This document shows, in pieces, positions 1 to 64,000 of a stretch of DNA of 64,000 nt. Both the position numbers and the translations under genes were made by a program. The notes under the pieces were generated by a model. It was not told the DNA's origin, made no database searches, and was given only the letters and a program-made list of their open reading frames with translations. Source of the stretch: a bacterium (lineage in GTDB: Bacteria; Bdellovibrionota_C; UBA2361; SZUA-149; JAQTWB01); contig JAQTWB010000008.1 in the NCBI GenBank assembly GCA_028689495.1, positions 1 to 64,000 of the forward strand, in the 5' to 3' direction. Positions within the stretch are counted from its first letter, which is position 1. Each line of letters opens with the position of its first letter.

Positions 1-2
1 AG

Positions 3-425
3 GCTTCGCAAATTGTCGGTAACCTGACAGGGACGGTGACCCAGGAGGTCGCCAGCGGGATGCTGATTTATCCTTACACCAGAGATATGGAGCTTGAGGC
101 TGATTCACTGGGGATGTTTATCATGGCGCGGGCAGGCTATGACCCGGAAGAGGCGTTGCGCTTTTGGGAGAAGGCGGCGACAGATCCGGATTTCTCTTCA
201 TCAGTGGAATTTCTCTCGAGTCACCCCGTGGCCAGTGATCGATTAACTCGTTTGAGAGAGCAGTTGCCTGAAGCGGAGAAGTTGTATCACTCTTCGTCTC
301 GTATTGGGGCGAGTGCTGAGATTACTCCGAATATCGCTCCTGAGAAATCGTTGCTAAATAACTTTCGTAAAGGACGGCCGCTTACCGAGGAGAGGTACCA
401 GTCTTATCGGCGGAGTAATCAGTGA
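3..425 (+). CDS. M48 family metallopeptidase, C-terminal part (partial at window edge)
   Basis: The reading frame is open from the window edge, so the gene starts upstream. The visible part holds ELEADSLG, the family's third zinc-ligand motif (ExxxD), followed by the helical segment ARAGYDPEEALRFWEK typical of BepA/LoiP-like M48 peptidases. The HExxH motif must lie before the window. Family members are periplasmic zinc proteases that act on misfolded envelope proteins. The stop codon overlaps the GTG start of the next gene by four bases, so the two are probably co-transcribed. Family is clear; exact subtype is not. Confidence 0.85.
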   Translation, partial: ASQIVGNLTGTVTQEVASGMLIYPYTRDMELEADSLGMFIMARAGYDPEEALRFWEKAATDPDFSSSVEFLSSHPVASDRLTRLREQLPEAEKLYHSSSRIGASAEITPNIAPEKSLLNNFRKGRPLTEERYQSYRRSNQ

Positions 426-1507
426 GGCGAGCTCTTCACATTGTATCGGGCGATTTATGGGGCGGAGCTGAAGCGCAGGCCGGGTTGATATTATCAGGCC
501 TGACGGGTTATTCTTGGCAAGGAGCGGTGCTACTTTTTAACGATGGAGTAGTTGCAGATCGTTATCGAAAAGCTGAGATCGAGTGTGGTGTCCTGAAAGA
601 GAAAGGAGGGACGCTGTCACTTATTCGACAGGCACTGACCACGGCACGGACAATCAACCCGGATATTATTGTCACTCATGGGTATAAAGAGGCTTTTATC
701 GGTGCTTGTTTGTCTTTTTTTTTACGACGTCCACTTGTTACCCAACATCACGGAGCAACTGAATTAAACCGGGGTTTCTCGGCCTGCAGGATGTATTGTT
801 ATCAAAAGCTTCATCGCTTTATCAGTCGCTTTATCGCAAGCCGTGTTGTGACTATCTCACACGCATTGTCGCGCCAGCTTGATTACGATGACGTTTCCGG
901 TCTTTGTGTTATCCACAATGCCGCCTCTGTGCCTCCTGTCGAACTGGCAACACGTGATAGTCAAGCTGGTATCAGTCTGTATATCATTGGTCGGCTTGTG
1001 CCAGTGAAAAACGTTGCACTGGCGATTGATATTATTCGGAGCCTGACGCGTAATGATGTGATTTTAAATGTCGTTGGAGACGGACCGCTGGAAAATCAGT
1101 TAAAGGATTATGCGGGAGAGGTGCGAGACTCGGGGAAAATTGCTTTTCGTGGTTACAGTTCTGATATCGCTGGAGCGTTATCCAGAGCTGATTTTTTGCT
1201 GATCACCTCTATCAGTGAAGGTATTCCAACTGTGATGCTAGAGGCGCTTTTGCTTGGCGTTCCAGTGGTTTCTGTGGAGCTACCGGGTGTTAAGGAAATA
1301 GCGGAGATGTTGCCAGCCGAATCCATTGTTTTTATGCGACGTGATCCCGTAGCAGCGGCTGAAGACCTGGAAAATTATATTGCTATACTTCCCAGGCTAA
1401 TCGAGGCTGCAAAGCTCAACCGCGAATTCAGTCGGAGATATTTTTCATCGCAGCGTCTGGCTCAGGAACATTGTGATTTGTACGACAAAGTTACAGGTTG
1501 TCGTTGA
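422..1507 (+). CDS. Glycosyltransferase, GT4-like (GT-B fold)
   Basis: A 361-residue GT-B enzyme. The N-terminal Rossmann half begins RRALHIVSGDLWGGAEAQA, with the glycine-rich loop of GT4 enzymes. The C-terminal half has YIIGRLVPVKNVALAIDI (start of the nucleotide-sugar domain), VGDGPLENQL, and the donor-binding stretch TSISEGIPTVMLEALLLGVPVV with the E-x7-E-like signature. The start is GTG at 422, overlapping the peptidase stop. It probably adds a sugar to a surface glycan from a nucleotide donor on the cytoplasmic face; donor and acceptor cannot be told. The LPS-core genes begin about 2.6 kb downstream. Confidence 0.85.
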   Translation: MRRALHIVSGDLWGGAEAQAGLILSGLTGYSWQGAVLLFNDGVVADRYRKAEIECGVLKEKGGTLSLIRQALTTARTINPDIIVTHGYKEAFIGACLSFFLRRPLVTQHHGATELNRGFSACRMYCYQKLHRFISRFIASRVVTISHALSRQLDYDDVSGLCVIHNAASVPPVELATRDSQAGISLYIIGRLVPVKNVALAIDIIRSLTRNDVILNVVGDGPLENQLKDYAGEVRDSGKIAFRGYSSDIAGALSRADFLLITSISEGIPTVMLEALLLGVPVVSVELPGVKEIAEMLPAESIVFMRRDPVAAAEDLENYIAILPRLIEAAKLNREFSRRYFSSQRLAQEHCDLYDKVTGCR

Positions 1508-1689
1508 TGTGAATGGGGGTAGCCTGGGTGTTGCACGAACTGTTCGACAACTGTCGTTGTTTTCTGCGCATATCAATCAACAGTGACATTCAAATTGGCG
1601 TTGTCTTTCGTAGGATGCGGGCCTTGTGTCTGCCCGACTGTGTCGTTGCTGATGCACGCAGTTCAGTCGCTAGAATTTTCAACCTCCGG

Positions 1690-1806
1690 TTAACCGGCAA
1701 TACCGGCGCCAATTTCTCCGGCAAGAGGTGCTGCGAGAACAAGAAGCAGTGCACCGAGCAGCGCGATGCATAACAGTTCCAGACGAAATATTGATGAAGT
1801 TTTCAT
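1690..1806 (-). CDS. Small single-span membrane protein (38 aa)
   Basis: A short minus-strand frame starts ATG at 1806, preceded by AAGG about eight bases upstream, and stops TAA at 1690-1692. The peptide opens MKTSSIFRLELLCIALLGAL and continues LLLVLAAPLAGEIGAGIAG. That is a positively charged start, one hydrophobic helix of about 20 residues and a glycine-rich tail, which reads as a designed transmembrane peptide rather than chance. It has no recognised family. The flanking stretches 1508-1689 and 1807-2095 hold nothing else I can support; a plus-strand frame at 1513-1773 looks non-coding. Confidence is moderate because it is so short. Confidence 0.45.
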   Translation of the reverse strand: MKTSSIFRLELLCIALLGALLLVLAAPLAGEIGAGIAG

Positions 1807-2095
1807 ATACAGACCTTACAACAGAAAACGTTTGATCGTTACCGTTGTATTGGTCGGTGTATCCTCTGCCAGCCTTGAGGAGTAATTTGTTGCTCTGACA
1901 CCGGAGGGGGCGCGTTCGGGACATGCAAGTTTCTCGATACCTTTGTTCATCCGTTTGGTGGAATGAACGTTCATCCATAAAAAAAAAGGCGCTGTGACAA
2001 AAGTTTTACTTCAAGTATGTTGAAACAGGACATCCTACTAACTACAATCCACTTAAAGTTTGGTGTGGCAGAAAAAATAGTATGGGAGGAGGGCG

Positions 2096-3133
2096 ATGAA
2101 ACAGGTAAGATGCAAAACTCAAAGCCAGAAGTATCGAAGACACGTAGTTAGTTCAGCCAGGGAACAAATGATGACTGAGCCAATCGATTTTAAGTCCGCA
2201 GTGTTTAATCCTCTTGCCGACGACATTACAAACACATGGTCCAGCCGTGCCAGTCAGGTGATATGTGTAAATGCCTATCCGAATGGCATTACAGTTTCAC
2301 TGCATAACAATCATAAGGTGCTTGGTGAGTTCGAAAACAGTTCAAGCGCGGAAAGTGATCTTCATGCCTGGCCAGCTCAGTTTCACCTGCGTTTGAAAGA
2401 TATGCGTGATTACAATATGGCTCCCGGCCGATACTTTCTTTACAAGGAATCGTATCGCGAATCGCTTGAAGGCATTCTTTCGCGTCTGCACAAGCAGGGG
2501 AAGCTATCGTCAACGGTTATTTATTTCGGGACGACTCACGACGCTTTTTTTGCTTTCCACAAAAAGTTTCCGATCACCATGACCTGCTTGCAGCTGTTTG
2601 AGAAGTATGCTCCGGCAAAAGTTGTTGTCCAGACACGATCTCCAATGGTGATAGCAGCTTTGCCGATGTTGAAGGCGCTCGGCAGTTCAGCCGTTGTTGT
2701 GATTCCGATTGAAACGATTTCGGAGAGCGCTGTCGCACGCTTCACTCCCGGGGCGGCGAAGATATCTGAGCGGCTGATGGCAGCTGATGGGTTGCGGGCT
2801 CAGGGTATTGAAGTGAACCTTGCTGTTTCACCGATGCTTCCATATGGCGACATGCAGTCCAAGGCGCTTGAGTTTGCGACAACTCTTGCCCGTCATGGCG
2901 ATTACGTTACCTTTGGTAGTTTCACATCGGGTGATTCGGCCGATGAGAATGTTTTGAAGCGCATTGAAACAGTTCGCCGTCTGGTTGAGGCTCGTGAGTA
3001 CAAAATGTTGCGACCTTATAGCTGGCGTTATGTTTATTATGCTGTGAAAACGATTGCCCCGGAAAAACTTGCCTTGCCCCTGGATGACATCCACGGTCAT
3101 GGCGCGGTGCAACTCTCGATTTTCGCGGCTTAG
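2096..3133 (+). CDS. SplB-like / radical-SAM-fold protein lacking the cluster cysteines
   Basis: 345 residues, ATG at 2096 behind a strong GGGAGGAGGG ribosome site. Residues ~143-251 follow the C-terminal half of the SplB/Rv2578c radical SAM family: YFGTTHDAF, VVVQTRSP (family: ivTKSp), FTPGAAKISERL (family: lEPgapsp..Rl), LRAQGIEVNLAVSPMLP. The region where the family has NPYxGCxHxCxYC reads NAYPNGITVSLHNNH (about residues 59-73), without cysteines. The whole protein has only Cys6, Cys57 and Cys164, so no CxxxCxxC is possible. It could be a pseudoenzyme or a non-SAM derivative. Fold assignment is by eye from motif order, so moderately sure. A clean terminator follows. Confidence 0.5.
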   Translation: MKQVRCKTQSQKYRRHVVSSAREQMMTEPIDFKSAVFNPLADDITNTWSSRASQVICVNAYPNGITVSLHNNHKVLGEFENSSSAESDLHAWPAQFHLRLKDMRDYNMAPGRYFLYKESYRESLEGILSRLHKQGKLSSTVIYFGTTHDAFFAFHKKFPITMTCLQLFEKYAPAKVVVQTRSPMVIAALPMLKALGSSAVVVIPIETISESAVARFTPGAAKISERLMAADGLRAQGIEVNLAVSPMLPYGDMQSKALEFATTLARHGDYVTFGSFTSGDSADENVLKRIETVRRLVEAREYKMLRPYSWRYVYYAVKTIAPEKLALPLDDIHGHGAVQLSIFAA

Positions 3134-3175
3134 CGATGTGATAGTTGGTGGTGGGAAGATGTGAAAACCGGAAGT

Positions 3176-3204
3176 GAGAGCAGCCACAGGCTGCTCTCTT
3201 TTTT
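3176..3204 (+). terminator. Rho-independent terminator of the SplB-like gene
   Basis: Perfect 10-bp stem GAGAGCAGCC (3176-3185) / GGCTGCTCTC (3189-3198) with loop ACA, followed directly by six T. It lies 43 bases after the stop of the SplB-like gene. Confidence 0.93.
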
Positions 3205-3250
3205 ACTGCCCTCTTTTTACTACTCTCTTTCGGTGGTTATCGTCGGCTGT

Positions 3251-3928
3251 TTAGTCAAACCAGTTGAATGACCAGAAACTGTCATCCCCATCTTTAGTGT
3301 TAGTAGCTTTTTCCTCTACTTGTTCAAGGCAGATAGTTTCAAATTGTTTTTGTGTCATTTCGCCCTTGATTTCATAAGACTCAACAACATAACCTGAACT
3401 GACAACTCGGCAATTATTTTCGTCGAGGTTGCCAACTGGAAGTGCTGTCATTGTGATTCGCGATTCCATCGCCGGAATGAAAAACGAGATTGAAGCGGGA
3501 GAACCCGTTTCTGCCACGGCAGTTATAACCATCAACTGTAGCTCTTCTTCGGCATGTTTTTCAGCTCCTGTTACATCGGTGGTTAATGTGCCACAGTAAA
3601 TGTTACTGAAAGCCCGACCGGAACTGAACTTTGAACTAATTACAGTGATTGGAAATGAGCAGGTTTTGTTGTCATTATTGTTCAGCAGATCTTGCGGTAT
3701 GCCGCTGAACAAGCCGAGAGATAGCCCGGTGTAGGTATAAAATTCCACCTCGGTCATTGTTTTAAAGCGAGCGGTCATTTTTGCGACAAGGTCAGAGACT
3801 TTTGCCGCTCCAATAACTACCTGTTTTTCCCTGCCGGGAACGGTGAAATTCACCTGGGAAACATCGGTAGCCCAGCTATTGGTCGCCGTAAGTGCCAGAC
3901 AAACGACAAAAAATTTGATGATGTTCAT
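3251..3928 (-). CDS. Secreted protein of unknown function
   Basis: 225 residues. The chosen start, ATG at 3928, is preceded by GGAGG at ideal spacing and gives a classical signal peptide: MNIIKFFVVCLALTATNSWA, likely cleaved before TDVS. The mature part has no family I recognise. It has four cysteines (NKTCSFP, NIYCGTL, ENNCRVV, ETICLEQ) that could form two disulfides, and an acidic C-terminus ending FWSFNWFD. It is probably periplasmic or exported. It stands alone between a plus-strand terminator and the divergent LPS operon. Its leader has an attenuator-like structure shared with the DUF4914 gene at 58.8 kb. Confidence 0.75.
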   Translation of the reverse strand: MNIIKFFVVCLALTATNSWATDVSQVNFTVPGREKQVVIGAAKVSDLVAKMTARFKTMTEVEFYTYTGLSLGLFSGIPQDLLNNNDNKTCSFPITVISSKFSSGRAFSNIYCGTLTTDVTGAEKHAEEELQLMVITAVAETGSPASISFFIPAMESRITMTALPVGNLDENNCRVVSSGYVVESYEIKGEMTQKQFETICLEQVEEKATNTKDGDDSFWSFNWFD

Positions 3929-3946
3929 AAAAACCTCCAAAAAGTT

Positions 3947-4001
3947 AAAAAAAAGTGGTCTTCCCACCACGCGGGGTAATTAACCCGAGAAGGTGAAGAC
4001 C
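3947..4001 (-). promoter_or_regulatory. Attenuator-like leader of the secreted-protein gene
   Basis: In the minus-strand transcript the leader contains GTGGT (3970-3966) / ACCAC (3959-3955), a 5-bp stem with a 6-nt loop. Eight U (3954-3947) follow, then GGAGG-UUUUU-AUG. The right arm can instead pair upstream: GGTCTTC (4001-3995) with GAAGACC (3963-3957), extendable by three pairs past a bulge. The two pairings exclude each other, as in an attenuator or riboswitch expression platform. No known aptamer consensus was recognised. Confidence 0.45.
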
Positions 4002-4153
4002 GAAGGCCGTATACCCTGATAGCTGTGTGTAGAGCTGGATGCCTTGAACTATTCCCAACTCTTGGTCAATAGTGTTTAGTTGCCTGCAAGTGAGAGGTTC
4101 ATAAGCTCGGCGCTTAAATAATATAGATTTAGTAAGAATACAAGGCTGGTCCC

Positions 4154-4744
4154 TTGAAAAGTTATGTTTTCCTTGACCGTGACGGAACGATAAACATTGA
4201 TTATGGCTATGTTTTTCGTCCCGAACAGATCGATCTTGAACATGGTGCCGCCAAAGCGATAGCCTCACTTTGCAGGTCCGGGTTCAAAGTTGTGGTTGTC
4301 AGTAATCAGTCGGCTATCGGTCGCGGCATGGCGTCGGATAAGGATGTCAGGCAAACCAATGAGGAGTTGCAGCGCAAGTTACTGGCTGAGGATGATGACG
4401 CGAAAATCGATTCTTTCCTTTATTCCCCCGATGCACCGGGTTATTTGGATGCCTCAGGTTGTCCCAGCCAGACGCGAAAGCCGGCGACAGGCTTGCTCAG
4501 GCCACTACTTGAGGCCGGAAAGGTGAACGTCTCAGGCTCCTGGATGCTTGGCGACAAGCTTAGTGATATTGATTTCGGCGTGGCAATCGGTTTACCGATT
4601 GAGCAAAATTTGCATCTCCTTACCGGTCACGGCATGGAAGATCGGGAGAAGGTGACGCAGAAATATCACGGGCAGGTGAATAGTTTTCCCTCTATTCGTC
4701 AGGCGGTGGAATTTATATTGTCACAGAGGAAAAGTTTCTGCTGA
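4154..4744 (+). CDS. gmhB: D-glycero-D-manno-heptose-1,7-bisphosphate 7-phosphatase
   Basis: 196-residue HAD-family phosphatase. Motif I is FLDRDGTIN (DxDGT), motif II is VVVVSNQSAIGRG, and the zinc-loop region has SPDAPGYLDASGCPSQTRKP; motif IV is MLGDKLSDIDFG. The SNQSAIGRG segment and the R-K-P before the lid are typical of GmhB rather than HisB. It removes the 7-phosphate during ADP-heptose synthesis in the cytosol. No ATG is usable: the frame starts TTG at 4154 behind AAGG (4142-4145), and an in-frame TAA lies just upstream at 4133. It overlaps the next gene by one base. The zinc loop has only one obvious cysteine, fewer than the E. coli enzyme. Confidence 0.88.
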   Translation: MKSYVFLDRDGTINIDYGYVFRPEQIDLEHGAAKAIASLCRSGFKVVVVSNQSAIGRGMASDKDVRQTNEELQRKLLAEDDDAKIDSFLYSPDAPGYLDASGCPSQTRKPATGLLRPLLEAGKVNVSGSWMLGDKLSDIDFGVAIGLPIEQNLHLLTGHGMEDREKVTQKYHGQVNSFPSIRQAVEFILSQRKSFC

Positions 4745-5808
4745 TGAAGATATTGATAGTTCAGCTTGGTTTCATTGGCGACGTTATTTTGTCGACTCCG
4801 GTAATTACTGCCCTGGCTGAGCTCTATCCACTGGCCTCAGTTTCTGTTCTTACGACACCGGTAGCTCAGGAGCTTCTTCGCTTTGACAGGCGTTTGGCTA
4901 AGGTTCACGTCTATGACAAGCGCGGTCGACAGTCCGGGGTATCCGGATTGCTTGAAATGGGGAAAGAGCTTCGCTCAGAAAAATACGATGTTGTTTTCAG
5001 TTTGCACAAATCAGCTAGAACATCTTTGCTGCTCAAGCTTGCCGGAATCCCACGACGTTATGGGTTTCGGCGGGCGGCGCTTAATTTTCTATATACCGTT
5101 GCTTCTGAACGCGATGACCTGTTTCACGAAGTACTGAGAAATCTCGCGGTGCTGCGCAGTGTCGGCTATAAACCGGAGGAGGATTTTGCTCCACAAATGT
5201 TTCTGGCACTTTCACCGGAAGCTTGCGACAAGGCTGATGAAATTTGGGGGGTTGTCCCGGTTGAAAAGCGCATTGTTCTGGCGCCGGGTAGCGTCTGGGA
5301 AACAAAACGTTGGTCGGCAGAGCAGTTTGCCAGACTTGGCGAGATACTGCTTGATCGAGGTTTTACTTTGGCACTTGTTGGTGGTCCAGCCGATCGGCAG
5401 GCGGGGGAGACCATCCTTGAACACCTTCAACAGAGAACTGATTTTCAGAGAAGCGATTCTGACCGGGTAAAAAATCTGATTGGCACATTAACTCTTCTGG
5501 AGTCGGCAGCGATCATAGATCGTTCCTCAGCCCTGGTCAGTAACGACAGTGCTCCGCTTCATATCGCCTCGGCGCTTCAGGTTCCGGTTGTCGGGGTGTT
5601 TTGTGCGACGATTCCCGAGTTTGGTTTTGGTCCTTGGAAAACACCTCACCGCACCATTGGACTTTATGAACTGTCATGTCGTCCTTGCCGGGCTCATGGA
5701 AGTCGTATTTGTCCAACCGGGACCGCTAAATGTATGAATGAACTTTCGGCTGAAGCGGTTTTTGCGCAGTTGGATGAATTATTTACTCAGCTTCGGTCGA
5801 ATCAATGA
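4744..5808 (+). CDS. waaF: LPS heptosyltransferase (GT9, WaaF-like)
   Basis: 354 residues. It starts MKILIVQLGFIGDVILSTPV, the GT9 N-terminal loop, and contains VLAPGSVWETKRWSAEQFA, LVGGPADR and the donor-site motif SNDSAPLHIASALQVPVVGVF. The closing CRPCRAHGSRICPTGTAKC with ELSAEAV is typical of heptosyltransferase II. It transfers L-glycero-D-manno-heptose from ADP-heptose to the LPS inner core. The start ATG at 4744 overlaps the gmhB stop, and its own stop overlaps the kinase start (ATGA). Which of the two GT9 genes is HepI and which is HepII is inferred only. Confidence 0.85.
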   Translation: MKILIVQLGFIGDVILSTPVITALAELYPLASVSVLTTPVAQELLRFDRRLAKVHVYDKRGRQSGVSGLLEMGKELRSEKYDVVFSLHKSARTSLLLKLAGIPRRYGFRRAALNFLYTVASERDDLFHEVLRNLAVLRSVGYKPEEDFAPQMFLALSPEACDKADEIWGVVPVEKRIVLAPGSVWETKRWSAEQFARLGEILLDRGFTLALVGGPADRQAGETILEHLQQRTDFQRSDSDRVKNLIGTLTLLESAAIIDRSSALVSNDSAPLHIASALQVPVVGVFCATIPEFGFGPWKTPHRTIGLYELSCRPCRAHGSRICPTGTAKCMNELSAEAVFAQLDELFTQLRSNQ

Positions 5809-6575
5809 ACGGCAAATATGCGGAAGTCGATGTTTACGGTCGCCGATATTGTCTGATGCGCAGACAGTCGCAGGTAATGCTGGTTCATGTAAAGGCCGAC
5901 GTGCAGTCAATTGAAGCAGGTTATCGGCAATTGTCTGTGAAACAAACCGGTTCAGCCCTTGCTGGTGGAAGAGGTGAGGTAAAGATTTTTCAGGCAGGCG
6001 AATCGATGAGAGCAGCTTGTCGCAATTATTGCCGTGGTGGTTTTGTGCGTCATTTCGTTTCAGAATCGTTTATTGGTCTGCCGCCGTTTTCGCTTGAATC
6101 GACTCGTTCATTTCGTGAACTTGAAGTGCTCTCTTACCTTTTGTCAAAAGGTGTGCCTGTCGTCAGGCCTCTTGCCGCGGTAGCCAGTTTTCGTTCGTTG
6201 GGACTTGTTTATTCAGCATCGCTTCTCACCCAATATGAAGAAGAAAGTGACAGTCTGTTTAATCTGTTCAGGTATTCAGCTCCGGGTATTGTCGCCGATG
6301 AAACCTCGGGTGGGCGCCTCGCTTTCCGTGCTGGCAGGCTGGCAGGTCGAATTCTTACAGCCGGTGTGTATCACCCAGATCTTCATCCTGGTAATCTGAT
6401 TCTTACAGCTAACGATGAATTGAAGGCCCTTGATTTTGATAAGGCTTTTATTATGCATGAGCCTTCGGGGAGACGTTATGCGGCGGCTCTGGCAGAGCGC
6501 TGGCGGCGTAGTATTTCGAAGTATAACTTTCCTCAGCTCCTGGCTGAGCAGTTTGAGGCTGGTCTGCGGAGTTAA
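5805..6575 (+). CDS. LPS core sugar kinase (Kdo kinase / WaaP-InaA family)
   Basis: 256 residues, ATG at 5805 overlapping the upstream stop. It is a kinase-like fold with LAGGRGEVKIF near the N-terminus as the nucleotide loop, a catalytic loop VYHPDLHPGNLIL (HxDLHxxN) and the metal motif ALDFDKAF, matching KdkA/WaaP enzymes. Such proteins phosphorylate Kdo or heptose in the LPS inner core. Its place between two heptosyltransferases supports this. Kdo versus heptose specificity cannot be decided by eye. Length is close to KdkA (about 240 residues). Confidence 0.78.
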   Translation: MNGKYAEVDVYGRRYCLMRRQSQVMLVHVKADVQSIEAGYRQLSVKQTGSALAGGRGEVKIFQAGESMRAACRNYCRGGFVRHFVSESFIGLPPFSLESTRSFRELEVLSYLLSKGVPVVRPLAAVASFRSLGLVYSASLLTQYEEESDSLFNLFRYSAPGIVADETSGGRLAFRAGRLAGRILTAGVYHPDLHPGNLILTANDELKALDFDKAFIMHEPSGRRYAAALAERWRRSISKYNFPQLLAEQFEAGLRS

Positions 6576-6621
6576 TCAGCGCAAGGAAGTTTTAGGCGGA
6601 GCAATTGAGGAATCAGTTTTT

Positions 6622-7701
6622 ATGACAGTTTTGCAAAAGCCAAAAAAGGGAGCTCGAATACTTATTGTCCTTCATGGGGCGATAGGCGATGTCGTTCGTG
6701 CTTTGCCACTGGCTGTGCGACTAAAGGAACAGCGGCCAGATATATTCCTTGCCTGGGGAGTCGAGCCGCGCTCGGCTGATATTCTTCGAGGTCATTCATC
6801 GATTGACAAGTTGTATGTTTTTCAACGAGGCAAAGGGGTAGGTGCTTACCTTAATTACCTGCGCGAACTTCGCCAGGGCAAGTTTGATATAGTGCTTGAC
6901 CTGCAGAGGCACATAAAAAGTGGCGCAACCTCGTTTTTTTCCGCTGTTTCACGGCGCATCGGCTTTCATCCCAAGAGTTCCCGTGAGTTTAACTGGCTTT
7001 TTAATAATGAGTATATTCCTTACACGGAAAAGTTCTCCTCAAAACTCGCTCAGTACCAGTTGTTTGGCGACTTGCTGGGCCTCGACAGAGATGTGCACCT
7101 GTCTTCAGGATTGAAGGTAGATAGATCGTGTTCCGAGCGAATAAAAAATCTGCTTGTTCAGGAGAGCAATACCAACTGTAGTGGTCTGGTGGCGGTGTTT
7201 CCCGGGTCAACCTGGAGTTCGCGTTTCTGGCTGGCCGAACGCCATGCTGAATTGAGTGAAAGACTTTATCGACAACACGGTTTGGTTTCTGTCTATATTG
7301 GTGGCCCGGGTGAGAGAGTGTTTATCGACCGGGTAAAAGAGGTTTGCAATGTTCCGCTGATTGACCTGGTCGGTCAGACTGCTCTGGGCGAGTTACCGGC
7401 TTTGTTCGCTAACGTGATTCTTGGTATTGGTGCTGATTCTGGACCAATGCACATTGGAGCGGCATGTGAGGTGCCACTTGTCACCCTCTGGGGGGCGACG
7501 AGTGCTTTGCGCAGCGCACCTCTGGGCAGTGAAGACTATACAATTTCGGCAGATGTGGCATGTGAACCGTGTTATCGCAGCCGCTGTCCGATTCGGGACC
7601 AAATTTGTATGCAAAGCATTACGGTAGATATGGTTTACCATCAGGTACTGCGTGTGCTGGAAAAAAAATCTTTTGTCGGGAGACAATCAGTTGTCAGATA
7701 G
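6622..7701 (+). CDS. LPS heptosyltransferase, GT9 family (second copy)
   Basis: 359 residues from ATG at 6622 (GAGG 11 bases upstream). The frame is open further upstream into the kinase gene, but the GT9 core starts at ILIVLHGAIGDVVRALPLAV, so the late start is preferred. Further motifs: VAVFPGSTWSSRFW, VYIGGPGERVF, GIGADSGPMHIGAACEVPLV and CEPCYRSRCPIRDQICMQ. It resembles WaaC/WaaF-type transferases. With the first GT9 gene it probably builds the heptose region of the inner core. It ends inside the start of the GT2 gene. Confidence 0.82.
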   Translation: MTVLQKPKKGARILIVLHGAIGDVVRALPLAVRLKEQRPDIFLAWGVEPRSADILRGHSSIDKLYVFQRGKGVGAYLNYLRELRQGKFDIVLDLQRHIKSGATSFFSAVSRRIGFHPKSSREFNWLFNNEYIPYTEKFSSKLAQYQLFGDLLGLDRDVHLSSGLKVDRSCSERIKNLLVQESNTNCSGLVAVFPGSTWSSRFWLAERHAELSERLYRQHGLVSVYIGGPGERVFIDRVKEVCNVPLIDLVGQTALGELPALFANVILGIGADSGPMHIGAACEVPLVTLWGATSALRSAPLGSEDYTISADVACEPCYRSRCPIRDQICMQSITVDMVYHQVLRVLEKKSFVGRQSVVR

Positions 7702-8596
7702 TTCAGTAATCGCGAGTAATTTGGATGTTACGGGAAATTCTGCTGTGACGGGAAATTCTACTGTTGTGGGCCGCTTGCCAGTATCGGCATTTGTCATCGC
7801 CTTTAATGAAGAAGAGCATATTGTCGGCTGCATACAAAGTCTGTCATTTTGCGATGAAGTTATAGTTATTGATTCTTTTTCAACCGATCGAACCGTTGAG
7901 TTGGCTCGCGAAGCCGGAGCCAGGGTGGTGCAGCAGAAATGGACGGGGTATCGGGCGCAAAAGGAATATGGCCTGTCTCTGGTAACCCATGATTGGGTAA
8001 TCAACCTTGATGCCGATGAGCGGATTTCAGCTGAGCTTCGCCAAGGCATTTTGCGTGTGCTTGAGGAAAAGGCGGCAAAGACGGTTACGAATTTCGATGA
8101 TGAATGTATCGGCTATTACATCAATCGTGTGGTCTATTACCTGGGGCGTTGGTGGCGCTCCGGGGGCTGGTATCCGGAATATCGTCTGCGTTTTTTTCGG
8201 CGTGATGCCGTCCGCTGGGGTGGGGTGGACCCCCATGAAAAACCGCTTACGGATGGGCGGACTGAAAGATTGGCTGGCGAAATCGAGCATTATACCTATA
8301 AGGACATGCATGACCAGTTTCGCCGCCTTGATAATTTTTCTTCAATTGCCGCGAGGGAGGAGTTCGGCCGGGGTAAACGAAGTGGACTTGTGAAAATTAC
8401 ATTCAATCCACTTTTGCGTTTTGCAAAATTTTACCTATTCAAGCGCGGCTACCGCGAGGGATTCCCCGGTTTGCTTGTGGCTTTGAACGAAGCCGTATAC
8501 ACCTACATGAAATACGCCAAGTTGTGGGATGAGGAATTTCGCAGTTGCCGGTCCGCTGGCACAGCGGGCAGAGAAGTTGGAAATCAGGAGAGGTGA
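7691..8596 (+). CDS. Glycosyltransferase family 2, WaaE/KdtX-like
   Basis: About 301 residues. The GT-A domain begins LPVSAFVIAFNEEEHIVGCI and has VIVIDSFSTDRTVELAREAG, WVINLDADERIS (DxD), and the WaaE-type block WRSGGWYPEYRLRFFRR, followed by GGVDPHEKP and IEHYTYKDMHDQFRRL. WaaE enzymes add a glucose to the first heptose of the core. The start is uncertain. TTG at 7691 has GGGAG eight bases upstream; a GTG at 7652 is also in frame. The N-terminus before the GT domain is a low-complexity stretch in which an 18-nt unit (coding VTGNSx) is doubled. Confidence 0.82.
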   Translation: MSDSSVIASNLDVTGNSAVTGNSTVVGRLPVSAFVIAFNEEEHIVGCIQSLSFCDEVIVIDSFSTDRTVELAREAGARVVQQKWTGYRAQKEYGLSLVTHDWVINLDADERISAELRQGILRVLEEKAAKTVTNFDDECIGYYINRVVYYLGRWWRSGGWYPEYRLRFFRRDAVRWGGVDPHEKPLTDGRTERLAGEIEHYTYKDMHDQFRRLDNFSSIAAREEFGRGKRSGLVKITFNPLLRFAKFYLFKRGYREGFPGLLVALNEAVYTYMKYAKLWDEEFRSCRSAGTAGREVGNQER

Positions 8597-8597
8597 G

Positions 8598-9596
8598 ATG
8601 ACAAACAGCGCTGAGTTACTGAATCTGGTTGAGGCATTTGTTGGCACTGAGGTGCTGGTTGTCGGAGATTTGATTGTTGACCATTATATCTGGGGCGGCG
8701 TTAATCGTATTTCTCCCGAAGCTCCGGTGGTGGTGGTTGACGTTGAAAAAGAGGAAAGGCGGCTTGGTGGAGCGGCAAACGTTGCACATAACCTCTGTGC
8801 TCTTGGTGCAGCGGTGTCGATATGCGGTGTAGTTGGCGATGACCTGGAAGGACGCGAGCTGACCGATCGTATGGAGCGGATGAAGATTGATACAAAAGGT
8901 GTTTTTGTTGACCGCTCTCGTCCAACGACGATTAAAACGAGAATTGTCGCCCATGCGCAGCAGGTTGTGCGTGTCGATCGTGAATGTCGCCTGCCACTCT
9001 CCGAGGCTTTTCAGGAGAGCATCAGTGCCGAGGTTCGTGCCCAGTTTGCTCGTGTGAAAAGTATCGCTGTATCTGACTATGGCAAGGGAGTTGTAACTCC
9101 ACTAATTTTCAAACGTCTTGAGGGACAGGCCGGGATTAATGGTGTTCCGGTTGTCGTCGACCCGAAAGACCCCAATTTCCTCAATTACACTGGTGCGACG
9201 GTGATCAAGCCGAACCGCAAAGAGGCCGAGCAGGCGAGCGGTATGAAGATTGCGACACGCGATGACGCGGTTGGCGTGGGGCACAAACTGCTTTCACTCT
9301 GGAATACTGATTTTGTCCTGATCACCCTTGGTGAAAAAGGGATGGTTCTGGTCTCACGACTTGATGAATATTCCGAGCCAGTCGCCATCGATACTCTGGC
9401 TCAGGAAGTTTACGATGTCTCCGGTGCCGGAGATACGGTGTCGGCGGTGTTTACCCTGGCCCTTGCCGCTGGCGGTTCTCCGCGTCATGCGGCGGAACTG
9501 GCTAATCTCGCAGCCGGTATTGTTGTTGCGGAGGTGGGAACAGTTGCTGTTGAGAAAACGGAGTTGATCTCACGTTTACGTGAATTCGCTGTATGA
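8598..9596 (+). CDS. hldE: D-glycero-beta-D-manno-heptose-7-phosphate kinase (HldE domain I)
   Basis: 332-residue PfkB/ribokinase-family enzyme. ATG at 8598 follows GGAGAGGTGAG one base after the previous stop. Motifs: VLVVGDLIVDHYIWG, RRLGGAANVAHNLCALGA, VSDYGKGVV, VVDPKDPNFLNYTGAT, IKPNRKEAEQASG and the catalytic VSGAGDTVSAVF. It phosphorylates heptose-7-phosphate at C1 to give the substrate of GmhB. E. coli HldE is a fusion with a nucleotidyltransferase; this protein stops after the kinase domain, so the ADP-heptose synthase must be encoded elsewhere. It completes the heptose theme of the operon. Confidence 0.9.
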   Translation: MTNSAELLNLVEAFVGTEVLVVGDLIVDHYIWGGVNRISPEAPVVVVDVEKEERRLGGAANVAHNLCALGAAVSICGVVGDDLEGRELTDRMERMKIDTKGVFVDRSRPTTIKTRIVAHAQQVVRVDRECRLPLSEAFQESISAEVRAQFARVKSIAVSDYGKGVVTPLIFKRLEGQAGINGVPVVVDPKDPNFLNYTGATVIKPNRKEAEQASGMKIATRDDAVGVGHKLLSLWNTDFVLITLGEKGMVLVSRLDEYSEPVAIDTLAQEVYDVSGAGDTVSAVFTLALAAGGSPRHAAELANLAAGIVVAEVGTVAVEKTELISRLREFAV

Positions 9597-9608
9597 GGTT
9601 GATTTGAT

Positions 9609-10538
9609 ATGGACAAGATCGGTGTGAAGAATTCCAGTCCGGATGTTGGCGGTGTTTTTAGCAGTATGACCGGATTTGGGACAGCCTCCGCAGATGTTTC
9701 CGGCTACCGGGTTATTGTTGAAACGCGTTCCGTCAATTCCCGGCATCTCGACATTAACATCAAGTCAGGATTTACCTCTCCGGCTCTTGATAGTGCGATT
9801 ACCGCACTTGTCAATTCAAAATTATCGCGTGGTCGGGTTGATATCAGTGTTCAGGTTAGCCGGGGTAATCTTTCCGGGGCGTCTTTGCGGATAAACGAAG
9901 AGAAGTTCTTATCGGGACTGTCCGCCTTTCGTCACGGGGCACGGCTTGCCGGGCTCGCGGAGGAAACTGTTCCACTTGCCCAGTTTGTCACCGAGCTTCT
10001 TTCACGCCGGGATATTTTCGATAACGAAGAAGCTAATGAACTGACAGCGGAGCTTGCCGCCGGGATTCTTGAGCTTGCCGGACAGGCGATTGACAACCTA
10101 TTGACGATGAGGAAACGAGAGGGGCAGCTACTGCGAACAGCGCTTGTTGAGTATGCTGCAAGTTTGAAGGATTATCGCGAAAGGCTAACACCGCTTGTCG
10201 CCCAGTCGTTGGACACAATCAGTCTTCGTCTGAAAACCAGGCTGGAAAACCTGGACGGGGTTGAGGTTGATTCTCAACGCTATGCCCAGGAAATCGTCTA
10301 TTTTACCGACCGGCTTGATGTGAGCGAAGAGATTGTCCGGCTCGGTTCTCACCTGGCTCAGCTTGAGGGGTGTTTTGTTACCGGTGGCGGGCGTAAGATG
10401 GAGTTTATCCTTCAGGAGATGGGTCGCGAGATAAATACAATTGGCAGCAAGTCGCAGAGTGCTGAAATCAGCAACATTGTTGTTGAGTGTAAGGCGATTC
10501 TTGAGAAGCTGCGCGAGCAGGTAATGAACATCGAGTAA
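9609..10538 (+). CDS. yicC: YicC family endoribonuclease
   Basis: 309 residues, slightly longer than E. coli YicC because of about 18 extra N-terminal residues. The hallmark N-terminus is SSMTGFGTASADVSGYRVIV followed by ETRSVNSRHLDINIK. The C-terminal DUF1732 part has the conserved EFILQEMGREINTIGSKSQS and IVVECKAILEKLREQVMNIE. YicC proteins are reported to be endoribonucleases involved in small-RNA turnover in E. coli. The gene sits directly before gmk, a very common pairing in bacteria. It follows the hldE gene by 12 bases. Confidence 0.93.
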   Translation: MDKIGVKNSSPDVGGVFSSMTGFGTASADVSGYRVIVETRSVNSRHLDINIKSGFTSPALDSAITALVNSKLSRGRVDISVQVSRGNLSGASLRINEEKFLSGLSAFRHGARLAGLAEETVPLAQFVTELLSRRDIFDNEEANELTAELAAGILELAGQAIDNLLTMRKREGQLLRTALVEYAASLKDYRERLTPLVAQSLDTISLRLKTRLENLDGVEVDSQRYAQEIVYFTDRLDVSEEIVRLGSHLAQLEGCFVTGGGRKMEFILQEMGREINTIGSKSQSAEISNIVVECKAILEKLREQVMNIE

Positions 10539-10561
10539 GCAGGAAACGGGATATCAATCAG

Positions 10562-11194
10562 ATGAAAGAGTATTTTCGTCCATGCCTGTTTTGTTTTGTC
10601 GGGCCCGCGGGTAGTGGCAAGTCCAGTATCAGTCGGCAGATTGTTACGGCTAATCCGGAACTTTGCAGCCTCAGTATTTCAACGACAACAAGAGCACCGC
10701 GGCGCGGTGAGGTTGATGGAGTTTCTTATAACTTTGTCAGTGAAGATGAATTTGCTGAGAAGGTTGCCACCGGAGCTTTTATTGAACATGCCCGCTTCAG
10801 TAGTCACTGTTATGGAACCGAGCGGGAGTCCCTCAAACGACAGCTTGAGTCTGGACGTCACGTGATTCTCGATATTGAGGTTGAAGGGGTAAAACAGCTT
10901 AAGAATATTTTTGCCGAACGTCTTGTGACTGTCTTTGTCATGCCTCCTTCGCTTGCTGAATTGGAATCAAGACTGCGAGGTCGGGGGACAGAAGGGGAGG
11001 AGGAGATTGAGCGGCGTATGAACATTGCTCGTGGAGAAATCGCCATCTTGTCCGCCACCGGCTTTGCCGACTATCTGTTGATAAACGATTCTTTGCCACA
11101 GGCGATTATCAGAGGGCTGGAGATCGTTCATGCCGCCGCCTGCCGCATGTCAGAATTGTTGCCGGACAAACGGGCCGAGATTTTTGGGGCCTAG
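10562..11194 (+). CDS. gmk: Guanylate kinase
   Basis: 210 residues. The P-loop is FVGPAGSGKSSISRQIV; the GMP-binding part has STTTRAPRRGEVDGVSYNFV and GAFIEHARFSSHCYGT; the lid region is RLRGRGTEGEEEIERRM. It phosphorylates GMP to GDP with ATP in the cytosol. The N-terminus CLFCFVGPAG is cysteine-rich compared with the usual LIVISGPSG, and the P-loop has Ala where most have Ser. Last gene of the gmhB-to-gmk run. Confidence 0.95.
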   Translation: MKEYFRPCLFCFVGPAGSGKSSISRQIVTANPELCSLSISTTTRAPRRGEVDGVSYNFVSEDEFAEKVATGAFIEHARFSSHCYGTERESLKRQLESGRHVILDIEVEGVKQLKNIFAERLVTVFVMPPSLAELESRLRGRGTEGEEEIERRMNIARGEIAILSATGFADYLLINDSLPQAIIRGLEIVHAAACRMSELLPDKRAEIFGA

Positions 11195-11695
11195 TTTCAA
11201 CACGGCTCACAGCTCTACTGGCCACCCTGTGATTTTTTGGGCTGAATAGTATTGGCAGTGTTAACGGTGAAAGCCGAACTTGTTGCTGCGGGCGTGCCGA
11301 GCTCCAGCTCGGCGCGTTAAATAACCTGCGCGATCTTCGCAGCGGAGATCGAGCTCCGCTGCCCCATCTGTCATTCCCGGCCCAGAGATATGCAGCGCCG
11401 TAGGCGAGAACCGGGAACCTCCGCCTCAGTTGCCACGGTGTAAAGTTCGACGGTGCAAAAGATCTGTAAGTTATCACCCTCAATAATTAGTTGGATTTAT
11501 TTAAGATTTGCATATTTCTGTTATCTGATATATGCACGCCCACCACTTTCCTATTCTTTCCATTTATCTTCCGAGTAGTAACGATAACTGAAGTTTGCTC
11601 AGCGCTTATTTTCCATGCGCACTGAGTAAGCGCAGGCATTCAGGTTTTTTGCTGCCCTTGACTCACAATCAATGGTCATTTTTTAGGAGAAGGTT
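11195..11695 (+). other. Intergenic region with one dispersed palindromic repeat
   Basis: No gene is supported here. It contains one copy of the palindrome family that recurs at 24.7-29.0 kb (GTGCCGAGCTCCAGCTCGGC, 11294-11313), followed by a second imperfect palindrome around GATCTTCGCAGCGGAGATC (11332-11350). The AT-rich last 200 bases before the gene at 11696 presumably hold its promoter; GGAGAAGG lies just before that ATG. Confidence 0.6.
11207..11238 (+). terminator. Possible terminator after gmk
   Basis: TCACAG (11207-11212) pairs with CTGTGA (11227-11232) around a 14-nt loop, followed by six T. The stem is short, so support is weak, but the position just after gmk fits the end of the operon. 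Confidence 0.4.
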
Positions 11696-12145
11696 ATGGA
11701 TGAAATAATCAAAACATCGGAAAGAATCATCGAAGACACTGATGCCTTTCATGGTATTGAAATTGAGCTCAATCACCACTTGAAGAGTTGTGAAGAGCTG
11801 ATGAAAAACATTCGCTATGCATATTTCAATCCCGCAGGTTGCTATTACAACCATACAGGCCCTCTCCCATTATCAGAAAGCAAACTGGTATTTTGTGAAA
11901 AGGTTTTCAAGTTGTCGGGATCGAAGATTGACTCATTATCAAAACTGGTTTTGGAGTGTCGTTCGCGAGCATTTGGTACCCAGCAAAGTTACCAAAATGA
12001 TGAGCGGCATTTTGCTGAACTCAATGTAGTGCTTCGTCAGCTGGTGGTTGGTGACTTGCGCGAGTTGGAGGATGCGTATGATGACGCAGTGGAGTTGAGA
12101 ACTTCCTTGGCTGAGTTTCGGACTTTCTTGCAATCGTGTTTATGA
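11696..12145 (+). CDS. Hypothetical helical protein upstream of a chemoreceptor
   Basis: 149 residues, ATG at 11696 with AGGAGAAGG immediately upstream. It has no signal peptide or membrane segment and is mostly amphipathic helix (IEIELNHHLKSCEELMKNI, LRQLVVGDLRELEDAYDDAV). It has three cysteines and several histidines (HHL, YNHTG). I do not recognise a family. It stands 243 bases before the double-CZB chemoreceptor; a role as a soluble partner is only a guess from position. It could also be a distant four-helix sensor domain. Confidence 0.6.
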   Translation: MDEIIKTSERIIEDTDAFHGIEIELNHHLKSCEELMKNIRYAYFNPAGCYYNHTGPLPLSESKLVFCEKVFKLSGSKIDSLSKLVLECRSRAFGTQQSYQNDERHFAELNVVLRQLVVGDLRELEDAYDDAVELRTSLAEFRTFLQSCL

Positions 12146-12388
12146 GGTGATTTTTTGACATGAAGTGGCGAAAGCCGCTTCATGTAGGGATTACATCAGA
12201 TGTTTTTATGCCTGCCTTATCATATTCCCCGCCATATCATATTCAGCCTATCGCATGATTGATTCATGGAAATAATGAGCGAATCTAGACTCTGAACAAG
12301 TCATCATAACTTGTGGTGGCAGGAGTCAGTCCCCACTAATAAGCACTGTTCAAATAATCTCGCTGTTCCATCTTTCAGGAGGCTCAAA

Positions 12389-14206
12389 ATGAGCGTTTTT
12401 TCAATTTTTTCCGGTGCCAGTCTCTCACGAAAAATTGCCATTGGATTTGCGGCAGTAATTGTCCTGCTGGCGCTTGTTTCGCTCAAGTCACTCGGGGCAA
12501 TGGGTGGTGTTGTGAGTACGGCCGAGGAAGTTGTCGCCTCAAATAAGATAAAAACAACAATGGTGCAGCGAGAGGTTGATCATCTTCAGTGGGCCGGCAA
12601 GCTGGCGCAGGTGTTCACTGATGAGTCTGCAACTGAAGTCAGTGTCGAAACCGATCCGACAAAATGCAAGCTTGGATTATGGTTGGCGAGTGATGAACGA
12701 AAAGATGCCGAACGCCTGCTTCCCGGTCTTGATGCGGAAATATCAAAAATATCTTTGCCCCATAACATGCTGCATAAGTCGGCGCAGAGTATCGCAGAAC
12801 TGTTTCGTCAGGTAGATGAGAATATATCCCTTGATTTGCGCGACTTGAAGAGTCGGCATCTTCTTCGTCTTCGCAAAGTCGAGGCTGGTTTGCTCAAGAA
12901 CGATGTCTCGCTGGTGAAAGGTGACGATGGCGCAAGCTGCGCATTGACGCAGTGGATATCAGGCAGCGGAAAACAGAAGTTTGGAAGTGATGAACATACC
13001 TCGGCAGTTCTCTCTGACCTCAACAGCAAGCACCATCTGCTACATCAGGGGTTAAGCAAGGTAGAGAAACTGATGGAGCAGGGTGAACTTGGTGCGGCTC
13101 GCGACTATTTTACTGACACTGTTGACGAGCAGGCCAATTCTACTTTGGCTGCGATTGACGCACTTGTTAACTTCAATGACAGTCTTCTTGTCTCACGCAA
13201 GCTCGCCAAGCAGGTATTTCAAACGGATACCTTGGGCCATCTTGGCGAGGTCCGCGCAGTGCTGGCTGATATAGTAAAATATGCCGACAGTCATCTGGTG
13301 TCCGAAACGGCAATGATGGATTTTATTCGCGGCGAGCGATGGCAGATAATCCTTTTGTCGGCAATCGCAGTAACTCTTGGTATATTCCTCAGCATTTTCT
13401 TGTCACGTAGTATCGTATCGGTGCTTCGTGTGGTGATGAAGGGCCTTGATGTTGGTGCCGAGGAGATATCACGGGCCTCGGATCAGTTGGCAGCTTCCAG
13501 TCAAGCTATTGCCCAGGCGGCAACCGAGCAGGCAGCCTCACTTGAGGAAGTGTCTGCTTCGCTTGAGGAGATTCGCTCGGCGACCAACCGCAACTCGAGT
13601 AATTCCATCGTCGCCCGTGATAAAAGCGGAACTGCGCAAAGAGTCGTTACTTCGGGCAAGTCGACAATGGGTGAGCTTGAAACCGCAATGGAGCAAATTC
13701 GCGAGTCATCTCGGCAAACCGCAGCAGTAATCAAAACGATTGACGAGATCGCCTTCCAAACCAATCTTCTTGCGCTCAACGCCGCGGTTGAAGCAGCACG
13801 AGCTGGAGAAGCGGGGAAGGGGTTTGCCGTGGTTGCCGAAGAGGTTCGCAGTTTGGCGCAAAGGTCAGCCGATGCGGCTCGCGGTACAACGGAGCTGATT
13901 AACGGATCCAACCGCCATGTCGACACAGGAGTCGATGTGACTTTTTCTGTCTCCAAGGCACTGGAGGATATTTACAAGGCCATTGATGAAGTTGTGAATA
14001 TGGTTGATAGCGTCACAGTATCCAGCCAGGAACAGGCTGGCGGTGTAGAGATGATTACTGGTGCCGTGCGTGAACTCGACAGCGTTACACAGATGAATGC
14101 CGCCGGGGCGGAAGAAGTTGCCGCGGCCAGCGAAGAGCTTTCGGCGCAATCAAGGGAAATTCGCGATATGGTTGGACGACTGCGTCAGGTGATTGAGGGG
14201 CAGTGA
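12389..14206 (+). CDS. Methyl-accepting chemotaxis protein with two periplasmic CZB-like zinc domains
   Basis: 605 residues; ATG at 12389 behind AGGAGG. Order: TM1 (~15-38), two consecutive CZB-like segments, TM2 (~320-342), then the signalling hairpin. CZB 1 has [10 protein letters not shown] and [12 protein letters not shown] 2 has [20 protein letters not shown] and KHHLLHQGL, i.e. the His...Cys-x-LG/T-x-W pattern that binds zinc. The hairpin tip is [20 protein letters not shown] with [23 protein letters not shown] domains sense zinc or, through the zinc-cysteine, oxidants such as hypochlorite. Here they lie between the membrane spans and so face the periplasm. A hairpin follows the gene. 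Confidence 0.88.
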
Positions 14207-14281
14207 CGACTTGTTTACTTACATTTGAAGAATAAGTGAGAGTCAAAAGCCATCGCAAATAAAGTTCAACATACGAGGCAA

Positions 14282-14303
14282 GGGGTGAACCGAAGATCAC
14301 CCC
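14282..14303. terminator. Hairpin between convergent genes
   Basis: GGGGTGA (14282-14288) pairs with TCACCCC (14297-14303), loop 8 nt. It lies 75 bases after the chemoreceptor stop and 12 bases from the stop of the opposing gene, so it may serve both. No strong U tract on either side. Confidence 0.4.
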
Positions 14304-14315
14304 CGCCGTCAAGTT

Positions 14316-14714
14316 TTAACTAACCTTGTCCATGGTATTAACAGCATCGTGCTCGATCAGGTTGCCGGTCCCGCGAAGCTGAGCCAGACGATCCTGCACA
14401 CTGCTTGTTGCGCCCGCAGTTTTCCAGCTCTGGTCTTCACCGCCGCCAGCTTCCGTTTTCAGGCGATTCAGTTTCGCTTCGCTGGTCGCAGCATGTACAC
14501 TGAGTTCCTCGACCAGACCGCCCAGACCGTTGTCGGAGCTTTTAAAGCCTGCGACAAGTTCCTGAATTTCGCCCAGTTCATCGGCCAGAGCAATTCTGTC
14601 GGCGTGATCTTCGATGCTTTCGGCAACCGATTTAATCTCGGCCTCCGCAGAGCGAATTTCACTTTCCATTTCCTGAATCTGCTGGACCAGTAGGTTGGCA
14701 CGCTGACTAACCAA
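14316..14714 (-). CDS. Coiled-coil protein, probably missing its 5' end
   Basis: The protein is a long charged helix: QQIQEMESEIRSAEAEIKSV, ESIEDHADRIALADELGEIQ, then a less regular C-terminus. The first start codon is TTG at 14714, but the same frame stays open upstream to 14885, reading ...AVFIAITSAPATTPQDKLES and WTAQLVKKEGERD. That looks like the end of a signal peptide plus the beginning of the coiled coil. There is no ATG, GTG or TTG in that upstream part, which overlaps the start of the divergent channel gene. It may be a periplasmic protein whose true start has been lost, or one using an unusual start. Family unknown. Confidence 0.5.
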   Translation of the reverse strand: MVSQRANLLVQQIQEMESEIRSAEAEIKSVAESIEDHADRIALADELGEIQELVAGFKSSDNGLGGLVEELSVHAATSEAKLNRLKTEAGGGEDQSWKTAGATSSVQDRLAQLRGTGNLIEHDAVNTMDKVS

Positions 14715-14793
14715 ATCGCGTTCACCCTCTTTCTTTACCAGCTGCGCAGTCCAGCTTTCGAGTTTATCCTGAGGAGTTGTCGCTGGAGCCGAA

Positions 14794-15765
14794 GTGATGG
14801 CTATAAAAACAGCCGGTGATATGGCTGGGCATAACGATGCTGTGTACAGCGGGTATGCAGTCGAATTGTCGGAACGGTTTGCCCGCTATCTCGGCTGTTC
14901 TGGCGTAGTCGTCAAGGTGATAAAAGTGACGGAGTTGCTGGACGTGTTTTCCAGGTCCGACTCGCTGATGGCGATCGGTAGTATTACGCCGACATTGGAG
15001 CGGGCTGAAAAGATGGATTTTGGTCTGTCCTATCTTGGCTCGGATGTAAGTGTGCTTGTCAAAGTGGAGACACCTGGTCTTAAGCGCTATGTGGTGCGAA
15101 TGTTTACTGAAGGACCAGCAGGTAAAGTTTTCCCTTATTTTATTACGCTGGTTCTAGTATTTTCGGTTCTAATTTATTTGGCGGAACTGCGAAGTGATAT
15201 TTTCAGCAACAAACTGTTTCAGGGGATGCAGGACTCCGCCTGGTTCTGTTTTGTGACATCGACAACCGTTGGTTATGGCGACAAGGTGCCGACAAATGTG
15301 ATTTCACGAATATTGACTATATGTCTTATGTTTACTGGTATTGGGTTCATGTCTGTGCTGATAAGTAGTTCAGTGGCGGCGCTTGAGCCTGAAAGTTGCA
15401 TATCAGCTATCGGTGATTTGCGTGGAAAAATGGTTGCGACCAAAGCGGCCACGGCGAGTGTTGGAGTTGTCCGACAGTTTAGCGATAACATTCATTTGAC
15501 CACCGAACTGGAAGAGGCCATCGCCATGTTGGATCGTGGTGAAGTCGATGCGGTTGTTCACGACAAGCCAGCGTTAAATTACTACAGCAAGGTTACCGGT
15601 GGTGAGTATGCGATACTATCGCAACCATTGGTGCGTCAGGTCTACACCCCCGTGTTCCCTCGTGGCAGTGAACTTCGCCAGAAATGGGATGAGTTCTATT
15701 TGTCAATCAATCCGGGGGAGATAAGAGATTTGCGTATGCGCTATCTATCGGAATCGGTGATTTGA
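14794..15765 (+). CDS. GluR0-like ligand-gated potassium channel, N-terminally short
   Basis: 323 residues. Layout: substrate-binding lobe 1, TM (about 111-130, FPYFITLVLVFSVLIYLAEL), pore helix and filter VTSTTVGYGDKVP, TM (about 173-197), then lobe 2 with EEAIAMLDRGEVDAVVHDKP. This is the prokaryotic glutamate-receptor-like architecture, in which an amino-acid ligand opens a K+ channel. The family normally starts with a signal peptide and a beta strand ending PPF before YSGYAVEL; both are missing. Starts are GTG 14794 or ATG 14797, with an in-frame stop at 14770. Without a signal peptide, lobe 1 could not be exported, so the gene may be a non-functional remnant. Confidence 0.72.
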   Translation: MMAIKTAGDMAGHNDAVYSGYAVELSERFARYLGCSGVVVKVIKVTELLDVFSRSDSLMAIGSITPTLERAEKMDFGLSYLGSDVSVLVKVETPGLKRYVVRMFTEGPAGKVFPYFITLVLVFSVLIYLAELRSDIFSNKLFQGMQDSAWFCFVTSTTVGYGDKVPTNVISRILTICLMFTGIGFMSVLISSSVAALEPESCISAIGDLRGKMVATKAATASVGVVRQFSDNIHLTTELEEAIAMLDRGEVDAVVHDKPALNYYSKVTGGEYAILSQPLVRQVYTPVFPRGSELRQKWDEFYLSINPGEIRDLRMRYLSESVI

Positions 15766-15775
15766 TGTATGAAAG

Positions 15776-15812
15776 TGCGGACGTTGTCTTAGACATCGTC
15801 CGCAATGTTTTT
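15776..15812 (+). terminator. Terminator after the channel gene
   Basis: TGCGGACG (15776-15783) pairs with CGTCCGCA (15797-15804). Inside, after one T-T mismatch, TGTC pairs with GACA around TTA. ATGTTTTT follows. Confidence 0.75.
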
Positions 15813-15850
15813 ACAGGTTTTCTATAACAATGCTGCTCTTCTTTTAATAT

Positions 15851-16292
15851 CTGACAAGAGCCTGGAAGGCTCTTCTACTCTGCCCGGATTGCGGCGTTAT
15901 AGTAGACGCGCCATCCTGGCGCGTGAATGAGTCCTGACAAGAGCCTGGAAGGCTCTTCTACTCAACCCGGATTGCGACGTTATAGTAGACGCGCCATCCT
16001 GGCGCGTGAATGAGTTCTGACAAGAGCCTGGAAGGCTCTTCTACTCAGCCCGGATTGCGACGTTATAGTAGACGCGCCATCCTGGCGCGTGAATGAGTCC
16101 TGACAAGAGCCTGGAAGGCTCTTCTACTCTGCCCGGATTGCGGCGTAATAGTGGACGCGCCATCCTGGCGCGTGAATGAATTCTGACAAGAGCCTGGAAG
16201 GCTCTTCTACTTTGCCCGGATTGCGACGTTATAGTAGACGCGCCATCCTGGCGCGCGAATGAATTCGGATAAGAGCCTGGAAGGCTCTTCTA
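15851..16292. repeat. Tandem array of 83-bp units with two palindromes each
   Basis: Units start at 15851, 15934, 16017, 16100, 16183 and 16266, exactly 83 bp apart. Each has palindrome 1, AAGAGCCTGGAAGGCTCTT, and palindrome 2, ACGCGCCATCCTGGCGCGT. The sixth unit is cut after palindrome 1. Units differ at only a few positions. The array ends at the 3' end of dapE: the repeat edge CTACT supplies the dapE stop codon (TAG on the minus strand, 16290-16292). Palindrome 1 recurs inverted at 20.3-20.4 kb. Confidence 0.95.
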
Positions 16293-17426
16293 CTCTGCTA
16301 ACAAATTCTCGATCAAATCTTCAAATATCCTAGTCAGACATTCAAGGGAGGCGACCGACACTTGTTCGTTTGGTTTATGAATAGTCCCGCTCAACAATCC
16401 AAATTCCAGCACTTCTGGGCAGAGAGGGGCGATGTGCCGGGTATCAGTAACGCCGCCATCAGTGGCAAGACGTGGCCTGATTCCGGTATGCTTCAGGATA
16501 ATATCTGAGAGGGTGCCGATAAGCCGCTCCGATTGGGCAAGGACGGGAATTGCTCCCTCGTGCCAGGATACATCGTATTGCAGTCCTGATGATGAAAGAA
16601 TTTGTTCAACCCGATCAATGAGACTTTGACTGGTCGAAGCCGATGAATAACGAAAATTCCAGTCGGCTTCGAGTCGACCAGGCACAATATTGTCGGCTCC
16701 CGAATTGGAAACCAGTCGGGTTATCTGAAAACTTGTCGGAGGAAAAAACTCGTTGCCTTCATCCCAGCGTTCGGTTGACAGTTGGGCAATCGCTTCAGCC
16801 ATTCGCAGAATCGGATTAACGCAGCGATCCGGCCAGGCGACATGTCCCTGAATCCCATGAGCTACAAGTTTGCCACTAAGCGAGCCTCGGCGACCGTTTT
16901 TGATCACATCGCCGAAGACTTCAGAAGATGTAGGCTCAGCGACAATACAGTAATCGGGAATAATGTCGTTATCTCTCATATATTTCACAACGACAGGGGT
17001 TCCGTGTTCACTGCCACACTCCTCACCACTGGTAATGATGAAGCCGAGTGAACCGCTAAAATCTGGCTTCCGTCTTAAAAATCTTTCGATGGCGCTGATA
17101 AAGGCAGCGACTCCGCCCTTCATATCGGCGGCTCCACGTCCGGTAATAATTCCGTCCGAAACAGTTGCGGTAAAAGGATCGCTTTGCCAATCCTCAAGTG
17201 GTCCAGCCGGAACAACGTCGGTATGTCCGTAAAATACCAGAAGAGGAGAAGCGGTGCCGATTCGGGCCCAGAAATTGTTCACCTCACCACTGGGTAGGTC
17301 GACAATTTTGGCTCCGAGAGCAGAAAGTCGTGATTTGAGAATGCTCTGGGCACCGGCATCGGCAGGTGTCACTGAAGCGCAGGAAATTAACTCGGAAAGC
17401 AGGTTTACAGTATCGCTTGTGTTCAT
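16290..17426 (-). CDS. dapE: Succinyl-diaminopimelate desuccinylase
   Basis: 378 residues, M20 zinc peptidase family. Metal and catalytic motifs: LVFYGHTDVVPAGP (H, D), ITGRGAADMKGGVAAF (D), ITSGEECGSEHGT (EE), IVAEPTS, and ATDGGVTDTRHIAP with GTIHKPNEQV near the end (last histidine). The overall order and the closing motif fit DapE rather than ArgE. It removes succinate in the lysine/meso-diaminopimelate pathway, cytosolic. ATG at 17426. Its last codons abut the 83-bp repeat array, which provides the stop. Confidence 0.9.
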   Translation of the reverse strand: MNTSDTVNLLSELISCASVTPADAGAQSILKSRLSALGAKIVDLPSGEVNNFWARIGTASPLLVFYGHTDVVPAGPLEDWQSDPFTATVSDGIITGRGAADMKGGVAAFISAIERFLRRKPDFSGSLGFIITSGEECGSEHGTPVVVKYMRDNDIIPDYCIVAEPTSSEVFGDVIKNGRRGSLSGKLVAHGIQGHVAWPDRCVNPILRMAEAIAQLSTERWDEGNEFFPPTSFQITRLVSNSGADNIVPGRLEADWNFRYSSASTSQSLIDRVEQILSSSGLQYDVSWHEGAIPVLAQSERLIGTLSDIILKHTGIRPRLATDGGVTDTRHIAPLCPEVLEFGLLSGTIHKPNEQVSVASLECLTRIFEDLIENLLAE

Positions 17427-17563
17427 ATTTTAGTTGAATTCAGTGGTGAAATAATCGGTGACTTTTTGACCTGCAAAAAGCTAACAGGCGGAACGGGGAA
17501 AGTAAATTTGCCCTGATAAAATGTTGTGAAAGCAGGTAGAAACTCTAAAAGTGATATATCGGG

Positions 17564-17595
17564 ACAACGGTGCACAATAAATTGCGCACCGTTGT
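17564..17595. terminator. Long hairpin after the P-loop protein gene
   Basis: ACAACGGTGC (17564-17573) pairs with GCACCGTTGT (17586-17595); inside, after an A/C mismatch, CAAT pairs with ATTG around AA. It lies 8 bases past the end of the minus-strand gene at 17603. No U run follows on the minus strand, so it is either a weak terminator or an RNA-stabilising 3' hairpin. Confidence 0.5.
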
Positions 17596-17602
17596 TTCCT
17601 GG

Positions 17603-18781
17603 TTATCCGAGGAAAACCTCTCTGATTTCTCGGGTCTGTGGATTGTTGCGATTCAATGCAGGCAGTGCGTCGATGAAGGGAACGGCATAGTTGCCCGTCA
17701 ATTTACGAACTTCTTCACGCGACAGTTCGTGGCTACCAACTCTACCGGCGATGACGATTTTTTCACCCCATCCCAGGCGCTGAAGAAGGCGATAGCCCGA
17801 ATCAGCGGACAAAGGATCGGCAGCGGCACAGACGATGTGGTCAACGCGATTGACAATCTCGGGTTCAGATACAAGCATCCAGCTTTCACGTTGCCCGATT
17901 CCGTCTGAGACCTCCAGCACCAATGTGATTGGCCGATTGTCAGACGAAGTTCCAGCTTCCTGAAGAAGGAGTCTACAGGTTTGCCAGAACAATCCGATTA
18001 CCCGATTCTTCTCCAGCGTGTAAGTGCTGGGGATGCCGAATGCGCCATATTCAAGCACGCGTTCTGCTCCGGTAGCACTATACGAGCCAGGGTCGCGAAA
18101 TGTTCCGCAGCCAGTCATTTTTGCCGCCAGCACACGGTGGTTTGCCGGATCCAGTGACAGGGCACGGGTAATCGCCGAACCTGATGTGGTTTTGCCAGTT
18201 TCCATAGCCCCGCCTGTGATCATGATGATTTTGACACCATCCATCTCAAACGGTTCTTGAGAAACATTCGCTCCGTAATTAACAGTGTTGACGATGTCGT
18301 CATCCGCGTTCCTGAAATAGCCCAGCACCCGCACTCTTGTTGAGTTCTGTTTCAGGCTGTTTCTCGATACAACTTCGCCGACAACCCCGGAATAGGTAAA
18401 TAAATCCATTTCTTTCACAGGTTTGGCTGGCACGACGCCTTCCAGATAATCAAGCGCATATCTCGTTCCGACGACCGCGAGCATCAAATGCCCCGGGTAG
18501 AGGTCCGTGCTCGAAAAAGCGATACGTTGTTGTGTCAGGGAAGTTAATGGCGCGTGTTCGCAGTCAATAAATTCGCCCGGAACATGTTCGGCAATTTTCG
18601 GGTCCGAGACTTCCAGCACTTCCACAAGTGCGACATCGCCAAATTGTGGCATTCGCGGATTGGACTGATTGTCGTGAAATTTGACAAAGGCATGGCCAGG
18701 TACTCTGGTAACAACCGGGCTTCTGATTAAAGGGCCAAGGTGTTCCGCGGTAACCTTTTGGTTATGTTGCAAGTTTGACAT
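17603..18781 (-). CDS. P-loop NTPase, DUF1611-like, unknown function
   Basis: 392 residues. The C-terminal half has a P-loop at about residue 190, MITGGAMETGKTTSGSAITR, and further on VLEVSDGIGQRE, which may be the Walker B-like part. It ends with a dethiobiotin-synthase-like layout (VCAAADPLSADSGYRLLQRL). The N-terminal ~180 residues form a separate mixed domain (FGDVALVEVLEVSD, YPGHLMLAVVGTRYALDYLEG). This resembles the DUF1611 family of P-loop proteins; no reaction can be named. It is a single gene with upstream space for its own promoter and a hairpin behind it. Confidence 0.65.
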   Translation of the reverse strand: MSNLQHNQKVTAEHLGPLIRSPVVTRVPGHAFVKFHDNQSNPRMPQFGDVALVEVLEVSDPKIAEHVPGEFIDCEHAPLTSLTQQRIAFSSTDLYPGHLMLAVVGTRYALDYLEGVVPAKPVKEMDLFTYSGVVGEVVSRNSLKQNSTRVRVLGYFRNADDDIVNTVNYGANVSQEPFEMDGVKIIMITGGAMETGKTTSGSAITRALSLDPANHRVLAAKMTGCGTFRDPGSYSATGAERVLEYGAFGIPSTYTLEKNRVIGLFWQTCRLLLQEAGTSSDNRPITLVLEVSDGIGQRESWMLVSEPEIVNRVDHIVCAAADPLSADSGYRLLQRLGWGEKIVIAGRVGSHELSREEVRKLTGNYAVPFIDALPALNRNNPQTREIREVFLG

Positions 18782-19226
18782 TTGTATTCTCCAGTTCAGT
18801 TATATGGACGGGAGCAGTAGGTAACATGTGATTAGGTCCCAGATTGAGACTGTCCTCAGAATTACAAAAAAACCTTAAAAGTTTCTACCAGCTCCCAGGC
18901 AAGTGCGCCCGAAGATGAATAACTCGCAAATTCTCGGAATGGCCGAGAATAAAGGCAGATGCCAGTGGAGCTGATCGGTATACCGTCTACTACAAGAGTT
19001 GTGCTGAAGAGATTGAGATTGCTGGCAAAACAGTGTTTGTCAGGATGTGCTGGGGGTTTAGCATAGTGAGCTGATAATGCAACCCTCCGAGAGCTGGCCC
19101 TTATGCCGCAGGCGACGATTGCGACAAACTGCAATTTTCGTCTATAAAGTTTGCTTGAAATTGCTGACTTGGCTTTATCCCGGGAGTTTGGCAGTTGCGA
19201 TGAGCTAATAAAATGCAGAGTTTGTT
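18782..19226. other. Intergenic region, no supported gene
   Basis: It lies between two divergent genes and should hold both promoters. A minus-strand frame at 18862-19134 is open for 90 codons but has no ribosome site and no recognisable composition; I do not call it. No repeats of the families found elsewhere were seen. Confidence 0.6.
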
Positions 19227-19835
19227 ATGTCCAATATTCGAACAGTTGTATTTGATCTAGGCCATGTGTTGGTCGACCTCGATTTTTCTCGGTTCCATCG
19301 TTTGCTGTTAGATTCGATTCCTGATTTGCCCGATACAGCTGTGGCAATCGGTGAGCTTATCCGTTATCGGGAATTTGAACGGGGGACACTCTCCAACGAG
19401 GAGTTTCTCGGGCATATCTCCGGACTCACAGGCGGCAGGGCGACAACAGCCGAGATTGCCGCTGCCTGGTGCGATATTTTTTTGCCTCATGTCAAAATGC
19501 TGGAACTTCGCGATTGTTTGCTGGAGAACTACCAGGTTCTATACCTTTCAAATACAAATGGTCTGCACGCTCCGGTATTATTGCGCGACTATCAACTCGC
19601 CGAGAAGTCCGCAGGCTACATATTTTCACACGAAGTGAAATCAGCCAAGCCGGAACCGGAGATTTATCAACATTTGGCACAGCGTTTTTTGCTGGCACCG
19701 CAGCAGACTGTTTTTATCGATGACCTAGCCGACAACATCACTACCGCACGCAACGAGATGGGCTGGCAGGCAATTCATCACACATCGACAGCTGAGACGA
19801 TAATGCAACTTCAGGCACTCGGGGTCATAATCTGA
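19227..19835 (+). CDS. HAD-IA family phosphatase, YihX-like
   Basis: 202 residues. Motif I is VVFDLGHVLVDLD, motif II LYLSNTNGLH, motif III lysine in KSAKPEPEIYQHL, motif IV FIDDLADNITTAR. The order and the DLGHVLVD form match YihX/alpha-D-glucose-1-phosphatase-type HAD enzymes, which hydrolyse sugar phosphates in the cytosol. Substrate not deducible. ATG at 19227 with an AG-rich region upstream (TGCAGAGTTTGTT), no strong ribosome site. Confidence 0.82.
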   Translation: MSNIRTVVFDLGHVLVDLDFSRFHRLLLDSIPDLPDTAVAIGELIRYREFERGTLSNEEFLGHISGLTGGRATTAEIAAAWCDIFLPHVKMLELRDCLLENYQVLYLSNTNGLHAPVLLRDYQLAEKSAGYIFSHEVKSAKPEPEIYQHLAQRFLLAPQQTVFIDDLADNITTARNEMGWQAIHHTSTAETIMQLQALGVII

Positions 19836-19983
19836 TTCTCTAGCAAACCTGCTCTTTAAAAATTGAGTTTTTTGTATACCTGTTTTCCTTAGCTGGCATT
19901 TATTTCCGCCATTTAAGGAAAGCTGCAAGTTCTGGTTTTTTGTTCGTGTTTTTTTTGATGGAGAGAAGTCTCCCGGAGGTTTT

Positions 19984-20220
19984 ATGGATATTGTCATCAT
20001 CAACAGCCTTATTTTGGCTGTTCTGATTTATGCGTTGCTGTTTTTGCTGTGTAACCGCTATGCGATTAACCTGATTACTGTTGTGGTACTCGGTTGTCTG
20101 ATTTTTAACCCGACAGACAATCGCTGTATCGCCGGTATTCAAAAAGCGGTTCATTCAGGAGGGGTTGATACATTTATTTATCAACTGGTTGATCAGCTCA
20201 AAAAGTGCGCTTCTGATTGA
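19984..20220 (+). CDS. Small membrane protein, unknown function (78 aa)
   Basis: ATG at 19984 behind GGAGG at good spacing. Two hydrophobic helices at about residues 4-22 (VIINSLILAVLIYALLFLL) and 27-41 (INLITVVVLGCLIFN), then a polar tail IQKAVHSGGVDTFIYQLVDQ. No family recognised. The ribosome site and clean hydrophobic pattern make it likely to be real. Confidence 0.62.
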   Translation: MDIVIINSLILAVLIYALLFLLCNRYAINLITVVVLGCLIFNPTDNRCIAGIQKAVHSGGVDTFIYQLVDQLKKCASD

Positions 20221-20304
20221 GGCCAAGGTGAGGGCGTTAATGACAGGGATGTCATTAATACCTGGTGGCTGGTCTGGTTCATCGTTTCGCAGTAGATGAG
20301 CAGT

Positions 20305-20438
20305 TCCATGGCATGGCTGTTTAGAGTGGAAGAGCCTTCCAGGCTCTTGCTGTTGGCTGGTCTGATTACTCCTTTGCATTTCTAGGCGGCTCCATGGCAC
20401 GGGTGTTTAGAGTGGAAGAGCCTTCCAGGCTCTTGCTA
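20305..20438. repeat. Two copies of the AAGAGCC palindrome family
   Basis: AAGAGCCTTCCAGGCTCTT occurs twice within a longer repeat beginning TCCATGGCA (20305 and 20391), 86 bp apart. The palindrome is the reverse complement of palindrome 1 of the 83-bp array at 15.85 kb, so the two loci share a repeat family. Non-coding. Confidence 0.88.
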
Positions 20439-20461
20439 TCGGATAATGGATTTCACTTGCG

Positions 20462-20526
20462 GCTTTCTTTCCTAGCTTTCTTTCCTAGCTTTCATTTTTA
20501 GCTTTCGTTCTCAACTTTCATTTCCT
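20462..20526 (+). repeat. Five degenerate 13-bp tandem repeats
   Basis: Unit GCTTTCTTTCCTA at 20462 and 20475, followed by three diverged copies (GCTTTCATTTTTA, GCTTTCGTTCTCA, ACTTTCATTTCCT). Pyrimidine-rich on the plus strand, upstream of the phosphatase gene at 20598. Confidence 0.75.
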
Positions 20527-20597
20527 ATTTGAATCCCGTATAGACGAATGGTGGTTATTTCGGGTTTTATTTTTTTGGTTTTTCAGGAGGTAGGTCT

Positions 20598-21446
20598 ATG
20601 AAAAGGTTAATATTATTTCGACATGCGCATTCTCTCAGGCAGCAGCTTGCGGAAATGGGAGCGGATGCAATTCATCTGGGTAGAACTGCGGCAGAGATAT
20701 TTGCTGAATACAGCGAGTCGGATAACCCGCTGACAAGTTTAGGTCTTGAACAACGAACGACCCTTACGGAATACGTTCATCAGCACCTGTTTCCCAACTT
20801 GACCGTTCCGCAGTGCTGGATTTCTTCTCCGTATAAACGGGCGCTAGATACGGGAAGTCAGCTTGGTTTCGGGCCACCATTGAAAATCGCAGCTTATGCC
20901 GAGCGTTATCAAGGTAACGTCGAGGATATTCATCCTGATTTGCGACGAAGTTTTTGTGAGGCTGAATTCGATGCCTGGCAGGCTGACCCGTATTATCGGC
21001 CAATCCCTGGCGGTGAGTCGCTTGCGGATCTTTATCGACGTGTCTGGGCTGACTTTTCGCGACGGATATCCGGTGAGAGCGAAACAGCAATCATCTGTCA
21101 CGAGCAGATTATTTGGATGATTCGTCAGGGTATGGAAGGTCTTTCAGTCGAGGAGGTGCTTGGTGGGCGGGCCAAACGCGGTGAACAGCAGGTAATCAAG
21201 AACTGCTGCGTCATTGTTTATGCCGATCAAGTTCCCGAAGGCGAGGTGCTCATTCCGAGACCGTCGGGACTTTCTCGGGGAGTTGTACGGGAAATTCCAC
21301 CGGGAGTCTCTTCGCTACACTCTGGTCATAAGGAATACTTGCCGCACCCGTTTCGCTATGTCTCGATTGTCAACCCGGCGCATATTCCGCGCTTGCAGTG
21401 GAAGCAGGCGCGCCAATGGCGAGACATTCGCTGGCGGGATAGTTAA
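20598..21446 (+). CDS. Histidine phosphatase family protein
   Basis: 282 residues; ATG at 20598 after CAGGAGGT. Catalytic LILFRHAHSLRQQ (RHA), ISSPYKRALDTG (second arginine) and AIICHEQIIWMI (second histidine) mark the phosphoglycerate-mutase-like histidine phosphatase fold. The C-terminal ~80 residues (after NCCVIVYADQ) form an extra extension not typical of small family members. The substrate is unknown; it may be a sugar or nucleotide phosphate. It is upstream of the RAYT region. Confidence 0.8.
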   Translation: MKRLILFRHAHSLRQQLAEMGADAIHLGRTAAEIFAEYSESDNPLTSLGLEQRTTLTEYVHQHLFPNLTVPQCWISSPYKRALDTGSQLGFGPPLKIAAYAERYQGNVEDIHPDLRRSFCEAEFDAWQADPYYRPIPGGESLADLYRRVWADFSRRISGESETAIICHEQIIWMIRQGMEGLSVEEVLGGRAKRGEQQVIKNCCVIVYADQVPEGEVLIPRPSGLSRGVVREIPPGVSSLHSGHKEYLPHPFRYVSIVNPAHIPRLQWKQARQWRDIRWRDS

Positions 21447-21693
21447 CGGAGTTTTTGTTGTGGTGTTTTTTCAATTCGAAGGGGCAGCCGGTATTGGCCC
21501 CCTTCACCTTCATAAGGTCCCTTCTTTGATGGAAATCTTTGGGGACGATGAGCAAGCCTTTTTGCAGGTTTGGTAATGTGGCGGCGAGCCGCCGCCACTC
21601 CCAGCGGGTGCCGTATTGTATCGTTGAGGAGTCTATAAAAGGTTTCAGTGTAATTGATGCCCAACATATCAGCACCCGCCGGAAACCTCCGCC

Positions 21694-22425
21694 TCACCAC
21701 TGACCCCTCGGCATCGCCACCCGCCGGGACCGGCGGCGGCTCGCCGCCGGAAACCTCCGCCTCACCACTGACCCCTCGGCATCGCCACCCGCTGGGACCG
21801 GCGGCGGCTCGCCGCCGGAATTACTCAGCGCCCAAGCGCTGGACCATCTCCAATCTTCAGCCAGCACGCATAAACCGGCGGCTACGGGATTGTTGTGAAT
21901 GTAGTTCATTACGGCAAAATAATGCTGTTCGTCCCGGATATATCGGTCGAAATAGTCCCTGGTCCAGAACATGTTGTCGTTGATCCCCAAATTGAGTCTG
22001 CTGTTATTATTGATAGCCCAATGTGAGGTATACGACTTCCAGGAGTGAAGTATCTTGCTTAGCGGAATGAGTGGTTGAATCAGAACATGAATGTGATTGG
22101 GCATCACACACCACGCTAGAAGGTGGTAGCGATCTCCGTGACTTTTTAAAAGTTGCTCTTCTAGCACGCGGGCACACTCTGGATGCCCGAGAGCACAGCA
22201 TCCGTAACCGGAATCTAGCCAAGCCTCAACTGTCCTACGGCGAATCATTTGTCGTTTATACTTAGGCGCTACGGAAACCTTTTCTTTAATTAATTGCAGC
22301 TCTTTCTGTGGCAGAGAATCGGCGAGTCGGAAGGTGATAAATTGTAATGTCTTGGCGCAATCAAAGTGAGGAAGATATCCAGAATGATACCAGCCCAGAT
22401 GTTGCACGGATTCGGTTTCGGTCAT
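21694..22425 (-). CDS. REP-associated tyrosine transposase (RAYT, TnpA-REP family)
   Basis: About 243 residues from ATG at 22425, with GGAGGT just upstream. It holds the HUH motif in AWCVMPNHIHVLIQP and the catalytic-tyrosine region DEQHYFAVMNYIHNNPVAAG, followed by EDWRWSSAWAL, the usual end of the family. These Y1 transposases nick single-stranded REP hairpins and are usually single-copy domesticated enzymes. The last ~45 residues (SGGEPPPVPAGGDAEG onward) are read from the neighbouring 68-bp repeats and are not part of the family. An earlier in-frame start at 22575 would add residues encoded by the duplicated flank and is not favoured. Confidence 0.9.
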   Translation of the reverse strand: MTETESVQHLGWYHSGYLPHFDCAKTLQFITFRLADSLPQKELQLIKEKVSVAPKYKRQMIRRRTVEAWLDSGYGCCALGHPECARVLEEQLLKSHGDRYHLLAWCVMPNHIHVLIQPLIPLSKILHSWKSYTSHWAINNNSRLNLGINDNMFWTRDYFDRYIRDEQHYFAVMNYIHNNPVAAGLCVLAEDWRWSSAWALSNSGGEPPPVPAGGDAEGSVVRRRFPAASRRRSRRVAMPRGQW

Positions 22426-22549
22426 CATACCTCCGTTAAGCAGGTTTAGTAATGTGGCGGCGAGCCGCCGCCACTCCCAGCGGGTGCCGTATTGTATCGT
22501 TGAGGAGTCTATAAAGGTTTCAGTGTAATTGATGCCCAACATATCAGCA

Positions 22550-22950
22550 CCCGCCGGAAACCTCCGCCTCACCACTGACCCCTCGGCATTGCCACCTGCC
22601 CGGACCGGCGGCGGCTCGCCGCCGGAAACCTCCGCCTCACCACTGACCCCTCGGCATCGCCACCTGCCGGGACCGGCGGCGGCTCGCCGCCGGAAACATC
22701 CGCCTCACCACTGACCCCTCGGCATCGCCACCTGCTGGGACCGGCGGCGGCTCGCCGCCGGAAACCTCCTCCGCACCACTGACCCCTCGGCATCGCCACC
22801 TGCCGGGACCGGCGGCGGCTCGCCGCCGGAAACCTCCGCCTCACCACTGACCCCTCGGCATCGCCACCTGCCGGGACCGGCGGCGGCTCGCCGCCGGAAA
22901 CCTCCGCCTCACCACTGACCCCTCGGCATCGCCACCCGCCGGGACCGGCG
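22550..22950. repeat. 68-bp tandem repeat array (six units)
   Basis: ACCACTGACCCCTCGGCAT recurs at 22571, 22639, 22707, 22775, 22843 and 22911. Each unit carries a GC-rich palindrome around GGCGGCTCGCCGCC. The array ends at CCGGGACCGGCG near 22950. In the minus direction every unit gives TGG-TGA in one frame, so open frames here are repeat artefacts. Confidence 0.93.
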
Positions 22951-22979
22951 TGCAGGCAACAACCGGATTAAATTCACCC

Positions 22980-23104
22980 AAATTGATGAAATACGCCATT
23001 ATCAGAAATTTTCGCTACTATTCAGCGCGAAATTCATCTATATCAGTGAATATCGTCTGCCGAATCGAGGTTCGTCTAGTGGATGAAGGGAAATTCATCA
23101 ATTT
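22980..23104. promoter_or_regulatory. Putative HipB operator region
   Basis: AAATTGATGAA (22980-22990) and TTCATCAATTT (23094-23104) are perfect inverses. A related GAAATTCATCT lies at 23028-23038, and GATGAA/TTCATC (23082-23087, 23094-23099) forms a local palindrome. HipB-type antitoxins repress their own operon by binding several such sites. The last site lies 11 bases before the hipB start, so it could also mask the ribosome site. Confidence 0.45.
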
Positions 23105-23114
23105 AAGGTAATTT

Positions 23115-23441
23115 ATGACGAAAGCTGAAAATCCCATGGAGCACACCGTGGATAATACCGTGTCGCATACGGTGAAGCATGCGGTGAAGCATACTGCGAA
23201 GCTTGGACAGGTCATACGGACGGAGCGCCGTGCGCACGGTATGACCCAGGGTGAACTTGCGGCTCTGGCAGGAGTTGGCTTGAATTTTATTTCCCAGCTT
23301 GAAAGTGGAAAGGAGGGAGGGCGTATAGACAAGATACTCCATGTCCTTGAAGTATTGGGACTGGAGCTGGTTATCTCCAGGGGCACAAATGTTATTTCTG
23401 TCTCGGATACTTTGTTCGGGGAGAGCCAGGATGCGTCTTGA
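23115..23441 (+). CDS. hipB: HipB-type antitoxin (XRE HTH)
   Basis: 108 residues. The helix-turn-helix is GMTQGELAALAGVGLNFISQ with LESGKEGGRIDKILHVLEVL, matching HipB/XRE regulators. The N-terminus has a repeated HTV(K/S/D) stretch (HTVDNTVSHTVKHAVKHTAK), unusual for the family and possibly a coiled or disordered arm. It overlaps hipA by 11 bases. It would neutralise the HipA kinase and repress the operon through the upstream ATTCATC sites. Confidence 0.88.
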   Translation: MTKAENPMEHTVDNTVSHTVKHAVKHTAKLGQVIRTERRAHGMTQGELAALAGVGLNFISQLESGKEGGRIDKILHVLEVLGLELVISRGTNVISVSDTLFGESQDAS

Positions 23442-24702
23442 TGAATTGCGCGATCTGGAGAAGCTCCATGTCTATAAAAGTCATGAGCTGGCGGGTGTGA
23501 TTGAGCGGACCAGGGGAGGGTGCAGTTTTTTTTATCGTCAGGATTATCTGACTGCACATGCGGCTCAGAGTGGCGCGGCAGTGTCCTTTTCTTTGCCGCT
23601 ACGTGAAACACCATACCGACTGCAAGGAGATAATCTTCATGCATTTTTTGCCGGGCTACTTCCGGAGGGAAGACGGCTTGAAGCATTGCGTGAGTCATTG
23701 AAGACATCACCTGATGACATGTTTACCCTGCTTGCTGCGCTGGGAGATGAAACAACAGGTGATGTATTTGTACGGCCCGAGTCAAATCATCAGTCAGGCA
23801 ATTCTTTGCCGGATAGTGCTGTTACTGCAAAAGACCTCTCCAGTGTGTCTTTTGCCGATTTGTTTGAACAGAGCATTCATGGCAAGACTTTGGCAGAGCG
23901 CAATCGGGATTTTGCAGTGGCCGGTGTTCAGCCAAAAATATCTGATCAGATGATTTCTTTCCCACTTTCTATCGCCGGAAGAGATAAACGTTACATTTTG
24001 AAACTGACCCCCGAGCGTTACCCCGGAATTATTCGCAACGAACATTTTTTTATGGAGACTGCCCGGGCTTGTGGGTTGCCGACGGCCAGGACACAAGTTG
24101 TGAAAGATGCGGCTGGCCACGAGGGGTTACTGGTGGAACGATTCGATCGGCGGCATGACGGCAAAAACAGTTTTATCCGCTTTCATCAGGAAGATGCCTG
24201 TCAGTTTCTCGACCGTTATCCTCACGATAAATATCGCCTCGCCATGCGGGAGATATTGGAGGGCATACTCCAGCTGAGTTCCGCTCCGTTGGTTGACAGT
24301 ATTGCTTTGCTCAGATTGGTTGCTTTTTCCTATCTGATAGCAAATGGCGATCTTCACGGTAAAAATATCAGTCTGCTTGTCGATCCTCGTCAGCAGAAAA
24401 CTTTTCTTTCGCCAGCCTATGACTTGCTCTCCACCTTGCCTTACGGTGACGAGAGTATGGCTTTAAAATTCGAGGGACAACGCGATAATCTGCATCGTTC
24501 TCATTTTATAGCCGCCGGAGAAAGGGTTGGATTAAGGCGACTGGCGGTTCAACAGATGCTGGATAAATTATCGAGGGGCATATTGCCATGGATCGACAGG
24601 CTGGAGGAAACGAGGCTTGCGCCAAAAAAAGTTTCGCACTTGCGCCGAACGATGAAAAAGCGTTTGCACGATTTGGCCACCAGCCCACCGGATCCAAAGT
24701 GA
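23431..24702 (+). CDS. hipA: HipA-family serine/threonine kinase toxin
   Basis: 423 residues from ATG at 23431, inside the end of hipB, with GGGGAGAGCCAGG upstream. The N-terminal domain has FFAGLLPEGRRLEALRESLK and LLAALGDETTGDVFV; the kinase domain has AVAGVQPKISDQM, LLVERFDRRHDG, the catalytic loop LIANGDLHGKNISLL and the metal loop LSPAYDLLSTL. HipA phosphorylates glutamyl-tRNA synthetase in E. coli, stopping translation. All key residues appear present, so the toxin is probably active. A palindromic repeat follows directly after the stop. Confidence 0.9.
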   Translation: MRLDELRDLEKLHVYKSHELAGVIERTRGGCSFFYRQDYLTAHAAQSGAAVSFSLPLRETPYRLQGDNLHAFFAGLLPEGRRLEALRESLKTSPDDMFTLLAALGDETTGDVFVRPESNHQSGNSLPDSAVTAKDLSSVSFADLFEQSIHGKTLAERNRDFAVAGVQPKISDQMISFPLSIAGRDKRYILKLTPERYPGIIRNEHFFMETARACGLPTARTQVVKDAAGHEGLLVERFDRRHDGKNSFIRFHQEDACQFLDRYPHDKYRLAMREILEGILQLSSAPLVDSIALLRLVAFSYLIANGDLHGKNISLLVDPRQQKTFLSPAYDLLSTLPYGDESMALKFEGQRDNLHRSHFIAAGERVGLRRLAVQQMLDKLSRGILPWIDRLEETRLAPKKVSHLRRTMKKRLHDLATSPPDPK

Positions 24703-24800
24703 GGATTGGCCACGCGTGCCGAGCACCAGTTCGGCGCCGAGTTCCCCCTTCGAATCACCGCCCACTGGCATCGGTAGGCACCAACCCGCCGGATTAAACA
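24684..24800. repeat. Dispersed palindromic repeat, family A (one copy)
   Basis: GATCCAAAGTGAGGATTGGC (24691-24710) leads into the palindrome GTGCCGAGCACCAGTTCGGC (24716-24735), then CCGAGTTCCCCC and CGCCGGATTAAA. The same module order is seen at 25.7, 27.4-27.7 and 28.8 kb. Its first bases overlap the last codons of hipA. Confidence 0.85.
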
Positions 24801-24902
24801 ATCTGTCCCTACTCACGGCGAAATCGACCCTATTTATCGTGGTTTACAACCCACAGTTATCGTGTCATTTTCCAGTCGACAGGAGAACCCAGGGAATTAC
24901 AG

Positions 24903-25106
24903 ATGGCAGGAAAAAAAACAATCAACCAGATGTCCGGTATCGTTTTCGATGACCCGCGTGGTCTTCGCAATCTTGAGGCAGCAATGGCTCTTTTCTGGAG
25001 TGCATGGGAGTTGAAAGAATCTTACCTGAGAGGCGAGAATCCGGGCTGGACAGAAGAAGAGTTACAAAGAGCCGTGCGTGACTGGGTGCTTTATGCAAAA
25101 TCTTAA
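24903..25106 (+). CDS. Small hypothetical protein upstream of a nucleotidyltransferase (67 aa)
   Basis: ATG at 24903. The sequence MAGKKTINQMSGIVFDDPRG then LRNLEAAMALFWSAWELKES ends in an acidic helix; it is predicted soluble and helical. No family recognised. The following nucleotidyltransferase appears to start inside its last codons (ATG at 25093), which suggests a co-translated pair. Position and size would fit an antitoxin for the nucleotidyltransferase, but that is inference. Confidence 0.6.
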   Translation: MAGKKTINQMSGIVFDDPRGLRNLEAAMALFWSAWELKESYLRGENPGWTEEELQRAVRDWVLYAKS

Positions 25107-25649
25107 TCTTTTTCGGCTCTATTGCGACAAGTTTTCGGCTTAAGCTATATGGTGACAGGCAGTGTTGCCTCCATGCTTTATGGTGATCCACGTTTCACTC
25201 ACGATATAGACCTCGTGTTGCTGGTGGACTCCTGTGATCCATCCATTTTTTCGCGTGAGTTTCCGGCCGGTGATTTTTATTGTCCACCAGAAGAGGTTAT
25301 GTTGTTGGAGAGTCGTCGAAGCAGTGGGGGGCATTTTAATCTGATTCATCACGCCAGTGGCTTTAAAGCGGATATCTATTTGCGGGACTTTCGCGATGAG
25401 TTCATTCGCTGGTCATTTGCCAATATTCGTTCGGTAGTCCTTCCCGAAGTGACCATACCAGTCGCTCCACCGGAATACGTGATTGTTAACAAACTCATAT
25501 ATTATCGCCAGGGCGGTTCGGAAAAACACTTAACTGATATTGCCGGTATTCTCTCTAACATGGCGGATAAAGTTAACTGGGAGGTTATCCAGCAACAGGC
25601 GCTTCGATACGGCCTGACGGCGGAACTGGAAAAGGTCAGGAATCAGTAG
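25093..25649 (+). CDS. Nucleotidyltransferase-like protein, AbiEii/DUF-type, frame broken near the start
   Basis: The main frame (from TTG 25122) gives LSYMVTGSVASMLYGDPRF then THDIDLVLLV, the GS...DxD core of small nucleotidyltransferases, and ends in a helical region. The natural N-terminus seems to be ATG 25093 in another frame, reading MQNLNLFRLYCDKFSA and stopping at TAA 25141. One missing base near AAGTTTTCGGCTTAAG would join the two into CDKF-xx-LSYMVTGSVAS, which matches the family's usual first helix. So this is either a single-base deletion, a -1 frameshift, or a shortened protein starting at 25122 or 25149. Catalytic motifs are intact. Confidence 0.65.
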
Positions 25650-25689
25650 ATTTGTCAGTTGCGGTGGTTCAATCGGGACCGGTGGGCAA

Positions 25690-25798
25690 CCAGCCCTCCA
25701 GATCGAAAGTGAGGATTGGCCGGGCGTGCCGAGCCCCAGCTCGGCGCCGAGTTGCGGCCGCGGTTCTCCTCCCATCATCACCAGCCAACCGGATTAAA
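25690..25798. repeat. Dispersed palindromic repeat, family A
   Basis: One copy, with CCAGATCGAAAGTGAGGATT, palindrome GTGCCGAGCCCCAGCTCGGC (25726-25745), GCCGAGTTGCGGCCGCGG and CAACCGGATTAAA. Between the nucleotidyltransferase and Fic genes; no gene in it. Confidence 0.88.
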
Positions 25799-25828
25799 AA
25801 GCATAACCTGACACAATAGAGACAGTTG

Positions 25829-27319
25829 CTATTGGACGGGTAGTGTCAGGCGTATTCCATCGCGGTCAGCAATGTTTGGATCTTCAAATGCATTTGTCTC
25901 AGTCAGGGCTTTTTGAGCCGTATCCAAAGATGTCCATGGTATCTGAGTTACATAGCGTTGAGCGAAATCAAGTGTTCGGATTAACGGTTCGGAAATTGCA
26001 CTGAGAGACATGGCCCGTAGAGCTGAAAGGTAGTTGTTTCGAAAAATTGTCGGAATGATAATGCGATTTTCGCCCGCTGCAATCAACTCGGCATTCATCA
26101 TGATTCTGGCGACTCGGCCGTTTCCATCCTTGAAGGGATGAACTTCGGAGATCAGAAACATCATGAAGATTGCCCGTGAAAAAGGGTAGCCTAGCGCCTG
26201 ATAATATTGGAATCCGCGCATTAGAGTTCCAGCTACTAATTCAGGAGCGACAAACTCGGTAGCTCCGGCACGATTTGATTGCGATTTGAATTTTCCCGGT
26301 GATTTTTCTGGTCTCGAACCCATAATTTGCGCATGGCGTTGCTGAAGCAGCTCCAGTAGAGACGGAAATGACGTCGGTAATTTTTTCATTTCAGCTGACG
26401 ATGAAACTATTTTGTAGGTGCCAAGGATGTCATGTGCATCTTCTGGCCTCTGAAGCGGTATTTTCCCTTGAAAAGCAATCTCGGCGGCCTCAGTCACCCC
26501 AAATTCTGTTCCTTCGATAAAATTGGAGAAATAGGCATCGAAAAAAGATATGGTTGACCATTCTTCAGCTTTGTTTAGCTGGCTACGCCGATGGCAGGGG
26601 GCGAGATTGTTTAGGCTGATAAAAAGTTTTTCGAATAATTGCAGGCGGTTTGGATCGAAAGGTTTACCATCTGCGCGAGCACGAGCAATATCGCTGCCAA
26701 GTTGGGCTGTGCGCGTTCCTAGTAGGGCTCCGATAATGTTGTTAAGCTCCGATGCTTCCTGCTCGAGTGAGAGTATTGTGGAGATACTTTTTATTTCGTC
26801 GCGCAGACTGTTCAAGGCTGCTTCTCCAGATAGTCGCAGTACCGTTTCGAGATGCTGTTCTACCTCATGCTTTGTGCAGGTGCGCGGCACGCGAGAGTTA
26901 CGAGCTCGTGAGGGGCGCATGTTTTCTAGTAATGCTCGTGCAGTGGAGCACAAGTAGAGACTGCCAATGAACTTACGGTCGCTCTCGAGTGCAGGAATTC
27001 CCTTACGCGGGCGGATAATAATTCCCGGAAGTCGGATGTCCATTTTTCGGTCGGCAATTACAAATATCGATCCGTCTTCGGCTGGTTTGTTCTCGATGGC
27101 GGTCCGATCGCTGATCAATGCGCCTGGTAAGTAGTTATCGAGTATTTGCCATAGATTCCGTCGGACGATCGTCTCAGGCGAGTCTGTCATATTGCGGCTA
27201 TACAGTTTCGGTCCGACATTGCGTAACTTGCCAGATTGGACAGCACGAATGACGTCCCGTGATAAACGGGTGTTTGAAACAAAAACTTCTGGCATGTTTT
27301 CGGGGAATTTTGCGGACAT
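25829..27319 (-). CDS. Fic-domain protein with N-terminal AbiEi-like domain
   Basis: 496 residues from ATG at 27319 (GAGAG upstream; an earlier in-frame start at 27400 is less likely). Residues ~1-190 resemble AbiEi-type winged-helix regulators (FVSNTRLSRDVIRAVQSGKL, LYSRNMTDSPETIVRRNLWQ, ALISDRTAIE). The C-terminal part is a Fic AMP-transferase with the complete motif SEVHPFKDGNGRVARI. An inhibitory-helix motif (S/T)xxxE(G/N) is present N-terminal to it in FFDAYFSNFIEGTEF, i.e. a class II Fic. It would AMPylate a protein target and be held inactive by its own helix. The AbiEi part may bind DNA. Confidence 0.85.
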   Translation of the reverse strand: MSAKFPENMPEVFVSNTRLSRDVIRAVQSGKLRNVGPKLYSRNMTDSPETIVRRNLWQILDNYLPGALISDRTAIENKPAEDGSIFVIADRKMDIRLPGIIIRPRKGIPALESDRKFIGSLYLCSTARALLENMRPSRARNSRVPRTCTKHEVEQHLETVLRLSGEAALNSLRDEIKSISTILSLEQEASELNNIIGALLGTRTAQLGSDIARARADGKPFDPNRLQLFEKLFISLNNLAPCHRRSQLNKAEEWSTISFFDAYFSNFIEGTEFGVTEAAEIAFQGKIPLQRPEDAHDILGTYKIVSSSAEMKKLPTSFPSLLELLQQRHAQIMGSRPEKSPGKFKSQSNRAGATEFVAPELVAGTLMRGFQYYQALGYPFSRAIFMMFLISEVHPFKDGNGRVARIMMNAELIAAGENRIIIPTIFRNNYLSALRAMSLSAISEPLIRTLDFAQRYVTQIPWTSLDTAQKALTETNAFEDPNIADRDGIRLTLPVQ

Positions 27320-27424
27320 AGCGCTCTCGATTAAGCATATTTGCCAATAACTGGAACTTAACACGGCGATTGTGGCAATTTTTTGGGAGTTAAGAAACAA
27401 CTATTATTGCCAGGACTTAATCGA

Positions 27425-27695
27425 ATCACCAACCAACAGATCCAAGGTGACGATTGGCCGGGCGTGCCGAGCCCCAGCTCGGCGCCGAGTTGCGGCTGCG
27501 GTTCTCTTCCCATCATCACCAACCACCAGATCCAAAGTGACGATTGGCCGGGCGTGCCGAGCCCCAGCTCGGCGCCAAGTTGCGGCTGCGGTTCTCCGCG
27601 CGTCATCACCAACCTACCAGATCCAAAGTGACGATTGGCCAGGGGTGTCGAGCTCCAGCTCGGCGCCGAGTTGCGGCCGCGGTTCTCCTCCCACA
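27425..27695. repeat. Three tandem copies of palindromic repeat family A
   Basis: Palindromes at 27464-27485, 27554-27575 and 27645-27666, about 90 bp apart. Each is preceded by CAGATCCAAAGTGACGATTG (or a close variant) and followed by CGAGTTGCGGCYGCGGTTCT. This fills most of the 490-bp gap between the Fic gene and higB, with only the higB promoter area left (27696-27811). Confidence 0.93.
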
Positions 27696-27811
27696 CAGCT
27701 TCTGATGCAATTATTTCACCGCAGCAACGATATTCGGGTAACCGATAGCTCCATTGGACGATATCGCAGTTTGAGATGGACGAAGGCCTTTGTTTTGGTT
27801 TAAGGTGTCGT

Positions 27812-28348
27812 GTGAGAATAATTTCACGAAAAAAGATTATAGATTTCTGTCGGAAACACGGAAGCGAGGAGAGTAGTCTGAATGCCTGGTATTGTATTTG
27901 CAAACAGACATCTTTCGCCTCATTTGCTGAACTTCGACTGACTTTTCCGTCAGTCGATCGGGTGCGTACAGTTAACGGACAGATTTTGACAGTGTTTAAC
28001 ATTGCTGGAAATAATGTCCGCCTGATTGCAGCAGTTCATTACAACCGGCAGACTGTGTTTGTTCGTCATATCCTGACACATGCTGAATATGACAAAGGGC
28101 AGTGTTGCGAAATTTGCATTTCGCCAGGATTGACTCCCGTCAATCCACTTTTTCGTATCTCCGATACGAAAAAGTCTCCCCTTTATTTATTTTTCTTTTG
28201 TAGGGCCAAAATGGCCCTACATTTACTGCGTTACACGCAGGCATACAGCTCACGCTGTCTGCCTTTTGGGTGTGTTTTTCAACACACCCAAAAGGTAACT
28301 GGAGGATCAGTGGATGAAAAGAAAAGCTCTCGATATTCCGTCTCTTGA
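27812..28348 (+). CDS. higB: HigB-family mRNA interferase toxin with read-through C-terminal extension
   Basis: GTG at 27812 behind AAGGTGT. Residues 1-~100 follow the HigB family closely: RIISRKKIIDFCRKHGS, LNAWYCICKQTSF, ELRLTFPSVDR, LTVFNIAGNNVRLIAAVHYN, TVFVRHILTHAEYDK. Family members stop within a few codons of HAEYDK. Here the frame runs on for about 75 codons through a cluster of inverted repeats and ends inside higA (stop at 28346-28348, 35-base overlap). The extension (GQCCEICISPGLTPVNPLFR...) has no protein-like pattern. The gene is probably a normal toxin whose stop was displaced by an inserted hairpin element. Confidence 0.82.
   Translation: MRIISRKKIIDFCRKHGSEESSLNAWYCICKQTSFASFAELRLTFPSVDRVRTVNGQILTVFNIAGNNVRLIAAVHYNRQTVFVRHILTHAEYDKGQCCEICISPGLTPVNPLFRISDTKKSPLYLFFFCRAKMALHLLRYTQAYSSRCLPFGCVFQHTQKVTGGSVDEKKSSRYSVS
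28148..28295. repeat. Five consecutive inverted repeats between higB core and higA
   Basis: In order: CTTTTTCGTATC/GATACGAAAAAG (28148-28174); GTAGGGCC/GGCCCTAC (28200-28220); TGCGT/ACGCA (28227-28239); GGCATACAGC/GCTGTCTGCC with one mismatch (28240-28263); CCTTTTGGGTGTG/CACACCCAAAAGG, extendable to 15 bp (28262-28295). All are on one transcript between the toxin and antitoxin coding parts. The last ends 18 bases before the higA start. Its loop side holds no ribosome site; GGAGG follows it. Confidence 0.93.
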
Positions 28349-28754
28349 AGCCCACTGGTCAGACTTGAAGCCGTTGTTATCCGTCTATCGCACTCAGGCC
28401 GATTACAATCGTGCCGTATCAGCTATGGATCAGCTACTTGACCTTGTTGGTGACGACGAAGGACATCCATTAGCGTCTTTGCTGGAAACAATCGGTGTGC
28501 TTGTTGAGGCTTATGAAAAACAAAATTATCCACAGCCAACCCCCAGTGCGGTTGAGGCCCTTCGGTTATTGATGGCCGAACATGCACTGTCACAGAATCA
28601 GCTTCCGGAAATTGGCAGTCAGGGAGTTGTTTCAGAGGTTCTTTCAGGGCGAAGGGAACTCAACAAGCGGCAGGTTATTGCATTAGCCCGGCGTTTTGGC
28701 GTCTCTCCGCTAGTTTTTCTTGACGGAGTTTCGGACGATCAGGAGGCGGCCTAG
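28314..28754 (+). CDS. higA: HigA-type antitoxin (XRE HTH)
   Basis: 146 residues, ATG at 28314 behind GGAGG. The long N-terminal helical part (LKPLLSVYRTQADYNRAVSA, MDQLLDLVGDDEGHPLASLL) is followed by an HTH (LMAEHALSQNQLPEIGSQGV, VSEVLSGRRELNKRQVIALA, FGVSPLVFLDG). This is the HigA form that pairs with HigB. It binds and neutralises the toxin and represses the operon. Expression could depend on the hairpin cluster just upstream. Confidence 0.9.
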   Translation: MKRKALDIPSLEAHWSDLKPLLSVYRTQADYNRAVSAMDQLLDLVGDDEGHPLASLLETIGVLVEAYEKQNYPQPTPSAVEALRLLMAEHALSQNQLPEIGSQGVVSEVLSGRRELNKRQVIALARRFGVSPLVFLDGVSDDQEAA

Positions 28755-29055
28755 TTGGTGGGCAACCAGCCCGTCGGATCTAAAGTGAGGATTGGCCAGG
28801 GGTGCCGAGCTCCAGCTCGGCGCCGAGTTGCCCACCCGAAATCACCAGTCCGCCGGATTAAAAACCTCCGCGTTTCATGATTAACGGTGAAAATCGAAAT
28901 CACCGCCGTAGGGGTGCCGAGCTCCAGCTCGGCGCCGAGTTGCGGCGGCGGTTCTCCTCCCGTCATCACCAGCCTCAACCGCTGTTTACAACTTCTATTC
29001 AACAAGCTATTAAGTGGGAATTCTTTCCCGGTCCCACTTAGCCCAGTAATCATTG
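28755..29055. repeat. Two palindromic repeats, families A and C
   Basis: Family A palindromes at 28802-28823 and 28914-28935 (GTGCCGAGCTCCAGCTCGGC). Immediately before the second is a family C hairpin, CGGTGAAAATCGAAATCACC (28885-28904), also found at 50.4, 51.5 and 56.6 kb. No gene; this is the border between the accessory zone and the polysaccharide cluster. Confidence 0.88.
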
Positions 29056-31497
29056 ATGAAAATACTGATCGTCAGCGCCAATCCGCTCATTTCCTCGCAA
29101 AACCCCGGTTCGCCGCGGATAGGTTGCCTGTGCCGCGAACTTGCTAAAAAGCATACTCTGTATTTTCTCTCCCCCTTTACCGAGGCAGAACTCGCCAGCG
29201 CTTATGGCTCCGCCGAGGAGCTGCGGCAGATGCTCGCCGAAGTTGTTCAGCTTCCCCTGGCGCCGCAGCCGAGCTGGCTTGGTGCCTGGGCCCATCGCCT
29301 GATGCGCACACCGCGATATATCACCTGGTTCAGCAATCCGCTTTATTCGCTCAAGGTCCGCGTACAGATAAACGCCGAGATTGCCCGTCTCAAGCCTGAT
29401 CTCATCCTCGGCCATAGCGCCGGCGCTATTCAGTACCTGCCACGGACAACACAGACGAACCTGCCGACTGTGGTTGACCTCGTCGATTCCGGCGCGTTGC
29501 TCAACTCTCGCAACCTGTCACAGGCCGTGACTTCGAGCAGGAGTATATTCGAGCGTTTTGTGCTCACCATCGACAACTTCCTTTTTCACTACTACGAACG
29601 CTGGCTTGCCCGGCGCGGACAAGTTTGCACCTACGTTACCCAGGGCGACTGCGATTACGCCCGCAAGTATTCGGGGATTAACAATGTTGCAGTGGTCGGA
29701 AACGGGATAGATACAAGCTATTTTCAGCCCGGCAGCTGGTGCCGGACGCGGCGTTTGCTGGTGTTTATCGGCGTCATGGATTACGCGCCAAACCGCGATG
29801 CGGCTCTCTGGCTAGGCCGTGAAATTTTTCCACGTCTTCAGCAGTCCTGCCCGGATCTGACACTGGCGCTTGTTGGCATGTCACCGCCAGCCGAAGTTTC
29901 GGCTCTCGGCGATAACCCGGCCATTACCGTGACCGGCACTGTGCCCGATGTGCGTCCCTACCTGTCCGAGGCTTTCTGTTTCGTTTGCCCGATGCGCCTT
30001 GGCGCTGGCCTCAAGAACAAGATCCTCCAGGCCCTTGCCGTCGGTATCCCCGTTATTTCGACCAGGGCAGGAGCAGATGGACTCGATATGACGCCTGATG
30101 TGCATTACCTCGAAGCGAATACCCCCGACGAGTATCAGCAGCAGATTACCCGCCTGATGAACGAGCCCGGGCTTGGCGAGAACTTGATTCGCAACGGACG
30201 GGAGTTTGTCGACCGGGGGTTTTCCTGGGCGAGCCGGGCGGAGGAGCTGGTGGGGATGTTTGGCAAGCGAAGCTTGGCTCAACGCAGTGCAGCCTCGAAC
30301 CCCCGCGTTCTTGTCCTTGATGCCGGGGCTCGGCCCGCACTTGCGGTTATCCGGTCACTTGGTCGGGCCGGGGCAGAAGTAATTGCGGCGGGGGAGTCCG
30401 TTCACGATATCGGGCTCAAGAGCAAGTATGTTGCGGGAACCTTTATCAGCCCATCAAGTTCGGAAAAACCAACCAAGTTTGTTGCCTGGCTTAGGGGGGT
30501 TCTGGAGCAGGAGAAACCGGATATACTGCTACCGATTACCACGGCGAGTACGGAGGCCGTTCTTTCTGCCGCCGAGGAACTGCGCCGGTTCAGCAAAATT
30601 CCTTTTTCCGCAGCTGAGACAATCCGTCAGGCGAACGACAAGTGGGCGTTGTATTTAACAGCCCGGGATATTGGTATCGCCGTTCCCGATACCGAGCTGA
30701 TTAAAAATGATAGTCCTCTGACAAGCGAGGCGGAACAAAGATTGAGGGGCTTTACCTATCCAGCCGTATTGAAGCCAAGGGTTTCGGACTACTTGTCCGG
30801 CGGTCGTATTTGTAAATGGCCGATTATCTACCCCAAAACATTTTCGGATGTTCAGAATTGGTTCGATCGCCGAACTGCCGATATGCCTGACTACTTGCTA
30901 CAGGAGAAACTCCCGGGTGATGGCGCGGGAGTATTTATGCTTTGTCAGAAAGGGGAGGAGAAACTTGTTTTTGCTCACCGTCGTTTGCTTGAGAAACCGC
31001 CGACAGGCGGGGTCAGTGTTTTATCAGAAAGCGTCGATCCCGATGAGCAAGCACTGGCCGCGTCACGCATGTTGCTGAAAAAGCTGAACTGGACTGGCGT
31101 GGCAATGGTTGAGTTTAAAAGAAAGGCGGATGGCCGGATGGCGCTTCTCGAAATTAATCCCAGGTTCTGGGGATCACTTCAGCTTGCGATTCGCAGTGGC
31201 TGCGACTTTCCGGTGGACCTGTGTAACCTGTATTTGACTGACTTTATGTTGCCGACGACCACCTTGGCGAAATTCGAGAAGGGGATTCGCTTGCGCTGGG
31301 TCCTTGGAACGGTTGATCATGTTCTGATTCGTTTGAAGAATGACCCTCTAGCGGCGATGAGGTTTATTTTCGAAAATGGGCTGCAACTTTTTCAGTCCGG
31401 CAAGTCAACCTGCCACGATGTATTTGACAGAAGCGACTGGCGACCTTTCAAGCAGGAAGTAATAAATTATTGTCGCAATCTTATAGGCCGAAAATGA
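29056..31497 (+). CDS. Glycosyltransferase (GT-B) fused to ATP-grasp domain
   Basis: About 813 residues. Residues 1-~405 are a GT4-like GT-B enzyme (MKILIVSANPLISSQNPGS, VVGNGIDTSYFQPG, FIGVMDYAPNRDAALWL, RLGAGLKNKILQALAVGIPV). Residues ~415-813 are an ATP-grasp enzyme with a carbamoyl-phosphate-synthetase-like layout (RVLVLDAGARPALAVIRSLG, YPAVLKPR, LLQEKLPGDGAG, ALLEINPRFWGSLQLAIRSG). ATP-grasp enzymes ligate acid and amine groups, so the fusion could add a sugar and an amide-linked group to the same glycan. ATG 29056 (TTG 29053 also possible), no strong ribosome site. The next gene overlaps the stop by four bases. Confidence 0.85.
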   Translation: MKILIVSANPLISSQNPGSPRIGCLCRELAKKHTLYFLSPFTEAELASAYGSAEELRQMLAEVVQLPLAPQPSWLGAWAHRLMRTPRYITWFSNPLYSLKVRVQINAEIARLKPDLILGHSAGAIQYLPRTTQTNLPTVVDLVDSGALLNSRNLSQAVTSSRSIFERFVLTIDNFLFHYYERWLARRGQVCTYVTQGDCDYARKYSGINNVAVVGNGIDTSYFQPGSWCRTRRLLVFIGVMDYAPNRDAALWLGREIFPRLQQSCPDLTLALVGMSPPAEVSALGDNPAITVTGTVPDVRPYLSEAFCFVCPMRLGAGLKNKILQALAVGIPVISTRAGADGLDMTPDVHYLEANTPDEYQQQITRLMNEPGLGENLIRNGREFVDRGFSWASRAEELVGMFGKRSLAQRSAASNPRVLVLDAGARPALAVIRSLGRAGAEVIAAGESVHDIGLKSKYVAGTFISPSSSEKPTKFVAWLRGVLEQEKPDILLPITTASTEAVLSAAEELRRFSKIPFSAAETIRQANDKWALYLTARDIGIAVPDTELIKNDSPLTSEAEQRLRGFTYPAVLKPRVSDYLSGGRICKWPIIYPKTFSDVQNWFDRRTADMPDYLLQEKLPGDGAGVFMLCQKGEEKLVFAHRRLLEKPPTGGVSVLSESVDPDEQALAASRMLLKKLNWTGVAMVEFKRKADGRMALLEINPRFWGSLQLAIRSGCDFPVDLCNLYLTDFMLPTTTLAKFEKGIRLRWVLGTVDHVLIRLKNDPLAAMRFIFENGLQLFQSGKSTCHDVFDRSDWRPFKQEVINYCRNLIGRK

Positions 31498-32642
31498 AAG
31501 AGAATATATTGCTCTTTATTGAAACTGGTGGCCCCGGCGGCGCGGAGCGGGTAGTCGTGGAGTTGGCCGCCGAATATCTGCGGCAGGGACACGCGGTCCA
31601 TGTTGCGACCCTGCGCACTGGCTGGCTTACCGAGACTTTATCTTCGAAACAAATTTCATTCTCCGTTTTACAGGGCGGCAAAACCCCTGATTTTAATCTT
31701 GTGCGTCAGCTTTCACGGTTGATGAAGGAGAAGAAAATTACCTTTCTGCACTCCCATCTGCTTGATGCCAATTTCTATGGGGCCATGGCCGCCCGGTTTA
31801 GCCGTTTTTGCGGTTTGCCGGTAAGGCACGTTGGCACTGAGCACGGAGACGTGCATCACCCGGACGGAAAACACCTGGTCGGGTTAAAACTTAAGACCAT
31901 CTGCTTTCTCGGGTCAAAACTTACCGCCGTATCGGACTATACTCGTCGAGCGATGATAAGTTATGGGGCTAATCCGGCGAAAGTCACCGTGGTCGGAAAT
32001 CCGATAACCAGTCCGCTATTAACTGATCCGGAGAGTATTCGGCGACTTCGGGTGATGAAGCGCCAGGAGTTGGGGTTGACGGAGGATGAATGGGTCTGGA
32101 TTCATGTTGCGAATATTCGACCAGTTAAAGATCAGGAGACATTGATTCGCGGATTCGCCAAAGCACTTGAGGAAGGCCGGCAATCTCAACGCCTGCTTAT
32201 TGTTGGCGATGGACCACTTCGCGGCGGACTTGAAGAGCTGGCCCGGGAATTAAATGTAAGCCAGGCAATCTCATTTCTTGGCTTTCGCGATGATGTTCAC
32301 GAGCTCCTTGCGGCAGCTGATGGTTTTATTTTGACCTCAAGAAGCGAAGCGCTGCCAATGTCGATACTTGAAGCGGCGCTGGCAGGGTTGTATGTGATTT
32401 CGTCGGATGTCGGCGGTGTCGGTGAGGTGATTAGGGACGGGGAGACGGGGGCATTGTTTCCGGTAGGGGATGTTGACGGGTTGGCGTCACGGATAAGAAC
32501 GATATCGGCGCAGGCGGAGTTTTTTAAGCAAAAAGGCGGCTTGCTCAACCGTTGTGTGAGTGAAAGATTTTCACCGATATTCATCGGGCAGGAATACCTT
32601 ACATTGGTCGGTAATACAGAATCCCGGAGTCTGTCCCAATGA
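31494..32642 (+). CDS. Glycosyltransferase, GT4
   Basis: 382 residues from ATG at 31494, overlapping the previous stop (ATGA). The N-terminal loop is FIETGGPGGAERVVVELAAE, then HVGTEHGDVHHPDGKH. The donor-binding half has WIHVANIRPVKDQETLIRGF, IVGDGPLRGGLEELA, TSRSEALPMSILEAALAGLYVISSD (E-x7-E) and GGVGEVIRDGETGALFP. A retaining GT-B transferase on the cytoplasmic side of the glycan assembly. Sugar unknown. Confidence 0.9.
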   Translation: MKENILLFIETGGPGGAERVVVELAAEYLRQGHAVHVATLRTGWLTETLSSKQISFSVLQGGKTPDFNLVRQLSRLMKEKKITFLHSHLLDANFYGAMAARFSRFCGLPVRHVGTEHGDVHHPDGKHLVGLKLKTICFLGSKLTAVSDYTRRAMISYGANPAKVTVVGNPITSPLLTDPESIRRLRVMKRQELGLTEDEWVWIHVANIRPVKDQETLIRGFAKALEEGRQSQRLLIVGDGPLRGGLEELARELNVSQAISFLGFRDDVHELLAAADGFILTSRSEALPMSILEAALAGLYVISSDVGGVGEVIRDGETGALFPVGDVDGLASRIRTISAQAEFFKQKGGLLNRCVSERFSPIFIGQEYLTLVGNTESRSLSQ

Positions 32643-33859
32643 AGATACTTTTTATCACCTCGCAACCCCCTTCCGCTACCGGGTCTGGCGGGGAACTTCG
32701 CTCGTTTTATTTTTTACGAGCAATGGCACAATTTGCCGATGTCCATTGTGTTTTTTCGTCACCTTCTCCCGATGCGAGTTTCAGCGATATTGAGTCATTG
32801 GCGGTTTTAGGCGTTTCGGCGATTTCGCGTGAGGAGTTTGGTCCGGGATCGGCCCGATTAACTCGTGGCGGCCGTTTAAATGAAATTTACAGCTTGCTTC
32901 GGAGGGAGCCTTGGTCAGTTGCGGACTACGCATCCGAGCAGCTTCGCACGGCGCTACATTCTCTTGTTGATAAGTTGGAATTCGACGTAATTATCGCTCG
33001 TCATACAACATCGGCTTATTGGTTTTTACGAGATAAAGGTCTTGCGGCATATCTCCCAAGGTTGATTGTGGATGTGGACGATGTGAAAGTTGGGCGCGAA
33101 ATATCGCAATCTCCTCGAGTCCGTTTGGACCGGTGGATGGAGTTTTTGTTCCATCGAAGACTTGCCAAGGCCGGGGCAGTTACAACCGCATCAGATGACG
33201 ATAAGGTTTATATTGAGAGATTAGCTATCTCCGACCATTGTGTTGTCGTGCCTAACATTTACATTCCCCCGGATGAGCATTTTTCCCGGCATGGGGTGAA
33301 TGAGTTAAACCTTTCAGAAAAGTACATCCTGTTTTGTGGGCAGATGTCGTATGGGCCTAATGAGGAGGGGTTAAGATATTTTATAAACGATATTTGGCCG
33401 ATTCTTTCCGGTATGGACCCCGACCTGCAATGCCTTGTCATCGGTCGTGGTGGTAGCGAGGCTCTCGCCGCCGCAGCACGTGAAGCAGGTCTTGATTATC
33501 GAGGAGAGGTCGCCTCCACGGCACCTTATTATTCGGCAGCTCGAGCGGCAATCGTGCCATTGCTCTCCGGATTTGGAACCCGGATAAAAATACTTGAGTC
33601 CCTGTACTGCGGAACACCGGTGGTGTCCACCAGTAAAGGTGCGGAGGGGTTGGCCGTGTCCAATGACCGGGATATCCTGCTCGCCGACACCGCCGGTGAG
33701 TTTTCGGCGGCTGTAATTAAAATTCTACAAATGACCCCGGACCAATTAACCACCCGGATTGCTAATGGACGTGAACTTATAACCAGACATTACAGCGAGG
33801 ATGCAGTCGTAAACGGTCTTCGAGAGGCAATACATTTGCTTGACCGGAGTCCATCATAA
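32639..33859 (+). CDS. Glycosyltransferase, GT4-like
   Basis: 406 residues; ATGA overlap with the preceding gene. It opens MKILFITSQPPSATGSGGEL and resembles the sugar transferases of exopolysaccharide systems, with IIARHTTSAYWFLRDKGL, VDVDDVKVGRE, KYILFCGQMSYGPNEEGLRY and ARAAIVPLLSGFGTRIKILE then SLYCGTPVVSTSKGAEGL. The position of the E in KILESLYCGTPVV is the donor site. It is part of the translationally coupled set with the two genes around it. Confidence 0.88.
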   Translation: MKILFITSQPPSATGSGGELRSFYFLRAMAQFADVHCVFSSPSPDASFSDIESLAVLGVSAISREEFGPGSARLTRGGRLNEIYSLLRREPWSVADYASEQLRTALHSLVDKLEFDVIIARHTTSAYWFLRDKGLAAYLPRLIVDVDDVKVGREISQSPRVRLDRWMEFLFHRRLAKAGAVTTASDDDKVYIERLAISDHCVVVPNIYIPPDEHFSRHGVNELNLSEKYILFCGQMSYGPNEEGLRYFINDIWPILSGMDPDLQCLVIGRGGSEALAAAAREAGLDYRGEVASTAPYYSAARAAIVPLLSGFGTRIKILESLYCGTPVVSTSKGAEGLAVSNDRDILLADTAGEFSAAVIKILQMTPDQLTTRIANGRELITRHYSEDAVVNGLREAIHLLDRSPS

Positions 33860-35343
33860 TGGAAGACAAGGAAGAAGTTGTTATTAACACCGATGATGTA
33901 ACGGGCGCGGCCCGCCGTGGGCTTTGGGCCATGGCATCGTCAAGTGTTTTGCAGCAATTGGTTACGTGGGGTCTGACTCTTGTCACCATTCGTCTTTTGA
34001 CTCCAGAAGATTATGGTCTCATGTCTCTGGTGGAGAGTTTTGCTCCATATTTTGCAGTAGCAGCCTCGTTTGATCTTTCGTCCTGGGTTGTTCAAAGACA
34101 ATCGCTTGGCAAAGACGAGGAACGGGCGGCATTTACCCTGGGAACCACACTTGGCACTATTTCATTTCTGTTTGCCGTATTGGTCGCGCCGGTGCTTTCC
34201 TGGTTTTATGGAAACAACGATATTCTTCTTCCATTTATCCTTGTCGGGTTTACTTTTTTTCTTCGTGGATTTGGCTCCTTCGGTGAAGGCAAGCTCAAGC
34301 GCGAGATGAGATTTGCGGCGATTGCAAAGGTACAACTGGTGATAGCAATTGCTCGGGGGATTACGCAGGTAATTCTGGCGTGGCAAGGATATGGGTTTTG
34401 GTCTCTTATTTTTGGGTTGGTTTTGGCGGAAGGAATACGTAATCTTGTATGGTTTTTTCTCGCCGATGCGTCAATACAACTCAACTTCGATAAGAAAGTT
34501 TTTCGTGAGGCGCTTAAGTTCGGTTTACCATCGGCCGGAGCCTCGTTGCTTTGGATTTTGTACAGCGGAGCGGATAATCTTTTTGTTGGAAAGTTTTTTG
34601 GTCCCGATATGCTGGGGCTATATGCTATGGCATATTATTTGGTCGATCTGCCTGCGTCACGGATTAATCAAATCATACGACCAATATTGTTGCCTTACTA
34701 TAGCCGGTTGAAGCACGATTCGAATAAACTGAAGGAAGGTTTCCTGAATACCGTCACCGGGACGACGGCGCTATTATTTCCCTGCACAGCTGGAATAGGA
34801 ATCATCGCCAATGATTTTGTACCACTTGTTTTGGGGGACTCCTGGAAGGGGCTTGAAACGCCGATTATCGTGATGTCGCTCTCCGGGATACTTCGTGTAT
34901 CGATGGAGAATATGTATCCGCTTTTTTTATCCCTTGGGCAGACTAAATATTCATTTTACTGTAATTGTTTTTCCGCCATTGTATTTCCGGCATTGGTTAT
35001 TTCACTTGGCTTGTCCTACGGTCTGCCAGGGGTTTATGCGAGTTGGTTTGTTTTTCTTCCCTTGGCAATTGCCGTTTCACTGCACTTCATGCACAGGGCG
35101 TCGGGTATATCTCCCCGGGACATTTTCGGGGCAATGCTTAAACCGGCTTTCTCTGCTTTATTGATGATGAGTTTTGGTTATACCTTATCCTATTATTTTT
35201 TGGATAACTCGGTCCCGTGGCTGTCATTGATACTTGTTATAGTTGGTTCCGCCGCTCTTTACGGATTGTCTTTAAGAGTTTTGCTTGGCCGACGATTTAT
35301 TAAAATTTGTCTATCTGCCGGAATAGGCGGACGCGAAATCTAG
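33859..35343 (+). CDS. Wzx-type polysaccharide flippase (MOP/PST family)
   Basis: 494 residues, with about 12-14 hydrophobic segments. The N-terminus AARRGLWAMASSSVLQQLVT and LVTIRLLTPEDYGLMSLVES are typical of WzxC/lipopolysaccharide-biosynthesis flippases; later GLYAMAYYLVDLPASRINQI and the C-terminal GASILW-type segments agree. It moves undecaprenyl-linked oligosaccharide from the inner to the outer face of the cytoplasmic membrane. ATG at 33859 overlaps the previous stop by one base. With the ligase/polymerase at 42.7 kb it forms the transport core of the cluster. Confidence 0.9.
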   Translation: MEDKEEVVINTDDVTGAARRGLWAMASSSVLQQLVTWGLTLVTIRLLTPEDYGLMSLVESFAPYFAVAASFDLSSWVVQRQSLGKDEERAAFTLGTTLGTISFLFAVLVAPVLSWFYGNNDILLPFILVGFTFFLRGFGSFGEGKLKREMRFAAIAKVQLVIAIARGITQVILAWQGYGFWSLIFGLVLAEGIRNLVWFFLADASIQLNFDKKVFREALKFGLPSAGASLLWILYSGADNLFVGKFFGPDMLGLYAMAYYLVDLPASRINQIIRPILLPYYSRLKHDSNKLKEGFLNTVTGTTALLFPCTAGIGIIANDFVPLVLGDSWKGLETPIIVMSLSGILRVSMENMYPLFLSLGQTKYSFYCNCFSAIVFPALVISLGLSYGLPGVYASWFVFLPLAIAVSLHFMHRASGISPRDIFGAMLKPAFSALLMMSFGYTLSYYFLDNSVPWLSLILVIVGSAALYGLSLRVLLGRRFIKICLSAGIGGREI

Positions 35344-35355
35344 GAAGGACAATTT

Positions 35356-36150
35356 ATGATTGCTCGACGCAAACTCCCCGACGAGTATTTACAGTGGAAT
35401 GCGAAATGGAAGGCGCCCTTTGGGCGGCAGTTGCCATTTAAAATATTGCCATCATTTCTGCACAATAGTTCTTTTGCTCGTAGAATCGCCGGACCATTTT
35501 CTTATCAACCCAATAACGATACTCGTACAGTTGAGTATCCTTGGGCCTATTTTCAGTCTGGTATCAAGGCCGGGCAAACCGCAGTGGATTTGGGCGGCGG
35601 CTTTTCTGGATTCCCATTTGTTTTATCTAAGTGTGGAGTGGATGTTACAGTTGTTGATCCTTTTTTGGATTATGGGCCTGATCGTCATTACGATAGAACG
35701 CCATTAGAGGTTGCATGCGAACTTAATCGTCTGTTTCAGACTGATGTTAAGTATAAGGTGTGTGGATTGCCGCAGGCCGAATTTATCTCGGAAAGTTTGG
35801 ATGTTATTTTTAGCGTGTCAGTCATTGAACATTTACCAAAGGCAGTTCTTGATGAGACCCTAGTTGAGGTTAAGCGTATTCTCAAGGTGGGCGGCCTTTT
35901 TGTTTTCACTGTTGATATGTTTCTTGATTTAAAACCGTTTACGACTCGTGAAAGTAATTTATTTGGCTGCAATCAACTTTTGTATGATTTAGTGAAAATG
36001 TCAGGGATGGAGTTGGTATACGGAAACCCTGATGAGATGTACGGGGCGGCGTCGTTTAGTGCGGATCGTATACAAAGTAACCTTTCTGAATTTTACTTGG
36101 GAAGTGGTTATCCGGTTTTGGTTCAGACTGTTGTGCTACGGAAAGTGTGA
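35356..36150 (+). CDS. SAM-dependent methyltransferase, class I
   Basis: 264 residues, ATG at 35356 after AGGAAGG. The SAM-binding glycine loop is TAVDLGGGFSGFPFV, with the acidic end VTVVDPFLD, and the post-motif SVSVIEHLPKAVL and RILKVGGLFVFTVDMF. These are Rossmann methyltransferase motifs I, II and IV-VI. Located after the flippase, it may methylate the terminal sugar of the glycan, as chain-end methyltransferases do; this is inference. Confidence 0.82.
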   Translation: MIARRKLPDEYLQWNAKWKAPFGRQLPFKILPSFLHNSSFARRIAGPFSYQPNNDTRTVEYPWAYFQSGIKAGQTAVDLGGGFSGFPFVLSKCGVDVTVVDPFLDYGPDRHYDRTPLEVACELNRLFQTDVKYKVCGLPQAEFISESLDVIFSVSVIEHLPKAVLDETLVEVKRILKVGGLFVFTVDMFLDLKPFTTRESNLFGCNQLLYDLVKMSGMELVYGNPDEMYGAASFSADRIQSNLSEFYLGSGYPVLVQTVVLRKV

Positions 36151-36450
36151 AAGTAAATTTTTAAAATGGTAGCTTTTTATTTGTAGTGGGTCATTTAAGG
36201 TGCATAAGTATTACTTGGTGGCGACTAGTGTTTATTTCGCACATAGTTTTTAACTTAATTTTGGTTGAATGTTTTTTTTGAGGTTGATTTGTTCGGTGTT
36301 CGAATTGGGTGGGAATAGTGTAACTTCGAGAAACACCACTTGCCTTTCAATGAGGAGAGATTCAAGTGAGTAGAGTTTAACTTTTTTAAGTTAAACGGGC
36401 GAGGAGCTGTTAGCATATAACTGATTGGTGTGGCCAGTCCATAGGGGGAT
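36151..36450. other. AT-rich gap with one palindrome
   Basis: No gene seen. A 9-bp inverted repeat GTTTAACTT/AAGTTAAAC (36375-36396) with loop TTTT lies 55 bases before the next start. It could be an operator or a weak terminator. Base composition drops here compared with the genes upstream. Confidence 0.6.
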
Positions 36451-37467
36451 ATGATTTCTGGTTTATCTAAATTGTATAAGGCCGCCTCTTTAGGCGTACT
36501 ACGGGATCGTACCTGGGAATGTATAAGACGATTTGATCCGGGCGTAGGAATAAGACCGTTAACTTGGCCTTTAGCCGACGATCTACGAAATCGTCTGACG
36601 GTGTTGTGGCCAAGATCCTACTCATGGGCGCATGCGGATAAATGGCTTTGTACTATTCGGGCCGGTTTAAATGAGCACGTTCCACTTCATTTAACTGATA
36701 TATGTCAGCCGGAGGGTACAAAAGTTCGACTTCTATTCAGGTTCGACAAAAACATATACCCGGTTATTATTGACTATTCGGACTATATTCCTGCCGACGA
36801 GTTGCTTGCAAATAACAGTATGCTCTATTTTAAAATGCAGTTCTCAAGTCTCGGCTATAATTCATCAAAGATAGTTCCGGGAGGTTATGTTCCTAATGAT
36901 CAGGCGTTATATCGTTACTTGCATTATTTACGCCGTTTTTCGGGCCGCCAATCTCCAATATTCGAAGTATACGGCCGTTTCGGTGTAAAAACGGGAGGTC
37001 AGAAGCGGAAAAACGCCCTAGAGTTACTAAACGGGCAGAGTTGCTTTACCTACTTCAGCGGTAATGGTCGATTCGTTCGGTATAGCCGTTTTTTGCGTGA
37101 GGCGGTGCAGGCAAGAGTTGTAATTGATCTTCCAGGTAACGGGGATTTGTGTTTTCGTTTGGTTGACTATTTGGCCATTGGTGCGTGCGTTATTTCGCCC
37201 GAGCATTCCGTTGTTTTACATGTTCCATTGGAACATCGTAAGCATGTGCATTTTTGCCGACCAAATCTCTCCGATTTTCTTGATTCGTGTTTATTTTACC
37301 TTGATAACGATGACGCGAGGTTGGAGCTGCGTAAAAACTCTCACGAATTTTTTATGAGATATCTACATAGAACCCAACTCGGGTCTTATTATTTACATAA
37401 ATTTCTAGTGACATTGGAGAATAAAAATGAGGATTCTATTTGCCACTCCTTATTTACCGCAGACTGA
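36451..37467 (+). CDS. Probable glycosyltransferase, exostosin/GT-B-like
   Basis: 338 residues. No full GT4 signature, but the C-terminal half has FLREAVQARVVIDLPGNGDL and CFRLVDYLAIGACVISPEHS, the donor-site pattern of exostosin-like and group 1 transferases, then NDDARLELRKNSHEFFMRYL. The N-terminal half includes LLFRFDKNIYPVIIDYSDY. It ends 41 bases inside the next GT gene. It probably adds a sugar to the same glycan; specificity unknown. ATG at 36451 has AGGGGGAT upstream. Confidence 0.6.
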   Translation: MISGLSKLYKAASLGVLRDRTWECIRRFDPGVGIRPLTWPLADDLRNRLTVLWPRSYSWAHADKWLCTIRAGLNEHVPLHLTDICQPEGTKVRLLFRFDKNIYPVIIDYSDYIPADELLANNSMLYFKMQFSSLGYNSSKIVPGGYVPNDQALYRYLHYLRRFSGRQSPIFEVYGRFGVKTGGQKRKNALELLNGQSCFTYFSGNGRFVRYSRFLREAVQARVVIDLPGNGDLCFRLVDYLAIGACVISPEHSVVLHVPLEHRKHVHFCRPNLSDFLDSCLFYLDNDDARLELRKNSHEFFMRYLHRTQLGSYYLHKFLVTLENKNEDSICHSLFTAD

Positions 37468-38698
37468 GGTTTCGCTAGCAGAGGTCAAGGACGGTCGAAT
37501 TTCACTTAGTGGTTCGCAAGTATCTATATTGTTAGTGGCGGATGATTTGGCATCCCGAGGGCATACCGTTGGTTTTTGGATTCTGGGCGGACAAAGAGTT
37601 GTTGATTCAAGTGTCATTTGTTATCCGTCCATCGATTCCGCATTGCGCGAGTCGTGGGATCGGATTGTTATGGCGTCGTGGGGCGACAGCCAACTTTCTG
37701 AAATATTATTGAAATCCGGTCAACACCCTCTCCTATGGACGCAGGTACATGTTTCGCGAGGCGACCTTTCCCAATTGGAAATGGGGGAGTTGTCCGGAAT
37801 TATTACAGTCTCAGATATTGCTAGGTTACCACTGCTTCATTCGGACCACGCGTCCCAAACAGCTCATATATATAATCCTATAAATCCTTTTTTTTTAAAT
37901 AAGCCATCTACGGATGCATCTCGCTACTCATCCAAGGTTGCCGTTTTTTGCGGATATTTAGGTGAAACAAAAGGAGCACATTTGGTATTAGCCACTTGGC
38001 CATATGTGAGGAAATTATTACCTGATGCTAGATTAGTTATGATTGGCAGTGCAAGGTTATATAAAGAGGGAGTGGTAACCGGACCACTGGGGCTTGCCGA
38101 TCCTCAATTTGAGGCTAAATATCTGCAACCCATTTTAGCGGAATTTGGAAGTTTAAATAACGCTGGAATTGAATTAACAGGACTTTCGACACCGTACGAC
38201 ATTCGATGTCGATATAGTCATTCTGCATTGGGCCTAATAAATTTCAACTGGCATTCGTTTACAGAAACTTTTTGTTGCGTAGGTGCCGAAATGTTGGCAA
38301 CCGAATTGCCAGTTTTTAGCTTTGCCGCAGGATCGCTCCCCGAAACAATGGGACGAACTGGTGGAGCGGTGTTATGTGCCCGACCCGAATTGGAGTTGGG
38401 AGCTCAGATGATCGTCGGACTGTTGAAAGATCCGCAAAAATTAGCTGTTTTAGGTTCACGCGGGCACGCATTCGTAAACAGAGAATACTCATTAAATTCG
38501 GTTACGGCTAAATGGGAAAAAGTATTGATCTCTGTTTACTCGGATTTAGATTATTGTTCTGGTGACTGGCACGGCCCCAAAAGTATTCGATACTATATTG
38601 AAAGAAGTATACATAGAATGAAGTTAGGTCCTATATATAAATATATCCTTGACATCTGTCGGCAGTTAGTCACATCAGTAAGCAAAGTAGCAAAGTAG
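37427..38698 (+). CDS. Glycosyltransferase, GT4
   Basis: 423 residues. It opens MRILFATPYLPQTEVSLAEV and has ISLSGSQVSILLVADDLASR, VAVFCGYLGETKGAHLVLAT, ARLVMIGSARLYKEGVVTGP and the donor-site ETFCCVGAEMLATELPVFSF. ATG at 37427 with TTGGAGAA upstream; the 41-base overlap with the preceding gene suggests translational coupling. Codon use is AT-rich like its neighbours up to about 44 kb. Confidence 0.82.
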   Translation: MRILFATPYLPQTEVSLAEVKDGRISLSGSQVSILLVADDLASRGHTVGFWILGGQRVVDSSVICYPSIDSALRESWDRIVMASWGDSQLSEILLKSGQHPLLWTQVHVSRGDLSQLEMGELSGIITVSDIARLPLLHSDHASQTAHIYNPINPFFLNKPSTDASRYSSKVAVFCGYLGETKGAHLVLATWPYVRKLLPDARLVMIGSARLYKEGVVTGPLGLADPQFEAKYLQPILAEFGSLNNAGIELTGLSTPYDIRCRYSHSALGLINFNWHSFTETFCCVGAEMLATELPVFSFAAGSLPETMGRTGGAVLCARPELELGAQMIVGLLKDPQKLAVLGSRGHAFVNREYSLNSVTAKWEKVLISVYSDLDYCSGDWHGPKSIRYYIERSIHRMKLGPIYKYILDICRQLVTSVSKVAK

Positions 38699-38706
38699 CA
38701 GATGTG

Positions 38707-40395
38707 TCACTTTTTGACCTGCCACCCCGTGAGATTGCAGGGAGAAACAGGTGAAATGTGATGTTTGTCGAGTTTTGGGTTAGTTATTACCGAGTTAATT
38801 TCGTAACCAATTTGTTGGAATTCGGCGAGTGATAACATTCCACCTAAATTGCCCCGGTCGCCCCCATTCATATTGAAGATATTCCACTTAATAGGGTAAC
38901 CGGATGAATTAAAATAGCAATTATTTTCGATAGCAAACAGGTGACCAAGAATAATACGACTGTATTGTTCATCTGTTCCATAAGTTGAGATGGTGAGCGT
39001 GCCGCGATCAGTAAAGTATGAATCGTTGTCTACAACCAAATTACCGCTCCACTTCAAGGGGCCTACCAATGAGTAGCCTTCCTCCGAATTTTGGTATAGG
39101 GCAACACTATTAACAAACGTGTTGTTCTGTATTTGGATATCAGATAGATGGGTCGTTCCCCCCCAGTCTCGTAATACAACACCACTACTGTTGAGAATTA
39201 AATTGTTATAGATGTTTGTGTTGGATGTTCCGGATCCTACTGCAAACATCGAGCAATTGTAAAAAACATTTTCTGTTACATTAAATAATGCATTTTCGAC
39301 GATAGAGGCATGTTTATATTTAACGCATCCACCTGTTTTATTGGATGTAATCACGGGTGTTTGAAAGATTATATTATTTTTTATGGCGGCATCTCCGCCG
39401 GCAAAAAGTACAACATTTGCACTATTTTCGGTTTTCACTCCACTCGTGTCGGCATTTGTTCGATCATAGTTGTCGTGAACTATTGAGTGATTTAGTTCAA
39501 ACTGATCGACATTTCCCACATGTACGCCCGCCATATTGTAATTATCCTCTCCGTCGGTGTCTTTTACGTGAACTCGTGAGAGTTTGATATTCGAAGACTC
39601 TTGAATAATGATTCCCGCGAAGTACGAATTTGAAATTTCCATGCCTTCGATAGTAAGCCCACTTGTCTGTAAGATTTTTATACCTTGTGCGTTTGCTTTT
39701 GGTGCGATAACAGGCAACTGCCCGGGGTAGGAGGTTATTCGTAGGGTATTGTTTGAAGTCCCGTTGATACCTCTAAGATATAAGACAGCTTTTCCATCCT
39801 CAGTGATGACTGTTTCAGAATACAGTCCACTCATAACGTAAACTACATCTCCGGGTATCACGCCAATCCACGTGGGTGGCGGTGTTTGGGTGTAATGATA
39901 GTGAGTGAAATTTGCGAAACTTTTCCACGGCCGGTTAAACGTCCCTGGGTTACTATCATCTCCTGTCAACGCCGATACGTAATAACATTTCCCACTTCCA
40001 GTCGCTTCACATAACGGTGTACAAATACAGGCGGTAAAAGCGCCATTCCCACCACATGTCTTCCACCCGGTGCCGCAATTTGTATCACAGCCCACCGACA
40101 CGCCGGGATAAATATATCTGTTCGTATCGTCGCAGTCAGTGCCTTTGGCGTAGCCATCGCGGTCTTGATCGTTACCTGAACACAGCAGGTCTTTCCCATC
40201 GGCATCCTGGTCGATAAAGTCGCCGCATATTTCGCTAGTCTTAACAACGCTTCCATCGGGTGCCGGAAGAACGATAGGTTGTGTGCGAAAGTCGGCGTTG
40301 GCTGGGAGAGTGACGACCAAGTAAAGAATAGCAATAACAAGTGACTGGAAGCCGATGTTATGAATGGTGAGTGAGAGGAAATATTTGTGGTTCAT
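38707..40395 (-). CDS. Secreted right-handed beta-helix protein with calcium-binding-like repeats
   Basis: About 562 residues, with a signal peptide (LVIAILYLVVTLPANA). After it come DQDADGKDLLCSGNDQDRDG and GTDCDDTNRYIYPG, aspartate-rich loops like thrombospondin type-3 / EF-like calcium sites, then a cysteine-rich stretch (CDTNCGTGWKTCGGNG). From ~200 on it is a parallel beta-helix (GLTIEGMEISNSYFAGIIIQ, SSNIKLSRVHVKDT, NTNIYNNLILNSSG, IQIQNNTFVNS). Such proteins are often polysaccharide lyases or epimerases. The start is ATG 40395 or GTG 40401. Convergent with the GT gene at 37427 (8-base gap). It may trim or modify the exported glycan. Confidence 0.75.
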   Translation of the reverse strand: MNHKYFLSLTIHNIGFQSLVIAILYLVVTLPANADFRTQPIVLPAPDGSVVKTSEICGDFIDQDADGKDLLCSGNDQDRDGYAKGTDCDDTNRYIYPGVSVGCDTNCGTGWKTCGGNGAFTACICTPLCEATGSGKCYYVSALTGDDSNPGTFNRPWKSFANFTHYHYTQTPPPTWIGVIPGDVVYVMSGLYSETVITEDGKAVLYLRGINGTSNNTLRITSYPGQLPVIAPKANAQGIKILQTSGLTIEGMEISNSYFAGIIIQESSNIKLSRVHVKDTDGEDNYNMAGVHVGNVDQFELNHSIVHDNYDRTNADTSGVKTENSANVVLFAGGDAAIKNNIIFQTPVITSNKTGGCVKYKHASIVENALFNVTENVFYNCSMFAVGSGTSNTNIYNNLILNSSGVVLRDWGGTTHLSDIQIQNNTFVNSVALYQNSEEGYSLVGPLKWSGNLVVDNDSYFTDRGTLTISTYGTDEQYSRIILGHLFAIENNCYFNSSGYPIKWNIFNMNGGDRGNLGGMLSLAEFQQIGYEINSVITNPKLDKHHISPVSPCNLTGWQVKK

Positions 40396-40599
40396 TTTCA
40401 CCGGCCGGGTTAACAGAGGTAAGTGTAGTAGTTTTTTCGCCTGACCGTGAGTTTAGGCTGAATACACTAGTTTTATCAAGTAGTATTACCTTTATGTAAT
40501 GGTCCACCTTCTAGTGGCTTGCCACAGCCAGGAAAACGCGGGCAGTCTTTGCGTGTGGCTTGGCCACGAGCGAACATGCCGAGGTTACTAGAGAAGTTG

Positions 40600-42702
40600 T
40601 CACATAATATGAAAAACAGCTCTACCCCTAACCTTTAACTTGGTATCAACATTTTGGGCTTGCCATATTCCTCCCGGGTTTGCCGCCGAATCTTTACTGG
40701 CAACGTGATCGGGGTTCATGACTTTAAATATTCGTACCGAGTCATTTTGGTAAACTGTATTGAACTGGTCCGGGTAGTCGTGAAATTTCAATGTTGTTTC
40801 GCCATAGTAATTTATCTCGGTGTTCCCAACATAAATGTAGTCAATTCTAAGCTGCTTTATTGCTGTCAACGTTTCATCAATGTTTCCTGGTCCAAATATA
40901 GTTGTTCGAAGTAATTTGGATCGTGCGATCGGACCCTCGACTCCGATTTGATAATTTCTCGCGCGAATAAAATCGCCAAGCGCTGCCCACCTTTCGCCAA
41001 ATACTATTTGAGGAGTAAAATTGGACTTGTCTCCGTAATCCGGACGGCCCTGAACAACAGCGCTTAGGGGGGTGTTATCTCTGATCCAGCGGCAGGCTTT
41101 AATATCATCATTTGAAATTACGATAGATCGACCGGTGCCGTCCGCTGTAGTTAGAATGAGGTAGTCTGTGATCAATGACGGGATGGTTAAGAAAAATAGC
41201 AACGCTATAAATAGCTTTGTTTTGTGAGTGGAAACATCCCCAAGTCTATTTGTGAGACTTAGTCCGGTAAAAAAGAATAATATGTATCTAATTATTCGGA
41301 GGCTCTTACGGAAAACAAGTGTATGCACAAACTCATGTCGTACCAGTAGCATTATCGGTAAAGTGGCGCATAGGAGAGCTAATATGATTGGTTTGCTTCT
41401 GAGATGGGTTTTTATGTCCTTAACCGAGAAAAAAGGAGCGATTGCGAGTGGACCGTATTCGGCAATAGCAACAACAGGAAACATAAACATCATTTTCCAA
41501 TAGGGGTGAAGATGGATATTTCTTCCGCCGTTTCCGCCGGTCATTTCAAGGTATGAAAAAAGTGCGACAGGTAGTAATGCCGGAGTGAATGTCATTAATA
41601 AACTTCCAATTTTTTGAAAAGAATTGGCGCGGGTTAAGTGTAGAAGTTCCGTCAATGCATGTCCGGTGCATATGATTAGGCCAAGGAATGGATCGATACC
41701 GAAGGATGTTCCCAATATCAACGAGAGCATCATCCTTCTAAGTTTTAGCTCAGGAGAGTAGGCCAATAGTACCAGGGATAGAAGGACCAGGAACCCGAGA
41801 CAGCCTTGTGGTTCAGTTACGAAATCTCTTAGCAGGCCATGGGACATGCCTGAATAGTCCGCGCCCTGCTCCGTCAGAAGGTAATGAAGAATGATTGGTG
41901 AGTTCGCGTATTCGGCAAACGCACCTAACGCAAATTTAATTAGCGAGATAATCCAAATGTAACCACTGAAAAAAATGCAACTAAAAGTTAATGCAATTGA
42001 TATCCTGAAGTTTGCAATCTTTTTTACTACATAGAAGAGGTTGAGTGTTATGAGTGAGGCGTATGTTAAGCACGACATTTGTAACGCCGTGTCTGCCGAT
42101 GTCGTACCATTGGTCAAATTTGAAAACGATGCCGGTATGATGTGGGCAAGCCAATAATAATGCAGTTGTTCTGGGTAGAAATATGGATTCAAGGGCGGAA
42201 AGTTTTTGAGCAGTTCCGTGACCACAGTTCTGTGGTGAAAAAAATCCGTAACAACCAAGTAGGGAAATCCTGTTTGTGCGCCGTTATCAAAAGAAAAATT
42301 GGAGAAAATGTTTGTTATCGTAACGGCTAATAGAATCAATAAGCTCGATATTAATAATGATTCCACTACGGTTGGGTGTTTGACGCGTTCGGTAGAGTGG
42401 GATTGAAAACAATAGTAGATAGAAGTTTGCGATATTATGACCGCGGCGATCCAAGCATAGTCGCTTTCTATGTCAACTGCGCGCGCGGCAGTCCAGAATA
42501 GCGGGCATATTACAATAATATAAGAACTTTCAAGGATGAATTTGACTGTAGTAGTTTTACCTCTAACAGTATTTATTGTGGGCACCAGGTAGAACGAGAG
42601 AAAGGTAAAAATGACATAGTCAAGTGAAGACGCAAACGACCAGTTGGACAATGGGAAGCCGATAAGAGGAAGGCCGACTAGGGTTAAAATAATAATCAAC
42701 AT
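40600..42702 (-). CDS. Multi-pass membrane protein, possible GT-C glycosyltransferase
   Basis: 700 residues with more than a dozen hydrophobic segments from the N-terminus to about residue 500, then a ~190-residue soluble C-terminal domain (DDIKACRWIRDNTPLSAVVQ, DYIYVGNTEINYYG). This layout with DFFHHRTVV and FYPEQLHYYWLAHIIP in the first periplasmic loop resembles GT-C enzymes and DUF2298-like proteins that use polyprenyl-phosphate sugars. No catalytic Asp motif is certain. It precedes no other gene on its transcript and follows the ligase/polymerase (10-base gap), so the two are likely co-transcribed. Confidence 0.6.
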   Translation of the reverse strand: MLIIILTLVGLPLIGFPLSNWSFASSLDYVIFTFLSFYLVPTINTVRGKTTTVKFILESSYIIVICPLFWTAARAVDIESDYAWIAAVIISQTSIYYCFQSHSTERVKHPTVVESLLISSLLILLAVTITNIFSNFSFDNGAQTGFPYLVVTDFFHHRTVVTELLKNFPPLNPYFYPEQLHYYWLAHIIPASFSNLTNGTTSADTALQMSCLTYASLITLNLFYVVKKIANFRISIALTFSCIFFSGYIWIISLIKFALGAFAEYANSPIILHYLLTEQGADYSGMSHGLLRDFVTEPQGCLGFLVLLSLVLLAYSPELKLRRMMLSLILGTSFGIDPFLGLIICTGHALTELLHLTRANSFQKIGSLLMTFTPALLPVALFSYLEMTGGNGGRNIHLHPYWKMMFMFPVVAIAEYGPLAIAPFFSVKDIKTHLRSKPIILALLCATLPIMLLVRHEFVHTLVFRKSLRIIRYILFFFTGLSLTNRLGDVSTHKTKLFIALLFFLTIPSLITDYLILTTADGTGRSIVISNDDIKACRWIRDNTPLSAVVQGRPDYGDKSNFTPQIVFGERWAALGDFIRARNYQIGVEGPIARSKLLRTTIFGPGNIDETLTAIKQLRIDYIYVGNTEINYYGETTLKFHDYPDQFNTVYQNDSVRIFKVMNPDHVASKDSAANPGGIWQAQNVDTKLKVRGRAVFHIM

Positions 42703-42712
42703 GTTCAGCTAC

Positions 42713-44158
42713 CTAAAATGTCACCTGCGGTAACTTCTCACTCTCCAACGATTGTGGGAATTCGCTTATGGTAACCATCAATTGTTTTGCATAGATTCGA
42801 GCAGCAATATTTAAGCTAATAAAAAACCAAATAGTCGGATAGTACAAAGTCGAGATAAATATGGCCGAGCAAAGAGCGGACATGAGCGACGCGTTACTTG
42901 CAACCATATATATGACAGCGTGTTCGAGTTGATTAACTACATTGTTTTTAAGTTTTTCAACGGGAGGAAGATTGTCAGGTGGTTGGGTCGAGGAGCCTTC
43001 TAATTGGCTCGATATTAAAGAGTAAGTTTGAGCCAGGTGACCAACTAGGCTGGTTCTTTTTTGTTGTAATATTTGTATCGTTCTATGGGTTCTATATAAG
43101 TTTCCGACGGAGGCGAGGGAAAATAGAATGAGCCCAACTAGTCCAAGATCCGTGATTACTTCCACATAGGTCGAATGAAATGCTCGGCCTTGTTGGCTTG
43201 GGTATTTTTCTAGTTGTTCGAAAGTTTCATATTTTAAAATGTGTCGCGGACCATTTCTCATGCCAGTACCGAAAAGAAAATTTGGTGGATCAGTCCACAT
43301 CCTCCACCCGGTTGACCAGACGCTTATTCTTCCTTGCGCCGTTCTTTCATTTGTATCCGTGATGGAACTCATTTCTTTCCAGTATGTGCTCGGCGCGGCA
43401 AATGCTGCGATCAAGCCAATCACCAGAATTACAAGTATGTGAAGAACTTTATTGGGGGAGCGCCAGAGAAGGTATAGTCCTGCTACGGTAAGACCCACGA
43501 AACCACCACGTGACATTGTCGTGATAACTGCGGAAATGGATATCCCTACAGCTAGGAATGTGATCCATTTGGAACTTGTCCGTTGTGGAAGTTTAATAAT
43601 TCCAACACAAAATACTGCGATTGCTCCTATTAGTTGGCAAACATCATTTTCGTCTCCCATATAACCGCCGGGTCCCTTGCCAACATGCATAATGACGTAT
43701 GTACCGAGATAAATAGCAATTATTTTTACAAGAGTTTGCAAGTTTTTGAGTCTGTTTAGGTAAGAGGAGAGAGCTATTGTTGGAAACAAGAAGCACAGAA
43801 ACAACTGCAGAACATCGCGAAAGGTTTGATAAGCCCAAAAATTATTTACTGCGAAGGGTATCCAAATGGCGCCTATGATCAGAAACGCCACCATAACTTT
43901 CAGAGTTACGTCCTTTCGCCATAACTCTGCGTAATAGGGAACACAGGCCACACCAGTCAATATCGAAAGCAGCAACGGCAACTTTGAGGCGCCTATAATT
44001 GGTATTACATCCTGCGGTCGAGCTATTACTATGAAAAGGTTTAAAAGCGTTGTCAGGAACAAAAATTGTCCATGTGGTGGCCGAAAGCCCAGGTTACTTA
44101 ACTTACTAGTTAGTTTGTTGGTGACGTCAAGTGTGGTTGGGGCAGTTGGGAAAGTCAC
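42713..44158 (-). CDS. O-antigen ligase / polymerase family protein (Wzy_C domain)
   Basis: 481 residues, about 11 hydrophobic segments. Typical Wzy_C motifs are ISAVITTMSRGGFVGLTVAG, TAQGRISVWSTGWRMW, FGTGMRNGPRHI and the large loop with FHSTYVEVITDLGLVGLILF. Such proteins either polymerise O-antigen units or ligate the chain to lipid A-core at the periplasmic face. Which of the two cannot be told. It has a long, charged cytoplasmic insertion near residue 380-410 (SSQLEGSSTQPPDNLPP). The divergent upstream gap holds its promoter. Confidence 0.85.
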   Translation of the reverse strand: MTFPTAPTTLDVTNKLTSKLSNLGFRPPHGQFLFLTTLLNLFIVIARPQDVIPIIGASKLPLLLSILTGVACVPYYAELWRKDVTLKVMVAFLIIGAIWIPFAVNNFWAYQTFRDVLQLFLCFLFPTIALSSYLNRLKNLQTLVKIIAIYLGTYVIMHVGKGPGGYMGDENDVCQLIGAIAVFCVGIIKLPQRTSSKWITFLAVGISISAVITTMSRGGFVGLTVAGLYLLWRSPNKVLHILVILVIGLIAAFAAPSTYWKEMSSITDTNERTAQGRISVWSTGWRMWTDPPNFLFGTGMRNGPRHILKYETFEQLEKYPSQQGRAFHSTYVEVITDLGLVGLILFSLASVGNLYRTHRTIQILQQKRTSLVGHLAQTYSLISSQLEGSSTQPPDNLPPVEKLKNNVVNQLEHAVIYMVASNASLMSALCSAIFISTLYYPTIWFFISLNIAARIYAKQLMVTISEFPQSLESEKLPQVTF

Positions 44159-44779
44159 TTCAAATAAGTCCTTGAAATAACATTAACACTTTGCCCAGGT
44201 AATCAGTATCCGGGTTAATGTTAATTTGCGTGGTTATGGGTGTTTAGGCCAAATTTAGGAGCTGGGCGGAGATTGTAGCCTAATAATGGTGATGATATTT
44301 TTTGTCAACTTGGTAGTGAAATACTATTTTCTTATTTACTCGGTCCAGGTTCGAAAAATAGGGATTTATTTAAACATTCATAGGTATATATGCCCAATTC
44401 TATGGAAACTTGACTCTGGATAACACGTGACAGCAAAAGGAGAAATGCGGAACTTGTAGGTAGTGGCAATGGCACGCCCAAAATGTTTGCCAAAAGTCTT
44501 CTTTAGATGTTCAGGACTTATTGCCGATAAGGGTGAGTATTCGGTTGCAAATTCCATCGGTTTGGTTGCGACCTGGGGCCAGTTGGAAATTTTATTGGTG
44601 ATTAGACGGAATGCCAATTGCGTGGTGCAATGTAGATTCTCGGGTCTTTCTTCAGGGCGGACGGTCGTTTGTCACAAGCTCACTCTTAATGTTTCGTATC
44701 TTTGAAAATCGGCATAATTAATGGCAGTGTTACCGTATGAATGGCTTGGTCGTAGAAAAAAATTCAACTTTTGTAAACA
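44159..44779. other. Divergent intergenic region, no supported gene
   Basis: 620 bases between divergent genes. Short open frames (44378-44617 minus; 44463-44705 plus) overlap each other and have no ribosome sites or familiar patterns. It should contain promoters for the minus-strand ligase and the plus-strand GT2. The base composition changes from AT-rich to balanced across it. Confidence 0.6.
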
Positions 44780-45502
44780 ATGATTACCCCCCATCTTAGT
44801 ATTGTGATCCCCGCTTACAACGAGGAAACTCGTATTCTCGCTGCACTTGCGGAGGCCGACACTTTTCTGCAATCCCAAAGTTTTGATTATGAAATTATAG
44901 TCATTGACGACGGCAGTGTTGACCGGACGGTGGAAGTAGTGGAATCAGCGGGAATCAGTAATCTACGTGTTCTCGCACTTGACCGGAATTGCGGGAAGGG
45001 GGCCGCCGTTAAGGCGGGAATGAGAGCTGCCAAGGGGACCATGTTGATTTATTGTGATGCGGATGGAGCAACGCCAATTGAGGAACTGATAAAGCTCGAG
45101 AAAGCAATTGAGGCGGGTGCGGCTATCGCTATTGGTTCCAGGGCCCTGCTGTCGGCGGATACTACTGTGAAGACCGTCTGGTATAGAAAGTATATGGGTA
45201 GAGTTTTCAATGGCCTCGTTAATGCCCTGATACTTCCAGGGATTGCTGACACCCAATGTGGTTTTAAGATGTTCCGCCGGGACGCTGCCGACTACGTATT
45301 TGGCCGACAATTGGCGGATGGATTTTCATTTGATGTCGAGCTGCTTTTCCTAGCTCGTAAGCAGGGCTTCAGGATTACCGAAGTCCCCGTTAACTGGACA
45401 AATGTCCCCGGTTCCAAAGTGAATCTGGTTAGAGACTCTTTGAGGATGCTTCGAGATATCTTTAAATTTCGCTGGAATTATTTGACTGGGGTTTATAAAT
45501 GA
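44780..45502 (+). CDS. Glycosyltransferase family 2, dolichyl-phosphate glucosyltransferase-like
   Basis: 240 residues. GT-A motifs: LSIVIPAYNEETRILAALAE, IIVIDDGSVDRTVEVVE, NCGKGAAVKAGMRAAKG, IYCDADGATPIEEL (DxD), and the conserved IADTQCGFKMFRRDAADYVF with DGFSFDVELLFLARKQG and VPVNWTNVPGSKVN. The family transfers glucose or a similar sugar from a UDP donor to a polyprenyl phosphate. The product could feed the GT-C-like membrane protein. Confidence 0.9.
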   Translation: MITPHLSIVIPAYNEETRILAALAEADTFLQSQSFDYEIIVIDDGSVDRTVEVVESAGISNLRVLALDRNCGKGAAVKAGMRAAKGTMLIYCDADGATPIEELIKLEKAIEAGAAIAIGSRALLSADTTVKTVWYRKYMGRVFNGLVNALILPGIADTQCGFKMFRRDAADYVFGRQLADGFSFDVELLFLARKQGFRITEVPVNWTNVPGSKVNLVRDSLRMLRDIFKFRWNYLTGVYK

Positions 45503-45645
45503 AAGGGCAGGAATAGCTGCCGCCTGGTTTTGCAGAGCCTCTCCACGGGACCGTGTGAAAAACTGCCGGGCGACCAGTAAGTAGGTATGCCTTTTTTTGT
45601 TTGATAATTTTGCATAGTTTGCGGAGCTTTTAAGGTGTCTCGTTT

Positions 45646-46623
45646 ATGAACTTTTCAGTCTGGATAACCTGGGAGACGCAAAGGCGTAACTCCGAGCTAT
45701 CAAAGAGGTTTGGCGCTAAGCGGCATGTCATGGACTACAGCAATCGGGGCGCTTTGGCTCGTTACCTGATTTGTATCTGGCGGACGTGCAGGTTGCTGGC
45801 TACCCGTCGTCCTAGAGTTGTCTTTGTACAGTCGCCGTCCATTGTTCTGGCTCTACTTGCGGTAATTTTGAAGAGGCTGCTGTCTTTTAAAGTTGCGGTC
45901 GATGCTCATAATATTGTCATCGAGCAGGCACTCTCCGGGAAGGGGGCGGTTTCATTTATCGCCCGCACCGGTTTGAGGTGGGCTGATTGGGTGATTGTCA
46001 GTAACAATGCTTTGCGTGATAGCCTTGCGGGTATTTCCACGAACATCCTAGTAATACCCGATCCGCTGCCGGATATCTCGGCTGGTAAGTCGGGGCTGAT
46101 TACCCGAAACCGGGAGTATCCGGCTGTAACGTTGATATGTTCATTTGCCAGCGACGAACCGATTGAGGATTTTATATTGGCCTCCCGGGATTGTCGTCTT
46201 CCGCATGTGTTGTTTATTACCGGGTCAAAGAAGAAGGCGGGTGATTTGCTTCGGTATGAGAGCGAATCCATCCGGTTTACAGGCTACCTTGCTGAGGCTG
46301 ATTTTGAATCGCTGATCAGCACTTCGGATATTTTAGTTGATCTGACAACCCGGGAGAACTGTCTTGTTTGCGGTGCTTACGAGGCGTTGGCGGTCGGTGT
46401 TCCCTGTATACTTTCTGATACAACCGCTCTTCGTGAAACTTTCCCCGAGGGGTTTGTTTTTACCGGGAACAACACGGACGATTTTGCCCGGGCATTGGAG
46501 CGGGCAATTAAAGACAGGAATGAGATGGCAAAGGGGATGGGGCAGTGCCGAACTGTATTTGAAGTAAGATGGGCGTCACTGTTTGAAGTGGCAAAGCGGG
46601 AAATTTATCCCGGTGGTAGCTGA
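45646..46623 (+). CDS. Glycosyltransferase, GT4-like
   Basis: 325 residues, ATG at 45646 with AAGGTG upstream. It opens WITWETQRRNSELSKRFGAK and continues RPRVVFVQSPSIVLALLAVI, VAVDAHNIVIEQAL, VTLICSFASDEPIEDFI and the donor-site LTTRENCLVCGAYEALAVGV (E-x-x-x-C...). GT-B fold; somewhat shorter than most GT4 enzymes. Likely part of the surface glycan pathway. It is the last clear gene of the polysaccharide cluster on the plus strand. Confidence 0.75.
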   Translation: MNFSVWITWETQRRNSELSKRFGAKRHVMDYSNRGALARYLICIWRTCRLLATRRPRVVFVQSPSIVLALLAVILKRLLSFKVAVDAHNIVIEQALSGKGAVSFIARTGLRWADWVIVSNNALRDSLAGISTNILVIPDPLPDISAGKSGLITRNREYPAVTLICSFASDEPIEDFILASRDCRLPHVLFITGSKKKAGDLLRYESESIRFTGYLAEADFESLISTSDILVDLTTRENCLVCGAYEALAVGVPCILSDTTALRETFPEGFVFTGNNTDDFARALERAIKDRNEMAKGMGQCRTVFEVRWASLFEVAKREIYPGGS

Positions 46624-46664
46624 TTTTGTTTGCTCCTTTTCGCTAATTTCATCCACCCCACCAA

Positions 46665-47354
46665 TCAAACCAAAGGTTTCAAACTCTCGGCGATTTTCAG
46701 CAAAGTCTGAAGCTCCTCGGCCAGAGGTTCGCCTCGTTTAAGTGAAACCAATTCCTCAATTAACAGCATATTACCGGCCGTGCGCAGTATCACTGAGCCG
46801 TGCTCGGACAAAGCTTGGATCAGTCGTGAGTCGACACAGGCCGGAATGCCGGACCCGCCTTTGGTGTATATGAAGATTGTGGCATTGCCCTGATTGTGGA
46901 AGGGGGACTCAATACTGCGGTAACCCGCTTCCTTCAGGGTGATGTCAAATACCTTTTGTAGCATTTTTGCGGCAAAGCCGATGATGCTCGGGGTGGAGTA
47001 GATAATCCAGTCTTCGTTTGTCGAGTTCCTTCGCGGGACGGTGACAACGAGGTGGTTGGTAATGCTCTCGCCGCCGGAGGAATGCAGGCGGCAGACATAC
47101 TCGTCTTTGCGGGTTCGGTGCTTATAGGCGCTGTCGCTGTGGATTGATTTGTTCGTTGTGGCCAGTGCTGCGATTACTGGCGTAAGGCAGCTGTCCTGAG
47201 GATCGCTTGTTTGAAACCCCTGTGCGTCGAGAAGGGTTTCAAAGGCAAGGTTTTGCTCGGTGGCTTTTGCTTCGGCGCGTGCGCGTGATTTTCGGAGGAA
47301 GGTGAAGAGCAGGATGACAAGGGCGGTGATGGCGAGTGCGGCGATGTTTGTCAT
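46665..47354 (-). CDS. Hypothetical membrane-anchored protein
   Basis: 229 residues. One N-terminal hydrophobic helix (IAALAITALVILLFTFL) then KSRARAEAKATEQ, and a soluble domain without a family I recognise (LHSSGGESITNHLVVTVPRR, YSTPSIIGFAAKMLQ, ATIFIYTKGGSGIPACVDSR). It stands next to the 48-bp repeat array. Signal-anchor topology with the soluble part either side of the membrane is possible. Start ATG 47354. Confidence 0.65.
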   Translation of the reverse strand: MTNIAALAITALVILLFTFLRKSRARAEAKATEQNLAFETLLDAQGFQTSDPQDSCLTPVIAALATTNKSIHSDSAYKHRTRKDEYVCRLHSSGGESITNHLVVTVPRRNSTNEDWIIYSTPSIIGFAAKMLQKVFDITLKEAGYRSIESPFHNQGNATIFIYTKGGSGIPACVDSRLIQALSEHGSVILRTAGNMLLIEELVSLKRGEPLAEELQTLLKIAESLKPLV

Positions 47355-47454
47355 AGGGTTTGTTGTCTAGTGTGGGTTGTGAACTTGGCTTTCACAGGGA
47401 GGTTGTTCGTTGGTTTCGTTTTTTCCAAGGTTTTGATGTTTTGAGCGGTTGGGG

Positions 47455-47860
47455 TGATTCGGTTGAATCCGGCGGCCAGGAGGCCGCCGTTCCAGTGGGA
47501 GGTGGGTCGGTTGAATTTGGCGGCCAGGAGGCCGCCGTTCCAGTGGGAGGTGATTCGGTTGAATCTGGTGGCCAGGAGGCCGCCGTTCCAGTGGGAGGTG
47601 GGTCGGTTGAATCCGGCGGCCGGGAGGCCGCCGTTCCAGTGGGAGGTGGGTCGGTTGAATCTGGCGGCCAGGAGGCCGCCGTTCCAGTGGGAGGTGAGTC
47701 GGTTGAATCTGGCGGCCAGGAGGCCGCCGTTCCAGTGGGAGGTGGGTCGGTTGAATCTGGCGGCCAGGAGGCCGCCGTTCCAGTGGGAGGTGAGTCGGTT
47801 GAATTTGGCGGCGGGGCCTTCGACTACGCTCAGGCCGCCGTTCCAGTGGGAGGTGGGGAG
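47455..47860. repeat. 48-bp tandem repeat array (eight units)
   Basis: The unit GGCGGCCAGGAGGCCGCCGT, continuing TCCAGTGGGAGGTGRGTCGG then TTGAATCT, recurs at 47471, 47519, 47567, 47615, 47663, 47711, 47759 and 47807. The last copy has an insertion containing CCTTCGACTACGCTCAGG. Because 48 is divisible by three, several frames stay open on both strands; I read the array as non-coding. The same unit occurs alone at 49335-49372. Confidence 0.93.
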
Positions 47861-48019
47861 ATTGATCGTTTTTTAAGCGACAATTATTTAAATGCCGGTG
47901 CCGTATAGAAAACACTCCGAACTATCGTCGACAGAGTCGTCATTATTTGTTAAAAATTGACGGCAGAGGTGTCGTATTTGAGGTGCGCCAGTCAATAATC
48001 TCAATATATTTAGGGTGTT

Positions 48020-49165
48020 ATGCGTGATGGTATAGATCGATATCTTAAAGTTGAAGAGCTTCTTTTGAAAAAATCTCATTTCCTGTTTGGCCCTCGCCAA
48101 ACAGGAAAAACCTGGCTCATTCGTGAACAGCTTTCTCGATACAAATCCTACAACTTACTCCAAGCTAAAGAGTTCAACAGGTTAAACGCCAACCCATCAT
48201 TGCTTTCAGAGGAGGTTTTTGAGGGCGACGAAATTGTTGTGATTGATGAGATACAGAAGATACCCAAATTGCTCGACGAAGTTCACTACTTGATTGAAGA
48301 GCGAGGGGTTAACTTTCTTCTGACGGGCTCCAGCGCTCGCAAACTTAAGCGAGGAGCCGCCAATTTATTGGGGGCCCGTGCTCGTATCCTTAACCTTCAT
48401 CCTTTTGTGTCCCGTGAACTGGGAGAAGAATTCTCTCTTGAGCAGGCAATGCTCATCGGACTGATACCGGGGATATATTTCTCAGACGATCCGGAAAAGG
48501 ACCTTGAGAGTTATATTCGGGTGTATCTTCAAGAGGAAGTGGCCGCCGAAGGACTTACCAGAAATCTATCAGCCTTTGGCCGCTTTCTTGAAGTTGCCGC
48601 GTTGTGCCATGCCGAAGAGATTAACTTCAGCAACATAGCTTCTGATGCGCAGGTGCCGCGCACTACCGTGATCGATTACTTTCAGATTTTAACCGACACA
48701 CTGATTGCATATGAACTTAAACCCTGGAAAGGAGCAAAACGCAAAACGGTCGAACGTGCCAAATTTTATTTTTTCGACTTTGGGCTTGTTAGAAAACTAC
48801 AGGGACTTTCAGAAGTAGTGCCTAAAACTCCTATATACGGAAAAGCACTGGAGAGTATCATCTTTCAGGAATTGCGAGCTTATACTGATTATCACGATGT
48901 CTCGGAATTGCACTATTGGCGGACATACCAGAAAGATGAAGTAGACTTTATATTCGATAACCGGGTGGGAATTGAAGTTAAAGCCAAAACAAATGTTCAA
49001 ACTTCGGATCTAAAAGGGTTGGCAAAACTTAAGGAAGAGGGCTCGATCGAGAAATATTACGTTGTCAGTATGGAGCAGCGAAAACGAGTCCCGAGGACTC
49101 ACCCTTTTGTCACTATACTGCCGTATAGGGAGTTCCTCGGGATGCTCTGGGATGGAGAGTTGTAG
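48020..49165 (+). CDS. AAA-type ATPase with DUF4143 domain
   Basis: 381 residues. Walker A is HFLFGPRQTGKTWLIREQLS, Walker B IVVIDEIQKIPKLLDEVH, sensor-like FLLTGSSARKLKRG. The C-terminal DUF4143 part has RNLSAFGRFLEVAALCHAEE (wHTH-like), FYFFDFGLVRKLQGL and KDEVDFIFDNRVGIEVKAKT, the D...ExK pattern of PD-(D/E)xK nucleases. Function of this family is poorly known. This is one of three such genes within 9 kb, and it is closest to the one at 55311. ATG at 48020, AGGGTG upstream. Confidence 0.88.
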   Translation: MRDGIDRYLKVEELLLKKSHFLFGPRQTGKTWLIREQLSRYKSYNLLQAKEFNRLNANPSLLSEEVFEGDEIVVIDEIQKIPKLLDEVHYLIEERGVNFLLTGSSARKLKRGAANLLGARARILNLHPFVSRELGEEFSLEQAMLIGLIPGIYFSDDPEKDLESYIRVYLQEEVAAEGLTRNLSAFGRFLEVAALCHAEEINFSNIASDAQVPRTTVIDYFQILTDTLIAYELKPWKGAKRKTVERAKFYFFDFGLVRKLQGLSEVVPKTPIYGKALESIIFQELRAYTDYHDVSELHYWRTYQKDEVDFIFDNRVGIEVKAKTNVQTSDLKGLAKLKEEGSIEKYYVVSMEQRKRVPRTHPFVTILPYREFLGMLWDGEL

Positions 49166-49602
49166 TGTGCCGATTTGTACTTTGGCTTGGCGAAAAACCC
49201 GCAAAAAAACTGTGCCCGGACTACTGGAATATGCAACTAGTCTGGTGAGATGTTCGGTGGGTACTGCCAGATTCCATCGTTTTAAAAGATGGGTGAAAGG
49301 GGTTATATCGCTGTACGTGGCGAGCGGACGATTTTGAATCTGGCGGCCAGGAGGCCGCCGTTCCAGTGGGAGGTAATTTCGGTTGGACAGCAATTGTCTC
49401 GCCGGTCATATAAAAAGTTAACCTCGCCCGGGTGGCGCTTCATTTGAAAATCGTAATATTTGCCGGCCCGTATTTTGCCAAATTTCGATAGGTTCAATCG
49501 ATTAGAAACTATCCCGAGGAGACTTCGAAGGGGAGAGTTTGTTTGCTGACATAGACGTAAACTATAGTTGACGGACGGTGGGGTGGAGAGTAGTATCCGG
49601 TA
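49166..49602. other. Intergenic region with one isolated 48-bp-type repeat
   Basis: Contains GAATCTGGCGGCCAGGAGGC and its continuation (49335-49372), a single copy of the unit in the array at 47.5 kb. No gene is supported; frames here on the minus strand read through the repeat. The last 100 bases probably hold the promoter of the next toxin-antitoxin pair. Confidence 0.75.
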
Positions 49603-49935
49603 ATGAATGACTTGATAGAAGTTGAAGTTCTTGAAATAGATATCGGTAAACGCCCCTTTGAGGATTGGTACCGTAATCTGGATAAAGGTGTGAGAAGGCA
49701 AGTTTTAGCCCGCCTTTCACGGGTCAAGGCCGGTAACTTTGGTGATTACAAACGGTTGAGCAGTCTGCTATGGGAGCTGCGGTTTCGATCCGGGCTAAGG
49801 ATTTACTACACGATGCGTGGGAGCAGACTTGTTATTGTGGCTGGTGGAGGTAACAAAACCAGCCAGAGAAAAGATATTCCGCATTTTCAAGATTTGATTG
49901 AAATATACGCACGTAAATCAGGTGATCCGAAATGA
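49603..49935 (+). CDS. RelE/HigB-1-like toxin (phage-derived Gp49-like)
   Basis: 110 residues. Family motifs: RPFEDWYRNLDKGVRRQVLA, RLSRVKAGNFGDYKRL, LWELRFRSGLRIYYTMRGSR, IVAGGGNKTSQRKDI and QDLIEIYARK. This is the addiction-module killer family that cleaves mRNA on the ribosome. It is followed by its antitoxin with a four-base overlap. All expected basic residues (R, K in GGGNKTSQRKDI) are present. Confidence 0.9.
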   Translation: MNDLIEVEVLEIDIGKRPFEDWYRNLDKGVRRQVLARLSRVKAGNFGDYKRLSSLLWELRFRSGLRIYYTMRGSRLVIVAGGGNKTSQRKDIPHFQDLIEIYARKSGDPK

Positions 49936-50240
49936 AAACAGTCGAACTAATATCTGGTGCAGTCGCCGAAGATTTGCGCGATACCGATTTTGCTAAAAAC
50001 TATCTCAACGATCTCCTGCAAGACGAAAACCCGGAAATTTTTTTAGTGGGTCTACAAGACGTGGTGAAAGCTCACGGCGGCATTGCTCAAGCCGCAGAAG
50101 CAATCGGAGTTACCCGGCAGGCTCTTCACAAGGCGCTCTCTGAACAGGGTAATCCCAGGTATACTACACTGCGTGGAATACTCAGAGCGTTAGATCTTGA
50201 TATCCGTATCGCCCGTATTGAGGGGGATGAGGCGGCATGA
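49932..50240 (+). CDS. HigA-like antitoxin (XRE HTH)
   Basis: 102 residues, ATG overlapping the toxin stop (ATGA). The HTH is DVVKAHGGIAQAAEAIGVTR then QALHKALSEQGNPRYTTLRG, with an N-terminal helix DFAKNYLNDLLQDENPEIFL. This is the addiction-module antidote family that partners Gp49-like toxins. It ends LDIRIARIEGDEAA. Confidence 0.9.
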   Translation: MKTVELISGAVAEDLRDTDFAKNYLNDLLQDENPEIFLVGLQDVVKAHGGIAQAAEAIGVTRQALHKALSEQGNPRYTTLRGILRALDLDIRIARIEGDEAA

Positions 50241-50339
50241 TTCCAACAGAGCTTAAGCACTGATTGAGGAATGAAGTCAGCGAAAATAAAAATATCTCTA
50301 CCGTTTGGAGATGGCAAACGCGACAAGATTGAGCATAGG

Positions 50340-50428
50340 TTCCTTGGCGGTGATTTCGGGCGGTAGCTCGGCGCCGAGCTGGTGCTCTGCACCCCCATGG
50401 CGGTGATTTCGATTTTCACCGTTTGGTA
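50340..50428. repeat. Composite of palindrome families A and C
   Basis: AGCTCGGCGCCGAGCTGGTG is followed by the family C hairpin GGCGGTGATTTCGATTTTCACCG (50399-50421, given here by ends). It matches in reverse the arrangement at 28.9 kb. Non-coding; sits between the HigA-like antitoxin and brnA. Confidence 0.8.
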
Positions 50429-50465
50429 AGTAAAGCTTGGCTTATCGCCTGAAATTTCTTAACGT

Positions 50466-50759
50466 CTATGCGGCTTTTCGCACAGCATCCTCAAGCAGCT
50501 CATGGAGCAGGCTCTGATATGGTTTTTTTCGTTTCTTTGCGAGTTTTTTCAGATCAGCGAGCAGGGCCGGGTCGAGTCGTATGGCAATGAGCTGCTTGGC
50601 GTTCGGGTTTTTAGGCCGTCCAACAGGGCGACCGCTCGAAAGTTGTTCGTCCGTCAGCTCCGGAATATCGCTGAAGTCAATTTCACGATCGGAAATATGC
50701 TTTACGCTCTTTACGCGATGCTTGTCTTGCGCTGATGATGCGGATTGTTTTTTTGCCAT
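50466..50759 (-). CDS. brnA: BrnA-type antitoxin (ribbon-helix-helix)
   Basis: 97 residues, ATG at 50759, AGGA eight bases upstream. Family hallmarks: ISDREIDFSDIPELTDEQLS, GRPVGRPKNPNAKQLIAIRL, DPALLADLKKLAKKRKKPYQ then SLLHELLEDAV. BrnA binds BrnT and represses the operon through its ribbon-helix-helix. It overlaps the end of the toxin frame by 77 bases, in another frame. It appears intact although the toxin gene is interrupted. Confidence 0.9.
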   Translation of the reverse strand: MAKKQSASSAQDKHRVKSVKHISDREIDFSDIPELTDEQLSSGRPVGRPKNPNAKQLIAIRLDPALLADLKKLAKKRKKPYQSLLHELLEDAVRKAA

Positions 50760-51256
50760 CTAAATTTATCCTGATTGTAAAAACTATCAGTAGAACTCGG
50801 CCTGTAACGGATTGGCCTAGCCCGGAAATTGCACGTAAGTTCACGGCTGAAACAGGTTTCACCCGCGAATTTACGAGTGCAACGACCGTTTTCAATAAAA
50901 TTTAGCAGTTACAGTTTGCACTCTTTGATGGCCCTGTTGCGGTCGCGAATTCTGGGCAATCTGCGGGAGAGCGTTCGGTCGGGAATACACCAGTATTCCC
51001 TCCTCACGGCTTCATCCTTTTCTTTTGGGGCCCCACATCTTGCCACAGACTTCACAACCTCCCCCCTGATTCCGAATTTCAGGGGGCTTACGTGCAACAT
51101 CCGGCCTAGCCGAAGAAGACGTGGTTCAGCGTCTGAATGCTTTAGATCGTCAAATTGAAGTCCCTCGGGATCGTCAAAGGCACTGGAAGCTTCCGCAAAG
51201 GAGACGCCATGCTTTTCGTGATTTGCCGTCGCTTTATTCGCGTCCCAGGAGAACAT
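50683..51256 (-). pseudogene. brnT: BrnT toxin gene, interrupted by a 280-bp element
   Basis: The 5' part (51256 to about 51103) encodes MFSWDANKATANHEKHGVSF, AEASSAFDDPEGLQFDDL and EPRLLRLG, the BrnT N-terminus. The 3' part (about 50822 to 50683) encodes QSVTGRVLLIVFTIRINLDG and KKTIRIISARQASRKERKAY, the BrnT C-terminus. Between them lies a foreign stretch flanked by GGCCTAGCC on both sides. Deleting it with one copy of the flank (289 bases) joins CTA-GGC in frame and gives a complete 94-residue BrnT. The toxin is thus probably inactive, while brnA is intact. Confidence 0.88.
50823..51102. mobile_element. MITE-like insertion in brnT
   Basis: About 280 bp bounded by the direct repeat GGCCTAGCC (50814-50822 and 51103-51111). 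Ends are inverted: CGGAAATTGCACGTAAG at the left and CTTACGTGCAACATCC at the right (15 of about 17 positions inverse). It has no transposase frame. End-like motifs TTGCACGTA or TTGCACGAAAG are found again at 51317, 51387 and 56541. Inner part contains a hairpin-rich stretch (CCCCCCTGATTCCGAATTTC onward). Confidence 0.82.
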
Positions 51257-52055
51257 AATAAGTGTATATACGGTAATTGATTTTGATTTTCAACTGATTT
51301 TTTTGCGGGGGTCTATCCCGGATGTTGCACGTAGGTCCGTCGTGTTCCACCGATGATACATCGTGGCGAAGTTATCGTGAGGCATGACCGGGAAATTGCA
51401 CGAAAGTTCCCTTTAGCTCCATTTCGTGAAGATTTTATGTCTCGTACTCGGTATTTTTATGGAGTCGTTCCTTGCTGCATAATCCTGAAAGCTTCGACAC
51501 CCCATGGCGGTGATTTCGATTTTCACCGGTGAGGCTGGAGGTGGAGATAATTAATGCAGCGTGCGGGAAACCTCGCGGTTCCCTTCGGTGCGAACCTGTC
51601 GGAGTTCCCGACAGGTTGCCTCTCGCCTCAACTCGCCTTCGGCGTAAATATTGCTGATATGCTCCACCACATTACTGCGTGAGGTCTTAAACAAATCGGC
51701 TTGAATGATTTCCTCTGGAACCGGTTTACTTTTTCTGCCCCCTCATCGTTAGGTAAATTGCACAATTATTGCAGTGAAAATAACCGTTTACAGAGCTGCG
51801 GTGCCGATGCTGGCGCGTGCGGAAAAGTCGGAAAAGTAACCCGGAACCATCATAATCAATCGTACATTCATGTCTCCTACATCCTCATATCCCCACCTTC
51901 CATTTCTTAAACCGTTCTACTATTACTGGTGTTTTCGGAGAGTTATCGCAAACTTCGTGTAATAGGGAATTGTGTGCAGAATCAAACGAAAAACCTTGTC
52001 ACATTTGAGTGCTTTGACTACTTTGTCAATCAATTACCAACGAAACGAGGGTTTT
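51257..52055. other. Long non-coding region with repeat fragments
   Basis: About 800 bases without a supported gene. It holds two ends of the brnT-type element (CCCGGATGTTGCACGTAGG, 51317-51335; CCGGGAAATTGCACGAAAG, 51388-51406), and one family C hairpin with its extended flank (CATGGCGGTGATTTCGATTT, 51503-51522, on to GGTGGAGATAATTAAT). There is also a stem CCTGTCGG/CCGACAGG (around 51596-51616). It looks like debris from repeated insertions. Confidence 0.7.
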
Positions 52056-53279
52056 ATGCTGACGCGCACTCTTTCAAAGACGATAAAACAGATAGATAAA
52101 ACTTTTCCTGTTCTTCTCGTCACCGGGCCAAGGCAGGTTGGAAAGACAACCTTGCTTGAAATGTCTGCTGATGGCGAGCGCAATTATGTAACTCTGGATG
52201 ACATTCAGCAGCGCGAACTGGCGCGAAGCGACCCCGCCCTGTTTCTCCAATCTCATAAAACTCCGCTTACGATTGACGAAGTGCAATATGCACCTGAATT
52301 ATTCAGTGCGATCAAGATTATAGTGGATAGGGAAAAGAAGAATGGTTTGTTCTGGTTGACTGGATCGCAGAAGTTTCATCTGATGCGGGGGATTACCGAA
52401 AGCCTTGCCGGACGGGTGGCAATTGTTGATTTGCTTGGGTTTTCGCAAGCAGAAATTGAGGGGCGCTCAGGGCAGGATGAGGCGTTTTTGCCCACACCAG
52501 AGTGGGTAGAACAAACTGGCGCGGACATCAAGCAACCCAAAGCCCTGCAAGATGTTTACGAGCGTATCTGGGCAGGAGCATTTCCGCGTCTTGTTCAGAA
52601 CGCTGATATGCCGCGCGATATTTTCTACAAATCGTATGTGCAGACCTATATCCATCGGGATGTGCGAGATATCGTGAACATTACAGACGATGTTGCCTTC
52701 CATCGTTTTCTGGCAACAGTAGCAGCAAGAACTGGCCAGCTCCTGAATTACTCAGACATTGCGCGGGATGTGGATATCGAACACAAAACAGCAAAAGCAT
52801 GGTTGTCGGTTCTCGAGACTTCCGGTCTTGTTTACCTGCTGCAGCCGTATCATAGCAATGTGACCAAGCGTATCATCAAAACCCCAAAACTGTATTTTCT
52901 CGATACAGGGCTTTGCAGTTATCTGACGCAATGGCCAACAGCCGCCTCACTGGAGGCGGGAGCGATGTCCGGCGCATTTCTGGAGACGTTTATGTTCTCA
53001 GAAATTTTAAAAAGTTATTGGCATCATGGAAAGACACCTCACTTATATTTCTACAGGGATACTGATCAGAGGGAGATTGACCTGGTTATCGAAATGGGTG
53101 ATGCGCTCTATCCGGTTGAATTCAAAAAAACAGCAAACCCCACTAAACAATCAACGCGACAATTTCACCTGTTGGAAAAGCTCGGAAAGAAGGTTGGGCA
53201 TGGAGCCGTTATATGTTTTGTGGAAAAGCCTGTGCCGTTGACACAAGAGGCGACGGCGATTCCTGTGGGATATTTGTAA
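52056..53279 (+). CDS. AAA-type ATPase with DUF4143 domain (second copy, different subgroup)
   Basis: 407 residues, ATG at 52056 with GAGG upstream. Walker A LLVTGPRQVGKTTLLEMSAD, Walker B PLTIDEVQYAPELF, LFWLTGSQKFHLMRGI, then LAGRVAIVDLLGFSQAEIEG. The C-terminal half has RDVRDIVNITDDVAFHRFLA, LYFLDTGLCSYLTQW and REIDLVIEMGDALYPVEFKK (D...ExK). This is the common form of the family, unlike the other two here. It may be a nuclease-linked ATPase; no reaction is established. Confidence 0.9.
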   Translation: MLTRTLSKTIKQIDKTFPVLLVTGPRQVGKTTLLEMSADGERNYVTLDDIQQRELARSDPALFLQSHKTPLTIDEVQYAPELFSAIKIIVDREKKNGLFWLTGSQKFHLMRGITESLAGRVAIVDLLGFSQAEIEGRSGQDEAFLPTPEWVEQTGADIKQPKALQDVYERIWAGAFPRLVQNADMPRDIFYKSYVQTYIHRDVRDIVNITDDVAFHRFLATVAARTGQLLNYSDIARDVDIEHKTAKAWLSVLETSGLVYLLQPYHSNVTKRIIKTPKLYFLDTGLCSYLTQWPTAASLEAGAMSGAFLETFMFSEILKSYWHHGKTPHLYFYRDTDQREIDLVIEMGDALYPVEFKKTANPTKQSTRQFHLLEKLGKKVGHGAVICFVEKPVPLTQEATAIPVGYL

Positions 53280-53420
53280 CTGACGGAGTGGTTTTGCGTG
53301 GAACCCGAGCCGAGCTGGTTTGGGGTGAGCATCGTCGACCCCGGCGCGTCCGGCGATGCGTCATCTTGGATTTGATGGGTGGGAGGTGATTTGCCTATTT
53401 TTTTGTGGACAAGTCATAGT

Positions 53421-53461
53421 CACCTCCAGTAAGTATGAAACTATCGTACTTACTGGAGGTG
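53421..53461. promoter_or_regulatory. Inverted-repeat operator at the abiE operon start
   Basis: CACCTCCAGTAAGTA (53421-53435) and TACTTACTGGAGGTG (53447-53461) are perfect 15-bp inverses. The right arm contains the GGAGG ribosome site of abiEi (ATG at 53465). AbiEi proteins repress their own operon by binding inverted repeats. Here the operator overlaps the ribosome site, so an RNA hairpin could also hide the Shine-Dalgarno sequence. Confidence 0.7.
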
Positions 53462-53464
53462 GTC

Positions 53465-54091
53465 ATGGAGGAGCGACTATATCAGCTGTCATTACCCTAT
53501 CTGAGTTACTCTCAGCTTCTCGACATTTATTCGGATTACAGAAGCCCGAAGTCGAAGCTGCAGGACCTGCAAAAAAAGGGGGATATCGTCAAGATCAAGC
53601 GTGGCCTGTACGCATTGGGTGATGTTTATAATCGCCCGGTATCCAGGGAGGTGTTGGCCAACATGCTTTATGGTCCTTCCTACATTTCACTGGAGTATGC
53701 ACTGTCCTGGCATGGACTCATTCCTGAACGGGTCACCGTGATTACCTCACTCTGTTTCAAGCGAAGAAAGTCGTATGACACACCCTTTGGTGTTTTTGAT
53801 TATCGACAAATCAGTCGCAGTTTATATGGTCCGGGAATTTTACGTGTTGAGGAAAAAAATTCCGGTTTTCTTATTGCGTCCAAAGAAAAGGCGTTAGCTG
53901 ATTTCCTCTACTTTTGTCATGCATCGATTAATTCGTCTGAGGAAGTTATGCGATTCTTGCTTGATGATTTAAGAGTTGATGAAAGTGAGGTGTTGGCGCT
54001 TGATTTGGACACCTTGCATGCGCTGTGCGAACTTTTTTCTTTACCGACGATTAATTACCTCTATCAGGCTGTATCAAGGGTCAGGAAATGA
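53465..54091 (+). CDS. abiEi: AbiEi-type antitoxin / transcriptional regulator
   Basis: 208 residues from ATG at 53465, GGAGG six bases upstream; an ATG at 53435 inside the operator loop is less likely. Motifs: LPYLSYSQLLDIYSDYRSPK, LQKKGDIVKIKRGLYALGD (winged helix), VSREVLANMLYGPSYISLEY, LSWHGLIPE, and SKEKALADFLYF. This is the regulator half of the abortive-infection AbiE type IV toxin-antitoxin system. It overlaps the toxin gene by four bases. Confidence 0.9.
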   Translation: MEERLYQLSLPYLSYSQLLDIYSDYRSPKSKLQDLQKKGDIVKIKRGLYALGDVYNRPVSREVLANMLYGPSYISLEYALSWHGLIPERVTVITSLCFKRRKSYDTPFGVFDYRQISRSLYGPGILRVEEKNSGFLIASKEKALADFLYFCHASINSSEEVMRFLLDDLRVDESEVLALDLDTLHALCELFSLPTINYLYQAVSRVRK

Positions 54092-54951
54092 ATGAAGCTG
54101 TTCGAGCAATGCTGGGCAAATATAATTGCCGCAGCAACGATGATTACAAGAACGCACTTAAAGAGATCATTCAGGAGATAGTTCTTCTTGGATTATCGAG
54201 GACTGAATTTTTTAATCGAGCTTCATTCTACGGAGGATCTGCACTACGTATTATTCATCAATTGGACCGGTTCTCTGAAGACCTGGATTTTTCGCTCGTC
54301 AACAGGGATTCGGGTTTCAGCTTTAAACCGTATTTACAGGCGGTTCAGGACGAGGCGATAGCTTTTGGTTTCAGTGTGGATGTTTCTGTCAAGGAGAAGA
54401 CCAACAATAGTGCCGTCGAGTCGGCATTTCTCAAGGGCAACACGGTTGAACATTTGTTGTTGTTTCCGGAAATTGGGAAGATCGATTCCTCCTTCAACAA
54501 GAACGACCAGATAAAAATTAAAATTGAGATAGACAAGGAACCACCAATCGTTGATGGAGACACCGAAGTAAGATATTTGCTGATGCCGATACCTTTTAGT
54601 CTGCGAGTCTATGACCTTCCATCTTTGTTTGCCGGAAAATTGCATGCAATCCTCTGCCGTGAATGGAAATCACGGGTCAAGGGCAGGGATTACTACGATC
54701 TGTGCTGGTATACTGCACGACGGACCCCAGTTAATTACAACTACCTGACTTCAAAACTTCAACAGTCTGGCAGGATTCCCGCTGACGTCAATTGCGGTCC
54801 AGAGCTGTTACGCCAGTTGCTTCACGATAAAATCCAGGATGTTGATATTGAGCAGGCGAAACGAGATGTTCAAGTATTCCTAAGGCATCCTCATGCGGTC
54901 GATACCTGGTCGACCAGGTTCTTTGAGGAGATAGTTTCTTTGATAGGGTGA
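54088..54951 (+). CDS. abiEii: AbiEii nucleotidyltransferase toxin
   Basis: 287 residues. Motif I GGSALR (FYGGSALRIIHQ), motif II SEDLDFSLVN (DxD), motif III KIKIEIDKEPP, and the late KGRDYYDLCWY are all present, as needed for the GTP-binding nucleotidyltransferase toxin. Overlap with abiEi (ATGA) fits a coupled pair. It likely acts when AbiEi is lost or during phage infection, as described for AbiE systems. Confidence 0.92.
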   Translation: MNEAVRAMLGKYNCRSNDDYKNALKEIIQEIVLLGLSRTEFFNRASFYGGSALRIIHQLDRFSEDLDFSLVNRDSGFSFKPYLQAVQDEAIAFGFSVDVSVKEKTNNSAVESAFLKGNTVEHLLLFPEIGKIDSSFNKNDQIKIKIEIDKEPPIVDGDTEVRYLLMPIPFSLRVYDLPSLFAGKLHAILCREWKSRVKGRDYYDLCWYTARRTPVNYNYLTSKLQQSGRIPADVNCGPELLRQLLHDKIQDVDIEQAKRDVQVFLRHPHAVDTWSTRFFEEIVSLIG

Positions 54952-55310
54952 TGAGATTACATTGCGGGAACTGAGGTCACGTGCATTATCACGGCGGCGG
55001 TTGTTGGCTTGTTGTGATTCGTTACAGATCTTTTGTGCTGTTGATGTTTACACCGTGGCAACTGAGGCGACCGTGGCGGAGGGCGGGAAGTCGGGGTGGT
55101 AATTTCGGGCGGTAGCTCGGCCCGCCCGGCCAATCGTTACCTTGGATTTGATGGGTAGGAGGTGATCGGGTGCTTAATGGAATTCATGTGGTTTTAGACA
55201 CTTATGGTGAAGTAACGGGCTTGTCGGCGTAAAAAAAGATAGACGGCTCGGAAAAAGGTGTATATATTTCGACCTCGCTTGAATTTTATACAGAAGTGGG
55301 GGTGATACAG
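54952..55310. other. Non-coding region with repeat fragments
   Basis: Contains reversed pieces of family A (GGTAGCTCGGCCCGCCCGGC at 55111-55130, then CAATCGTTACCTTGGATTTG). No gene. Similar text (CTTGGATTTGATGGGTGGGA) precedes the abiE operon at 53.36 kb, so the same fragment flanks that operon on both sides. Confidence 0.7.
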
Positions 55311-56510
55311 GTGGTAGAGCGACAGAATAGAATAGAAGAATTTTTGTTGAAGGATCGCTCGGTGTTTGTCCTTGGGCCGCGCGCTACGGGCAAAAGCTAT
55401 TATCTGAAAAGTGTTTTCTCCCGACTCGAAAACGTTTTTGTTATCGATTTGCTGTCACGGGCAAGTTATCAAAGGTACCTCAAGGAACCGGGTAGGTTTT
55501 ATGATGAAGTAAAGGCCAGAGCTGAGGCGAGTGTTGGCAAACTTTATATCCTGGTTGATGAAATTCAGCTTTTGCCAGACCTTTTGTTTGAGGTTCACCG
55601 GTTAATTGAAGAGTTTAAAGGTAAGTGCATTTTTGCTTTAACTGGGTCATCGGCAAGAAAAATTAAAAGGAACGAATCCGATCTTTTGGCAGGAAGGGCG
55701 TTGGGGTTTAAATTTTTCCCTTTTACGTCAAGGGAAGTCAATTTTGCCAGCAACCTGGACAAGGTGCTTCAATTCGGAAGCCTGCCGGAGGTGTTTCTTG
55801 AGAGCGATGAATCAATTGTTGTCGAAATACTTAGAACCTATACCGAGAAGTATCTACGTGAGGAAATACAACAGGAATCTCTGGTAAGGAATCTTTCCGG
55901 CTTTAGCCGTTTTCTTGAGCTTGCAGCATTTGCCAATGGCGAGCCTCTAAACTATTCGAAAATTGCCAGGGCCGCTGGAGTCAGCAGCGATACAGTAAAG
56001 GAATACTACCAGATACTTGAGGATACCCTTCTCGGTACACTTGTTCCAGCCTGGGAATTTTCAGTCAGGAAGCAGCTGACAAAAGCTCCGAAGTTTTATT
56101 TTTTTGATACGGGGATAGTTAACAGTCTCAAGGGTGAGCTTCTGGCAGAAGTCAGGAGTTCGTCGTACAGATATGGAAGACTGTTTGAAACTATGGTTGT
56201 AAATGAACTTTTTCGAACTGCTGAAACTGATCGACTGCCATGCCGGTTCTACCACTACAGAACAAATCATGGGCAGGAGATTGATTTGATAATTCAGAAG
56301 AATATTGCCAGTGAGCCGATAGCGGTTGAAATAAAGAGTTCAACGAGTCCGAGTTTTTCCGATGTAAAACAATTGGCAGGTTTCAAGGATGAGCATCCTG
56401 ATTCGACCTGCCTTGTTCTGTGCAATACACCAAACCAATATAACGAGCAGGGTATAGCGTTTTATCCATGGAAAACAGGACTTGAGGTGATTTCCGGACT
56501 GCTGACATGA
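55311..56510 (+). CDS. AAA-type ATPase with DUF4143 domain (third copy)
   Basis: About 399 residues. GTG at 55311 has GGGGGTG upstream; GTG 55296 and 55302 are also possible. Walker A VFVLGPRATGKSYYLKSVFS, Walker B ILVDEIQLLPDLLFEVHRLI, FALTGSSARKIKRNESDLLA. The C-terminal half: VRNLSGFSRFLELAAFANGE, FYFFDTGIVNSLKGE, and GQEIDLIIQKNIASEPIAVE then IKSS. It aligns along its length with the copy at 48020 (RNLSxFxRFLExAA, KFYFFDxGxVxxLxG), so the two are paralogues separated by 6 kb of other modules. Confidence 0.87.
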   Translation: MVERQNRIEEFLLKDRSVFVLGPRATGKSYYLKSVFSRLENVFVIDLLSRASYQRYLKEPGRFYDEVKARAEASVGKLYILVDEIQLLPDLLFEVHRLIEEFKGKCIFALTGSSARKIKRNESDLLAGRALGFKFFPFTSREVNFASNLDKVLQFGSLPEVFLESDESIVVEILRTYTEKYLREEIQQESLVRNLSGFSRFLELAAFANGEPLNYSKIARAAGVSSDTVKEYYQILEDTLLGTLVPAWEFSVRKQLTKAPKFYFFDTGIVNSLKGELLAEVRSSSYRYGRLFETMVVNELFRTAETDRLPCRFYHYRTNHGQEIDLIIQKNIASEPIAVEIKSSTSPSFSDVKQLAGFKDEHPDSTCLVLCNTPNQYNEQGIAFYPWKTGLEVISGLLT

Positions 56511-56534
56511 AAGGTGTGGGCGCTCTGATTTGCG

Positions 56535-56630
56535 CCTAGCCCGGATGTTGCACGTAAGCCCCCATGGCGATGATTTCGATTTTCACCGGTGAGGAAGGTG
56601 GTGGAGATAATTAATACTGCGCCGGGGGGG
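56535..56630. repeat. brnT-type element end joined to family C repeat
   Basis: CCTAGCCCGGATGTTGCACG (56536-56555) is followed by TAAGCCCCCATGGCGATGAT and the family C hairpin TGATTTCGATTTTCACCGG, then GGTGGAGATAATTAAT. It matches both the brnT element end and the repeat at 51.5 kb. Confidence 0.82.
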
Positions 56631-56696
56631 GTGCCGAGTGGCGAGAATAAACAGATTTTGAAAGGTGAGTTTGTAACCTTTGGCAAAAAGATGAGA

Positions 56697-56728
56697 CAGA
56701 AATTTCAGCGATCCAGCTGAAATTTCTG
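56697..56728. terminator. Perfect 13-bp hairpin between convergent genes
   Basis: CAGAAATTTCAGC (56697-56709) pairs with GCTGAAATTTCTG (56716-56728) around GATCCA. It lies downstream of both the plus-strand ATPase and the minus-strand DUF4914 gene. There is no U tract on either side, so it is a possible bidirectional terminator or transcript-end stabiliser. Confidence 0.6.
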
Positions 56729-56763
56729 TATAGAGGTTACTGATGCAAACCCGGCATTATAGG

Positions 56764-58767
56764 TTATTTTGTCCAGGGCTCAAAGGACCAGTCAAAAAGA
56801 TTTTTATACTCCTCGTGAGACGCATCTCCAAGACATGCTTCGATAACATGACGGATATGTTTGTCCAGCCCCGGTTTAAGATAGTCCTTGAGAATGTCCT
56901 TATAGGCGTTGCTGAGGATTGCGGCCCCATTGTCGTAGCCATCGTCTCCGACATCCGACTGACGGTTTATACGCAAAAGATGTTCCGGTACCTGGTGATC
57001 GCGAATCCGTACGTTTCGAAAGGTATAACCAAGTAATGGGTGCCTTGCCGGACGAATGTGTTCTTCCAGATTTAGTGCACCGTTCGCTTTCTGACATAGC
57101 CAATGACGCATCACCCACAATCCACCAAAGTCCGTTTCGTAGGATCCGCTGTGCTGATTAGGAAGAACCACCAATCGGGCATTTCGTGCCTTCGTGACGA
57201 TTCGTCCTGTCATGTTTGCCGCTTCAACCAGCGTTCCAGGTGAAAAAGGGTATGATGATGATGCCAGCTCTGGAACCAGAGCCGCAGCCTCACTCGAACC
57301 CTCTTTTTCTATTGATGGATTGGCGTAACCGCGAAGTGCTACCAGCTGATGAAGGATCATCTGGGCTGGAAGCATCAGGTGGCCAAGACCAAACACCCCA
57401 AACGATGGTTTGTCGCGAGAACAAGGCGGTTGGCGCAGTCCCCATGACAAAATCCGGACTTTTTGTTGTCCGTTGACGATACCAGGTATCTCCGATCGTG
57501 GAATCACCACTCGCGGATTTGAACAAGGGCCACTTTCCTCTTTGAATGGCTTCCAGGGCAGAACTTCAAACCCCGGATGAGCGTCATAATTGAGAAAGAA
57601 AAGCGGTCCGTTTTCTTTGCGTTCGCGTAGACAGATACGCTCAGTTAACGGGTCATCTCCGTATCCGAGGATAGAGTCGGTACGGATAAACCAGCCATAT
57701 TCGCCGTCAGCAACATAGTACCCGCCATCGCCGTTCTGGAAAGAAGGATGAGCAACCAGCATATCATCGCCGATTGGTTTAAATTCCATAACGGATGGAA
57801 AAATCAGGCTGTATTCGTCATCGGAAAACATGCTACGTCCATAGACCAGACGATCGTCCGGGCCGGTGATAGGTTTCATTGTGCTTTCTGACTTGCCACC
57901 TCCCGATGGGCCCTGATGAACAAACACCGTTTCAGATCCGGACGAATGATCTTTTACTCGCGTTGCCGCCGCATGCAGTATTTCAAATCCATGTTTTTCA
58001 GCATAATGCAGCAGATAGCCGAAGATACCTTTTTTGAATCCCGGACCGGGATACAAGTTAAAGGCGAACATTGAATACGGTGCATTTCGGTCGTGTCCGA
58101 CTACCTGGTCGCCGCCAAACTTGGTATGGCGAAAAGGCGGGACAAGATAAATGAACATACTCGATTCAAAATCGCCAAATGTATCAACATCCAGCATCTC
58201 CTGAAGCCTGGCACCACCAAAAGCAGCATAGGCTGCATTAAGTGGAGCTATACAGACACCTGCCTGATCAATGACTCTTGGACCAATCTGGAAAGGAAAG
58301 ACGACGAGAATCTGCTGGGATAGCCACTCGTAAGCTTCTTTTTTGATTTTCTCCGGGTGGTGCTTATACTTTTTTTGCATGCGAGACTTGTCGGTCTCCA
58401 TCATGTCCATAATTTGCATTGCTCCGGCCTGCCTGCGCCGCATTTTTGCTTCGGTTGGATTTCCCAAAATACCGTTTGGGTGAAGTGTCACCACCTTCTC
58501 GGTGAAAATCTCACTACCCACGCGATATTTAATTTCAAAGCGTTCACCCGAACCAGGTGCCAGATACAGCTCTTCATCGCCCGCTGGAATCAGATCTGCG
58601 TATTCAGCCGGTAGACCGAGAGACAGCTCTGCCAGTTGATCGGGACTGGTTGGGACAATCACAAAGCTGTTTTTTAATGCCTCCTTTACCTCAGGGGGCA
58701 GGTTAAGTTTCTCAAAACGCTGCTGATGCAGGGCGCGGTTGCGAATTTCTAACGTTATCAAGCTCAT
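56764..58767 (-). CDS. DUF4914 protein (PEP carboxykinase-like)
   Basis: 667 residues from ATG at 58767, GGAGG upstream; an earlier in-frame start (58839) lies in the leader hairpin. The kinase-type P-loop is VFVHQGPSGGGKSESTMKPI, followed by YGRSMFSDDEYSLIFPSVME and RTDSILGYGDDPLTERICLR, the layout of the PEPCK-like DUF4914 family. The N-terminal part (FEIKYRVGSEIF, MQIMDMMETDKSRMQKKYKH) and C-terminal (LKDYLKPGLDKHIRHV) are family-specific. Its substrate is unknown. It lies next to pckG on the same strand with a 0.4-kb gap and a shared theme of PEPCK fold. Confidence 0.85.
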   Translation of the reverse strand: MSLITLEIRNRALHQQRFEKLNLPPEVKEALKNSFVIVPTSPDQLAELSLGLPAEYADLIPAGDEELYLAPGSGERFEIKYRVGSEIFTEKVVTLHPNGILGNPTEAKMRRRQAGAMQIMDMMETDKSRMQKKYKHHPEKIKKEAYEWLSQQILVVFPFQIGPRVIDQAGVCIAPLNAAYAAFGGARLQEMLDVDTFGDFESSMFIYLVPPFRHTKFGGDQVVGHDRNAPYSMFAFNLYPGPGFKKGIFGYLLHYAEKHGFEILHAAATRVKDHSSGSETVFVHQGPSGGGKSESTMKPITGPDDRLVYGRSMFSDDEYSLIFPSVMEFKPIGDDMLVAHPSFQNGDGGYYVADGEYGWFIRTDSILGYGDDPLTERICLRERKENGPLFFLNYDAHPGFEVLPWKPFKEESGPCSNPRVVIPRSEIPGIVNGQQKVRILSWGLRQPPCSRDKPSFGVFGLGHLMLPAQMILHQLVALRGYANPSIEKEGSSEAAALVPELASSSYPFSPGTLVEAANMTGRIVTKARNARLVVLPNQHSGSYETDFGGLWVMRHWLCQKANGALNLEEHIRPARHPLLGYTFRNVRIRDHQVPEHLLRINRQSDVGDDGYDNGAAILSNAYKDILKDYLKPGLDKHIRHVIEACLGDASHEEYKNLFDWSFEPWTK

Positions 58768-58784
58768 AAAAACCTCCAAAAAAA

Positions 58785-58807
58785 CAAAAAACTCACCTTT
58801 CAGTGAG
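58785..58807 (-). promoter_or_regulatory. Attenuator-like leader of the DUF4914 gene
   Basis: In the minus-strand transcript CTCAC/GTGAG (58807-58803 with 58796-58792) forms a 5-bp stem, loop TGAAAG, then UUUUUU-G-UUUUUUU, GGAGG, UUUUU, AUG. The spacing and sequence after the hairpin are almost identical to the leader of the secreted-protein gene at 3928. The rest of the gap (58808-59131) has no supported gene or repeat. Confidence 0.5.
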
Positions 58808-59131
58808 CAGAGGCGATGAAGTGGAAGTGTAAAAGCCAAAAAGGCGCGAACAAGGCGACTGGTTACTGAAAGGATTAGTCGTCTACCCGAATTGGAAGTG
58901 GAGGGAGCTTAAGGGAGAGTGTCCCTATCTTAGTTGGCAATACTTATATGATTGTTTGGCTGACGGCAATGATTGGAGACAGCCTTGGGGATTTTACGCC
59001 CAAAACGGAGTAGCTGTCATACGGTTGAATGGGTTGAAAAGGGATATACCGCTCGTCCACTTGAGAAGAAGTGTTGACTCTTTTGGAGGATAAGGGAAAT
59101 CAGTCCGGCTGCCAGCCGATATGGCAAATGA

Positions 59132-59156
59132 CCCCCCGCCAGCAACTGGCGGGGGG
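59132..59156 (-). terminator. Terminator hairpin after pckG
   Basis: CCCCCCGCCAG/CTGGCGGGGGG, an 11-bp perfect GC-rich stem with loop of 3, lying 7 bases after the pckG stop. The U tract on the minus strand is poor (GTCATTTG), but the stem is very strong. Confidence 0.7.
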
Positions 59157-59162
59157 ATTGGC

Positions 59163-61019
59163 TTACTTGACTGGCTGCTCGTTTCTTTCAGGGGCGAGGT
59201 GCCACTTTTGTGGTGAACGCCAGAGAGACGATAACATCAGTTCGCGCATGAAAAAGAATTCTTTCGGCAGCTTGTCGTAAAGCTTGCTGAAGAGTTCCTC
59301 GTGACCGAGGAGCTCCTGCTTCCAGGACTCACTGTCGATTGTCATCAGGTCATCAAATTGCTCGCGTGAGAAATCAAGCCCTGTCCAGTCGATATCGTCG
59401 TATTTGGGCATCCAGCCAAGCGGGCTTTCCGCGGCACGACCACGACCGTTAACCCGTTCGACGATCCACTTCAGCACTCGCATGTTGTCGCCAAATCCGG
59501 GCCACATGAACTTGCCGTTTTCGTCTTTACGGAACCAGTTCACGCCAAAGATACGAGGGGCATCCGGTATCTCGCGTCCGAGTTGCAACCAGTGGTTGAA
59601 GTAATCGGCCATGTGGTAGCCGCAAAATGGCAGCATGGCGAAAGGATCACGGCGCACAGCCCCGATTGTTCCGGCGGCAGCGGCTGTCATCTCCGAGCCC
59701 ATGGTTGCTGCCATGTAAACACCGAAGTTCCAGTTGGCGCTTTGGTAAACCAGAGGCACAGTGGAATTACGTCGTCCGCCAAAGATAAAGGCGCTGATTG
59801 GAACGCCCGCAGGATCCTCCCAGGCCGGGTCGATTGAAGGACACTGGAAAGCAGGGGCAGTGAAACGGGAATTGGCGTGAGCCGCTGGTTTCCCGGATGA
59901 TGCATCGTATGCTTTTCCATTCCAGTCAATGAGACCAGCTGGAACTTCCTTGGTCATGCCTTCCCACCAGACATCGCCATCAGGCGTGAGTGCAACGTTT
60001 GTAAAAATCGCGTTCTTCTCGGCGGAGACCATCGCATTCGGGTTGGTCTGATAGTTGGTACCTGGTGCCACACCGAAGTATCCGGCTTCGGGGTTGATGG
60101 CGTAGAGGCGACCATCAGCGCCGGGTTTGATCCAGGCAATGTCGTCACCGATTGTCGTAACTTTCCAGCCTTCCATTTCTTTTGGTGGTATGAGCATGGC
60201 GAAGTTTGTCTTACCGCAGGCGCTGGGGAAGGCCGCCGCGACATAAGTCTTTTCACCTTCTGGTGATTCAACACCAAGAATCAACATATGCTCAGCAAGC
60301 CAGCCTTCATCACGGGCCATCGTTGAAGCGATACGCAGGGCAAAACACTTCTTGCCGAGCAGGGCATTGCCACCGTAACCAGAGCCGTAGGAGACGATAG
60401 AGCGTTCTTCCGGGTAGTGAACGATGTATTTGGTTTTTTGATTGCAGGGCCAGGCGACGTCTTTTTGCCCGGCTTCAAGCGGAGCGCCAACGGTGTGAAG
60501 GCATTTTACGAAATCTTCATCGCCAAGTACTTTCCAGACCTCTTTACCCATGCGGGTCATGATGCGCATGTTTGTCGCAACGTAGGCCGAGTCTGAAAGT
60601 TCGATACCAATCTGGGCAATATCCGAACCAAGTGGGCCCATGCTGAATGGCATTACATACATTGTCCGGCCTCTCATGCATCCTTTAAGCAGGGGATTGA
60701 GAGTCTCTTTCATTTCTTTTGGCGCCATCCAGTTGTTGGTCGGGCCGGCATCGGACTTGCGCAGTGAGCAGATGAAGGTGCGATCTTCGACACGGGCAAC
60801 GTCAGTCGGATCGGAAAAAGCAAGAAAACTGTTGGGGCGTTTTGCCGGATTGAGGCGGGTGAAAGTTCCGGCCTGGACAAGGGTTTCGCAGAGATTGTTA
60901 TATTCTTCCTGAGAGCCGTCGCACCAGTAGACAGAATCTGGATTACAGAGATTTGCCATCTCTTGAATCCAGTCCAGGGCAGCTCTGTTACTGATATATT
61001 CTGGCGCATTGATGTTCAT
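59163..61019 (-). CDS. pckG: Phosphoenolpyruvate carboxykinase (GTP)
   Basis: 618 residues; ATG at 61019 after GGAGAA. Motifs: [18 protein letters not shown] (kinase-1a/P-loop), [20 protein letters not shown] (metal), [54 protein letters not shown], and [20 protein letters not shown] (guanine-binding region). This is a full-length GTP-type PEPCK that interconverts oxaloacetate and phosphoenolpyruvate. An upstream in-frame start (61103) lies before the ribosome site and is not used. Confidence 0.97.
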
Positions 61020-61215
61020 TAAAATTCTCCTACAGTTTTGATTTTTTTTGGCCATATCACTCTTGGCCGCGGACAAACTAACATGCAGTGTAACTGGCTG
61101 CAATAAGCATTAGCCTTGTTATTAGCCGGCCAGTGATAGATAATTCTTATTGAACTATTCATCGAAACGTCGATGCATTGGCAGTACGATGGCGGGTCAA
61201 TCGTCACGATATCGC

Positions 61216-62334
61216 CTAGATCGTGCCCTTGCTTGATGGTATCAGCAGGCATTGCTCATCCTGGCGAATAGCAGCGCGGATGGCCCGGGCCAATGCCTTG
61301 AAGATTGCTTCGATTTTGTGGTGTTCGTTATCTCCTTCGGCTTCAATTTGCAGGTTGCAGCGCGCCGAGTCGGAAAAAGACTTAAATACATGAGAAAACA
61401 TTTCCGTGGGGGCGTCGCCGATATACTCCCTGGCAAATGTCGCCTTCCAGATAAACCAGGGGCGCCCACCGAAATCGAGACAGACACGGGCCTGGGCGTC
61501 ATCCATTGGTAGGGAAAAGCCGTAGCGCTCGATTCCTCTTTTGTCGCCGAGGGCCTTGCTGAATGCTTCACCAAGCAGGATGGCCGTGTCTTCCATGGTG
61601 TGGTGTTCATCGATTTCCAGGTCGCCTGCGACTTTAATCTGCAGGTCTACCCCACTGTGGCGGGCAATCTGGGTAAGCATATGGTCGTAGAACTTGAGCC
61701 CGGTGTCGATATTGCTTTGTCCAGTGCCGTCAAGGTCAAGTTCAATCTCGATGGTGGTTTCTGAAGTCTTTCTCGAGACGATGACATGTCTCCGGGGAAA
61801 GAGGAGAAAGTTGCGAATATTTTGCCAGGATGTGCTCGCCAAGGCGCAGGCGTCTTTTATTGGTTTGGGGCAGTTCTCAAGTAGCGCAGCATCGCCGAGG
61901 AGGATGGCCCGGCAGCCTAGATTGGCCGCAAGTTCCACGTCTGTGACTCTGTCGCCGATAACCCAGGAATTATCAGTATTGATTCCTTCGGCGATGATCG
62001 TCTGAAGAAGCCCGGTGCGAGGTTTTCGATTCGGCGAGTTGTCTTCCGGAAAACTGGGGTCGATGAGAATCTGCTCAAATGTTATGCCTTCTCCGGCCAA
62101 TGCCTGGAGAAGTTTGTTCTGGGCAGGGTGGAAGGTCGCTTCAGGAAAAGAATCGGTGCCGAGTCCGTCCTGGTTGCTGACCATCACCAGCGTGTATTTT
62201 CCACTTGCGGCAATATCATGCAGGGCGCTGAAAATACCGGGAATGAATTCCAGTTTTTCCAGAGAGTCGATCTGCTGGTCCGCTGGTTCAACAATCAGCG
62301 TACCATCGCGGTCGATAAACAGGTAGTCGGTCAT
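61216..62334 (-). CDS. hisB: Bifunctional histidinol-phosphatase / imidazoleglycerol-phosphate dehydratase
   Basis: About 372 residues; ATG at 62334 (a GTG at 62346 would add four). Residues 1-~165 are the HAD phosphatase: [49 protein letters not shown]. Residues ~180-372 are the dehydratase: [73 protein letters not shown]. Both catalytic sets are present. It catalyses steps 6 and 8 of histidine synthesis. The final six residues are LIPSSKGTI-type, as in other dehydratases. Confidence 0.95.
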
Positions 62335-62355
62335 GCCAGAGCTCACTTTTCCAAT

Positions 62356-63486
62356 TTATTCGTTAAAATTATTCAAAAAGGCAACCAATTTTTTGTTTTC
62401 GAAATCACTGCCTACGGTAATTCGCAGGCAGTTTTCGCACAGTGGCTCATTGTGGCGGTTTCGCACAATAATGCCTTGGCTGCGAAGAAAGTTAAACACC
62501 TTGTTACCATCTTTGAATCTGACGAGAAGATAATTGGCCGATGATGGATAAACCGTTTCGCAACAGGGAACCTGTTTGAGGGAAGACACCAGTTCCTCCC
62601 GCAAACGATTGAGGTCGTTAATTTGTCGCTTCAGTTCGTCAGTTCTTTCAAGGGCCTGTTCAAGAATCTGCTGCGACAGACAATTAACATTGTATGGAGC
62701 TTTTATCGCAGAAAACAGCTTGATAATTAACGGATTACCGATAACTTTGCCAAGTCGCGCGCCGGCCAGTCCCCAGGCCTTTGAAAAAGTCTGCAGCACC
62801 AGCATGTTGTTGCAGTTAGCGGCATCCTGAGCCAGGGACGAACCGGGAGGGGCGAAGTCGATATAGGCTTCATCGACAACAACAATGCCGTCAAACTGCT
62901 GTTGCAGTTCAAGAATTTCATTTTTTGGCACAAGGTTGCCGGTCGGGTTGTTCGGTGAACAGACAAACAGCAGTTTCGCACCACTGCGCTTTGCTTGTGC
63001 GAGCACCGTTTCGGTGTCAAATGTGAAGTCAGACTGAAGCGGCACCTTATGGGTGGCGACATTGTAAATATCGGCTGTAACGGCATACATGCCGTATGTC
63101 GGCGGGCAAATTATTATGCTGTCTTTTCCTGGTTCGCAGAAGGCCTTGAAAAGCAGATCAATTGCCTCATCGCTGCCGTTTGTCAGTAGGACATTGTCAG
63201 GTTTAACCCCGGGCAGTCTGGAGACAGACGTGCACAGTTCGGTGGAGTGCGGGTCGGGATAGCGACTCAGATCGGGAAAATTGCTGTCATCCGCGCCGTG
63301 TATTTCGCCGGTGATTATGTTTCTGCCGTTAACTACAGCACGGCCTATTACACCTCCCAGTGAATTCTCGTTGGCATCAAGGAATATCTCGCCTTTAACC
63401 TGACCAAGCTCATCGCGAGCTGTACTGTAAGGCTTGAGAGATTGAAGATGCGGCCGGATGTATTTGAGGGTAGTGCTGTTGGTCAT
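62356..63486 (-). CDS. hisC: Histidinol-phosphate aminotransferase
   Basis: 376 residues. Motifs: FLDANENSLGG (N-terminal), NVLLTNGSDEAIDLLFKAF, FVCSPNNPTGNLV, VVVDEAYIDFAP, the PLP lysine in VLQTFSKAWGLAGARLG, and NYLLVRFKD. The N-terminal region has a ~20-residue insertion (VIGRAVVNGRNIITGEIHGA) after ENSLGG that most HisC proteins lack. PLP-dependent aminotransferase of histidine synthesis. The gap to hisB is 21 bases and to hisD 16 bases, so this is one operon. Confidence 0.95.
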   Translation of the reverse strand: MTNSTTLKYIRPHLQSLKPYSTARDELGQVKGEIFLDANENSLGGVIGRAVVNGRNIITGEIHGADDSNFPDLSRYPDPHSTELCTSVSRLPGVKPDNVLLTNGSDEAIDLLFKAFCEPGKDSIIICPPTYGMYAVTADIYNVATHKVPLQSDFTFDTETVLAQAKRSGAKLLFVCSPNNPTGNLVPKNEILELQQQFDGIVVVDEAYIDFAPPGSSLAQDAANCNNMLVLQTFSKAWGLAGARLGKVIGNPLIIKLFSAIKAPYNVNCLSQQILEQALERTDELKRQINDLNRLREELVSSLKQVPCCETVYPSSANYLLVRFKDGNKVFNFLRSQGIIVRNRHNEPLCENCLRITVGSDFENKKLVAFLNNFNE

Positions 63487-63502
63487 AATTTGATTTTAAA
63501 GG

Positions 63503-64000
63503 TCAGTTGCCAAGAGCTTGTTTTTCTTGTCGACCAGGGAAAAGACGAATTGAAACAGTTTTGGCGTGACCAGCGAGGTTCTCTGCTTCGGCCATGGTGC
63601 AGACTGTCTGGGCAATGCCGGAGAGTCCTTCTTTTGTCGCTCGCTGAAAAGTAATTTTCTTCATAAAGCTGTCCAGCGACACACCGGCTGTTGTTCGGGC
63701 CCAGCCGGAGGTCGGCAGTGTGTGATTTGTTCCTGACGCATAATCTCCCAGCGATTCCGGAGTCCAGTTACCGAGAAAAACAGAACCGGCGTTTATCACC
63801 TTGGCGGCGAGGTCGTCATTATCGGTGCAGGCTATAATCAGGTGCTCCGGTGCGTAAAGATTGCTGATACGCATTGCCTCATCCAGAGATGACACCAGCA
63901 CAAGAGCTGAATGTTCCAGGCTTTTTCGTGCTGCCTCGGCTCGAGGTAATTGTTCGAGCTGCCGGGACAGTTCATCCTGGACCTGTTGCAATTGTATTTC
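63503..64000 (-). CDS. hisD: Histidinol dehydrogenase, C-terminal part (partial at window edge)
   Basis: The frame is open to the window end; at least 165 residues are seen. Motifs: ISNLYAPEHLIIACTDND, NAGSVFLGNWTPESLGDYAS, GTNHTLPTSGWARTTAGVSL, DSFMKKITFQRATKEGLSGI. The APEHL and GTNHTLPT blocks are the metal and active-site regions. It oxidises histidinol to histidine in two NAD+-dependent steps. First visible gene of the minus-strand hisDCB run. Confidence 0.95.
   Translation of the reverse strand, partial: EIQLQQVQDELSRQLEQLPRAEAARKSLEHSALVLVSSLDEAMRISNLYAPEHLIIACTDNDDLAAKVINAGSVFLGNWTPESLGDYASGTNHTLPTSGWARTTAGVSLDSFMKKITFQRATKEGLSGIAQTVCTMAEAENLAGHAKTVSIRLFPGRQEKQALGN

Follow-up and report, generated by a model that had tools for sequence, protein, structure and literature searches.

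Identity and Expression Signals of the Gene

The gene at positions 2096 to 3133 of the window, the whole 64,000-nucleotide stretch of bacterial DNA analyzed here, raises the question of what a protein does that resembles radical SAM enzymes such as SplB and Rv2578c and yet lacks the cysteines that define them. The initial annotation described a SplB-like protein in which NPYxGCxHxCxYC is missing and only three cysteines exist, possibly a pseudoenzyme that kept the barrel. Radical SAM proteins are recognized by their cysteines, and this gene, which is near-universal in its phylum and encodes none of the cluster cysteines, has no Pfam, NCBIfam, or PADLOC annotation. The coding sequence and its expression signals are as follows:

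2096–3133, + strand: coding sequence of a radical SAM-like protein without the cluster cysteines, 345 aa (ORF with ATG start and TAG stop)
2084–2093, + strand: ribosome-binding site GGGAGGAGGG
2020–2048, + strand: sigma-70-like promoter, with −35 TTGAAA at 2020–2025, a 17-bp spacer, and −10 TACAAT at 2043–2048
3176–3198, + strand: intrinsic terminator, a 10-bp stem followed by TTTTTT

The ribosome-binding site is strong, and GGAGG-like sites are found at most homologs. This site and the terminator had both been pointed out in the initial annotation, and together with the promoter they make it plausible that the gene is expressed as a unit. No significant Pfam match and no PADLOC match were detected for the window protein, the latter speaking against membership in a defense system. 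The top NCBIfam match was the PA0069-family radical SAM model NF033668 (E 6e-11, residues 128–249 of the window protein), with a score of 41.9 bits versus a curated cut-off of 360 bits. The models for radical SAM mobile pair B and Rv2578c (the latter weaker, E 0.004) also matched far under their cut-offs.

A Radical SAM-Like Barrel without the Cluster Cysteines

AlphaFold predicted a radical SAM barrel for the window protein (pTM 0.84) and a radical SAM-like barrel for a distant member that is 34% identical (L017). With Foldseek, the window model matched spore photoproduct lyase first (E 1.2e-5, TM 0.46), the distant member was nearest to viperin and spore photoproduct lyase, and the top matches overall were spore photoproduct lyase, Elp3, and viperin, at E about 1e-5 and probability 1.0. 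The TM-scores of the family models are modest (0.4–0.5), and identification of the predicted fold as the partial TIM barrel of the radical SAM superfamily is based on the E-values plus sequence. The nearest solved fold is that of the spore photoproduct lyase SplB (PDB 4fhc, 4fhg, 4k9r), in keeping with the relationship first proposed for the protein. A PDB search by sequence gave no informative match. Two structural features were assigned:

2255–3070, + strand: radical SAM-like barrel, residues 54–325 (AlphaFold, Foldseek, and alignment)
2255–2308, + strand: β hairpin, residues 54–71, VICVNAYP/ITVSLHNN (AlphaFold secondary structure and alignment)

The SplB/Rv2578c-type motifs quoted in the initial annotation are present in the ORF, and the barrel motifs kept in the window protein are GTTHDAF (145–151), QTRSP (179–183), R226, and SPMLPYGD (245–252). 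By alignment and AlphaFold, the hairpin of residues 54–71 occupies the place of NPYxGCxxxCxYC in Cys-bearing relatives, and the window and L017 models agree in placing strands 54–61 and 64–71 at the position expected for the cluster loop and first helix. The absence of NPYxGCxHxCxYC was described correctly, and the window protein has NAYPNGITVSLH at the CxxxCxxC position. The cluster-loop region of other members likewise reads N/D-x-Y/F-x-x-G-I or similar, e.g., DSFANGIAFGQH and DSYARGISIGRI, the exception being the very divergent member L051. The only cysteines of the window protein are C6, C57, and C164, as counted before, and none of them is conserved (at most 13 of the 37 family members). 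SplB requires three cluster cysteines plus a fourth, catalytic cysteine (PMC3742179), and the window protein has no counterpart of C91, C95, or C98 (Bacillus subtilis numbering, PMC3742179). The three cysteines of the radical SAM [4Fe-4S] cluster are missing in every member, CxxxCxxC being found in none of the 36–37 family proteins, the window protein included. The family protein almost certainly lacks an Fe-S cluster and probably works without the ancestral radical chemistry.

In a MAFFT alignment with Cys-bearing relatives, whose column assignments close to the hairpin carry some uncertainty, D149, T180-R181-S182, R226, and P246 are kept in the family, and E155, R162, R187-D188, and D190, near-invariant in the Cys-bearing relatives, are lost. 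Apart from P246, these positions were also the ones considered as candidates for a SAM-binding pocket. The protein might still be an enzyme that dispenses with Fe-S, its barrel binding SAM or another nucleotide and using newly conserved residues: D149, R181-S182, E206, R226, and the LPYGD loop (248–252) are invariant or nearly so in 37 of 37 members, a strictness beyond what a mere scaffold would call for, and E125 and E206 are fixed in the family but not in Cys-bearing relatives. However, the residues near-invariant in those relatives disappeared along with the cysteines, the family has no conserved cysteine, and the hairpin histidine (H70), which would be an attractive metal ligand, is missing throughout one family, where IDP is found, ruling out a family-wide metal site rebuilt on it. 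On balance we regard continued catalysis as unlikely.

Distribution and Origin of the Family

A search of relatives identified homologs of the window protein at 33–52% identity. Using a profile of 20 members, we detected an ortholog in 39 of the 46 genomes of the phylum (the same set represents class and phylum alike) and in 18 of the 20 high-quality genomes (completeness of at least 90%, contamination of at most 5%). Apart from paralog B there is one copy per genome, and none of the phylum orthologs carries CxxxCxxC, a motif whose presence in close homologs would, according to the initial annotation, have refuted it. Gene decay was ruled out, the homologs in the 39 genomes being full length and free of internal stops. 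All of the organisms encoding the family are uncultured. A search of 337 genomes outside the phylum gave just two matches at E ≤ 1e-30, both Cys-bearing (CxFGCSYCYV). We also scanned 84,980 species genomes for a single conserved peptide pattern and kept 80 loci; such a scan detects only members matching the pattern and does not prove absence elsewhere. Among these loci, phylum members lack the cluster cysteines and the others have them wherever the motif is readable. We found no viral spread of the family. A second SplB-like copy, which the initial annotation had suggested looking for, was not found in the window's own genome.

In a midpoint-rooted tree of 118 proteins, built from 189 columns of the barrel by a quick method, paralog B and the family form one clade (100% SH-aLRT, branch length 1.04 changes per column) apart from every Cys-bearing protein, the simplest reading of which would be an old, single loss of the cysteines that was then kept across the phylum. 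The loss reported for the one genome stands, refined in that it appears to be phylum-wide, single, and old and not a recent event. By its sequence the family is a pseudoenzyme descendant of the SplB/PA0069/Rv2578c branch; it lacks the motif that defines radical SAM enzymes, scores too low for the PA0069 family, and is not SplB. The idea of a pseudoenzyme that kept the barrel is well supported by the fold and the homologs. The family suggests that a radical SAM barrel can persist for something other than radical chemistry. In the open-access papers searched, we found no account of such a Cys-less radical SAM-like family.

Paralog B is a second, faster-evolving Cys-less protein. Its gene is divergent from that of the main copy (A), which it adjoins, in five genomes and stands alone in L295 (L021, 3472–4257; L022, 6791–7624; L023, 2782–3750; L024, 6134–7090; L025, 6561–7394; L295, 1296–2210). 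It lacks the clamp motif described below. An active catalytic partner encoded nearby was ruled out, the neighbor in the five genomes being this Cys-less paralog. The divergent A/B pair of some genomes recalls the radical SAM mobile pair A/B (TIGR04470 and its partner), to which there is a weak profile match (E 5e-4); however, both mobile-pair proteins have CxxxCxxC, whereas neither A nor B does here, and the genes here are chromosomal. Five phylum genomes also encode a true Cys-bearing PA0069 protein.

A Predicted Sliding Clamp-Binding Motif at the C Terminus

The β-clamp-binding motif is Q-φ-x-[L/M]-[F/L], with QLxLF the strongest form, and is often located in a disordered C terminus (PMC11139829). 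Comparison of the homologs identified such a motif at the end of the window protein:

3110–3124, + strand: predicted β-clamp-binding motif QLSIF, residues 339–343, followed by AA and the stop codon

Residues 331–345 have a mean pLDDT of about 52 in the AlphaFold model, corresponding to a disordered and accessible tail. All 36 homologs whose C terminus lies on the contig end with Q[LIVM]x[LMIF]F, mostly followed by AA, and Q339 and F343 are invariant (36/36) despite a variable linker before the motif. Under the strict definition of position 4, 29 of the 36 fit and 7 have I or F, the window's QLSIF having I. Among 230 neighboring ORFs encoding 200 aa or more, the final 20 residues never contained a motif of this kind. 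Comparable motifs (QLELF, QLVLF, QMSLF, and QITLF) are found in the Y-family polymerases of the phylum, and Y-family polymerases elsewhere are known clamp clients. The host DnaN contains RFPDY and ends in MPMRFE; we take its RFPDY and MPMR stretches to resemble those of the E. coli clamp. The invariant tail motif indicates where the protein works: it strongly implies docking on the clamp, and binding of the clamp by the tail is, from the sequence comparison, quite probable. It also makes the role of the protein directly testable, because a simple binding assay could place it at the replication clamp.

The C-terminal Ala-Ala was considered as a ClpXP-type degron; most members have it but others end in GRG, GTN, PPS, and further variants, and hence it is not defining. 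The window's genome has two identically scoring copies of a Y-family polymerase, 34 kb apart on one contig (G000:C195, 28954–29304 and 63339–63689), representing either a duplication or an assembly artifact.

A Proposed Clamp-Tethered Pseudoenzyme and Its Possible Role as a DNA Sensor or Hub

The catalytically dead Y-family polymerase ImuB persists as a hub bound to the clamp: although inactive, this relative of a DNA enzyme is under selection together with its clamp-binding motif (PMC10421592), and it provides a functional analog for the window protein. The two are otherwise unrelated, ImuB having the Y-family polymerase fold and the window protein a radical SAM-like barrel, and ImuB is part of the SOS response whereas the window gene has no SOS-type box. 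SplB-like enzymes have been found in operons with the ImuB-C domain (PMC3765255).

By analogy with ImuB, we favor the explanation that the family consists of pseudoenzymes that lack Fe-S, are tethered to the clamp, and serve as a DNA sensor or hub. The [4Fe-4S] loop would have been lost once, before the orders of the phylum diverged, and a β hairpin would have taken its place. The barrel was retained, and so was a flexible C-terminal tail whose QLxLF motif should dock on the β sliding clamp of DNA polymerase III. Brought to DNA by the clamp, the protein may use its SplB-like barrel to recognize a feature of the DNA, a nucleotide, or a partner protein, and the site could then be marked, or other clamp clients recruited or excluded, noncatalytically, as with ImuB. 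The following points were counted against this explanation: the isoleucine at position 4 of QLSIF, the gene neighborhoods, the lack of an SOS-type box, and the TM-scores of 0.4–0.5. Taken as a whole we find it reasonably likely, and for the hub or sensor role considered by itself the chances are about even.

An Operator-Like Palindrome Upstream of the Family Genes

Alignment by eye of the upstream regions identified a 17-bp palindrome, STTYAA-N5-TTRAAS, which is represented in the window by the following element:

2009–2025, no strand assigned: operator-like palindrome CTTCAAGTATGTTGAAA, differing at one position from STTYAA-N5-TTRAAS and overlapping the −35 box with its right half

Of the 34 family genes, 30 have exact copies in the 300 bp upstream (47 copies), compared with 6 in 402 kb of surrounding DNA. 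The motif was picked after viewing these sequences, which by itself accounts for part of the enrichment at family genes but does not affect the low counts elsewhere. Among the other four genes, three, including that of the window, have one-mismatch copies, and the copy at L033 lies just past the limit. Close pairs are spaced 42–43 bp, about four helical turns, in 13 of 14 cases. The paralog B genes carry their own copies, and elsewhere in the genomes the palindrome is at or near the control count. In the order of the window, the −35 box falls on the right half of the palindrome, as expected of a repressor operator. An RNA hairpin in place of a DNA operator was ruled out, since the half-sites do not covary as pairs and the −35 box of the window's order is overlapped by the site. 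SOS control of the gene was also ruled out: the palindrome is absent from lexA loci (one chance site in 89 kb) and from Y-family polymerase loci (none in 96 kb), and the gene has no LexA box.

The palindrome's presence at family genes and at those of paralog B, often as spaced pairs, and its near-background frequency elsewhere resemble autoregulation. Conceivably, the radical SAM barrel has turned into a clamp-tethered DNA-binding regulator that, with paralog B, binds the palindrome of its own promoter and, through QLxLF, the clamp, coupling control to replication. If true, its own expression, and perhaps that of the adjoining thioredoxin gene, would be tied to replication, and the protein would represent the first case of a radical SAM enzyme giving rise to a DNA-binding regulator. 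However, neither a helix-turn-helix nor another recognized DNA-binding element was seen in the protein, the pattern is explained as well by a dedicated repressor encoded elsewhere, and in two genomes the site stands beside a small protein near lexA, possibly another target. We consider an autoregulatory role improbable.

The conserved small protein of those two genomes (L293, G000:C215, 1571–2032; L296, G004:C10, 1118–1518) is about 113 aa in length, contains ERNLLAAVLARAICDAFGSAQCDRHVVRSARQWLFG, has no Pfam match, and adjoins lexA with the palindrome between them. The lexA loci of the phylum (L208–L234) share, read by eye, an upstream element of the form TTCTAnT...GCATATA (TTGCATATA-like in its second half), a possible LexA box unlike that of E. 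coli.

Gene Neighborhood

The neighborhoods give no pointer to DNA repair, and each half of the phylum has its own. In the window's order, an M48 peptidase is encoded nearby and LPS heptose genes lie downstream, and in the other orders the family gene is divergent from a thioredoxin gene (18 genomes), with a thiolase gene next (16 genomes). Because the context varies while the barrel, tail, and palindrome are constant, the neighbors are weak evidence for function. The least probable alternative is that QLxLF is a relic or coincidence and that the protein is an ordinary partner, metabolic or redox, of thioredoxin or the envelope genes nearby, as this synteny could suggest, but a relic would hardly keep Q and F unchanged in every homolog while the linker and following residues vary, and the synteny itself is unlike in the two halves.

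Positions 3–9596 of the window form an LPS core cluster encoding the end of the M48 peptidase, glycosyltransferases, a gmhB-like HAD phosphatase, two heptosyltransferase-like proteins, a Kdo/WaaP-type kinase, and a PfkB kinase (hldE/rfaE-like). A 239-aa secreted-looking protein, weakly calycin-like (E 0.007), is encoded at 3251–3970 on the − strand between the family gene and gmhB. In the other orders (L036–L053), several flagellin genes are located 2.5–8 kb from the family gene, in many cases with the thiolase gene between.

Cysteine-Bearing Relatives

The PA0069 (NF033668) and Rv2578c (NF038135) proteins share with the family the barrel motifs TDPY/F, T-K/R-S, R226, and P246, and PA0069-type proteins also share its QLxLF/QLxLL-like ends; they differ in carrying NPYxGCxHxCxYC together with E155, R162, and R187-D188, all of which the family lacks. 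The Cys-bearing PA0069/Rv2578c enzymes often end in a clamp-like motif:

L164, L166, L167, L168, L236–L241, and L243–L246: Cys-bearing proteins with clamp-like C termini (QLSLF, QLRLF, QLDLF, QLTMF, QLSLL, or QMSLL)

About 14 of the 16 PA0069-type tails inspected, from this phylum and from plasmid records, are of this kind, the exceptions being L165 and the shortened L242. A polX, dnaE, or UvrD-type helicase gene adjoins some of these loci (L239, L242, and the relative L247). The open-access papers searched contain no report of clamp motifs on PA0069-type enzymes. These enzymes are widespread and of unknown function, and a clamp tail would class them as clamp-borne DNA-repair enzymes.

The top-scoring Cys-bearing relatives (L076–L134) are mostly without a clamp tail, so that the tail of the family may have been either inherited or regained. 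The highest profile scores among them, about 130 bits, belong to SplB-like enzymes of Alicyclobacillus, Acidobacteria, Chloroflexota, and Gemmatimonadota (e.g., L078, L076, and L117), of the TPTSP/QTRSPLV type, which share QTRSP and T-P-x-x-P with the family but keep the cysteines and have GFN-type tails with no clamp motif. The spacing of those cysteines is unusual in a group that also includes L084, L112, and L117: CX6CX2C (L103), CX7CX2C (L076), CX11CX2C (L078 and L085), and CX6CX3C (L111 and L120).
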